Source: a virus | Virus record (IMG/VR): IMGVR_UViG_3300006165_000019 | Location: 1 to 36,584 of that record | Strand: one strand, 5' to 3' | DNA: 36,584 bases | In this document: piece after piece, positions 1 through 36,584 of the stretch | Position numbering within the stretch: position 1 is the first letter of the stretch | How the letters are laid out: the number at the start of each line of letters is the position of its first letter | The notes under the pieces: model-generated | What the model was told of the DNA's origin: nothing | Databases searched by the model: none | What the model saw: only the letters and a program-made list of their open reading frames with translations | Translations under genes and position numbers: made by a program

Positions 1-3000
1 TAGCGGATAAAATAAAATTAAGAGTTGGTAGCGCTGGCACTCTAGTAGACGCTTTAACAGCAAGTATAGACGGCATAAACGTAACAGGTACGGTTACTGC
101 TGATGATCAAATTATTATCACAAGTAATGATTCACAAGTAGCTGCTCAGCCAACTTTAACATTAAGAAGCAATGAAGCTGCATCTACCGATAACCAATTA
201 GGCGAAATAACCTTTCAAGGGCATAACAATCAACAAGCTGATGCAACATACGCATATATGCGAGCAGAATCTCCAGTAATTACGGATAACCAAGAAGAGG
301 GTAAATTAAAGTTTTTTATCCGCAAAACTGGTAATGCTTATGTTAATACTTTAACTGCTGATAGCTCAGGCATAGACGTAACAGGTATAATTGACTGTGA
401 CGGTTTAAAAATGGATGACGGTGAGTATGCACAGTTTGGTACTGGTAATGACTTGCAGATATTCCACAGTGGTGTTCACAGTTACATTAAAGATCGTGGC
501 ACAGGCGTACTAAGCATACAAACTGATGGCGATTCTATTACATTACACGACAGTGCTAATGCCAGAGATATGGCTAAGTTCAGTGTAGGCGGCACAGCTT
601 CTTTAAGTTGGGCTGGCGGTACAAACGCAGGCACTAAACTTTCAACCACACAAACAGGCATAGACGTAACAGGTACGATTGAGTGCGATACTCACTTACA
701 AATACAAAGCACTGGTTCTGGCGCTGATGCAATGCCAGACCTCTATATGACAAATATGGAAACTGCTGCTAACGCACAAAACCTCGGTATGATTCATTTT
801 AGAGGTTATAACGATGCTTCAACCCCAACCATTGAGTCATATGCAAATATATATGCACAACAAGTAGATGTAAGTGATGGCGCTGAGGAAGGCAAGGTAG
901 TCCTTCAAGCTAGAGACGGTGCTGGTTATGTCAATGCTTTGGTAGCAACTAAAGATGGCATAACAGTAGGAGGACAGATAAGCTTACCATCTTCCGGTAC
1001 TGATTCCTGTTTTATCGGAACAACTGTGACCGATTCAGCTACACATTTAGACTTCAGACTCAAAGATGATGACGCAGACTCCTTTAGATTTAGATTCGAT
1101 CATCACGAAGATGGAGTTGCTGGTTATGTAAATGCCGCACGAATAAGACCGGATTCAGACATAGCCGGTAGTAATAAGTATATCTTAGACGTAACAGGTA
1201 AAGTAGTAGCCGAAGGTTTTAGTGGCACTGGTGGATCTGCAAATGTAATCACGCATTTTAGCACTGATGGAGCTTTTTCTTCATCGACAAATAGTTTAGT
1301 ACCTACAGCTTTAGCGGTTAAGACTTATGTAGATGCTCAAGCAGCAGCGGCAAGTGATGCAGACATTACAAGCGTTGTAGCTGGCACAGGTTTAACAGGC
1401 GGAGCCGTGGCGGGTGACGCTACATTAAATGTAATTGGCGGCGTGGGTATTGTTGCTAATGCAAATGATATAGCTATAGACCTTTCTGAACTTACAGACA
1501 TGACTGCTGATGTTACAGGAACAACTGAGGTAATTTTAAATAATGGTGGTACAGACTCTCGAAAAGCTATTAGTGAAATTAAACTAAGCGCATTCAACAA
1601 CGATTCAAGTTTCTCAAGCACTGTTGGTACAGTTACAGCAGTATCAGTAGGTACAGGCTTAGATGTTTCTAATGCTTCTACAACCCCCGGCATTTCTTTA
1701 GACTTTACTGAGCTTACAGACATGACTGCGGATGTAGCAGGCACAACTGAAATTATTTTAAATAACGCTAACACTGAATCTCGAAAAGCTATTAGCGAAA
1801 TTAAACTAAGCGCATTCAACAATGATTTAACTTTTGCTAATACAGATACAACCTATACAGCTGGGACTGGTTTAAGTTTAAGTGCGGGCAATCAGTTCAG
1901 TGTGAATGCAGCTCAAACTCAAATCACTTCTGTAGGCACGTTAGGATCTTTAAACGTAACAGGCGATGTAACTTTAAATGGTTCATACCCTACAGGTACT
2001 AGTAATACTTTCATAGGTGCAGCTACACGAACAGCTTTAACATCTACCGGAAATCAGAATGTAGGTATAGGTTCTATTGCTTTACAAGCTTTAACTACTG
2101 GAGATAACAATGTTGCTGTAGGGTCTTCATCTCTACCTGTACTAACAACTGGATCGAGCAATATAGCTGTAGGAAAGTCTGCCGCATCCTTATTAGAGAC
2201 TGGTTCAGACAATATAGCAATAGGTGGGGGTTCTTTATTTAATGCAGCATCAATATCTAATACAATAGCAATAGGCGACAGTGCTTTATATTCTATTACT
2301 TCAGGGTCAAGCAATTTAGGTCTCGGAAAGTCTGCTGGTTTTCGACTTTCAGCTGGCGCAGACAACACTTTTATAGGTAACTCCGCTGGTTACAATACAC
2401 ACGATTCAAACTATATAGTTGCTATAGGCTCCGATGCTGGCCGAGGAGCAGCGCCAGAAAGCGACGAAACTGTTAATTATACTGGTGGTGATGACTGTAT
2501 TGCTATAGGCAAAACGTCTCAATATAATACAACAACAGGTACAAAGAATGTTACTGTAGGGACTGGCACAGGAAAAAATATAACAACAGGTAATACTAAT
2601 ACATTTATTGGTAACGATGCTGGAGAAGAAACTACAACTGGTATAGGTAATGTTTCTTTAGGGCATCAGGCTTTGAATATAAATACAATAGGGACGGGGA
2701 ACGTTGCTTTAGGTGCTTATGCCAGTGGTCAATATACAGCAAGTTATAGAACTTGTATAGGTAAAAGTGCAGGACAGTGGAGTTCCGGCTCTAATACCAC
2801 ATTAATAGGTAGAAACGCAGGTATAGGCACAGTATCCGCCACAGCTAGTGGGGCTTATACAGTTGCTGTAGGGGCGAACTCTTTACGTGCTTTAACCACA
2901 GGCGCAAATAATGTTGGTTTAGGTGCTTCGAGTGGGAACTCAGTTTCTGAAGGAGACAATAATACTCTTATAGGTTATGAAGCTGGAGAGAACATAAACA

Positions 3001-3710
3001 CAGGATCAAACAATATAGTTATTGGAGCTGGTAGTGGTAGTGGATTAACTATCGGAAACAACGTTACTATTATAGGTTCGGCTACGGGCCTAGTTCCTAA
3101 CTTGAACTCAGTGGCTTATTCTGGTGCAGTCGCAATATCTAGCAATGATCCAAGTTATCCCACCCCACTTATCCTTATGGAAAAGGATGGCGAGGTTCAC
3201 ATACCCGCAAATAATGGAGTATGGTCTAGTGCGAATGGTGGCTTTAAGTTTGAAAATGTTGCTGATACTAAAATATTAAAATGGGCAAGAGGTAGCACAA
3301 GCTCTACAAATGCTTACGCTCAGTTATTTTACAACAGCACCGGCTCTATAATTGGATCAATAAATTCTACTAGCACAGGTATTAGTATATCTTATACTTC
3401 TGATTATCGCTTAAAAGAAAATGTATCTCCGCTAACAGGGTCTATTGATAGATTAAAAGCTTTAAAGCCTTGTACGTTTAACTTTCTTTCAGAGCCTACT
3501 AGACAAGAAGAAGGCTTTATAGCTCATGAGGTTCAAGAAGTTGTACCTCAAGCTGTAGTAGGAGATAAAGATGCAGTAGATGAAAATGGAGATGTTGAGC
3601 TTCAAGGCGTAGACCCCTCACGTATTGTAGTTATTTTAACCGGAGCACTTCAAGAAGCTGTAGAAAAAATTGAACAATTAGAAGAGCGCATTAGCGCATT
3701 GGAGTCTTAA
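1..3710 (+). CDS. Tail fibre / tail spike with YadA-like repeats and C-terminal S74 chaperone domain (5' partial)
   Basis: The frame is open from the left edge (first whole codon at base 3), so the true start lies outside the window. The N-terminal half repeats a phage-fibre motif around 'GIDVTGT'. The middle has about 15 YadA-head-type repeats of roughly 17 residues with a G-x-x-A-x-x-x-L core (for example NVAVGSSSLPVLTTG), which fold as a trimeric left-handed beta-roll in that family. The last 100 residues begin SDYRLKENV and contain GFIAHEVQEVVPQAV, the hallmark of the peptidase S74 intramolecular chaperone of endosialidase. That domain trimerises the fibre and then cuts itself off at the Ser of SDYRLK. 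The extreme C-terminus is a coiled coil. It probably acts as the receptor-binding fibre and heads the late block. The family is certain; the receptor is unknown. Confidence 0.9.
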   Translation, partial: ADKIKLRVGSAGTLVDALTASIDGINVTGTVTADDQIIITSNDSQVAAQPTLTLRSNEAASTDNQLGEITFQGHNNQQADATYAYMRAESPVITDNQEEGKLKFFIRKTGNAYVNTLTADSSGIDVTGIIDCDGLKMDDGEYAQFGTGNDLQIFHSGVHSYIKDRGTGVLSIQTDGDSITLHDSANARDMAKFSVGGTASLSWAGGTNAGTKLSTTQTGIDVTGTIECDTHLQIQSTGSGADAMPDLYMTNMETAANAQNLGMIHFRGYNDASTPTIESYANIYAQQVDVSDGAEEGKVVLQARDGAGYVNALVATKDGITVGGQISLPSSGTDSCFIGTTVTDSATHLDFRLKDDDADSFRFRFDHHEDGVAGYVNAARIRPDSDIAGSNKYILDVTGKVVAEGFSGTGGSANVITHFSTDGAFSSSTNSLVPTALAVKTYVDAQAAAASDADITSVVAGTGLTGGAVAGDATLNVIGGVGIVANANDIAIDLSELTDMTADVTGTTEVILNNGGTDSRKAISEIKLSAFNNDSSFSSTVGTVTAVSVGTGLDVSNASTTPGISLDFTELTDMTADVAGTTEIILNNANTESRKAISEIKLSAFNNDLTFANTDTTYTAGTGLSLSAGNQFSVNAAQTQITSVGTLGSLNVTGDVTLNGSYPTGTSNTFIGAATRTALTSTGNQNVGIGSIALQALTTGDNNVAVGSSSLPVLTTGSSNIAVGKSAASLLETGSDNIAIGGGSLFNAASISNTIAIGDSALYSITSGSSNLGLGKSAGFRLSAGADNTFIGNSAGYNTHDSNYIVAIGSDAGRGAAPESDETVNYTGGDDCIAIGKTSQYNTTTGTKNVTVGTGTGKNITTGNTNTFIGNDAGEETTTGIGNVSLGHQALNINTIGTGNVALGAYASGQYTASYRTCIGKSAGQWSSGSNTTLIGRNAGIGTVSATASGAYTVAVGANSLRALTTGANNVGLGASSGNSVSEGDNNTLIGYEAGENINTGSNNIVIGAGSGSGLTIGNNVTIIGSATGLVPNLNSVAYSGAVAISSNDPSYPTPLILMEKDGEVHIPANNGVWSSANGGFKFENVADTKILKWARGSTSSTNAYAQLFYNSTGSIIGSINSTSTGISISYTSDYRLKENVSPLTGSIDRLKALKPCTFNFLSEPTRQEEGFIAHEVQEVVPQAVVGDKDAVDENGDVELQGVDPSRIVVILTGALQEAVEKIEQLEERISALES
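1489..1845 (+). repeat. 74-codon tandem duplication inside the tail-fibre gene
   Basis: Two copies of a module that starts ELTDMTADV and ends KLSAFNND sit exactly 222 bp apart in frame. Within the module, about 49 bp (from 1557 and from 1779) differ at only two positions. This near-identity at DNA level, including third codon positions, points to a recent duplication or to gene conversion. Confidence 0.85.
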
Positions 3711-3711
3711 T

Positions 3712-3960
3712 ATGTTAGAAGAATTAGAACTTACACCCGAACAGATTTTAAAAAAGTATAATGCTTTATTAGATTCTGTAACAGCAATCAACTCAGCTAT
3801 TGCTACCATAGATGCAGAAGGATCTGATGAAGATCTCCAAGGTATTTTACAAGCTAACTTGGATCATCTTACATATATGCAACGTAGACCTTTCTGGACA
3901 ACAGAAGATTTTACATCCGCCACCACTGCTATCGAAGCAGCCACAGCAGCTTTAGATTAA
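3712..3960 (+). CDS. Small acidic helical protein downstream of the tail fibre
   Basis: This 82-residue protein is not one I recognise. It starts one base after the fibre stop codon, and its Shine-Dalgarno GGAG lies inside the end of the fibre gene. It is Glu/Asp-rich, with a predicted helical N-terminus (LELTPEQILKKYNALLDSV) and an Ala/Thr-rich C-terminal helix, and no membrane segment or Cys. A fibre-associated assembly chaperone is possible from position alone. Confidence 0.75.
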   Translation: MLEELELTPEQILKKYNALLDSVTAINSAIATIDAEGSDEDLQGILQANLDHLTYMQRRPFWTTEDFTSATTAIEAATAALD

Positions 3961-3973
3961 GTAGGAGGTAGTT

Positions 3974-4159
3974 ATGTCAGGAGTCCCTAGTCCAGAAACA
4001 GTAAAAGAAGTTGTAGACGTAGCAGCTGCCTCTACAGGCATTATGGCTTTAGCGGCTTGGTTGCCTCCTACAGCATCATTGTTTACAATAGTATGGTTAG
4101 GTATTCGTATTTATGAATCTGAGACTATTCAAAAGTTATTGGACAAACAGGATAATTAA
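3974..4159 (+). CDS. Putative small holin
   Basis: This 61-residue protein has one long hydrophobic stretch, about residues 19-46 (GIMALAAWLPPTASLFTIVWLG), between an acidic N-terminus and a charged C-terminus ending KLLDKQDN. A strong AGGAGG site lies 6 nt before the ATG. The gene lies between the tail fibre and the internal virion genes, close to where T7-like phages keep their small holin (T7 gp17.5). A holin oligomerises in the inner membrane and times lysis. The stop overlaps the next ATG by one base (TAATG). The Pro-Pro pair in the membrane segment could make a helical hairpin. The function is inferred from size, hydrophobicity and position. Confidence 0.6.
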   Translation: MSGVPSPETVKEVVDVAAASTGIMALAAWLPPTASLFTIVWLGIRIYESETIQKLLDKQDN

Positions 4160-7100
4160 TGAGTAAAAACCGTAGCAAAAGAAACACTAAAGAGGCTTTG
4201 AAAAAAATAAAAGCCAAACGTACTCGTGTAAAATATAATGGTGGTGGTTATCAAAGCGGCTCATCTTTAGGCTATACTCCTCCGACAGGCAACACCATAA
4301 CTGAAATACCTGTTTATATAGACGGCGATGGTAAACCTGTTTATACACAAGGTTTTCAAGGTGATCTAGGAGATGGTGGTTATTTCACTGGTGCTCAACC
4401 TGCGTTTGGTAGCGGTGCTGGCCAAGGTGTAGGTGGCGGAGCTTATCAAGGTGGAACGTCTGGTGGAGGTAGTGGCTCAGGATCTTCTAACGACAGCAGT
4501 AGCGGCCAAGCTACTAGAAATAGAAGTGGAATAGATCCTAACGTAGAACAAAAAGAAAAAACACCTGAAGAACTGCATCAAGAGCTCGTAGATCTGGGCT
4601 TGGCTACTGGGCCTTTTGAACCTACTGAGTTAGATATAGCTGCGCCTACTGATATAGAATTAGATATTGCTCCCCCTACTGCGACTAATCCAGATGGTAG
4701 TGACTTTAATACTTCCTCAGCTCCGGCAGCAAATACAAGTAGAAGGAGAAGTAATCCTTTTAAAAATCTTTTTGGAAAAAACGATACTGAAGATGAAGGC
4801 GCTGAAGCTGAGGCTACTAATGACGGCACACTAGAAGACGGTAGTGATGGTGGCGGAAGCAGCCCTGATAGTGAAGATGGTGGCAATAACCAAGCTCCAC
4901 CTCCAGTTGTAGAACCTATTGATGAAAAAGAACCGACTACAGGCGGTAAGGCTGATAATCCTTTTGATAAAGAATATACTTCTCGTGGAGGCGCTACATA
5001 TTCTAAAGCCGATTTAATTCGTATTTCTGGAGGCAGTGAAGAGAAGTTACAAGATCTAGAAGACAGTGGGTATTTTAACACTGTAGATGGTCAATCGTGG
5101 AAGGCCCCAGTAGATTCAACGGGCGTGTATAACGATGACGGAACTCTTAATCTTTCTAACATCGAGGCAGATTTAGGTTTAGACGGTCAAGAGGGGCCTG
5201 ATTTAGGAGATGTATCAGCAGGAGATGAAATTGTTGAAGCCGGTGACGAAGGGTTTACTTGGCAGGGCAAGGTGTGGGATGCCGCTAAAGGAATAGTAGT
5301 TAAAACTTTAACAGGTGCAGCGATAGGTGCGGCAGTTGGAGATTATTATGGCATGTCTAAATCTATGGTAGCAAAACTTTTAGGCAAAGAAGCTTTTAAA
5401 GGTGCTGTAATAGATGAAGCAACAGGCGCTATAATTGATATTGCTACAGGGCTTCCAGTTTTAGGTGCTCCACTACAAGCAATACTAGATTTTAAACAAG
5501 GTATAACAGACATCCCAGCTAATATTTGGGACTCAATAACCCCATCAAGCACCCCAATGTTAGGCACGTCAAGCACGACAATTAATACAAATATGGGCTA
5601 CGACTCTGCGGGTAACATCCAGCTTGGTGGAGGAACTGCTTGGAGTGGGACTGTTAACGACAGCGGCGGCACTGCAACTGTATCACCTGCTGTTGCGGGG
5701 GAAATTACTTCAACTACAAACCCAATCAAGGTTCCAGACCCAAAGCCTGAAGACCTTGAAGTCACAGAAGATGAAGATGAAGTAGTAGCAACAGATTCAA
5801 CAACATATGATAATACTGAACTCGGACAAGTTTTAAACGGTTTAAATCTTGGCGGGACAAACGGAGATAACGGCATGGCACTTAATGAAATAATTGACGA
5901 GGTAACTGATTTAGCAGGTACAGCAGCCCCTATAGACGCTTTAGATACTGTTACTAAAACAGATAAGACTTTAGTTACCGCTGAAGACGATATTCAAGAG
6001 TTAGGCACTATAACTAAAGCTACAGCGCCTACGGTGAGTGCTGGTGTAACTACCTTAGAGCCTGTTGACGCTGGTGAAGCTACCACAGTAAATCAAATGG
6101 AAGAGCCTGTAGCAGCTCAGACAGTAAACACAGTTTCAGCGGATCAGGTAAAGCAGCAAAAAGCTTCTGAGGCTTTTAGTCTAACACCTGAAGCTGCTGC
6201 GTTCAAAGAAGCAAGTGATGCACATATGGCTAACCCTGAGCGAGCGGCGCTAGCAGAAGCTTATCAAGTAGCAGGCACTTCAGGCCAGCAAGGAGCAGTA
6301 GCACAAGCTCAAGCAGCCTTAAAAGCTTTTGATTCAGACTTTATCGCACAGGCTCAAGCCTTTCAGGGCAAACAACAAGAGTTTATGTCTACCTACGGAG
6401 ACGCTAAAGCTGTTACAGGCGCAATCTCCGAAGGCTCTACTGCCGTTTCAACTGACGCAGCGATGTCTACAGAGGCTACAGTAGCTGACCGTAACACAGC
6501 AGCAGAGCAAGCGGCGTTGGCAGAGAACGTAGGCTTTGATGTCTCTACGAAGTCTACAGTAGACCCTGTGACGGGTGAAAAGATCATAGTAGCGGCAACA
6601 CCTGCGGCAGAAGCGGCACAACGTGATGCAATTACTGACGATACTTTCACTCCAATGGAAGCCGCACAGATTACAGCAGTACTAGGTTATGACATTACTA
6701 AAACTCGTGCAGTTAAGGGTGAAGCCGCTAAAGGTGCAGCCTCTGAGATGCTTGCAGAAGTAGGTGATCTACCACCAGCAATCACAGCAGCTATTGTAGA
6801 AGACCCTGAAAAAGTAGTAGCACAATTAGATAATGAGCCTGTTGAAGTAAGAGCAGCTATTGCAGCGTTACCTATAGAAGCTTTAATGTCTTCGCAGATG
6901 GAGAACTTGTTAGGTTCGTTAGAAGAAAATAAAGTTCCAGCGTGGGCAAGACCTGCCGTAGATGCAACCAATGCAATGTTAGCTAAAAGAGGTTTATCAT
7001 CTTCTACTATCGGTCGTGATTCTTTATTCAATGCAATTATTCAAAGTGCTTTACCTATTGCTGAAAATAATGCTAACGCTTTACAGAAACGAGCAGCCCA

Positions 7101-8622
7101 GAATTTAGATAACGAGCAGCAAGCTAATATCACAACAGCTACGTTAGATATGAATCGACGTTTAGCTAACTTAGCTAACCAACAAACTGCTGTAAGTCAG
7201 ACAGCTCAAATGGCTAATGAGATGAAGAAGCTTCAAAGCTCTTTCACCCAAGAAGCTGTGCTCTCTACTGCGGCACAAGAGCAACAAGTACGAGTACAAA
7301 ACTTAGAGAATCGTCAACGTACTGCTGAACAGAACAACAGAAACCGTCAAGAAACAATGGCATTGAATCTGGGTAACGAACAGCAAATGACTCTTGCTAA
7401 TTTAGAGTTCCAAGCTGCGTCTGATCGAGATAACATGACAGCAGACAACCAAAGAAAGCTTGCAGAAATGAACGTTGCGGCAGAATTCTTGTCTCAGAAC
7501 GCTGAGTTGAAAAACTCTATGGACATTGCTAACATGAGCACTGAGTCTCAGATGAAGCTTGCAAACTTAAAAGCTCAGAATAACGCAAGCTCAGACAACT
7601 TAACAGCTACACAACAAACTGAATTAGCAAACTTAGAAGCTACGTTAAAAACCAACTTAACTCAAGCTGACATTGCAAGCAATATGGGTGTTGCCCAGTT
7701 AAACGCAGACCAACAACGAGCTGTCGTTAACGCCCAAACTAATGCAAACATTGATTTAGCTAAGTTTGATGCAGCGTCTCAGATTGAATTGGTTAATAGT
7801 AAGTTTACACAAACAATGACTATGAATGAGTTTGATGCTAAGAACACAGCTATCTTACAGAATGCGACTAACCAAGCCTCTATGGATTTATCAAACGCAG
7901 ATAATCGCACTAAGGTCTCTGTGCAGAACGCTTCAAACTTTCTACAGATGGACTTATCTAATATGTCTAATGAACAGCAAGTAGAAATTTTAGGCTCCCA
8001 ACAGGAGCAACAAATTCTATTAGGTGATACGGCAGCAGCAAACGCTACAAATCAGTTTAATGCTGAGAGCGTAGCGCAAACAGATCAGTTTATGGCTACG
8101 TTAGGTGCTCAGATAGATCAATATAACGCTACTGCTGCTTCATCAATGGCTAAGTTTAACGTAGAACAAGAAAACAAAATTAACGCTGAGAATGCGGGCA
8201 ATACATTAAAAGCTAGTATTGCTAATGCTACACTAGCATCTGACACAGAGCAGTTTAATTTAAACATGGCTAACCAACGTGATCAGTGGAACGCTGCCAA
8301 CGCACAGACTATACAGCAAGGAGATTTAACTTGGCGTAGAAATGGAAACACTGCGGACACAGCAGCCATCAATGATGCTAATCGTCAAAACGTAGCAAAT
8401 GCCTTTGCAATGTCTCAACAAAAACAATCTGAGGTGTGGCAAGACCTCAGAGACGAGGCCTCTTATGCAAACAATAACTTTGAAAATAATCAAAATAGAG
8501 TGGTTCAAATCGTTACTGCAAGCATGGCAGCCGATACATCTTATGCGGCTAGCGGTGTGACACCAGCAATGAGCCTTGTACAAACTTTAGAAGCTGTTGG
8601 CATGGGGCCAGAACAAGAGTAA
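4159..8622 (+). CDS. Very large structural protein with hendecad-repeat C-terminal stalk
   Basis: This 1487-residue protein resembles large marine-phage virion proteins rather than any named enzyme. The N-terminus (1-40) is strongly basic. Residues 40-350 are Gly/Ser/Asp-rich low-complexity sequence, probably disordered. A Gly/Ala-rich hydrophobic part follows at about 370-460 (TGAAIGAAVGDYYG). A globular-looking region with KVPAWARPAVDATNAML lies near 930. From 982 to 1399 the chain is a continuous series of 11-residue repeats (separate entry), followed by a short cap. There are no Cys in the parts I read closely. It lies between the holin-like gene and ejection-type proteins, so a tail, connector or internal-core role is likely. 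A long alpha-helical rod or tape-like function is inference. Confidence 0.8.
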   Translation: MSKNRSKRNTKEALKKIKAKRTRVKYNGGGYQSGSSLGYTPPTGNTITEIPVYIDGDGKPVYTQGFQGDLGDGGYFTGAQPAFGSGAGQGVGGGAYQGGTSGGGSGSGSSNDSSSGQATRNRSGIDPNVEQKEKTPEELHQELVDLGLATGPFEPTELDIAAPTDIELDIAPPTATNPDGSDFNTSSAPAANTSRRRSNPFKNLFGKNDTEDEGAEAEATNDGTLEDGSDGGGSSPDSEDGGNNQAPPPVVEPIDEKEPTTGGKADNPFDKEYTSRGGATYSKADLIRISGGSEEKLQDLEDSGYFNTVDGQSWKAPVDSTGVYNDDGTLNLSNIEADLGLDGQEGPDLGDVSAGDEIVEAGDEGFTWQGKVWDAAKGIVVKTLTGAAIGAAVGDYYGMSKSMVAKLLGKEAFKGAVIDEATGAIIDIATGLPVLGAPLQAILDFKQGITDIPANIWDSITPSSTPMLGTSSTTINTNMGYDSAGNIQLGGGTAWSGTVNDSGGTATVSPAVAGEITSTTNPIKVPDPKPEDLEVTEDEDEVVATDSTTYDNTELGQVLNGLNLGGTNGDNGMALNEIIDEVTDLAGTAAPIDALDTVTKTDKTLVTAEDDIQELGTITKATAPTVSAGVTTLEPVDAGEATTVNQMEEPVAAQTVNTVSADQVKQQKASEAFSLTPEAAAFKEASDAHMANPERAALAEAYQVAGTSGQQGAVAQAQAALKAFDSDFIAQAQAFQGKQQEFMSTYGDAKAVTGAISEGSTAVSTDAAMSTEATVADRNTAAEQAALAENVGFDVSTKSTVDPVTGEKIIVAATPAAEAAQRDAITDDTFTPMEAAQITAVLGYDITKTRAVKGEAAKGAASEMLAEVGDLPPAITAAIVEDPEKVVAQLDNEPVEVRAAIAALPIEALMSSQMENLLGSLEENKVPAWARPAVDATNAMLAKRGLSSSTIGRDSLFNAIIQSALPIAENNANALQKRAAQNLDNEQQANITTATLDMNRRLANLANQQTAVSQTAQMANEMKKLQSSFTQEAVLSTAAQEQQVRVQNLENRQRTAEQNNRNRQETMALNLGNEQQMTLANLEFQAASDRDNMTADNQRKLAEMNVAAEFLSQNAELKNSMDIANMSTESQMKLANLKAQNNASSDNLTATQQTELANLEATLKTNLTQADIASNMGVAQLNADQQRAVVNAQTNANIDLAKFDAASQIELVNSKFTQTMTMNEFDAKNTAILQNATNQASMDLSNADNRTKVSVQNASNFLQMDLSNMSNEQQVEILGSQQEQQILLGDTAAANATNQFNAESVAQTDQFMATLGAQIDQYNATAASSMAKFNVEQENKINAENAGNTLKASIANATLASDTEQFNLNMANQRDQWNAANAQTIQQGDLTWRRNGNTADTAAINDANRQNVANAFAMSQQKQSEVWQDLRDEASYANNNFENNQNRVVQIVTASMAADTSYAASGVTPAMSLVQTLEAVGMGPEQE
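7102..8355 (+). repeat. 38 consecutive 11-residue (hendecad) repeats, mostly as 22-residue units
   Basis: Codons 982-1399 of the 1487-aa protein divide without a single insertion or deletion into eighteen 22-residue blocks plus two 11-residue half-blocks. Most blocks open with N followed by L/M/A (for example NLGNEQQMTLANLEFQAAS, NMSNEQQVEILGSQQEQQ). Polar Q/N/T positions alternate with small A/L/M positions. Hendecad spacing gives a nearly straight, slightly right-handed coiled coil. At about 1.5 angstroms per residue the helix would be roughly 60 nm, if it is continuous. Confidence 0.85.
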
Positions 8623-8648
8623 AACAATAATTAATAAAGGGGATTGAT

Positions 8649-9749
8649 ATGATTAAATTTGACTTTGGAGCAATTGGTGCTGGAATTCGATCCGCCGCCA
8701 ACGCAGCTTCTTCGATAGGTTCGGCAGTGTTAGACGTTGGTAGGAATATTGTAACTCAAGCTGCAAGTGTGGGACAGTTTATGGGTGAAGTAGCGGTGAC
8801 AGGGGCTGTAGGGTTGATGAATGCGCTGCCGGGAGTCGGAGCTGCGTTTGCTGATGGACTTGTAGCCACGACAGGAGCTATATTTGGGCCGGACAGCGCC
8901 GTAACTACAGGCGTTCAAGCTTTAATGGATTTCACAGGTAGGGTAGTCACAACAGGCGCTAATACTTTTACAAACATAACTAAAGGTGTTGTTGAAACTG
9001 TTTCTGCTTTTTCTAAAACAGCCGCTAAAAAAATGGGCTTTGACGTTAAAGGTGCATCAGCTAATTTCTTTGGTGACAACTCTGCTTTCAGTAAAAGCTT
9101 TGGAGACAAATCAAGATTTTCTAACTTAACTAAAAGTCAAGCAGATATTGATGCGTTAACTTCTGCATTTGATTCTGTAGCTGACGCTGATTCAGTTGTA
9201 AACTTTGACTTACAGTCTTTTGAGTTTGGCGATGATTTAAAATCTTCAAGTCTTTCAGATAACGTTGACCGAATAAGTGCTGAGCCTGTGAATTTAGAAC
9301 GCACGTTAGGTTTAGGTAAAGAAACATTAGGTCAGGCTACAGGGTTAGACGGCGCAGTTAAACCTAGCTTACTTCAAAGAGGCTACGAAGGCACTAAAAA
9401 CGCTCTTATTAAAGGCGTAAAATCGGGCAAAGATACAGCTGTAAAAATAGTTACTGAGGCCCCTTCAACCCTAGCAACAGAATATGTAAACACTGAATTA
9501 AATAAAGCAATATTTGGTGAAGAAGAGTTTGAGCCTGTTGACTACGGTGCTCAAGGAAATCAATACGCAGGGTTTGACGGCAGCAACATAGCACGAACAG
9601 GGACTATTCAATCGTATTCTCAACCTGTAAATCCAGCCCGTTTTACTTCATCATGGCAGCCGAGCCGAGGCAACTGGGGCTATAACGCAACTCAGTCAAA
9701 CATGTATGGTCAGCGAATGGCACAATTATATAACCCTCAAAAAGTATAG
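8649..9749 (+). CDS. Gly/Ala-rich virion protein, possibly an internal (gp14-like) ejection protein
   Basis: This 366-residue protein is not recognised with certainty. Residues 1-100 are Gly/Ala/Val-rich and amphipathic (for example GVGAAFADGLVATTGAIFG), the kind of sequence that inserts into membranes. The middle is Ser/Phe/Asp-rich, and the C-terminal 60 residues are aromatic and Arg/Gln-rich. AAGGGGA lies 5 nt upstream of the ATG. By order (amphipathic protein, then a 630-aa and a 1799-aa protein) it matches the T7 internal-virion trio gp14-gp15-gp16, in which gp14 makes the outer-membrane channel. That assignment is positional inference. Confidence 0.7.
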   Translation: MIKFDFGAIGAGIRSAANAASSIGSAVLDVGRNIVTQAASVGQFMGEVAVTGAVGLMNALPGVGAAFADGLVATTGAIFGPDSAVTTGVQALMDFTGRVVTTGANTFTNITKGVVETVSAFSKTAAKKMGFDVKGASANFFGDNSAFSKSFGDKSRFSNLTKSQADIDALTSAFDSVADADSVVNFDLQSFEFGDDLKSSSLSDNVDRISAEPVNLERTLGLGKETLGQATGLDGAVKPSLLQRGYEGTKNALIKGVKSGKDTAVKIVTEAPSTLATEYVNTELNKAIFGEEEFEPVDYGAQGNQYAGFDGSNIARTGTIQSYSQPVNPARFTSSWQPSRGNWGYNATQSNMYGQRMAQLYNPQKV

Positions 9750-9761
9750 GTAGGTATTAAA

Positions 9762-10382
9762 ATGTCTGATCTTCAAAAACAAATAGAAAAACAAGCTGGC
9801 TCTAGGAAAAGAGCAATTCCCGGATCGTCATATACTAATGATCCAAAGAATCCTGCTCCTTTTGAAAAAGCTCCAAAGTTTGTAGATGTACACGAAGCGT
9901 CTGAGTTTGTGTGGGTAAAACTAATCCAACCAAAAGCTTATGTTGCGATGATGCAAACTATAGACAAAGGTGTCCCTATCATGAGCATTACCCAAGCATT
10001 GCTTACTGACGGCTTTCAGCAAGGGATGTGGAACCCAGATCTAATGTTAATGCTTATTGAACCTACTGCTTACATGCTTATTGCTTTAGCAGAAAGAGCA
10101 GATATTGAAATGGTTGTATATCAAGGGCAGTTAGATGACGCAGATGAAACTGAAGAAATCCTTGGTGTAAGTTTTGAAGAAGAAAAAATCAGAGACATGA
10201 TGCAGTCTTCAAAGTCTGGTAGTGTTCCTACAAATATTGTTACCCCTACAATGTTAGAAGAACTAGAAGACTTACCAGACACCGAAAGTATTCTAGCTGC
10301 ACCAGTCACCGAAGCTGCACCAGCTCCTGAAGCTGCACCAGTTCCCGAACAAGAAAGTTTAATGGCCCCTCCACAAGCTTAA
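9762..10382 (+). CDS. Conserved-looking virion-module protein with Pro/Ala-rich tail
   Basis: This 206-residue protein has a basic N-terminus (GSRKRAIPGSSYTNDPKNP) and a helical core (VWVKLIQPKAYVAMMQTID, LMLMLIEPTAYMLIALAERA). It ends in an acidic stretch and an Ala/Pro/Glu repeat (APEAAPVPE). A GTAGGTAG site precedes the ATG. Proteins that begin with a similar RAIPGSS...NDPKNP motif occur among marine-phage structural genes, as I recall, without a known function. It lies between the channel-like 366-aa protein and the 630-aa protein, so a minor virion or assembly role is likely. Confidence 0.7.
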   Translation: MSDLQKQIEKQAGSRKRAIPGSSYTNDPKNPAPFEKAPKFVDVHEASEFVWVKLIQPKAYVAMMQTIDKGVPIMSITQALLTDGFQQGMWNPDLMLMLIEPTAYMLIALAERADIEMVVYQGQLDDADETEEILGVSFEEEKIRDMMQSSKSGSVPTNIVTPTMLEELEDLPDTESILAAPVTEAAPAPEAAPVPEQESLMAPPQA

Positions 10383-10394
10383 AGGTATAAAATA

Positions 10395-12287
10395 ATGAGT
10401 GAACGAAAAGATATTACACAATTTGCTACATCAATGCTTGCTGGTAGCCGTCAACGCCGTGATGATACGTATCAAAGATCTGTAGACGATAGAGATCGTC
10501 AAGCCTCGGAAGCACGTAAGCGAGAAAGAAAACAACTCTTGTACGGATATGGTGCAAAGGCTGTACTGTCTATTGGTAACTCTATGGTTAGATCAGCTAC
10601 AGAGAATTTCTTGAATCAAGAGCCAGTGCTGCAAAAGAACATTAAGTTCAAGTCGGCGCTAAACGGAGCTACTGGACGGATGAACGACAGGCAGGAGGCG
10701 CTTAATTTTGAGGGTGGCGAGGAAGAGTTCTGGAGACAGAAAGCTGCTGCTGAGTTAACATCTTCTTTTAATAAAGCGGTTCCAAAATCATATAATGCTA
10801 CTCAACGTGAGCAGTTGCTTTATAATGAAACTATGAAAGCTGGCAAGGAACTTAAAAAACTATACAACTCGTCAGCCGATCAAGATAAACTGTTACTAGA
10901 GCGTGTAGGCACAGATGGTGCTGACGCATATACTAAGGCTTTAACCACTAGTCGAGGTACAGATGTCGGCAGCGCACTTATGCGTAAGTTTAAAGGCTTG
11001 TTTAGACAAGATGGAGATCCTTTAGACAACAGTGTAAAAGCTAATGAGTTGTTTAAAAGCTCAGAGAACGTAGTAGCCTATGGAGAGTTACGTCGAGCTG
11101 GGTTATCACCGTTTAAGTCTGAAGAGAAAATAAAAGAATGGTCTACAACAGCAAAAGGCATGTCAGTTGCAATTACAGGCAGTGAAAATATTACTATTAA
11201 AATCCCTGTCACGGATGCTTTTGGGGGAGTGACAACGTATGACAAAAGCGTAACAGCATATACTTTAGGTAATGGTAAAGTTAAACTTATGGATTTGGCT
11301 AGTCAGAGTGAGGTAACTAAAGCGGATGTGACGTACAATCAAGTAGCTGCTTCATTTGTTAAAAAGTTTCCTAAGCAAATAGAACAAGCTAGGGTTTCTT
11401 TATCTCAAACTTTAAGTCAAGATGAAAAAAGTATTATGGGTAAATATAATAAACTACATGTGCAAGACGCTACTGACCCAGATGCAGTTAAAGCTATCGC
11501 ACATAATCAATATGCAAAAATAGCAATTACCCAACAAACTTTAACAAAAAAACAAGAGGTTCGACCGCAGCAAGCTGAAGCATTGGCGGCTAAAATGCAC
11601 GTACTTAACGTTGGTGGTATGATAGAGGAAAAAACTTTTGGATCATCACTTAGAGAAGAAAATAACATCATATCAGGTTCTACGGGCTTCCACCCGTTAT
11701 TAGCTTACTTAGCTGCAACAGATATTGAAGATAGTAACTCATCTTCAGTTTCTTTTAATGATAGTGTTAAGCGAGGTTTCTTACAGGACTACGCAGTAAA
11801 CGGAGCACAGTGGGATGAACCGTTAAGCACCCAAGCTCGTGGTCAACTTTTAACGTTATTGGAAAATAGACCAGAAGCTGCACTAGCGTTAGAAGCAGTT
11901 ATGAATGTCGATACCGAAGAAAGCGAAGAAATTGAGGTTATTAATAATGACCTAAAATCTAAGTCAAAAGCAAAGGTAGTATCTTCAGACCCATCTGTAG
12001 CGGCATACAACGAGAAATTAAAAGTAACTGGAGCTAACCGTGTTTACGACCTAGCTACAAACAGATCAGAGGGTCTCATTAAAGATTACAATCGAATAGT
12101 AGGCACGATAGAGCGTCAAGGAGCTAAAGCTTCTACTAGAATGAAAGAGACCCGTGAAAGATCATTGCTTAAAATTCAAGCTGAGATAGCAAAAGAAATG
12201 AAGCGTACACAAGGATATATTCCTGATGGAGCAGCCGATTCTTACACACGCTATCTCGAACTCATTAACGCAACTGGCGGAGTATAA
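10395..12287 (+). CDS. Internal virion / ejection-type protein (gp15-like by position)
   Basis: This 630-residue, largely helical protein is soluble and charged. The N-terminal 60 residues are extremely rich in Arg/Asp/Gln (RSVDDRDRQASEARKRERKQ). There is no signal peptide or clear membrane helix. AAAGG lies 9 nt before the ATG. The gene directly precedes the 1799-aa protein with only 3 nt between them, matching the size order of the T7 internal core proteins gp15 and gp16. No catalytic motif was seen. A structural role in the ejectosome is inference; the coding call itself is firm. Confidence 0.75.
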   Translation: MSERKDITQFATSMLAGSRQRRDDTYQRSVDDRDRQASEARKRERKQLLYGYGAKAVLSIGNSMVRSATENFLNQEPVLQKNIKFKSALNGATGRMNDRQEALNFEGGEEEFWRQKAAAELTSSFNKAVPKSYNATQREQLLYNETMKAGKELKKLYNSSADQDKLLLERVGTDGADAYTKALTTSRGTDVGSALMRKFKGLFRQDGDPLDNSVKANELFKSSENVVAYGELRRAGLSPFKSEEKIKEWSTTAKGMSVAITGSENITIKIPVTDAFGGVTTYDKSVTAYTLGNGKVKLMDLASQSEVTKADVTYNQVAASFVKKFPKQIEQARVSLSQTLSQDEKSIMGKYNKLHVQDATDPDAVKAIAHNQYAKIAITQQTLTKKQEVRPQQAEALAAKMHVLNVGGMIEEKTFGSSLREENNIISGSTGFHPLLAYLAATDIEDSNSSSVSFNDSVKRGFLQDYAVNGAQWDEPLSTQARGQLLTLLENRPEAALALEAVMNVDTEESEEIEVINNDLKSKSKAKVVSSDPSVAAYNEKLKVTGANRVYDLATNRSEGLIKDYNRIVGTIERQGAKASTRMKETRERSLLKIQAEIAKEMKRTQGYIPDGAADSYTRYLELINATGGV

Positions 12288-12290
12288 TTA

Positions 12291-15200
12291 ATGTCAGATA
12301 CACTACTAAATAGAATCAAACAAATGCACTCTAGTTTAGATAACTTTGAGGGTGGGCCTACAGAGCCTTTATTATCTGAGGAAGAAATAAATAGAGTAAC
12401 ATCTTATAAGCGCCCGTCTGTAACTAACTTTGAAAATGATTCTGAAGTCGTTAGAGATTATGATATTCTAACCTCTTACTTAGGTGATCATCAAGACTTT
12501 GCAACTAAAATGCTTGACAGTGATTCAGGCCCTGCTGAGTTCTTGCGTGATGATTTTTTACGCATCACTGCTGTGGCGGGTAAAGCTGCTGCTTTGTCGG
12601 ACGCACCTGAAGATGTTAAACGAGCTTATAGAGATCTCAGAGCTAAGTGGGAAGACACTAAAGTTACAGGAACAAAAGAAACGATTGACGCTGCTAAAGA
12701 CTACGGCATGGACGTACTAGCCAACTTCGAAACATTACCCACTGCTCTTTCTTTAATATTCGGCAATGTGGGAGGCGCCACGGCGCAAACTGCTGTACGT
12801 ACTGGGGCTAAAACAGCACTTGCTAAAGTCTTAGCTAAGGCATCATCTAACCCCATTAAGAGCACTGCTGCTTATACAGGTGCTATTTCAGGCATCCAAG
12901 ACTTAGCAGTTCAAGATCTTGAGGTTGAAATTGGCGAGCGTAAAGATGGCATTGATTTAGGTCAAGCAGCTACGGCGGCTGTGTCGGGTGCGGCCATTGG
13001 TGGTGCTCTTTCATACGGTATAGGCAAAGTAGCTAGTAAGTATGCGACTAAAAGACTTACTGACGATTTAGAAAACACACCTGCAATACGTGAAAGCGAA
13101 GGCACGTCTTTGTTTGATGAAGGCATCGACGGTGAATGGATACCGGCTAGTGGTAGTAAGGTTGTCAACGCTGCTGATCGTTTACTAGAAGGCCCTGAAG
13201 GGTCTGTGGTAAACATGAAAGATGTGGATGTAGATAATGTTGTTAACGATTTTGTAAACGACATAGGTGGCGGTGATGCCACTAAAGAAGAATTTAAAGC
13301 GGTAGTAACTGGGGCATTAAACTCTGGCGCTACTGGCGCACAGATTAAAAATAAATTAGCTTTCAGTGTCTGGCAGTTTACTACAGACTTAACTGGCAAT
13401 TTATTCGGTAAGAGTGCTGGAGTCTTAACTCCATATACTAAGTTCTCTAAAACAGCTAAGACTTTGCAAACACGTTTAAGTCATGAGTTTGCAGAGGGCT
13501 TTGGAAAAACTAAAACACGTATTGGTATGGATTTAAGCGAAGCTCAAGCACGATACACAGGTGAGTTTAATACACGATACTTAAAAATCGTAGAGCCTTT
13601 AGCTTTAAATACAATTAAAGGTGATGTCTCAGACAAGGTTAACGATCTACTAAATCAAGCTATTCGTGGAGACTTTAAAGGCGTACCAAAAGAAATAGGT
13701 ATTGCAGCTAAACAGATTCAAGGTCTATATAAAACTATAGGTGATCAATTATACTCTGAAGGCGTTATAGCTAATAAAATAGAAAACTATATTCCCCGTA
13801 TGTGGAATAGGAAAGCTATTGAATCTGACCCTGAAAGATTTGAATTACTACTCATGAAATCTGGTGAAGCTAAAAATGCAGCCGAAGCTACACGAATTAA
13901 AGACAGCATGTTAGATATTGAAAATCAACTCGACGGTGGTTCAGGCGGTCAGTTCTTCGCTGCTAAACGTAAGTTTACATTTGAAGATGATTCTGTATTT
14001 ACAGATTTTTTAAATACTGATTTAATCGGTATGACTGCGGATTATAACTACCAAGCTGGTAAAGCTCTGGCTAAAAAGAAAGTATTAATGGCTTCTAATG
14101 AAAAACAATTTATGAGTCAGTGGATTAATCCTATTGTAAAAGAAATGAAAGCTGCTGGTAAAACTCTTAATAAGAAAGAGCGGGAACAAATTCGAGAGCT
14201 TTATAGATCTGCTACTGGTGAAAACATGGAGCGTTATGGTTCAAAAATGCAGACAGCAGCAGATAGCTATTCACTCGGTACACGTTTAGCTTTACTACCT
14301 TTAGCGACTATTGGTAGTTTAACAGAAGTATTTATTAACATTGGTAAAGCTGGAGTGTTAAACTCTGTTAAAGGTTTTGCTGAAGCGTCTGAGTTAAGCT
14401 TTAAAAAGATGACAGGCGATTTACATTCTGAGCTAATGACAAAGAAAGGCATGACAGCTAATGAAGCTTTTAGAGAGTTAAAGAAACATAGCCTCGCAAT
14501 GGAGCAAGCACAATCTCAAGCAGGGAACCGCTTAGGTGGTGACGATTTTGCTTCAGACACTATGCAGAAAGTAAGCAATAAGTTTTTCCGTATGAACTTC
14601 CTAGACCAGTGGACTAAGTTTGTACAGACAACTTCGTATATAAGCGGTCGGAACTTGATTGAAGAAAACATAGAGAAGCTTGCAGTTCATGGTAATCAAC
14701 CTGTTACACCACGCATTGAGACTTTAAGAGGCGAACTCTTAGAACTTAACATCGATCCTGATGATGGTATTGCTTGGTTTAAAGGGGGCGCTAAAAAAGA
14801 AGACGCTTTTACTGGTCAAATAAATAACGGAGCTGCACGATATACTAACTCAGTAATCTTACAGCCTTCTGCAATGTCAGGTTTAAAGCCGCTACTACAC
14901 TCTAACCCTAGAACTATGATAGCTTTCCAACTATTAGGCTACCCCGCAGCATTTACAAACACAATCCTTAAAGGGGCTGCTAAAGCTGTAACAAGAGACG
15001 CAGGACGCAGCGTACCTAAGCTGGCAATGGCTGGTTTGTTGATGACTGAAACAGCTCGGATGACTAACTTCTACCGTAGTAATGGTAAAAGTGAAAGAGA
15101 CACCACGCCTACAGAGGCTCGTCTTTCAGCTATAAAACGTTGGGGTGGTAACGGTATGTTGTTTGATAACTTACAACGGGCCAGTGATGCTGCAAAGTAT

Positions 15201-17690
15201 TCAGGCACAATAACCGGATATGCTACTGCACCTTTTGGGCCTATAGCTACTGACGCTTTAGGTTTAGCTTACGGTAAATATAATCAAGTATTAGGCACTA
15301 AGGTTCCTTTCTTTGCGGCAGGCTCTACTGTAGTTGGCCCTGAGAACATGCGTAAGTATAAAGACATGCTACGTAAAAGAGATAAAGACTTAGGCGGTCT
15401 TGTTCCTAAGTTTGAGTATGACATACAACGACAACAATTCCTTAAAGGCGGTGTTGTTGAAGTGCCTAACGCTCCTAAAGAACCAGATGAAAGAATTAAT
15501 AAAGTCACTGGTTTGCCGTACAACTACCAAGCTGGCTCAGCTTTCATGGACGAACTAGACCCTAAGAAAACAGAGCGACAAGGATTCAGTATTGGATCAC
15601 TTGTAACTAAAGGAGCTACAAAGCTTTCAGGTTACTTAGCTGAGACTATTAACGATGCAACAGATGGTATTTTAGACCCTCGATTAATTAACGATGCAGT
15701 CGATGGCATAAAAGAGTCTGCTGGTTTAAGCGGCGCTAAAGGACAGGCTGATGAGTTCTACGACCCAGACCAAGCTGACTTCGGAGCTATTGCTGGCTCT
15801 CAAGCAGATGAGTTTGGCGGTGAAGAAGAGCTTGAGGAATACATAGCGTTAAGTATGAAGACTATTTTAAGGGAAAAGGATCAAGATGTCAAGCCTTATT
15901 CTAAAGAAACTTTAGCTATACAGGAAAAGAGTAATGGAGAATACGGCGAAGACTTCCAGATCTCTCGTGGATACACTCAAGATGAGATAGACGATTTTAG
16001 TTATCAAGCTGAGATGGGCGATGAAGCTGATCCCGACCAGAGCTTGTTTGCAGACATTGCTTTCTATCTAACGGAAGCCCGTGAAGCGTCTAAAGCACAC
16101 GTAAGTACGTTAGCGCCTTCAGATAAGTTAGAACAGGTACAAGGACTAGAAGATATTGTAGATATTTTTGCTAGGAACAGTAAGTTCATACCCTCTGAGC
16201 AAATTACCAATGAAGGTAGACGTAAGATTATAACTAACTACATTGCTAACAATTCTGATAACGCTGAACTGATGACAACTTTAAAGTCTATGCAAGCTGA
16301 TTCACCTAAAACAATGGTAGGTCAAGAAGGCGTGGTAGCTGAAGACGTGAGGTTAAAGAACCTAGAAGGCTTTTTAGAATCATCTATTGAAAAGACTCCT
16401 AAGTTCCGAGGCATCTCTGACTTCGCAGAAAAAGACTTTGAGGTAGCCTTTGTATCCCCTAGAGAAATGGGTGTACACGTAGGTACTGAAGGCCAAGCAA
16501 ACTACATGGCAGCTAAAGGAATCAACGACCTTAAAGCTCAAGACGTGTTATCAATCCCCGGCTCTGGTGGTCGTAAAATGGAACGTTCTGAAATGGATAG
16601 GTTCTTTGCAGATGAGCAGGCTCGTCGTGAAGGGATAACTATGGAAGATGTAGACTTTGAGGACATAACTCCAGATGAGCTAGACCAAGTAGGCTCAATG
16701 GACTTAGCGCCTTCTAGTGATATGCCTAGCGTTAGTATAATGAAAGGCTACGTGAACGTTAAGAACCCGTTAGTCTTCCTTACAGATGCTTCTAACTGGT
16801 CAGCAGAGAACCTTTTAAGCTCATCTTCTGATCAACTTATGGACGCACTCGAGTCTGGATTAGGGAAGAAGATACCTAAGAAATTCCAAGATAGATTAAA
16901 TGTCTTAATGGTAGATGCTTTAGAAGTTCCTGCTCTCCCTGACATCTTTAACAGTTCAGAGCAGTTACTAACAAGTAGCTTACGACAAGTGACACTAACT
17001 AAAAAGCTACAAAAGCTTTTAGAAGACATGGGTTTTGATTCTATTAAGTATCGCAACATGGTAGAGCCTTCATTGAAAGGTGAAAAGACTAACGACTCTT
17101 ATATCTTATTTCGACCTGAGCAGTATAAGAATGTAAATGCTAGTAAGTTTGATAAGGCAGATAAGCGCATGATGTTTAATGAAGGCGGTCGGATAGGTGG
17201 CACATTCTGGGCTAGAGATTATAATGCTGAAGATCGCCCACTTGAAGATCGAGTCGCAGATTATAATGCAGCTCAGAATATTGAAGTCACAGATGCCGTA
17301 GTGAATTCTGTAAACTCAGCCTTAGAGAGTGGGGCTTTTGATTATGAGATCGCCGATTTAAACTTACCCAAAGAAGAGTTTAAAACTGGCATGGTTGATA
17401 TTTCTAAAATTGAATCTGCTGGTGGTAACTTACCTAAAGAAAGTCAGGTTAGTTCAACAGGCGCACAAGGTTTATTCCAAGTGATTGAAAGCACAGCTAG
17501 GAGTGTATTAGAGAACGGACAGTTTGGCCCAAAGGCAGCTCAAGCAACTGGGTATACTTTAGATGAACTTAATAATATGGATAGAGCACAGTTACAAAAT
17601 AAATTATTAAACGACGATAACCTTAATGCTATGTTTTCTGCCGCTGTAATAGTACAGAAACTACAACACACACGTAACAAATCACAGTAA
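12291..17690 (+). CDS. Giant internal virion protein with ADP-ribosyltransferase-like domain and C-terminal truncated SLT domain
   Basis: This 1799-residue protein would be ejected with the DNA if it corresponds to T7 gp16. Residues 145-260 contain Gly/Ala-rich hydrophobic helices. Residues 360-1000 form a long helical body (including MNFLDQWTKFVQTTSYISGR). Residues about 1380-1620 look like the ART-PolyVal family: H1396 in MGVHVGTEGQAN, Y1487 in GYVNVKNPLVF, then MGFDSIKYRN and E1610 in SYILFRPEQYKN, giving an H-Y-E type triad. Residues 1700-1799 match the start of a lytic transglycosylase: E1708 in SKIESAGG and STGAQGLFQVIESTA. The protein stops before the usual AAYN motif. In T7 gp16 the transglycosylase is N-terminal, so its C-terminal position here is unusual. 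The GGAG site is in the end of the preceding gene. Confidence 0.85.
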   Translation: MSDTLLNRIKQMHSSLDNFEGGPTEPLLSEEEINRVTSYKRPSVTNFENDSEVVRDYDILTSYLGDHQDFATKMLDSDSGPAEFLRDDFLRITAVAGKAAALSDAPEDVKRAYRDLRAKWEDTKVTGTKETIDAAKDYGMDVLANFETLPTALSLIFGNVGGATAQTAVRTGAKTALAKVLAKASSNPIKSTAAYTGAISGIQDLAVQDLEVEIGERKDGIDLGQAATAAVSGAAIGGALSYGIGKVASKYATKRLTDDLENTPAIRESEGTSLFDEGIDGEWIPASGSKVVNAADRLLEGPEGSVVNMKDVDVDNVVNDFVNDIGGGDATKEEFKAVVTGALNSGATGAQIKNKLAFSVWQFTTDLTGNLFGKSAGVLTPYTKFSKTAKTLQTRLSHEFAEGFGKTKTRIGMDLSEAQARYTGEFNTRYLKIVEPLALNTIKGDVSDKVNDLLNQAIRGDFKGVPKEIGIAAKQIQGLYKTIGDQLYSEGVIANKIENYIPRMWNRKAIESDPERFELLLMKSGEAKNAAEATRIKDSMLDIENQLDGGSGGQFFAAKRKFTFEDDSVFTDFLNTDLIGMTADYNYQAGKALAKKKVLMASNEKQFMSQWINPIVKEMKAAGKTLNKKEREQIRELYRSATGENMERYGSKMQTAADSYSLGTRLALLPLATIGSLTEVFINIGKAGVLNSVKGFAEASELSFKKMTGDLHSELMTKKGMTANEAFRELKKHSLAMEQAQSQAGNRLGGDDFASDTMQKVSNKFFRMNFLDQWTKFVQTTSYISGRNLIEENIEKLAVHGNQPVTPRIETLRGELLELNIDPDDGIAWFKGGAKKEDAFTGQINNGAARYTNSVILQPSAMSGLKPLLHSNPRTMIAFQLLGYPAAFTNTILKGAAKAVTRDAGRSVPKLAMAGLLMTETARMTNFYRSNGKSERDTTPTEARLSAIKRWGGNGMLFDNLQRASDAAKYSGTITGYATAPFGPIATDALGLAYGKYNQVLGTKVPFFAAGSTVVGPENMRKYKDMLRKRDKDLGGLVPKFEYDIQRQQFLKGGVVEVPNAPKEPDERINKVTGLPYNYQAGSAFMDELDPKKTERQGFSIGSLVTKGATKLSGYLAETINDATDGILDPRLINDAVDGIKESAGLSGAKGQADEFYDPDQADFGAIAGSQADEFGGEEELEEYIALSMKTILREKDQDVKPYSKETLAIQEKSNGEYGEDFQISRGYTQDEIDDFSYQAEMGDEADPDQSLFADIAFYLTEAREASKAHVSTLAPSDKLEQVQGLEDIVDIFARNSKFIPSEQITNEGRRKIITNYIANNSDNAELMTTLKSMQADSPKTMVGQEGVVAEDVRLKNLEGFLESSIEKTPKFRGISDFAEKDFEVAFVSPREMGVHVGTEGQANYMAAKGINDLKAQDVLSIPGSGGRKMERSEMDRFFADEQARREGITMEDVDFEDITPDELDQVGSMDLAPSSDMPSVSIMKGYVNVKNPLVFLTDASNWSAENLLSSSSDQLMDALESGLGKKIPKKFQDRLNVLMVDALEVPALPDIFNSSEQLLTSSLRQVTLTKKLQKLLEDMGFDSIKYRNMVEPSLKGEKTNDSYILFRPEQYKNVNASKFDKADKRMMFNEGGRIGGTFWARDYNAEDRPLEDRVADYNAAQNIEVTDAVVNSVNSALESGAFDYEIADLNLPKEEFKTGMVDISKIESAGGNLPKESQVSSTGAQGLFQVIESTARSVLENGQFGPKAAQATGYTLDELNNMDRAQLQNKLLNDDNLNAMFSAAVIVQKLQHTRNKSQ

Positions 17691-17716
17691 ATACAATTAA
17701 CCAGAGGTAATATATT

Positions 17717-17992
17717 ATGTCATCAGAATTAACAGTAGGAACAGCATACAACCCTAACTTCCGCAATGCAGGTGGTCAAGGCGTTATTCAAATAAAAAAA
17801 GGAAATACTAATGTTTCTCTTTATGGAAGTTTAAACGGCACTGACTATGTGCTTATTGAAACTTTTTCAGTAGATACAATTAAAGAGCTTGTACTTTGTG
17901 ACAAATTTAAAATTAGTGGTGCTGCGGATGGTACATTTGTAACTATTGGTACAAGTAAAGTATACATTAGTGAAACTCGTTCTGCAACTTAG
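17717..17992 (+). CDS. Small beta-rich structural protein
   Basis: This 91-residue protein is unrecognised. It has alternating polar and hydrophobic strands (GVIQIKKGNTNVSLYGSL, TFVTIGTSKVYI) and no membrane segment. AGAGG lies 8 nt before the ATG. It precedes the beta-helix spike gene by 8 nt, so it may decorate the virion or connect the spike. Its beta-sandwich look resembles small phage head or tail decoration proteins, but that is only an impression from composition. Confidence 0.7.
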   Translation: MSSELTVGTAYNPNFRNAGGQGVIQIKKGNTNVSLYGSLNGTDYVLIETFSVDTIKELVLCDKFKISGAADGTFVTIGTSKVYISETRSAT

Positions 17993-18000
17993 GAGTTATT

Positions 18001-19656
18001 ATGACTGATTACTACATAGCAAAAGCACCTTCAGGCAGCGACTCCAATGATGGGCTGTCGTTAAGCACACCTAAGGCTACCGTGAATAGTATGCAAGCGG
18101 CGTATAATTTTACCCCCGCAGATAAAATATTCTTTAGGGCAGGGACTTATACAACTGAGCTATCTTATGGCCCTGTGGGCGAGGTTAACATTTACATGGA
18201 GTTAGATAATGTTGCTGAGCATGTCTCTTTAGAAGGCTATGCAGATGAAACTGTAGTGTTTGAAATGCCTGTAAATGAAAAAACTTTCGTTGGTTTTACT
18301 AATGTTAACGGGCCTACCGATGATACTGTGTATACTATAAAGAAGATACACTTTAAAAACGGGGTGGGTGAAGCAAGCGAATCTTTTATAATGCACACGC
18401 AGTCATCTAGTTCCACTACGTTTACGAAGGTTTTAGTTGACAATTGTATTTTTACACAGCTAGCGACAGAGGCTGATCTGACTCAAGGTGCAGTATACTC
18501 TGCTGGAGTTGTAAGAGGTAAAATAGAGGTAACAAATTGTGAGTTTAATATCACGGACGAAACTGCAATATTTTTAAAGAATCAAATGCTAGTAACCGTG
18601 ACACATAACACGTTTAATATAGTTTCGCCTACAACTAATGATAACACAGATGGGATGGTTAAGTTTCTAGCTATATCAAATCCAGCTGATTCTCGTAGGA
18701 CGGAGTTGTATTTTACTAATAATGAAATAAACTATACGTTTTCAGACGGTATGAGTGGTGACACTATACTTATAAAGCCTGAGTATTTTAATGGTATGCA
18801 CATTAATGAAAATACTTTTAACCTTACAGCTACAAATATACAGTCAAATAGAATAATAGACACAATAAGACCTGCTACCAGTACATCGAATGGACGCACA
18901 ACAGATATTATAAATATAGTCGGTAACACGTTTAATAATAGCACAGGTAGAGGTGATGTTATAGAGTTTTATAGACCCAGCACACAAACTACACATACCG
19001 CTGTTGTTAATTTAAACTATAATACTTTTCTAGGCAATGATGAGATGAGGAACAACACTTCAAATCAAGTATTCGACAGTTTTTTAATGTACGCTACAGA
19101 GTTTAACTGTATTGGTAATACCTTTTCAGGCTATCAAGACTTTATTGTTTTAAAAAATATGCAAAATACTCCTTTTGTTATTGAAGATAATATCTTTAAA
19201 AATGGAGGTAACAATAACTTTGGTAGTAGTGGAGATACTATACCTCTTAGTATTTATGTAGTTGAAAGTGATGGTGGAGTTATAAAAAACAATACTTTCT
19301 TTATAGAAGAAGAAGGTACTTGTATCCGATTACATAACGCAGTTACTAACGATATTGAAGTTACTGGAAATAGTTTTGTATACTTAGGTGATACCCGTAC
19401 AGCCAGTGAAGAATATATTATCTTAAATATAAACCCTGCTGATTTAGACGAAGTGACTATAGATAATAACTATTATTATGGTTTAGAGAAGTTAGGGGAC
19501 ACAACTTTATTTGAGTATGCACCTACAGCTACTTTCGATGAAGCAATGGCGCTTACAGATACTGATGTAACTTTCCATACTACCAACATAATTAAAAGAG
19601 ATGTTGCAAAATCTATGACTTCAAGACTTACTAAAGACATAGCTTGGAAAATATAA
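18001..19656 (+). CDS. Right-handed beta-helix tailspike-like protein
   Basis: This 551-residue protein opens with YYIAKAPSGSDSNDGLSLST, the classic start of DUF1565 / pectate-lyase-like parallel beta-helix proteins. It continues with many rungs containing N-x-F or N-N-T-F ladders (ITNNEI-type turns, NIVGNTFNN, IGNTFSGY, IKNNTFFIEEE). Such proteins in phages are tailspikes that bind or cut surface polysaccharide. I cannot place a catalytic acid pair with confidence, so binding rather than depolymerisation is equally possible. AGGAG lies 5 nt before the ATG. With the S74 fibre it gives the virion two candidate host-recognition proteins. Confidence 0.85.
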   Translation: MTDYYIAKAPSGSDSNDGLSLSTPKATVNSMQAAYNFTPADKIFFRAGTYTTELSYGPVGEVNIYMELDNVAEHVSLEGYADETVVFEMPVNEKTFVGFTNVNGPTDDTVYTIKKIHFKNGVGEASESFIMHTQSSSSTTFTKVLVDNCIFTQLATEADLTQGAVYSAGVVRGKIEVTNCEFNITDETAIFLKNQMLVTVTHNTFNIVSPTTNDNTDGMVKFLAISNPADSRRTELYFTNNEINYTFSDGMSGDTILIKPEYFNGMHINENTFNLTATNIQSNRIIDTIRPATSTSNGRTTDIINIVGNTFNNSTGRGDVIEFYRPSTQTTHTAVVNLNYNTFLGNDEMRNNTSNQVFDSFLMYATEFNCIGNTFSGYQDFIVLKNMQNTPFVIEDNIFKNGGNNNFGSSGDTIPLSIYVVESDGGVIKNNTFFIEEEGTCIRLHNAVTNDIEVTGNSFVYLGDTRTASEEYIILNINPADLDEVTIDNNYYYGLEKLGDTTLFEYAPTATFDEAMALTDTDVTFHTTNIIKRDVAKSMTSRLTKDIAWKI

Positions 19657-19673
19657 AATAAAAAGGAGACTTA

Positions 19674-19940
19674 ATGAACATACATGAACTACCAATGGTA
19701 CGTTTAACTTGGCAGGATGCACAAGATAGTGATGGGTGTTGGACTTCTATAGAAGATATTATAGCACATGAGACGGCCACCTGTCAAGAGGTAGGGTGGC
19801 TAATTCACCAAGATGACAATAAAGTAATTGTAATGCGCTCAAGGATTGTTGAAGGCGATGAGATCAGGGAGGGCAGCTCTCACATTGCAATACCTGCTAG
19901 TTGGGTTTTAAAGATAGAGGTACTAGAATGTTTGGATTAA
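19674..19940 (+). CDS. Conserved small phage protein of unknown function
   Basis: This 88-residue acidic protein reads VRLTWQDAQDSDGCWTSIEDI, then EVGWLIHQDDNKVIVMRSRI and IAIPASWVLKIEVL. Short proteins of this pattern (a T/W-D-A-x-x-x-D-G-W start and a GWL strand) are common near lysis genes of marine phages, as I recall, and have no known role. AAGGAG lies 5 nt upstream of the ATG. Its 3' end overlaps the next gene by 13 nt, and that gene's Shine-Dalgarno lies inside this one. Confidence 0.75.
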   Translation: MNIHELPMVRLTWQDAQDSDGCWTSIEDIIAHETATCQEVGWLIHQDDNKVIVMRSRIVEGDEIREGSSHIAIPASWVLKIEVLECLD

Positions 19941-20416
19941 TCACAATGCTCTTGTCAACCCTTGGTGCTACAGGCATGGGGTCTATGTTAAAGATCCTTG
20001 GTGGGGCTGTACAGGCTCGCAACGAGGCCAAGGAAGCAGAGGCTAAACGAGAACTGATTCGAGATATGCAGATGAAAGGTGCTGATCTTGAGTTTCAAAA
20101 GGCTATATTCGGAGACGCTACTAATGACCCAGAAGCAACTATATTTACCCGCACTACTCGTAGGCTTATTGCTCTTATCGGGATGCTCAACTTTGCAACC
20201 ATCTCAATACTTTGTACCCTCTACCCAACCGTCGAGCTTGTCACCTTCATACCCCCAGAGCAAGCAAAAGAAATCAGCATCTTGTGGGGACTCTATAGAA
20301 TGCCAATCGACCAAGGGATTACAGCTGCCATCACTACTGGGCATATATCTCTTGTCTCAATCAGCACTCTGGGAGCTATAATAGGTTTCTATTTTACTCC
20401 GGGCGGTAAAAGATAA
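19928..20416 (+). CDS. Three-helix membrane protein, holin-like (GTA_holin_3TM type)
   Basis: The start chosen is the ATG at 19928, with AGAGG 6-7 nt upstream, rather than an in-frame start at 19901 that overlaps more deeply and lacks a site. The 162-residue protein has a hydrophobic N-terminus (2-28), a charged helix (30-60, AKEAEAKRELIRDMQMKG), a membrane segment at 79-98 (RLIALIGMLNFATISILC), and another at about 138-156. This layout fits the 3TM holin family seen in gene transfer agents and marine phages. Bases 20124-20381 also encode a lipoprotein in the +1 frame. Over that stretch this gene uses many C-ending codons (ATC, CTC, GTC, ACC), unlike its TTA/ATT-rich neighbours, as expected for a doubly coding region. 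Confidence 0.75.
   Translation: MFGLITMLLSTLGATGMGSMLKILGGAVQARNEAKEAEAKRELIRDMQMKGADLEFQKAIFGDATNDPEATIFTRTTRRLIALIGMLNFATISILCTLYPTVELVTFIPPEQAKEISILWGLYRMPIDQGITAAITTGHISLVSISTLGAIIGFYFTPGGKR
20124..20381 (+). CDS. Nested Pro/Ser-rich lipoprotein, candidate o-spanin (Rz1-like), in the +1 frame of the holin-like gene
   Basis: An 85-residue reading frame lies wholly within the 3TM gene in another frame. GGAG lies 9 nt before the ATG. The protein begins MTQKQLYLPALLVGLLLL and then has the lipobox L18-S-G-C21, so signal peptidase II would cut before C21. Ser at +2 fits outer-membrane sorting. The mature part (about 65 residues) is Pro/Ser-rich (STLQPSQYFVPSTQPSS) with two further Cys in SASCGDSIEC. 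Size, lipobox, Pro richness and out-of-frame nesting match Rz1-type o-spanins, which fuse the outer and inner membranes at lysis. The odd feature is the host gene: it looks like a holin, not an i-spanin. Chance is possible, because a Leu/Ile-rich helix can read as hydrophobic in another frame. Confidence 0.6.
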   Translation: MTQKQLYLPALLVGLLLLSGCSTLQPSQYFVPSTQPSSLSPSYPQSKQKKSASCGDSIECQSTKGLQLPSLLGIYLLSQSALWEL

Positions 20417-20442
20417 AGCATGAACACATATAGAGGTAATCC

Positions 20443-20634
20443 ATGAGCGCAGCTAAGAAGAAAACTAAATCAAAAGTAAATGAGGCAGGTAATTATACTA
20501 AGCCTACTATGCGTAAACGTTTGTTTAATAAAATTAAAGCCAGCACTAAGGGCGGCAAGGCCGGTCAATGGTCTGCTAGGAAGGCTCAGATGCTTGCTAA
20601 AGAATATAAAGCAGAAGGAGGAGGATACAAATGA
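20443..20634 (+). CDS. Small basic protein of the DUF5872-like type
   Basis: This 63-residue protein is very Lys/Arg-rich and contains KGGKAGQWSARKAQMLAKEY followed by KAEGGGYK. That W-S-A-R-K-A-Q ... GG-Y motif recurs in small proteins of phages and giant viruses (DUF5872, from memory). AGAGG lies about 6 nt upstream of the ATG. It is the first of four short basic genes in tandem. Nucleic-acid binding, for example DNA condensation in the capsid, is a guess from charge. Confidence 0.8.
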   Translation: MSAAKKKTKSKVNEAGNYTKPTMRKRLFNKIKASTKGGKAGQWSARKAQMLAKEYKAEGGGYK

Positions 20635-20804
20635 AAGGCGTTGATCATTATAAAAAAGATGGCACACTCCATAAAGGCACTACACATAAAATGCCTGACG
20701 GGTCTTTACACACGAATAAAAGCCACACTAAAACTAGCGTGAAGTTATTCCATTTAAAAGATTTATCAGTTAAAGCTAAAGTTAAAGCTAAGGGTAAAAA
20801 ATAA
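20631..20804 (+). CDS. Small basic His/Lys-rich protein (57 aa)
   Basis: This gene is short and easily missed. Its ATG overlaps the stop of the previous gene (ATGA), and its TAA overlaps the next ATG (TAATG). GGAGGAGG lies 7-8 nt upstream. The product begins MKGVDHYKKDGTLHKG, has THKMPDGSLHTNKSHTK, and ends in a KVKAKGKK tail. The pattern DG-x-x-H-x-G-x-x-HKMPDG is, from memory, seen in other marine phages beside similar basic proteins. The tight coupling on both sides makes the call convincing; the function is unknown. Confidence 0.8.
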   Translation: MKGVDHYKKDGTLHKGTTHKMPDGSLHTNKSHTKTSVKLFHLKDLSVKAKVKAKGKK

Positions 20805-21058
20805 TGCCGATGAAAAAGTCACAGAAGTCTTTAAAGAAATGGACTAAAGAGGATTGGGGTACGAAGTCTGGTAAGCCAAGCACTCAAGGCAAGACGGCTA
20901 CAGGTGAAAGGTATTTACCTAAGAAGGCTAGAGAAGCGTTAAGCTCTAAAGAGTATGCTGCAACGACAGCTAAGAAACGTAAAGATACTAAGGCGGGTAA
21001 GCAGCACAGTAAGCAACCTGCAAAGACTGCAAAGAAAACAGCGAGGCATAGAAAGTAA
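20804..21058 (+). CDS. Small highly basic protein (84 aa)
   Basis: This Lys/Arg/Thr-rich protein has SLKKWTKEDWGTKSGKPSTQ, then TGERYLPKKAREALSSKEYA and a basic tail ending KKTARHRK. The W-x-T-K-S-G-K-P-S ... G-E-R-Y-L-P motif is a recurring phage family without a known role. It starts on the stop codon of the upstream gene and ends on the ATG of the next (TAATG at both junctions), so the four basic proteins must be made in a fixed ratio. No acidic patch or membrane segment is visible. Confidence 0.8.
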   Translation: MPMKKSQKSLKKWTKEDWGTKSGKPSTQGKTATGERYLPKKAREALSSKEYAATTAKKRKDTKAGKQHSKQPAKTAKKTARHRK

Positions 21059-21348
21059 TGGCTAAAGAAAAAGATTCTAAGTTAAAGAATGCAGGAGTCT
21101 CAGGATATAATAAACCTAAGAGGACTCCAAGCCACAAGACTAAATCACATGTGGTTGTAGCTAAGGTAGGGGATCAGACGAAGACTATACGCTTTGGAGA
21201 ACAAGGAGCGAGTACGGCAGGTAAACCAAAAGCCGGAGAGTCTGCCCGTATGAAAGCAAAACGTGCCAGCTTTAAAGCTAGACACGCTAAGAACATTGCA
21301 AAGGGGAAGATGTCTGCGGCTTATTGGGCTGACAAGGCTAAGTGGTAG
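21058..21348 (+). CDS. Small basic protein of the DUF6321-like type
   Basis: This 96-residue protein contains GVSGYNKPKRTPSHKTKSHV, VVVAKVGDQTKTIRFGEQG and, at the C-terminus, RHAKNIAKGKMSAAYWADK followed by AKW. This combination is a recognisable phage family (DUF6321, from memory). It is the last gene of the late block and overlaps the convergent gene on the other strand by 11 nt. A DNA-packing role is guessed from its charge and co-occurrence with three other basic proteins. Confidence 0.8.
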   Translation: MAKEKDSKLKNAGVSGYNKPKRTPSHKTKSHVVVAKVGDQTKTIRFGEQGASTAGKPKAGESARMKAKRASFKARHAKNIAKGKMSAAYWADKAKW

Positions 21349-21565
21349 GGTGATTAAGAGCATCAAGTTCTTGCTCTAGCTGACTATGGAGGGGCCGCAG
21401 CTTATCGTTGCACAGCCTCAACAAAGTCCTCATAAGAACTAGATCGTTACCCTTAAAGACCTTAGACATATCCTTGTCGGGGATGCCGCTAAGTTCAGTA
21501 ACGACAACACCCCCTCGGTCAACTAATAGTTTAAATGATATAAGATTCCCTTCTGGTTTTTTCAT
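21338..21565 (-). CDS. Hypothetical protein, last gene of the replication block
   Basis: The start chosen is the ATG at 21565, which overlaps the stop of the upstream 51-aa gene (ATGA); an upstream TTG is less likely. The 75-residue product starts MKKPEGNLISFKLL, continues GVVVTELSGIPDKDMSKVFKG, and has a helical C-terminal half (LVLMRTLLRLCNDKLRPLHS). No motif is recognised. Its 3' end overlaps the convergent late gene by 11 nt. Confidence 0.7.
   Translation of the reverse strand: MKKPEGNLISFKLLVDRGGVVVTELSGIPDKDMSKVFKGNDLVLMRTLLRLCNDKLRPLHSQLEQELDALNHPTT
21357..21377 (+). terminator. Weak stem-loop at the convergence point
   Basis: AGAGCA and TGCTCT are separated by 9 nt just after the last late stop codon. 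There is no following U tract, so it is at best a weak or processed 3' end. It lies inside the opposing gene, and no other terminator is visible where the two transcription blocks collide. Confidence 0.25.
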
Positions 21566-21717
21566 GAGATTGCACAACTCCCAAGCATTGATTTATAAAC
21601 AATAATAAAAAACGTAGCCATTAAAAGATTGGCCCCCCAGAACCAAGCAAACATTTCAAAGGTATCTTTATTGTCTTTGATGAATGTCTTGAGTCTTGCC
21701 TTTTTAGATTTTGTCAT
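21562..21717 (-). CDS. Small single-pass membrane protein (51 aa)
   Basis: This short gene joins its neighbours by ATGA overlaps at both ends, with the RNR stop upstream and the 75-aa gene downstream. The product has a basic N-terminus (MTKSKKARLKTFIKDNKD), then one membrane segment (MFAWFWGANLLMATFFIIVY), and ends SMLGSCAIS. The layout suggests an inner-membrane protein with its basic end in the cytoplasm. No family is recognised. Double coupling and a clean positive-inside profile support it as real. Confidence 0.7.
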   Translation of the reverse strand: MTKSKKARLKTFIKDNKDTFEMFAWFWGANLLMATFFIIVYKSMLGSCAIS

Positions 21718-23624
21718 ATCTCACACTGCCCCGCTACACAAGCAAGCTCTTGCGTTCCTGTAGTAGTATCCTCAGTTTCAAACTTACCAAGGTCATCCCA
21801 GTTAATAGTCTTAGGCATTAGAGCCAAGGCTTCTTTGTACGCTTCAGGTGTGATAGCTGTATACGGTGCTTGCTGATACACATGATCTGTACGTGGTAAG
21901 AAACTAATACCTGAACAACTATCTAACCGATCCCACAACCACTGACCTGCTGCTAAGAACTCTTCGTCCGAGTAGTAGATGGTTACACTTGGCTTATGCT
22001 CACAGTAATGGTTCTGGTAGATCTCCCATAAGTCTAACTGCTGCTGCACGTTAAGGTCATCAACGCTTGTAGATCCAGTAGGAGCTTTGATAGGGAATGA
22101 GAACACATAGTTGTCATCATTCATTACATCTTTTTCCCAAGGGACTCCAGCGTCTTTGAGGAACTCTGAGATAGGGTCTTTGCCATCACTACGCACTGTT
22201 CGTATGTACTGAGCTGAGAACCTAGCGTGAATACCAGATGCACTATCTACTAACTGTGATACAGTACCAGAAGGTTTTACGGCGGTAATAGCCGTAGACT
22301 GGTTGATACCTAAACGTGTTGACCATTCTTTGTTAACCTCAACTGTCTTAGCTTTCAAGGCTTCTAAGATCTGAGGTAACGCATCATGTCCTGCTTCTTC
22401 AAACCATGCACCAGTCTTCTGCTTACCTGATAAGACAGCATGATCCATAATGCCTGTCATACTAACACCGAGTAAACATTCTTCTTGTGTGTTCTTCGTC
22501 CAGATGTTTCGGACGTAACGGAAGTCGGTCAACGAAGACTGCAGCGTACCTAAGATAGTAGCAATCTCAGCCTTACGCAGTAAGCTTTCCATTGTATCGG
22601 TACTACGAACCACTATTTCCGACAAATTACAAACCTGTGCAGAGCGTAGGATGATCTCACTACACGGGTTGGTGCCGAAGTCGTGCTCAATATCTCTACG
22701 TCCATGACGGGCTGACTGTTTCTTTGCAGCCTTGCGAGAGAAGATACCACGCTCACCTGCTTTAGATTTATAAAGAGCTACCCATTCTTCTAAGAAGGTC
22801 TCGAAGTCAGGGCGCTCATCATAGACCGCACTGTTGTTAGCGAGAGCACGTTGCGTATCAGTTTCCCACCATTGACCAGACTTAGCATGACGCATACGGT
22901 CATCAGATAAGTTAGATAAACTAATGAGAGCAGAGCGACGAACGCCACCAACGACAACAATCTCAGCGATCTTACAAACAATATCATGGCATTCAATACT
23001 CGTTAGCTTACGACCGGCAGCTTTGCGGAATGTATTAATAGTAAAGTGGAACAGAGCAACAAGAGGATCAGGCCCACTAGAACGCCCACCAAATGTTTTG
23101 AGTCTCGCACCTTTCTCACGTAACTTTGAAATATCCCAACTAGGTACTTGACCCGTATACAAAAGACTAACCAGCTCACGGAAAGCTTTAGCCCAACCGA
23201 TTTTACTGTCGCTAACATGGATTGTAGTGTCTGTTTCATTGAATTCCTCCGCCACTTCTGGCAATTTATTTACTGATTGACGTTCAACTGAGAAGCCTAC
23301 TCCTGTGCCACACATAAGCACATATAGAATCTCATCGAACACTCTTGGATGATCTACTGCAACATAAGAACAGTTAAAGCCTGCCATGTTATCACGATCA
23401 AGTGCATCACCTGCTGTCATAAGACAACGCATAGATGGCATTACTTCTAGGTTGTAGATAGCAGAGTATAACTCATCTGCTTTTTTATCAGTTATCTGAC
23501 CACGATTAACCCAAAAATCTGTGTAACGTCTTACGGTTTCTGCCCACGTCTCACGACGATTGTCATCTTCACGCCATCTTGCATAACGTGACTTGTGAAT
23601 GTACTGCTGATATGAATCCATCAT
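21714..23624 (-). CDS. nrdJ: Class II (adenosylcobalamin-dependent) ribonucleotide reductase, monomeric type
   Basis: This enzyme reduces ribonucleotides to deoxyribonucleotides for phage DNA synthesis, using coenzyme B12 to make the thiyl radical, so it needs no NrdB subunit. The 636-residue chain follows the Lactobacillus leichmannii RTPR pattern: C85 in NMAGFNCSYVAVDHP, FGGRSSGPDPL at 178-188, the active-site loop N319-P-C321-S-E323 followed by C332 in AQVCNLSEIVV, and C-terminal redox cysteines C629 and C634 in CVAGQC. It is a little shorter than the bacterial enzyme. There are two adjacent ATGs, and the upstream 49-aa gene's TGA overlaps them. A purine-rich GAGAGAG lies about 10 nt upstream. 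It ends the run of replication genes and depends on host cobalamin and reductant. Confidence 0.95.
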   Translation of the reverse strand: MMDSYQQYIHKSRYARWREDDNRRETWAETVRRYTDFWVNRGQITDKKADELYSAIYNLEVMPSMRCLMTAGDALDRDNMAGFNCSYVAVDHPRVFDEILYVLMCGTGVGFSVERQSVNKLPEVAEEFNETDTTIHVSDSKIGWAKAFRELVSLLYTGQVPSWDISKLREKGARLKTFGGRSSGPDPLVALFHFTINTFRKAAGRKLTSIECHDIVCKIAEIVVVGGVRRSALISLSNLSDDRMRHAKSGQWWETDTQRALANNSAVYDERPDFETFLEEWVALYKSKAGERGIFSRKAAKKQSARHGRRDIEHDFGTNPCSEIILRSAQVCNLSEIVVRSTDTMESLLRKAEIATILGTLQSSLTDFRYVRNIWTKNTQEECLLGVSMTGIMDHAVLSGKQKTGAWFEEAGHDALPQILEALKAKTVEVNKEWSTRLGINQSTAITAVKPSGTVSQLVDSASGIHARFSAQYIRTVRSDGKDPISEFLKDAGVPWEKDVMNDDNYVFSFPIKAPTGSTSVDDLNVQQQLDLWEIYQNHYCEHKPSVTIYYSDEEFLAAGQWLWDRLDSCSGISFLPRTDHVYQQAPYTAITPEAYKEALALMPKTINWDDLGKFETEDTTTGTQELACVAGQCEI

Positions 23625-23770
23625 TCTAATAACTCTCTCTCTATTTGTGTTTTAAGGTTTTTGTTTTCTTTACGGCGTACCGACTTGAGCTTAGAAGAAG
23701 TCTTGACTTTGTTATACTTTTTCTTCCGATCAAATCGATCACGCCTTTCATCCTTCCGCTCAATGTCCAC
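23621..23770 (-). CDS. Small highly charged basic protein with GTG start (49 aa)
   Basis: A GTG start shares its G with the TAG of the DUF3310 gene, and the TGA overlaps the RNR ATG. The product reads VDIERKDERRDRFDRKKKYN and ends LKTQIERELLE; about half of its residues are charged, mostly Lys and Arg. No longer gene explains these 150 nt, and coupling at both ends supports translation. Nucleic-acid binding is possible, but no family is recognised. Confidence 0.65.
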   Translation of the reverse strand: MDIERKDERRDRFDRKKKYNKVKTSSKLKSVRRKENKNLKTQIERELLE

Positions 23771-24114
23771 TACCAGCTTACTCCCTCACAAGATTCTAAA
23801 AGCTCTACCATTTTGTTCAAGTACCAAATAGCTTTGCGAGCATCCTTAACTGGGTTGCCTTTATTAAATAAACGATGACCGGTATACTTTAATACATTGC
23901 CGTGACAATACTGAGCAGCTTCAAACCCCCCTAGTACATCAACAATATAATCAATCGTTTCAATCTCACCAGCATTATAGTGTGCAGGGCTGTCAACATC
24001 GTCGTCTTCTAGATCAAAAGGTGAACGTGTTTTGTTAAGCCCCCATCCATCATTACTTTGCTCTCTGCTTTGAAGGTCAGCCTGTACCGATCTCCAGTAG
24101 TCATAATCAATCAT
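23770..24114 (-). CDS. DUF3310 protein (SaV-like, T7 gp1.7-related domain)
   Basis: The frame stays open upstream to 24387, but the ATG at 24114 is chosen because the upstream part lies over endonuclease I in another frame and is low quality. The 114-residue product has the family core DSPAHYNAGEIETIDYIVD, then EAAQYCHGNVLKYTGHRLFN and DARKAIWYLNKMVELLE. DUF3310 is found alone in many phages and in T7 gp1.7, a nucleotide kinase; whether this short form is an enzyme is unknown. It overlaps endonuclease I by 8 nt and is next to MazG/RNR-type nucleotide functions. Confidence 0.85.
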   Translation of the reverse strand: MIDYDYWRSVQADLQSREQSNDGWGLNKTRSPFDLEDDDVDSPAHYNAGEIETIDYIVDVLGGFEAAQYCHGNVLKYTGHRLFNKGNPVKDARKAIWYLNKMVELLESCEGVSW

Positions 24115-24571
24115 TGTCGAAGCTCTCTCTGTTGTTTGGGTTAATCCAACTGTCTGGAATGGTGTCTTCACTGAACCATCGGAAGTTGTTTGCTGTGGCC
24201 CACTCTCCGTGGGATCTTTTGGTTCCATCTTTTCTTCGCTTTGCTGCTGGCATTGGGGCGTTGGGATTAGCGAATAAGAATACCAACTCTGTGTCTGAGG
24301 GCAATACTTTAGCAACCCAGATGTATTTAGTGTACTCGGCAAAGTCCCAAAATCTACCTTTGGCTTCCAGTAATATTTTTTTTCCATCTATTTCCCTTAA
24401 AAAATCTGGTTCATATTTATGATCTATTGTATAAGACACTGTGTCTGTATGGAACGACCAGTCATCTAAGATCCCTTGGTGTAACTCACATTCCCAGTTA
24501 GAGTCATAACCTTTCGGAACATCCTTCTCCTTGGGTCGAGCTACTCTAGGTTTACGGTAGCCACGTTTCAT
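24107..24571 (-). CDS. T7-like endonuclease I (Holliday junction resolvase)
   Basis: This 154-residue protein matches T7 gp3 in length and motifs. E27 lies in SNWECELHQGIL, D56 in HKYEPDFL and E69-x-K71 in LLEAKGRFWDF: the PD-(D/E)XK metal-binding set. KRRKDGTKRSHGEWA and FRWFSEDTIPDSW follow. It works as a domain-swapped dimer that cuts branched DNA, resolves junctions and helps break down host DNA. The Shine-Dalgarno is weak. It lies downstream of the exonuclease and endonuclease VII genes, and its 3' end overlaps the DUF3310 start. Confidence 0.95.
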   Translation of the reverse strand: MKRGYRKPRVARPKEKDVPKGYDSNWECELHQGILDDWSFHTDTVSYTIDHKYEPDFLREIDGKKILLEAKGRFWDFAEYTKYIWVAKVLPSDTELVFLFANPNAPMPAAKRRKDGTKRSHGEWATANNFRWFSEDTIPDSWINPNNRESFDND

Positions 24572-24584
24572 TCTAGTAAATTTA

Positions 24585-24755
24585 TTAATGGATAGACCCC
24601 CTCTTAGAAGCTAACACATGTTCTATTTTTAACATCAGATCAGCTAAGTATCCGTCATCAACGTCAGCGGTGGTTCGATCAGGGCGTTCAAGTAACCACA
24701 TACCTAAACCAATTAGCATGTCCTCGGCGCTAAGATCTTTCTTATCTAGTTTCAT
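24585..24755 (-). CDS. Small acidic hypothetical protein (56 aa)
   Basis: This gene fills the gap upstream of endonuclease I and overlaps the 92-aa gene by 14 nt. The product begins MKLDKKDLSAEDMLIGLGMW and continues LLERPDRTTADVDDGYLADL, and it looks helical. AGGTG lies about 7 nt before the ATG. No family is recognised. Confidence 0.65.
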   Translation of the reverse strand: MKLDKKDLSAEDMLIGLGMWLLERPDRTTADVDDGYLADLMLKIEHVLASKRGSIH

Positions 24756-25020
24756 CTATATCACCTACTGTTATTGACTGAATGTCTGTTGAGGGGTCAC
24801 GCTTTAAAATCTTCTTAATCTTCTTAGCTACCCATCGAGGATGGAAAGCATTTAAACGGACTGCTTGTCTTAAATATACATAAGGCTTCTTAGGGAGCGA
24901 AGCTTTATAATTATCTTTGTTCACCTTCGCAGCCTCCTCTTCACTCAGCAACCCTCGAATCCAAGCGACTGATACTGTATCAACATGCGCCCTAATTTGT
25001 TTTGCTTTTCTTCCGTTCAT
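24742..25020 (-). CDS. Small basic helical protein next to the exonuclease
   Basis: This 92-residue protein begins MNGRKAKQIRAHVDTVSVAW, contains SEEEAAKVNKDNYKASLPKK, and has a basic helix HPRWVAKKIKKILKRD. It overlaps the exonuclease gene by 4 nt (ATGA). Similar short proteins beside T7-like exonuclease or recombination genes are known from memory, with no assigned role. Its Lys/Arg-rich helix suggests nucleic-acid or partner-protein binding. Confidence 0.75.
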   Translation of the reverse strand: MNGRKAKQIRAHVDTVSVAWIRGLLSEEEAAKVNKDNYKASLPKKPYVYLRQAVRLNAFHPRWVAKKIKKILKRDPSTDIQSITVGDIDETR

Positions 25021-25877
25021 AATAATTCATCCACCTTTGGTGTGTTGACTACCTTAGTTAAATACGATAAGCCGTTTGAGTATTTGAAAGTACGTAGACC
25101 TTCACCTTCATTAGCATCGGCATGACACTTAAACTTAAACTCGCACCAGTTACAATCTTTAGGAAGCTTCATGTTTCCTTTTACCCCATCTGGAACAGGA
25201 CTATAACATCTTTCTGGCTCATTGTCAAGCCCTAATGCAGGGATGAGGTAATTAATTTTAGCAACGATGTCAACCTTATCTTCTTGTTCGGGAGTGTACA
25301 TACATAACTCACCACTCTCTTTGTTCATAACCAAGAAGCCACCCTCATAAGTACCCTCAGCTTCTTCGTATCCTGAAAGCTGTGCAAGGTAGCCGAAGGG
25401 ATCATCGTTAGGCAGTCGCCCACTCTGGAACTTTTGGAAGGCGAACCGTGATGCAGTCTTAACATCGACGACCTCACCATTAATCTTACAATCCATGTGA
25501 CCTTTGATACCTTCTACGTCGATCTCTTTCTGCTCATCTGTAACTTCATGGCCTGCCATACGCACTAACATAAGAACAATCTCTTCTAGGAGATGACCGT
25601 ACAAGAACTTAATCTGCGTGGGTGCATCGATGTTAGAGGGTGCTCCCTTTTCTTTCTTGCTTTCGTAGTACAGTTGTCGTGCTGCTTTACCTACATTAGA
25701 CATACGTAGATGGAACTTAGTATCTTTAGCTCTTGGAGTTGCCCAAGACTTTAACACCTCACGGATACTTTCCGTGGTGGTATTAATCTCTTCATCACTG
25801 AGCGGTAAGGCTGTGCCGTTAGATAAAGAGTTAAGATGTTTGTAGATGTCAGGTACTACGTTTGATAGCTTGCTCAT
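25017..25877 (-). CDS. RecB-like PD-(D/E)XK exonuclease
   Basis: This 286-residue nuclease probably replaces T7 gp6 in degrading host DNA and in recombination. The catalytic core is visible: GHLLEEI (94-100), GHMD129CKI, VVDVKTAS with D138-x-K140, and the QLSGY motif at 166-170 typical of RecB/Cas4-type nucleases. Near the C-terminus are C224 and then DCNWCEFKFKC (C242, C245, C251). This four-Cys arrangement could hold zinc or an iron-sulphur cluster as in AddB or Cas4. It overlaps the gene on each side by 4 and 1 nt. Confidence 0.85.
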   Translation of the reverse strand: MSKLSNVVPDIYKHLNSLSNGTALPLSDEEINTTTESIREVLKSWATPRAKDTKFHLRMSNVGKAARQLYYESKKEKGAPSNIDAPTQIKFLYGHLLEEIVLMLVRMAGHEVTDEQKEIDVEGIKGHMDCKINGEVVDVKTASRFAFQKFQSGRLPNDDPFGYLAQLSGYEEAEGTYEGGFLVMNKESGELCMYTPEQEDKVDIVAKINYLIPALGLDNEPERCYSPVPDGVKGNMKLPKDCNWCEFKFKCHADANEGEGLRTFKYSNGLSYLTKVVNTPKVDELL

Positions 25878-26302
25878 TATTTCTCGCCTCTAAGATATTC
25901 AATAGCATTAATTAAAGTGTGTGTGTTGTCGTTGAAGCCACCAAGCGCTCGGTTACATTTGTGGCACAACCAACCTCTAAACTCCTGTGTGTTGTGACAA
26001 TGATCTAGTACCCATGATCCGTTACGGGTGTTACCTGTACCCTTTACCATATCAGCGGTTCCTTCACAGATCGGACACCTATAATTCTCAGTCGGCATAC
26101 CGTGTTCAGCACGTAAAGCTTTTCTGACTTTTTGCATTTCGTTGTTACACGGCCTACATTCAGCTCGTAGGTAGTTGCCACCAGAAGCAAAGTTAAAACT
26201 ACTAAGCGGCAGATATTTCTCACACTTGCTACATGTCTTACCATCATCATCTCCAAGATCTGAATGTTCGTTTAACATTATGTCGAACGTTTCCTGTTTC
26301 AT
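25877..26302 (-). CDS. Recombination endonuclease VII-like HNH nuclease
   Basis: This 141-residue protein has the T4 gp49 signature: zinc ligands C76 and C79 in YRCPICE and C113 and C116 in WLCHKCN, with the catalytic DHCH at 100-103 followed by FRGWLCHKCNRALGGFND. An extra N-terminal zinc-ribbon-like part uses C24-x-x-C27 and C49-x-x-C52. Endonuclease VII cuts Holliday junctions and mismatches. With endonuclease I nearby, the phage has two resolvase-type enzymes. It starts on the polymerase stop codon, and its own stop overlaps the exonuclease ATG. Confidence 0.9.
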   Translation of the reverse strand: MKQETFDIMLNEHSDLGDDDGKTCSKCEKYLPLSSFNFASGGNYLRAECRPCNNEMQKVRKALRAEHGMPTENYRCPICEGTADMVKGTGNTRNGSWVLDHCHNTQEFRGWLCHKCNRALGGFNDNTHTLINAIEYLRGEK

Positions 26303-28068
26303 CAGTGTGTCTCCGACCAGTTATCCCCTACTTGATACTCACCATCGAGAGGGCAGTTTAAGTTTAAGATTTGAGTAGCCTGTCTAATCGCCTCAACACC
26401 TGCTTTACCTACAGCATGTGCATCATCTTCGTGACACTCTAACTGCCACTCATCGTGGATGTTACCTACAAACTTAGCTCGTAAGACTTGAGACTCTATA
26501 GCTTGATTGAAAGTAACCATCGCTTGCTTCATTACTATCGCACCAGCTCCTTGGAATAGAGTGTTGAGTGCGGCATGAGGGGAACGAACAGTTAGCTTAC
26601 GACCGTCTAAGCCTTTGAGGAATCCGCCTTTTGCTTGGCTTTGAACTCGTGTCGTAAGAGCTTTAAATGATGGCAGATTATCAAAGAATTGTCGTCTAAG
26701 TTTCGTGCCAGCGTCTCTGCCTCGTCCAACCACAGTCCCAAGCTTTGCATCTCCTGCTCCGTACAAGAGTGCATAGATGAAAGTCTTTGCCTGATTTCTT
26801 GATTCCAAACCAGCAAGTCGCTGATTGGCTGAGTGAATGTCTCCGTTAAGGATTTCATTTGTGTATTCCTCATCGTTCATATAGTGTGCAAGCATTCGAA
26901 GTTCTAATCCAGAAGCATCGATACCTACGAGTTTATGTTTAGGTGGTACAACCCAGCAGCCCCGACACTCCTCACCGTAAGGAGAGTTAGAGCTAGGAAC
27001 CTGAGCCATGTTAGGATGTGAATGTGTCATACGTCCTGTCACAGCACCGTTAGGATTGACGTAGCCATGTACTCTAGAGTCATCAGTCATTTCTTTTAAC
27101 CAACTGTTGACCTGAGCTAAGCGCTTCTGAAGCATTAAGTACTCAGCAATCAACCCTGCTTGTGGTATTTTTGTCAACTTACTTAGTGTAGTCTCATCAA
27201 CAATAGGTTGACCTGTAGGTGTATGCTTCTTAGGCTTCCAACCAAACTCAATCAGGTACTCACCAATCTGCTTACGTGACCCTAAGTTAAATTCAATGTA
27301 AGTCCTACGTTCAATGATGCCCTTAGCATTCGAGTCACACATAGATGTGTACTCCTCTTCAGTTAAGCGGACACCTTTGTCGTGTTGATCCTTACTCATC
27401 TTAGAAACTTTACCAGCAGCAGTGAGCTGACCAGTAAGCATCTGAATAATAACTTTAGGTTTGAAAACTTCTTGGACTTGTACAACTAAGTTAGCCAGCT
27501 TCTCTTCGAACATAGCTACTAACTTCGTAGCCTTCTCAACGTCGAGTAGAAAACCATTACGCTTTTGCATGTCTATAATCTTAGCGACCTCATGCTCTAG
27601 CCGTACTGACTGGGCAGTGAATCCCTTTGACTCAAACTTGAGAGCGTTGTAAACTTTAACGTTAAGCTCAACGTCATTGACACAATACTCTAACATCTCC
27701 GGTGTGTACTTGTCCCATGCTCCCTCACTCTGACCGTAGTCACCCTTGTTAAACTTCAGGCGGTAGCCCCAAGACTCTAAGCCATGTCCACCCTCACGAG
27801 TTGGCTTAAACAATCTAGACAAAACTAGGGTGTCTACAACCTGAATGTGGCTGAAATCACGACCTGTTACCTTCTCAATAGCTGGGATGTCATAGCCTAT
27901 AATGTTATGACCAATCAACTTATCAGCAGAGGCTAATAGATTTAAGCCCTCTTGAAGTTGTGACGGGTCATACTTATAAACTTCTTTGGTGTCGGGGTCA
28001 ATAGCTACGATACAATGTATCACCGTGGGATCAAGTCCGTCAGCTTCTATATCAAATACTAATCTCAT
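26302..28068 (-). CDS. Family A DNA polymerase, T7-like, with 3'-5' exonuclease
   Basis: This is the replicative polymerase (588 residues, shorter than T7 gp5 at 704). The exonuclease site is intact: D6 and E8 in FDIEADGL, D60 in GHNIIGYD, and Y128/D132 in YCVNDVEL. Polymerase motif A is IDASGLELR (D384); motif B is RNQAKTFIYALLYGAG (R424, K428, Y432); motif C is IHDEW (H538-D539-E540). Y432 sits at the position of E. coli F762 and T7 Y526. No clear thioredoxin-binding insertion is evident, which fits the shorter length. It overlaps the primase-helicase gene by 4 nt (ATGA). Confidence 0.97.
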   Translation of the reverse strand: MRLVFDIEADGLDPTVIHCIVAIDPDTKEVYKYDPSQLQEGLNLLASADKLIGHNIIGYDIPAIEKVTGRDFSHIQVVDTLVLSRLFKPTREGGHGLESWGYRLKFNKGDYGQSEGAWDKYTPEMLEYCVNDVELNVKVYNALKFESKGFTAQSVRLEHEVAKIIDMQKRNGFLLDVEKATKLVAMFEEKLANLVVQVQEVFKPKVIIQMLTGQLTAAGKVSKMSKDQHDKGVRLTEEEYTSMCDSNAKGIIERRTYIEFNLGSRKQIGEYLIEFGWKPKKHTPTGQPIVDETTLSKLTKIPQAGLIAEYLMLQKRLAQVNSWLKEMTDDSRVHGYVNPNGAVTGRMTHSHPNMAQVPSSNSPYGEECRGCWVVPPKHKLVGIDASGLELRMLAHYMNDEEYTNEILNGDIHSANQRLAGLESRNQAKTFIYALLYGAGDAKLGTVVGRGRDAGTKLRRQFFDNLPSFKALTTRVQSQAKGGFLKGLDGRKLTVRSPHAALNTLFQGAGAIVMKQAMVTFNQAIESQVLRAKFVGNIHDEWQLECHEDDAHAVGKAGVEAIRQATQILNLNCPLDGEYQVGDNWSETH

Positions 28069-29741
28069 AGCTCATCCTCACCTGTGAATTCATCGGGATC
28101 GTAGTCATCTACTTCGTTAAGTCTACCAGTTTGTTGATCGTATTGCAAGTTTGTAGCAAGACCTACGTTACCAGTGTACCTAGATTTAAGCACTCTGACC
28201 TTAGTCGTTGATGCTTCTACCTCGTCGTCTGATTGTTGGTTACGCTCTAAGCCAATTACACAATCACTTAGCTGTGCAATAGACTGTGAACCTCTAAGGT
28301 GTGACAAGCCTGTCTCGATACCGTTCTCGTGTCCTTTGTTACCTTCTACTCTACGAAGGTGAGATACAAGAATCATACACACACCTGTCTCTTCTACAAG
28401 ACATCTAAGCCTGTGCATAATACTATCAATAGCTTTACGTTCGTCACCCTCTAAGGCTTGAAGCACCAACATGTGAAGGTGATCAACTACTACCCACTTA
28501 CAATCTAAACCAACGATCAAGTAGCGTAGCTTACTGAAGATGTCATCTAAGTGAGTGACACCGAGGTGAGCATGAATCCAAACACGTCCCTCGTTCTCTC
28601 CCATGAAGACCTTGCGGTAGTAACGTTCGAGCTGCTCATCACCTATATCATTCTTAACGCTGTCTAAGTGTAGCTTGGCGTTAGCTTCAACAGCCATGAT
28701 ACCCTCAGCAGTACGCATCCAGTTCTCTTCAAGAGCTACGATACCTACGTTGTCGTCAGTCTGATTGATAAGCCAATGCTCTAGCTCTCGTGTCACAGAA
28801 GACTTACCAAGACCAGTACCGCCTGTCAAAGTAATAAGCTCACCTGCTCTCATACCTTCTAGCTTGTCGTTAAGACCACGCCAAGGATACGGGATAGACG
28901 GTAAGGTTTCTGAGCGTAAACGTTTGTACTCATCTAGCTGGTTGGATAAGTTCATGATACCAGTTGGGGTATAGACCTTAGCATCCCAGAAACAATTGAC
29001 AAACGTCGAGTGCTTACGATCCTTCAGCATATCGTTAGGATCTTTGATACCCTCTGGCAGTGTCATGATCTTAGCTTTGTTGGGGGTGAGGAGTTTAGCA
29101 ACTGCTCTAGCTCCATCCTTACCTGCTGTGTCAGAGTCGAAACAAATAACTACAGTGTCAAAAGACTCTAAGAACTCTAAGCTATTCTTAACATCTCCAG
29201 CACCACCTGCTGCACCAGACTTTATGGATACAACAGGCCACTTGCTACCTAGTAATTCATAAGCGGCCATGGCATCACACTCGCCCTCAACGAGTGTAAT
29301 AAATTTACCGCCTGTTTTAAATAGCTGCTCTCCGAAAAGACCAACTCCCTTTGGTGATGAAGTCCACATGAACTCTTTGTTTGCCTTGCGGATTTTAGAT
29401 GCAGCCTCGTCGCCCTTAATATAGTAAGGGTAATCGTGATCTACAATCTTACCGTTGTGCATCTTACTCTTAACGCCATACTTCTTAGCTGTGTCTAAAC
29501 TAATACCTCTGTCTGTTAGTGCATTAAAGTTACGGGATGGAGCGAAGCCATCGTTACTATGGTTACTCTGTACAGTAAACTCGATGATGTTATCCTCTTT
29601 CGGTTGTTGTACGTCCGATGTACTATAGTCCCTAAAATATTTATTGCAGCTAAAACATTTAGCAGATCCGTCATCGTTTACTGAGACTGGATCGCTCCCG
29701 CCACAATCGTGGCAGGGTTGGTTATGAAGTACGAATCCCAT
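28065..29741 (-). CDS. T7 gp4-like primase-helicase
   Basis: This 558-residue bifunctional protein has an N-terminal zinc finger with C10-x-x-C13 and C29-x-x-C32. The TOPRIM primase core has VEGECDAM (E152) and FDSDTAGKDGA (D202, D204). The C-terminal DnaB/gp4-type helicase has Walker A GGTGLGKS (307-314), E339 in VALEENW, and Walker B WVVVDHLHML. It unwinds DNA at the fork and makes primers for the polymerase encoded next door. AGGA lies about 8 nt before the ATG. The size and order match T7. Confidence 0.96.
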   Translation of the reverse strand: MGFVLHNQPCHDCGGSDPVSVNDDGSAKCFSCNKYFRDYSTSDVQQPKEDNIIEFTVQSNHSNDGFAPSRNFNALTDRGISLDTAKKYGVKSKMHNGKIVDHDYPYYIKGDEAASKIRKANKEFMWTSSPKGVGLFGEQLFKTGGKFITLVEGECDAMAAYELLGSKWPVVSIKSGAAGGAGDVKNSLEFLESFDTVVICFDSDTAGKDGARAVAKLLTPNKAKIMTLPEGIKDPNDMLKDRKHSTFVNCFWDAKVYTPTGIMNLSNQLDEYKRLRSETLPSIPYPWRGLNDKLEGMRAGELITLTGGTGLGKSSVTRELEHWLINQTDDNVGIVALEENWMRTAEGIMAVEANAKLHLDSVKNDIGDEQLERYYRKVFMGENEGRVWIHAHLGVTHLDDIFSKLRYLIVGLDCKWVVVDHLHMLVLQALEGDERKAIDSIMHRLRCLVEETGVCMILVSHLRRVEGNKGHENGIETGLSHLRGSQSIAQLSDCVIGLERNQQSDDEVEASTTKVRVLKSRYTGNVGLATNLQYDQQTGRLNEVDDYDPDEFTGEDEL

Positions 29742-29768
29742 AGTGTTTTCCTAGTTAGGTGAGATACT

Positions 29769-30035
29769 TTATTCTGAGCCTGTTAACGTGTCTGAAGTTT
29801 CCTCGTCTATAGGATCTTCTACTAACGCATCTTCCTCTTCTACGATAGCGTCATCGGTCAATGATTCTTTAACTGCTTCTGTTAATGATCTCACAGCGGC
29901 AGCTATAATATCTAATTCAATAGTAGCGTCTTGCATTTTATTCTGCGCTCTACCAAGTAAGACACAAGAAATCTGTCCAGCTTTATCTAACTTATCTATG
30001 TCGTAAGTGACACCTTCTACATTTAAAACATTCAT
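29769..30035 (-). CDS. Small acidic protein between SSB and primase (DUF6447-like)
   Basis: This 88-residue protein begins MNVLNVEGVTYDIDKLDKAG, has a helical middle (ELDIIAAAVRSLTEAVKES) and ends in a long Glu/Asp tail. The start resembles the V-D-G-x-x-Y-x-x-D-x-L pattern of DUF6447. It shares a base with the SSB stop codon, and GGAG lies about 8 nt upstream. A replication-complex or anti-host role would be guesswork. Confidence 0.75.
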   Translation of the reverse strand: MNVLNVEGVTYDIDKLDKAGQISCVLLGRAQNKMQDATIELDIIAAAVRSLTEAVKESLTDDAIVEEEDALVEDPIDEETSDTLTGSE

Positions 30036-30466
30036 TAAAATTCTCCTTCCATATCTGCGTCATCGAAGCTATCGAACTCAGCTCCATCGGGTGATCCTAC
30101 TTCTATTAAGTTAAGAACTTGCATTGCTTGAAAGTCTAAACCTTTAAAGGTCTTACCTTTCCATTGCGATTCCCAAGCCTTGTACTGTACCTTAACTTGT
30201 GAGCCGTTACCAACGGTGCAATCCAACTGGTTCTTAGCTTTGTCAAAGACTTTAGGGGCAGGTCGGATCATACCTGACGGGCCATTGACCTTACGTTTAA
30301 TAACAATTGCTGGGCCTTCATCCATTTGCTTAATAGTAAAACCTTCTTGCTGAAACTTCTCAGCTACATCATCAGCCACTACTAAGTTTACAGAGTACAC
30401 TGGCTCGAACGTAGTGTTCGGAGTTGTCGCACTTACCCAGTATGCAGTACCTTCTAAAATTGCCAT
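30035..30466 (-). CDS. T7 gp2.5-like single-stranded DNA-binding protein
   Basis: This 143-residue protein fits by position upstream of primase-helicase, by size, and by an OB-fold-like beta pattern (AYWVSATTPNTTFEPVYSVN, VGNGSQVKVQYKAWESQWKG). Its C-terminal tail DSFDDADMEGEF is acidic and ends in Phe. That tail is the mark of SSBs that contact the polymerase and helicase. It protects and anneals ssDNA during replication. GAGG lies 8 nt before the ATG. Confidence 0.85.
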   Translation of the reverse strand: MAILEGTAYWVSATTPNTTFEPVYSVNLVVADDVAEKFQQEGFTIKQMDEGPAIVIKRKVNGPSGMIRPAPKVFDKAKNQLDCTVGNGSQVKVQYKAWESQWKGKTFKGLDFQAMQVLNLIEVGSPDGAEFDSFDDADMEGEF

Positions 30467-30511
30467 GCTATTTTCCTCATTGGTTGTTGAATAATTTAGG
30501 GGTGGAGTATA

Positions 30512-30835
30512 TCACATTTGGTATGTGTTGTCAACTACTATTTCTACTGTCTCTTCAACTACTGGTGTAGGTTCTACTTCTACCTCTACTTCCACCTCGA
30601 TAGGTTCTGGTACAGACTCTACCACCTCTACCTCAACAGGTTCTGGTACAGTCTCCACTACCACAACAACAGGTTCTGGTGTGATGTCTATGACTAACGG
30701 GCCAGCTTTAGTCTCAACGATTTCAATCTTAACTGGCATGGGTGTTGGTTCAAAAACTTCTACGACTCGTGGTGCTTTATCTTCTGAACTACAAGCTGCT
30801 AAAAATAATACACTTACTAATGCTAATGCTTTCAT
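30512..30835 (-). CDS. Lipoprotein with Val/Glu/Pro repeats
   Basis: This 107-residue protein has a textbook lipoprotein signal: MKALALVSVLFLAACSSED, with lipobox L12-A-A-C15 and Ser at +2, so outer-membrane attachment is expected. The mature part is almost all Pro, Glu, Val and Thr in alternation (VPEPVEVEVVESVPEPIEVE), an extended, strongly acidic rod that recalls the Glu-Pro region of TonB. GGAG lies about 8 nt upstream of the ATG. It sits among replication genes rather than in the lysis region, so an early periplasm-spanning role such as superinfection exclusion is as likely as an o-spanin function. No family is recognised. Confidence 0.8.
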   Translation of the reverse strand: MKALALVSVLFLAACSSEDKAPRVVEVFEPTPMPVKIEIVETKAGPLVIDITPEPVVVVVETVPEPVEVEVVESVPEPIEVEVEVEVEPTPVVEETVEIVVDNTYQM

Positions 30836-30853
30836 GTTGTTTCTCCAATTGGT

Positions 30854-31207
30854 TTATTTGTTTCCGATACTATCGGGATCGAAGTTGTCAGACTCTTTAA
30901 TAAAAATGCCGTCAACCATCATACCTTTACGATCTTTAATGTCGTTGTAAGCGTGGTCAACACAATCCTTAATTGAAATGTCATTACGTTCTGCTATATT
31001 AACTAACACTACAATGATGTCACCGATGTCGTCAATGGGACATGCACTTTTACATATACTATCTGATAGCTCGCCTACCTCCTGAATTAATTTTAACACT
31101 TGTTGCTTATCATCTGAACCTGCAATTAAGTTACGTTCGAAATGCCAATTAACAATGTTGCCTATTGAATGTTCTAACCCTGTCTCTATCACTATATAAT
31201 TCCCCAT
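30854..31207 (-). CDS. mazG: MazG-like nucleotide pyrophosphohydrolase
   Basis: This 117-residue protein carries the all-alpha NTP-PPase metal site: E43-x-x-E46 in LIQEVGELSDS and D60-x-x-D63 in PIDDIGDIIVVLVNIAE. It continues with CVDHAYNDIKDRKGMMVDGI. MazG-type enzymes split (d)NTPs to NMPs, and phage versions may act on dNTPs from host DNA or on alarmones. The N-terminus overlaps the 59-aa membrane gene by 16 nt. It forms a nucleotide-metabolism set with the RNR further downstream. Confidence 0.85.
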   Translation of the reverse strand: MGNYIVIETGLEHSIGNIVNWHFERNLIAGSDDKQQVLKLIQEVGELSDSICKSACPIDDIGDIIVVLVNIAERNDISIKDCVDHAYNDIKDRKGMMVDGIFIKESDNFDPDSIGNK

Positions 31208-31371
31208 TGATGTAGTATGTTACATGATATAAGGAAGCAAGTCAAGACATTTATTACAGCTAATGTAGTTCTTATTAGTGCAACAGTGTCTGCTTCCTTG
31301 TCACTATCCCCTGATCTTTCACCTAAACTTAAAGCCCATAACCTCCAAGCCTTCTTAACTCTTCGCACCAT
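31192..31371 (-). CDS. Small membrane protein (59 aa)
   Basis: The start chosen is the ATG at 31371, which has AAGGA 5-6 nt upstream; an ATG nine codons earlier has no such site. The product begins MVRRVKKAWRLWALSLGERS, has GDSDKEADTVALIRT, and then one membrane helix (LAVINVLTCFLISCNIL). The WRLWA-LGE-SGDSDKEAD block is, from memory, conserved among phages with no known role. It overlaps the genes on both sides by 16-17 nt. Confidence 0.75.
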   Translation of the reverse strand: MVRRVKKAWRLWALSLGERSGDSDKEADTVALIRTTLAVINVLTCFLISCNILHQWGII

Positions 31372-31672
31372 ACTCTTCCTTCGTTTCAAACTTATCATCG
31401 GTTATATTAAAGATGCCCTCCTTACCTGTCTGTAAATTATACATGAGAATATATTCACAGTCGTTAATAGTATAGGGCCTAGCTAATCCTCCGTTAGCTG
31501 GTCGCCAGTTAGTGTGACCGAAGTCAGTAGATGTTACTGGATCTATTTCTTTTTCTTGATCGTGTTCCCCGTTTGATTTCGAGCAGAAGATTCTATCAAA
31601 GTTATTACCGTAAGCCTCACTGTCTACGTCACGAGCTGCACTACCTTTACCGCCATGTGTTTGACCTTTCAT
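31355..31672 (-). CDS. Conserved small phage protein beginning MKGQTHGGKGS
   Basis: This 105-residue protein opens with MKGQTHGGKGSAARDVDSEA and YGNNFDRIF, an N-terminal signature shared by many small phage proteins of unknown function. The C-terminal half (YTINDCEYILMYNLQTGKEG) is an added beta-rich part. An excellent AAGGAGAA site lies about 6 nt before the ATG. The 3' end overlaps the 59-aa membrane gene. Confidence 0.8.
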   Translation of the reverse strand: MKGQTHGGKGSAARDVDSEAYGNNFDRIFCSKSNGEHDQEKEIDPVTSTDFGHTNWRPANGGLARPYTINDCEYILMYNLQTGKEGIFNITDDKFETKEEYGAKS

Positions 31673-31673
31673 A

Positions 31674-31796
31674 TTACTTCTCCTTATCTAAATCTTTAAC
31701 ACTCTTATATACTTTATCATATAAGTAGTCAATAATATCATAGGCGAACCACCCTATTATACATCCAATCATAAACAAACACAAGTCATACATCAT
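31674..31796 (-). CDS. Very small membrane protein (40 aa)
   Basis: There are two adjacent ATGs; the first is used here because GAGGAG lies 8 nt upstream. The product is MMYDLCLFMIGCIIGWFAYD followed by IIDYLYDKVYKSVKDLDKEK: one membrane helix and a charged, probably cytoplasmic, tail. The end of the gene carries the Shine-Dalgarno for the next one, and its start overlaps the 34-aa gene by 11 nt. No family is recognised. Confidence 0.6.
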   Translation of the reverse strand: MMYDLCLFMIGCIIGWFAYDIIDYLYDKVYKSVKDLDKEK

Positions 31797-31890
31797 CTTT
31801 ATTCTCCTCTATAATTTTAAGTAGCAGTTCTAATGCGTCAGCAATACGGCTGACCTCATTGATTAATTCTACACTATATTCAACTTCCAT
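31786..31890 (-). CDS. Micro-ORF encoding a 34-aa acidic helical peptide
   Basis: The peptide is MEVEYSVELINEVSRIADAL followed by ELLLKIIEENKDDV and should form a single amphipathic helix. GAGG lies 8 nt upstream, at the end of the preceding 56-aa gene. Placement in a chain of overlapping small genes supports translation, but the length makes it uncertain. Confidence 0.5.
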   Translation of the reverse strand: MEVEYSVELINEVSRIADALELLLKIIEENKDDV

Positions 31891-31893
31891 CTC

Positions 31894-32064
31894 CTATACC
31901 TCTTCAATAGTATCGACATCTACACTATACACAGCACAGTCTTCATCGTCAGGCTGTTCAATCTCCCCACTAAGCAGTATCTTACGTGCCTCTTTTTTAT
32001 CTACCGCTTCAACAGTATACCAAGTGTGTACTACTGTAGTTGTTTTAATTCTATAAGTCTTCAT
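31894..32064 (-). CDS. Small acidic hypothetical protein (56 aa)
   Basis: The product begins MKTYRIKTTTVVHTWYTVEA, continues VDKKEARKILLSGEIEQPDD and ends in an acidic strand. The pattern resembles small beta-alpha-beta phage proteins that begin with a 'K-T-Y-x-I/V-x' strand followed by A-x-D-x-x-x-A. AGGGA lies about 9 nt before the ATG. It overlaps the upstream 93-aa gene by 14 nt. Confidence 0.7.
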   Translation of the reverse strand: MKTYRIKTTTVVHTWYTVEAVDKKEARKILLSGEIEQPDDEDCAVYSVDVDTIEEV

Positions 32065-32332
32065 ATGTTATATTCCCTATGATCTTATCTGTAAATGCAG
32101 GTTTAAACTTTATATCTAAGAACCATACGTCAGGGTCTTCACTAAGATTGTGCATCCCTTCAACATGGAAGTATTCATTCCTTGTAAACTCTTCAAAGAA
32201 GTCACCTCGATATGTCTGGAGCTTAGCTTTAATACTTGCATGGGGAAAGTCCCAATCAATCAACTCAACTATAGCGGTATTGCATTCTTCAAAGAACTTT
32301 TCTGCTATAGGTAAACTCTTCTTACTATTCAT
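32051..32332 (-). CDS. Hypothetical protein (93 aa)
   Basis: The ATG at 32332 is chosen because GGAGG lies 7 nt upstream; the frame extends eight codons further without a site. The product begins MNSKKSLPIAEKFFEECNTA, contains DFPHASIKAKLQTYRGDFFE, and ends ITYEDL. It is mixed alpha/beta and slightly acidic with no recognisable motif. It overlaps both neighbours by a few bases. Confidence 0.7.
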   Translation of the reverse strand: MNSKKSLPIAEKFFEECNTAIVELIDWDFPHASIKAKLQTYRGDFFEEFTRNEYFHVEGMHNLSEDPDVWFLDIKFKPAFTDKIIGNITYEDL

Positions 32333-32541
32333 TCTGATTCCTCCGTGGTATAACATATACCGAATGATACTATAATGAATGGGAACAATAAGGTTACACC
32401 GTTGAACAACGCTGCCTCTACCTCAGAGGGATTAGTATCTCGACTAACCCAGATTGCTTTACCTTGTGAGAACTCAAGGTCTATACCAACACCATTCCTA
32501 AAGTTAAAACTTAATGTGCGGTTAAAGATTTTATATGTCAT
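32329..32541 (-). CDS. Hypothetical protein (70 aa)
   Basis: The ATG at 32541 overlaps the DUF932 stop (ATGA), with GAGG 8 nt upstream. The product begins MTYKIFNRTLSFNFRNGVGI, contains WVSRDTNPSEVEAALFNGVT and a hydrophobic stretch LLFPFIIVSFGICYTTEE. It may be a small beta protein with a hydrophobic core or a weak membrane segment. It is not recognised. Confidence 0.7.
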   Translation of the reverse strand: MTYKIFNRTLSFNFRNGVGIDLEFSQGKAIWVSRDTNPSEVEAALFNGVTLLFPFIIVSFGICYTTEESE

Positions 32542-33509
32542 AGCCAATTCCTCGTAGTTAATCTAACAATGTCTTGACGCTTAGCTACAACGGCTGAAGC
32601 ATTGTAAGGGCTGCTTCTCTTACTGATAGGTGCATGAGTTGCCCAGTCTGTTAGAGAGTTATACAAAGCCCAGTAACTGTGACCAAACTTCTTAGTATAG
32701 TGAGCCATGTGACGACTCCACATATAATCAAAGTTCTTATTACGTCTAATGTTATTGAGCACATCGTCAGTAGTACAGCCATAATTTGTATTCATATATT
32801 CTATTGCAGCTTTCCAACCCGAAGCCTCAGCTAAAGTTTTGAAAGCTTCTGATGGATCTATTCTAGCCCGATACCAATTAGCCCACAAGTCTCGTTGGTT
32901 TTCAAAGACATCTAAGCATTGGACAATAACATTAGAGCCGTGATCAATATCTAATCCCTCAGTATGCTTAGACTTATACACTGCTACGTTACCAGAAGTA
33001 AACACCTGCATGTTTAAGCAAGCAGTCTGTATGGCACCAGCACTAATCTGGAAGGGCCATGTACTATCTAAAGATGTGATAGCTAACAGGCTGAGCTTAG
33101 CTGTATCACCGTCAGGTGTTAAGTAAGTATGAGCTGGTAAGTTATACTGAACATAAGTTCTAGCACCACCATGGCTCATCTGAATGTCCTCAGTAATACC
33201 TTCTAAGTTTAGATCAGACCGCTCAAGTATTTTCCTTGTAGCTTCTATCATCTGCTTAGGTGCTACTGGTTTATACATATCACTATGAATACCTAACTCA
33301 TCACCGTTATCAGTTCGGTAGACAACCTTCTTAGAACTATAACGGTTAAGGTTAAACGAAGTGTGCATATCATCTAAAGCTACTGCATATCTTAATGGTG
33401 CCTGAGCAATATCAAAGTCGGCAACTCCAAAGCCTTTTAGTTTAAGTTTATATATCTCTGCTGCATTCCCAATACTTGACATAGTATCATCTCTCATAGT
33501 ATTATTCAT
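32538..33509 (-). CDS. DUF932 family phage/plasmid protein
   Basis: This 323-residue protein fits DUF932: a Y-x-T-x-x-G-x-x-L-G start region (VYRTDNGDELGIHSDMYKPV), then MSHGGARTYVQYNLPAH, ITSLDSTWPFQISAGAIQTA-CLNMQVF, and KSKHTEGLDI. DUF932 proteins are widespread in phages and plasmids near replication genes; the biochemical function is unknown. The start is the ATG at 33509 with AAGG about 9 nt upstream; it overlaps the 49-aa gene. It is the largest unknown gene of the early block. Confidence 0.8.
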   Translation of the reverse strand: MNNTMRDDTMSSIGNAAEIYKLKLKGFGVADFDIAQAPLRYAVALDDMHTSFNLNRYSSKKVVYRTDNGDELGIHSDMYKPVAPKQMIEATRKILERSDLNLEGITEDIQMSHGGARTYVQYNLPAHTYLTPDGDTAKLSLLAITSLDSTWPFQISAGAIQTACLNMQVFTSGNVAVYKSKHTEGLDIDHGSNVIVQCLDVFENQRDLWANWYRARIDPSEAFKTLAEASGWKAAIEYMNTNYGCTTDDVLNNIRRNKNFDYMWSRHMAHYTKKFGHSYWALYNSLTDWATHAPISKRSSPYNASAVVAKRQDIVRLTTRNWL

Positions 33510-33651
33510 CAATCATTACCTTCATTATAGTGCCGCCACACTTGGCTGCAAAAGATTCTAAGTGTACATAGCAGGCTAAGTAAACCTCCTCATCTGCAAA
33601 GGTCGCTATCAATTCAGCAGCTAACCCGTAATCTATATATACTTTAACCAT
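33502..33651 (-). CDS. Small hypothetical protein (49 aa)
   Basis: This short gene has a good GAGG 6 nt before its ATG. The product is MVKVYIDYGLAAELIATFAD followed by EEVYLACYVHLESFAAKCGG and a short tail. It looks like a compact alpha/beta peptide. It overlaps the DUF932 start by 8 nt, which suggests coupling. No family is recognised. Confidence 0.65.
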   Translation of the reverse strand: MVKVYIDYGLAAELIATFADEEVYLACYVHLESFAAKCGGTIMKVMIDE

Positions 33652-33667
33652 ATACTACCTCAAGTTA

Positions 33668-33681
33668 GCCCCCGAAGGGGC
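33668..33681 (-). terminator. Hairpin with UUCG tetraloop between early genes
   Basis: On the - strand, GCCCC-TTCG-GGGGC forms a perfect 5-bp G/C stem closed by an extra-stable cUUCGg tetraloop, 12 nt past the stop of the 94-aa gene. No run of T follows, so it may be an mRNA-processing or stabilising hairpin rather than a complete intrinsic terminator. Confidence 0.55.
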
Positions 33682-33692
33682 ATTAAGATTAA

Positions 33693-33977
33693 TTAAGATA
33701 CAGTTTCAACACCTTCGTTATCCTTGATGGCTGTAAAGTATACACCTCTGCCTTGCTTATGCTCTAAGGCAAAGGCCCACAATCCACAGTGGTAGCTGTT
33801 GAAGCACTCACCTTTAAAGTGTGAAGGGTTGCGCTGTAGATGCTTACGCTTTCTTAGAATATAAGAGCGACCAAAGAACTTACCAGTAGATCGACCATAC
33901 TTATCAGCCTTACCAAATACTAAACGTACTAAGAGAGATGCTGTAACATTGAACGCTGCTAAGATTAACTTTTTCAT
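33693..33977 (-). CDS. Hypothetical basic protein (94 aa)
   Basis: The product has a hydrophobic N-terminus (MKKLILAAFNVTASLLVRLV) that could be a membrane anchor or uncleaved signal. A very basic middle (FGRSYILRKRKHLQRNPSHF) and a short Cys/His part (CFNSYHCGLWAF) follow. AGGA lies about 9 nt upstream. It is the first gene after the leftward promoter at 34014-34041, so it is probably among the strongly transcribed early genes. Its function is unknown. Confidence 0.7.
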   Translation of the reverse strand: MKKLILAAFNVTASLLVRLVFGKADKYGRSTGKFFGRSYILRKRKHLQRNPSHFKGECFNSYHCGLWAFALEHKQGRGVYFTAIKDNEGVETVS

Positions 33978-34013
33978 GATAGTAATTCCTAATTAGTTTG
34001 TTTGAAGTGAACC

Positions 34014-34041
34014 ATTATACTACTTTATTTAACGTTGTAAA
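34014..34041 (-). promoter_or_regulatory. Sigma70-type promoter facing left
   Basis: On the - strand, TTTACA (34036-34041) is followed by a 16-nt spacer and a perfect TATAAT (34014-34019). It lies 37 nt upstream of the 94-aa gene and in a gap between genes, where an early promoter is expected. Confidence 0.65.
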
Positions 34042-34067
34042 GCATTATTTTATTATAAAGAAACCCC

Positions 34068-34096
34068 TTGACTTATAAGTCTTATTAGTTTACAAT
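34068..34096 (+). promoter_or_regulatory. Sigma70-like promoter facing right, over a 12-bp palindrome
   Basis: TTGACT, a 17-nt spacer and TACAAT lie on the + strand. No + strand gene follows, so any transcript would be antisense to the early genes. The perfect palindrome GACTTATAAGTC (34070-34081) overlaps the -35, and ACCTTTAAAGGT (34097-34108) follows the -10. They could be operator sites; chance in AT-rich DNA is possible. Confidence 0.35.
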
Positions 34097-34112
34097 ACCT
34101 TTAAAGGTTTTT

Positions 34113-34130
34113 AAGTACCTTATAAGCCAC
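34113..34130 (-). repeat. Left copy of an inverted 12-bp repeat (GTGGCTTATAAG)
   Basis: Read on the - strand this is GTGGCTTATAAGGTACTT. It covers the stop codon of the 83-aa gene. The first 12 bp recur exactly at 35110-35121 on the + strand, so the pair forms an inverted repeat around three genes. Confidence 0.6.
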
Positions 34131-34371
34131 TTGTTATAAAAATGTAATTATCCATAGTGGTTTGAATATGATCTTGATCCTCCTCACCCTCTGGTAAGAT
34201 TTTAAACAATTCTTTCCAACTATAATGGCTGCCATCGACAACAAAGACTGGAGTTCCTACACTACTACACCATATCTCTGTAATCTTATTGCCATTTATA
34301 GTATCACCAACTTCCAGCCAGTCATTAATGCAATTGCTTGAATTCTCAAACTTTGTGATTATCTTACTCAT
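34120..34371 (-). CDS. Hypothetical acidic protein (83 aa)
   Basis: The product begins MSKIITKFENSSNCINDWLE, contains GDTINGNKITEIWCSSVGTP and VFVVDGSHYSWKEL, and is beta-rich and acidic. AGGGG lies 8 nt before the ATG, within the end of the upstream gene. Its stop codon is part of the GTGGCTTATAAG repeat. No family is recognised. Confidence 0.65.
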   Translation of the reverse strand: MSKIITKFENSSNCINDWLEVGDTINGNKITEIWCSSVGTPVFVVDGSHYSWKELFKILPEGEEDQDHIQTTMDNYIFITSGL

Positions 34372-34374
34372 AAT

Positions 34375-34989
34375 TTATACCCCTAACAAATAATTAATAT
34401 GAACTTCTGATACATGATTACCGTCTCGCCACTTTATAGACTTCGTAGCTAAGTTATTACACCACTCATCCCATAACTTCTCAGTACCATGGCGATGACA
34501 TAGAGATATATAACCTTCTATCTTATTACGATTCGCTGTTAAGCCCTTGATAGTCTTAGGGTTTTTAGCAAGTGTGAAAGTCTTAGGGTCTAACTCATAC
34601 ATCTTAATGTTATGAACATCCATACATCCAACTAATCCCATAGTCAATTGACACATGAAGCCAGCCTTCGGAAGTCCTAGACCATCGACACGAAGGAACA
34701 CCTTCATTAAGCTATACGCTTTATCGTCGTTAGTCTTATTACTATTCGCTATAGCTTTTGCTTGAGCATATAACTTATGCTTATTAGAATTCAGATACTT
34801 ATAAGTTTTAGACTTAACACCCCACAAAAACTTAGAATCTATACCATTCTTTCTAACATCGGCCAACTGATTGCCACATGATAACCAATTCTGCTGGATA
34901 CTTACACTAACTAGCATGGCAACATCCATTAGATTATCTGCGGATTGCATAGCATAGTCTTGGCATTGTACTGCATGAATCTTATACAT
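34375..34989 (-). CDS. Helical protein with helix-hairpin-helix-like motif
   Basis: This 204-residue protein has no firm family. Residues 100-129 (RVDGLGLPKAGFMCQLTMG, then GCMDVHNIK) resemble the HhH plus VDxHV segment of the HhH-GPD DNA glycosylases, with D124 in the place of their catalytic Asp. The Lys of the bifunctional enzymes is shifted by one residue, so catalysis is uncertain. The remainder is helical and basic. AGGGATG lies about 8 nt upstream. It is the middle gene of the cassette flanked by inverted repeats. A DNA-binding role is inference. Confidence 0.6.
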   Translation of the reverse strand: MYKIHAVQCQDYAMQSADNLMDVAMLVSVSIQQNWLSCGNQLADVRKNGIDSKFLWGVKSKTYKYLNSNKHKLYAQAKAIANSNKTNDDKAYSLMKVFLRVDGLGLPKAGFMCQLTMGLVGCMDVHNIKMYELDPKTFTLAKNPKTIKGLTANRNKIEGYISLCHRHGTEKLWDEWCNNLATKSIKWRDGNHVSEVHINYLLGV

Positions 34990-34992
34990 AAT

Positions 34993-35088
34993 TTACATCC
35001 CTATTTGTAACATTAATTCAACGAACTGGATGAAGAGCCAGCCACAAGCTATTGTAATTACTATATTTATTATATCGTCTGCTTCCAT
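34993..35088 (-). CDS. Very small membrane peptide (31 aa)
   Basis: The peptide is MEADDIINIVITIACGWLFI followed by QFVELMLQIGM, a single membrane helix with an acidic start. GGAG lies 5 nt upstream of the ATG, and the next gene starts 4 nt beyond the stop. The strong ribosome site supports it, but the short length limits certainty. Confidence 0.5.
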   Translation of the reverse strand: MEADDIINIVITIACGWLFIQFVELMLQIGM

Positions 35089-35109
35089 ATTTGCTCCGCT
35101 GTTTTGGTG

Positions 35110-35183
35110 GTGGCTTATAAGTACCTTTTAAATATTTAAAAGTTCGTAAGAACTTCTTTTAAATATTTTAAAGGAACTTATAA
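35110..35183. repeat. Long imperfect hairpin (69-nt dyad) with right copy of GTGGCTTATAAG
   Basis: Arms 35115-35145 and 35150-35183 are near-perfect complements with a GTAA loop. Each arm runs TTATAAGT-CC-TTT-AAATATTTAAA-AGTTC with few mismatches and a small bulge. Inside are the 16-bp palindrome TTTTAAATATTTAAAA and AAGTTC-GTAA-GAACTT. It fills the gap between the 94-aa gene's stop and the 31-aa gene. It could be a bidirectional terminator, an RNase III-type processing site or a replication structure. Confidence 0.75.
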
Positions 35184-35198
35184 ACCATTATATTAATA

Positions 35199-35483
35199 TT
35201 AATTCCAGTTTATAAATATATCATTACCATCTTCGTCCATTGCAAAGACTGCACCCTGAGAACAATAACCCTGCAAAGCCTCTATAAGACAACCAAATTC
35301 ATCCTTAGCTTCTGATAGACTCATTATGACAGTACCACCACCATAAAAGGACTCAAAACGTATAGACTTAATCACTTCTAACTTCTCTTCATTAGACTCA
35401 CACTCATCTTCGATGGTTAATTCTTGACCTATCTCTGTACCGTATGCTAATTCTAATGTCGCTTCCCCGTTAAATTCTAACAT
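35199..35483 (-). CDS. Hypothetical acidic protein (94 aa)
   Basis: The product begins MLEFNGEATLELAYGTEIGQ, contains TIEDECESNEEKLEVIKSIR and GGGTVIMSLSEAKDEFGCLI, and ends in acidic beta structure. Strong negative charge is typical of early phage proteins that bind host enzymes or mimic DNA, but no specific match is seen. A weak GGGA site precedes the ATG. The long hairpin follows its stop codon. Confidence 0.7.
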   Translation of the reverse strand: MLEFNGEATLELAYGTEIGQELTIEDECESNEEKLEVIKSIRFESFYGGGTVIMSLSEAKDEFGCLIEALQGYCSQGAVFAMDEDGNDIFINWN

Positions 35484-35516
35484 AATCTATATCCCATGTG
35501 TTTAATTTTAAATTAA

Positions 35517-35537
35517 GCCCCACCAAATTGGCAGGGC
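35517..35537 (-). terminator. Symmetrical stem-loop after the first early gene
   Basis: GCCC-CA-CCAA-A-TTGG-CA-GGGC (on the + strand) has two perfectly paired 4-bp blocks separated by a symmetrical 2-nt internal loop. On the - strand it lies 17 nt past the stop at 35555 and is followed by TTAATTT, so a modest intrinsic terminator or attenuator is plausible. Confidence 0.45.
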
Positions 35538-35554
35538 GTTAGATTGAATCTATA

Positions 35555-36058
35555 TTATTTCTTCTGTACCGCTTCAAGGATCATTGCAAGACCAGCTTCA
35601 ATGTCGCCAACCTTAGATTCTAAAGAATCAAACCGCCCTTCGATAGACTCTATTCGAGCATTCATCTTCGATGCTACAGAGTTACTCTGAGTAACTTTAC
35701 GTGGCTTCTTCGGCTCAACCTTAGCAATGAATTCTTCTATCTCAGGTTCAACCTTAGCAGCCTTCGGCTTCGCTGCTTTCTTCGGAGCCTTCGGCTTACT
35801 AGACTTCTTAGCTTGAATAAGATCAGCGAATTGCTTCGGCACTAAATCGTATTCGAAGAATTCTTGAATATCTCCATGAGTCATAAGAGAATCTTGATCA
35901 GCATGGTGCTTATTCAGAATGGCGTTGAACACTTTTGTCAGTCCATATCGTTCCGAAGGAACCGTAGCTTGAATCGCTGCAAAGTGGTTTGCTACAGCCC
36001 AGATTTGCTTCTTCGAAGCTATACGATTGACATCTATATTAGCGAAAGAATTATTCAT
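35555..36058 (-). CDS. First early protein: globular N-terminus, Lys/Pro/Ala linker, C-terminal coiled coil
   Basis: The frame is open to 36205, but the ATG at 36058 (AGGA about 9 nt upstream) is chosen because the upstream part covers the promoter. The 167-residue product has an N-terminal domain (IASKKQIWAVANHFAAIQAT, GDIQEFFEYDLVPKQFADLI), then a basic linker (KPKAPKKAAKPKAAK), then a coiled coil (MNARIESIEGRFDSLESKVG) likely to trimerise. The basic linker suggests DNA or RNA binding. It is the first gene from the leftward promoter, so it may be a takeover or regulatory protein. No family is recognised. Confidence 0.7.
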   Translation of the reverse strand: MNNSFANIDVNRIASKKQIWAVANHFAAIQATVPSERYGLTKVFNAILNKHHADQDSLMTHGDIQEFFEYDLVPKQFADLIQAKKSSKPKAPKKAAKPKAAKVEPEIEEFIAKVEPKKPRKVTQSNSVASKMNARIESIEGRFDSLESKVGDIEAGLAMILEAVQKK

Positions 36059-36110
36059 GTGAAAATTTCCTGTGGTTGAAAACAGCGTCAGTGCCGTTTT
36101 GACGATTTCA

Positions 36111-36139
36111 AAGCTACTGACCTTTTGATCGAATGTCAA
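36111..36139 (-). promoter_or_regulatory. Sigma70-type promoter for the early block
   Basis: On the - strand, a perfect TTGACA (36134-36139), a 17-nt spacer and TAGCTT (36111-36116) lie about 50 nt upstream of the first early gene. The -10 is weak (3 of 6), so help from an activator or from the nearby dyads is possible. Confidence 0.55.
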
Positions 36140-36176
36140 CAACTTTATGTGCGTGATTAATCCCGTAGGCATTATG

Positions 36177-36192
36177 CACGTGTTAACACATG
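36177..36192. promoter_or_regulatory. 16-bp near-perfect palindrome (operator-like)
   Basis: CACGTGTTAACACATG is a palindrome with one mismatched pair, located about 40 bp upstream of the -35 at 36134-36139. The size and place fit a binding site for a dimeric transcription factor. Confidence 0.4.
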
Positions 36193-36287
36193 ATAAAGCC
36201 AGCAAGCCGATTTTTCAGGTCGAGGAGCTTTAGGGGCGCATTGTAAGATAAGTTATCTCTCAATGTGTGTACGAGGCAAACGACCAT
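36183..36287 (-). CDS. Possible leader peptide (34 aa)
   Basis: An ATG at 36287 has AAGGAG 4 nt upstream, and the frame runs MVVCLVHTLRDNLSYNAPLK followed by LLDLKNRLAGFIMC. It spans one of the dyads and ends in the 16-bp palindrome. The strong ribosome site is the only support; it may well be chance. Confidence 0.2.
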   Translation of the reverse strand: MVVCLVHTLRDNLSYNAPLKLLDLKNRLAGFIMC

Positions 36288-36319
36288 CGATCTCCTTGAA
36301 AAGATAAGTTATCTTTCAA
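36239..36319. promoter_or_regulatory. Two related 24-27-bp dyads, centres 56 bp apart
   Basis: Copy 1 (36239-36265) is CATTG-TA-AGATAA-G-TTATCT-CT-CAATG, symmetrical except for one 2-nt pair. Copy 2 (36296-36319) is TTGAAAAGATAA-G-TTATCTTTCAA. Both share the core AAGATAAGTTATCT. They lie upstream of the early promoter and resemble operators or origin iterons. Confidence 0.6.
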
Positions 36320-36354
36320 CACGCACAAGGAAAGCGATAAATCTATTCGCACGT

Positions 36355-36367
36355 TTCCCTTCGGGAA
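36355..36367. other. Small hairpin TTCCC-TTC-GGGAA
   Basis: A 5-bp inverted repeat with a CUUCGG-type loop lies in the non-coding right end. There is no T run on either side. It could be a processing or pausing hairpin. Confidence 0.3.
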
Positions 36368-36584
36368 TTGCTTTAAAGTCTACGAAGTAGATAAACTAAT
36401 AGTAGGTTTAATCTATAGATTAATATATACTGTAAGTCGTTGAATGCTATGAAGTCTTTGAAGTAGAATCTATTGATTCTAGGAAGTCTCTAAAGGTTCT
36501 GTAGCTGGCAACTAGATTTAAGAGACTTGAAAGATCTCGAAGTCTTTAAAGATCTGCGGGTGTGTGTACAGATCTTCATAGATC
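36368..36584. repeat. Non-coding right end rich in short direct and inverted repeats
   Basis: No gene is visible. GAAGTCT is repeated near 36451, 36482 and 36540 (with AAAGTCT near 36375). AGATCT occurs three times. There are palindromes TAATCTATAGATTA and TAGAATC-TATT-GATTCTA (36464-36481), and an inverted pair AAGTCTCT-AAA / TTTAAGAGACTT. Dense short repeats of this kind are found near termini or origins of T7-like genomes. Confidence 0.5.

Follow-up and report, generated by a model that had tools for sequence, protein, structure and literature searches.

The window, a 36,584-nt stretch of viral DNA, contains a gene for a three-transmembrane (3TM) protein that carries a second, complete gene for a predicted lipoprotein in its +1 frame. 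Judged by comparison with its homologues, and in the absence of expression data, there is hardly any doubt that the nested ORF is a genuine gene under selection for its lipoprotein signal. We consider it likely that the locus represents two superimposed, co-selected late genes, a holin-like gene in frame 0 and a lipoprotein gene in the +1 frame whose product is most likely an o-spanin; expression and the roles of both products in lysis are inferred.

The nested gene and its homologues

The host gene (19928..20416; plus strand, like all features below unless noted) encodes a 162-aa protein, which is described as holin-like on the basis of hydropathy, charge pattern and weak similarity to GTA_holin_3TM. 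It consists of TM1 (about residues 4-27), a charged helix (28-79), TM2 (about 80-98), a loop (99-136), TM3 (137-156) and the C-tail TPGGKR. The ORF 20124..20381 lies wholly within this gene, in the +1 frame, and a Shine-Dalgarno-like GGAG motif (20111..20114) is located 9 nt before its ATG. The 85-aa product reads MTQKQLYLPALLVGLLLLSG and then CSTLQPSQYFVPSTQPSSLSPSYPQSKQKKSASCGDSIECQSTKGLQLPSLLGIYLLSQSALWEL, with a short n-region, a hydrophobic core, the lipobox LSGC (20175..20186) and a mature part of 65 residues. Cys21 of the lipobox (20184-20186) is formed by the ATG of host Met86 together with the next base. An earlier note on this DNA, made from the letters alone, had given the coordinates, frame, length, GGAG spacing, signal peptide and lipobox, and all of these are correct. 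Directly upstream, an 88-aa gene of unknown function (phrog_25889, 19674..19940) overlaps the start of the 3TM gene by 13 nt. Four short Lys-rich ORFs follow in a row immediately 3' of the 3TM gene (20443-21348), and several of them are kept in relatives.

At least 366 relatives were recovered from IMG/VR by profile pattern. Clade A comprises the best 80 relatives, with 65-96% identity to the host protein, and clade B consists of 80 distant relatives that were reached via a MAG contig at 37% identity; further family members were added from two more scans. The host proteins of the two clades are about 37% identical. When the host and nested proteins were searched by tblastn against 50,697 phage records, no isolate match was obtained, or only noise at E 0.2-0.8.

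Over 69 codons around the lipobox the +1 frame was open in 158/158 distinct homologues, while the other four frames were open in 14, 19, 47 and 0 of the 158 and contained 1.1-10.5 stops on average. A valid lipobox combined with an open frame was present in all 157 distinct genes tested for it, the frame being open for at least 31 codons before the Cys and at least 49 after it in each case. The lipobox types were LSGC (84), LSAC (19), LWGC (14), LLGC (12), LVGC (11), LGGC (9) and others (8). Host-synonymous resampling, using the codons that these genes have outside the overlap, yields a mean probability of 0.0011 per sequence for a lipobox plus open frame by chance. As the homologues share ancestry, these per-sequence probabilities must not be multiplied. 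The earlier note had held that the dual-coding claim would fall if homologues kept the 3TM protein and lost the nested frame. None of the 158 distinct genes does so; the frame is open and the lipobox conserved or relocated in every one.

The start site of the nested gene is kept within the subclade of the window (the window itself and L001-L026), in which GGAG 9 nt upstream and the ATG were found in 23 of 26 distinct sequences. Elsewhere in the family a GTG, a TTG or a shifted ATG stands about 16-35 codons before the Cys. In L038, L039 and L071 no ATG, GTG or TTG is present within 14-38 codons upstream of the Cys, and L038 has ATT where L036 carries ATG. Start usage outside the subclade is therefore uncertain. 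Conservation of the start codon was not retained as key evidence, because start triplets arise frequently by chance and change between lineages.

Synonymous constraint and the lipobox relay

The third positions of the host codons are the second positions of the +1 codons, so that nearly every synonymous change in the host gene alters the nested protein. Observed and expected synonymous differences were compared in a Synplot-like manner between neighbouring leaves of a FastTree tree. Because a simple model was used (HKY among synonymous codons) and the pairs are not fully independent, the contrasts matter and not the absolute z values. In clade A the ratio of observed to expected differences was 1.21 for codons 1-65, 0.83 for codons 66-151 (z -5.8) and 1.39 after the nested stop (codons 152-162). 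The lowest value, 0.52 (z -6.8), was obtained for codons 76-90 (20153..20197 in the window). The subclade of the window taken alone gave 1.25, 0.79 and 1.43, and the same pattern was found in the remaining clade-A sequences. In clade B the corresponding ratios were 1.29 (codons 1-45), 0.83 (46-138) and 1.20 (141-154). As measured with this model, the synonymous dip begins and ends with the nested ORF, independently in two clades. Depressed synonymous substitution in the overlap had been proposed as a check on dual coding, and the substitution is indeed depressed there and normal on either side.

Single codon columns of the host gene were inspected around the lipobox. Host Gly85, which precedes the Met that supplies the Cys, is GGG in 64 and GGC in 8 of the 72 distinct clade-A sequences, hence in all of them (GGG in the window), and these two codons place Gly or Ala at position -1 of the lipobox. 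Most other conserved Gly columns show mainly GGT or GGA. Further codons are nearly invariant in clade A, namely Thr77 as ACT (71/72), Leu83 as CTT (69/72) and Ala82 as GCT (68/72). Going by these columns, less favoured codons are retained precisely at the positions on which the lipobox depends.

In clade B, columns 72 and 78 of the host protein are both Met, and the Cys can come from either of them. The downstream box is dead in 24 of 67 sequences (SLEW, SSEW, SSEC and similar), owing to a G after Met78, which turns the Cys codon into TGG (Trp), or to SSEC. In all 24 of these sequences the upstream box, six codons earlier, is valid ([LH][VGA]GC with G at -1). Of the 43 sequences with an intact downstream box, 27 carry Val as the -1 residue of the upstream box, and Val at this position (27 sequences) was seen only together with a live downstream box. 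At the codon level, R71 is CGT (Val) in 27/46 sequences with Cys78 vs 0/21 with Trp78 (Fisher 1e-6, not phylogeny-corrected). About 3 relocations of the lipobox are needed on the tree, and several clade-B sequences have both boxes, as expected of an intermediate. Inferred from the alignment as it is, this lipobox relay is hard to explain except by selection for a lipidated product.

Predicted roles of the two products and competing explanations

The host protein is extremely conserved in the stretches MFGLITMLLSTLGATGMGSMLK, TRRLIALIGM, TTGHI and GFYFTPGGKR. Three to four K/R are located directly before TM2 in 39/39 sequences, and the mean charge is -1.85 for the TM2-TM3 loop and +1.87 for the C-tail. 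Charge and hydropathy fit an N-out/C-in topology like that of class I holins, with helix 28-79 predicted to be cytoplasmic. Pfam and PHROG searches with the host protein gave nothing above cut-off, and a PDB sequence search gave no match. GTA_holin_3TM (PF11351) remained below its curated cut-off, with a best E of 0.041 and a match in only 2 of 28 members. With hhalign, the RcGTA-type subset of PF11351 reached a probability of 80-86% over only about 53 columns, and the probability was low with other subsets. AlphaFold models of the host protein built from 28 or 39 sequences had a pLDDT of 54-55, which is too low for a fold search. GTA_holin_3TM proteins and other class I holins have three TMs, a charged segment before TM2 and a predicted N-out/C-in topology, as hydropathy and charge predict for the host protein, and the end of TM3 ('LGAI..FYF') is similar. 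Unlike the host locus, none of 30 PF11351 genes examined has a nested +1 lipobox. The resemblance to GTA_holin_3TM, seen at the sequence level, is suggestive only. That the host protein is a holin appears reasonably probable; this assignment rests on 3TM topology, context and the weak GTA-holin similarity, and lesion formation and timing are inferred.

For the nested product, residue +2 is S, V, L, A, Q or P across the family, never D, and Ser in the window. In E. coli lipoprotein sorting is governed by Asp at +2, and lipoproteins without it are directed to the outer membrane. If the E. coli rule applies, the nested product would be sorted to the outer membrane. The mature part measures 49-99 aa and is S/L/Q/P-rich, the S/L/P-rich composition being partly forced by the host frame. 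A C-terminal TMD was not detected, as 0/161 mature parts exceeded a hydropathy of 1.6, and a u-spanin was ruled out on this ground. The unimolecular spanin gp11 of T1 likewise has an N-terminal LSGC lipobox, but it differs from the nested products by its C-terminal transmembrane segment. Searches of Pfam and PHROG with the nested product gave nothing above cut-off, and matches to o-spanin families were at chance level (phrog_456, E 0.11; phrog_8971, E 0.46). Spanins are very diverse, with 125 o-spanin families (PMC6139136). The absence of Asp at +2 and of a C-terminal TMD, together with hydrolase and TM+coiled-coil neighbours in some relatives, supports the o-spanin reading, which we regard as quite likely; disruption of the outer membrane at lysis is inferred. 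The dual coding claimed in the earlier note has withstood the homologue tests, whereas its labels o-spanin and holin remain inference, as no family match lies above cut-off and no partner was found in the window.

No candidate i-spanin was identified in the window. Among the window proteins searched, the sole endolysin-type match is that of a 1799-aa late protein (12291..17690) to phrog_7348 'endolysin'; it is a large internal virion-type protein. In L028, L030, L031 and L050 the 3TM gene is preceded by a gene for a cell-wall hydrolase of PF07486 type whose N-terminus carries a hydrophobic segment (L028, E 1e-15; L031, E 6e-14; L030 and L050 assigned by blastp clustering). A 57-aa TM+coil protein with a weak Rz-like spanin match (E 0.0067) is also encoded 5' of the 3TM gene in these four loci, and phrog_18771 TM+coil proteins are encoded 3' of it. 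The closest full relative, G300, encodes a 121-aa phrog_20984 TM+coil protein (5247-5612) 3' of the 3TM gene. This gene (motif NSEFRIKWPRGELGSLPADARQDM), a candidate i-spanin, is missing from the window at the equivalent site, about 21335-21348. In clade-B G312 and G315 the last base of a phrog_20984 homologue is the first of the 3TM gene. With a strict filter, a TM+coil gene was found within 1.6 kb in 62 of 109 loci with full flanks. One such gene, c19, was tried as a universal partner and rejected, as it is absent from the window and L002-L005.

Some further differences in gene order were observed. L001 and L006-L011 carry a three-gene block of roughly 1.6 kb between the 88-aa gene and the 3TM gene (window site 19920-19928), coding for a phrog_20531-like protein, a 263-aa protein and a TM+coil protein; the window and L002-L005 are without it. 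The 3TM/lipoprotein module is also present on contigs of 100-185 kb (L029, L059, L075 and L078), and a superoxide-dismutase-like ORF occurs among the neighbours of related loci (L053, L061, L068, L071 and L074), which suggests that the module has moved between phages of very different types.

According to the proposed mechanism, late transcription would give one mRNA, with translation of the 3TM protein starting at 19928 and that of the lipoprotein at the internal GGAG-ATG (20124). The lipoprotein would be exported by Sec, lipidated at Cys21 and, with Ser at +2, reach the outer membrane. The 3TM protein would build up in the inner membrane and trigger as a holin, after which the wall is degraded. 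The outer-membrane lipoprotein would then engage an inner-membrane TM+coiled-coil partner, and the pair would disrupt the outer membrane. The sorting to the outer membrane, the roles of the two products as o-spanin and holin, and the partner are all inferred and not shown.

It is possible, though unlikely, that the nested lipoprotein is real and not a spanin, but another kind of envelope lipoprotein, for instance one for superinfection exclusion (Cor-like), whose late co-expression is incidental. A weak phrog_1119 Cor match (E 0.22) points in this direction and is no stronger than the spanin matches. The clade-B module is moreover often located between scaffold and capsid genes; in the T7-like contigs L084, G310 and G311 the 3TM/lipoprotein gene lies between those for the scaffold and the major capsid protein. 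This position is odd for a lysis gene, is not an obvious lysis cassette and counts against the o-spanin reading. However, the lipoprotein is strictly coupled to the 3TM holin-like gene across podovirus-size, T7-like and 100-185 kb backbones, and cell-wall hydrolase and TM+coil genes adjoin the locus in several lineages.

Alternatively, the 3TM protein could itself serve as the partner in the inner membrane, as an i-spanin with additional TMs, which would make the locus an embedded Rz/Rz1 pair of unusual topology. The embedded +1 geometry resembles Rz/Rz1, the helix of residues 28-79 is long and charged, and no separate i-spanin was seen in the window. We consider this improbable, since the K/R before TM2 and the charges of loop and C-tail put the helix in the cytoplasm and separate TM+coil genes lie next to the locus in many relatives.

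The preferred reading, two co-selected late genes, also has to be weighed against an unexpressed +1 ORF that owes its openness to codon choice or composition, as T/C-ending hydrophobic codons give an open, Ser/Leu-rich +1 frame. C-ending host codons are commoner in the overlap than in the surrounding late genes, as had been noticed earlier: the third-base C fraction is 0.31 in the overlap vs 0.15 in the 5' part of the gene and 0.05-0.18 in other late genes tested. The open +1 stretch of 101 codons was reached in 0/20,000 trials when the host codons were resampled from other window genes (99.9th percentile, 63 codons). TM segments do favour an open +1 frame, and permutation of the gene's own synonymous codons, which keeps the bias, lifts the null mean to 45 codons and gives P about 0.0025 for the observed stretch. 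Nevertheless, in both clades the limits of the constraint match those of the nested ORF, the lipobox positions retain less favoured codons and the relocation is not explained by the host frame, which makes an unexpressed ORF very improbable. The idea that the constraint stems from an RNA element or other non-coding signal in the 3' portion of the 3TM gene, compatible with the synonymous constraint taken alone, can practically be dismissed, because the pattern is phased to the meaning of the +1 codons (no +1 stops, hydrophobic run, lipobox; no RNA-folding data are available) and the Cys shifts by exactly six codons with matching -1 residues.

Relation to known spanin genes

Embedded, overlapped and separated spanin pairs have been described, and an embedded o-spanin gene sits within an i-spanin gene (Kongari et al., 2018, SpaninDB; PMC6139136). 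Like the lambda Rz/Rz1 type (PMC6139136), the present locus has a small Sec/lipobox lipoprotein gene in the +1 frame of a membrane-protein gene. However, the host gene of the lambda type encodes an i-spanin with one N-terminal TM and a periplasmic coil, whereas the host protein described here has three TMs and a helix predicted to lie in the cytoplasm, and any i-spanin-like gene stands separately next to the locus. In the open-access literature no report of an o-spanin nested in a holin-type gene was found. On that basis an o-spanin-like gene inside a holin-like gene appears to be new, while the embedding of o-spanins itself was already known. As this deeply conserved lipoprotein gene shows, nesting is not necessarily a mere consequence of the pairing of Rz with Rz1.

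In the widest interpretation, for which we see an even chance, one locus encodes in two frames the lysis effectors of the inner and the outer membrane (holin and o-spanin, the 3TM protein possibly also being the partner), and this arrangement is ancient and can move between unrelated backbones, the lipoprotein signal surviving by jumping between two host Met codons. For a large group of uncultured, mostly marine phages the locus offers a candidate for a lysis component that had been missing, and nested genes of this kind would be missed by gene callers that avoid overlaps. The lipobox relay is also a clean natural example of an overprinted gene that keeps an essential motif while the host frame is nearly fixed.

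A second lipoprotein ORF is located in the early region of the window on the minus strand (30512-30835). Its 107-aa product begins with MKALALVSVLFLAACSSEDK and contains P/E/V-rich repeats; a match to phrog_3198 'Rz-like spanin' (E 6e-4) covers the signal peptide only. A comparable short early lipoprotein is encoded in G304.
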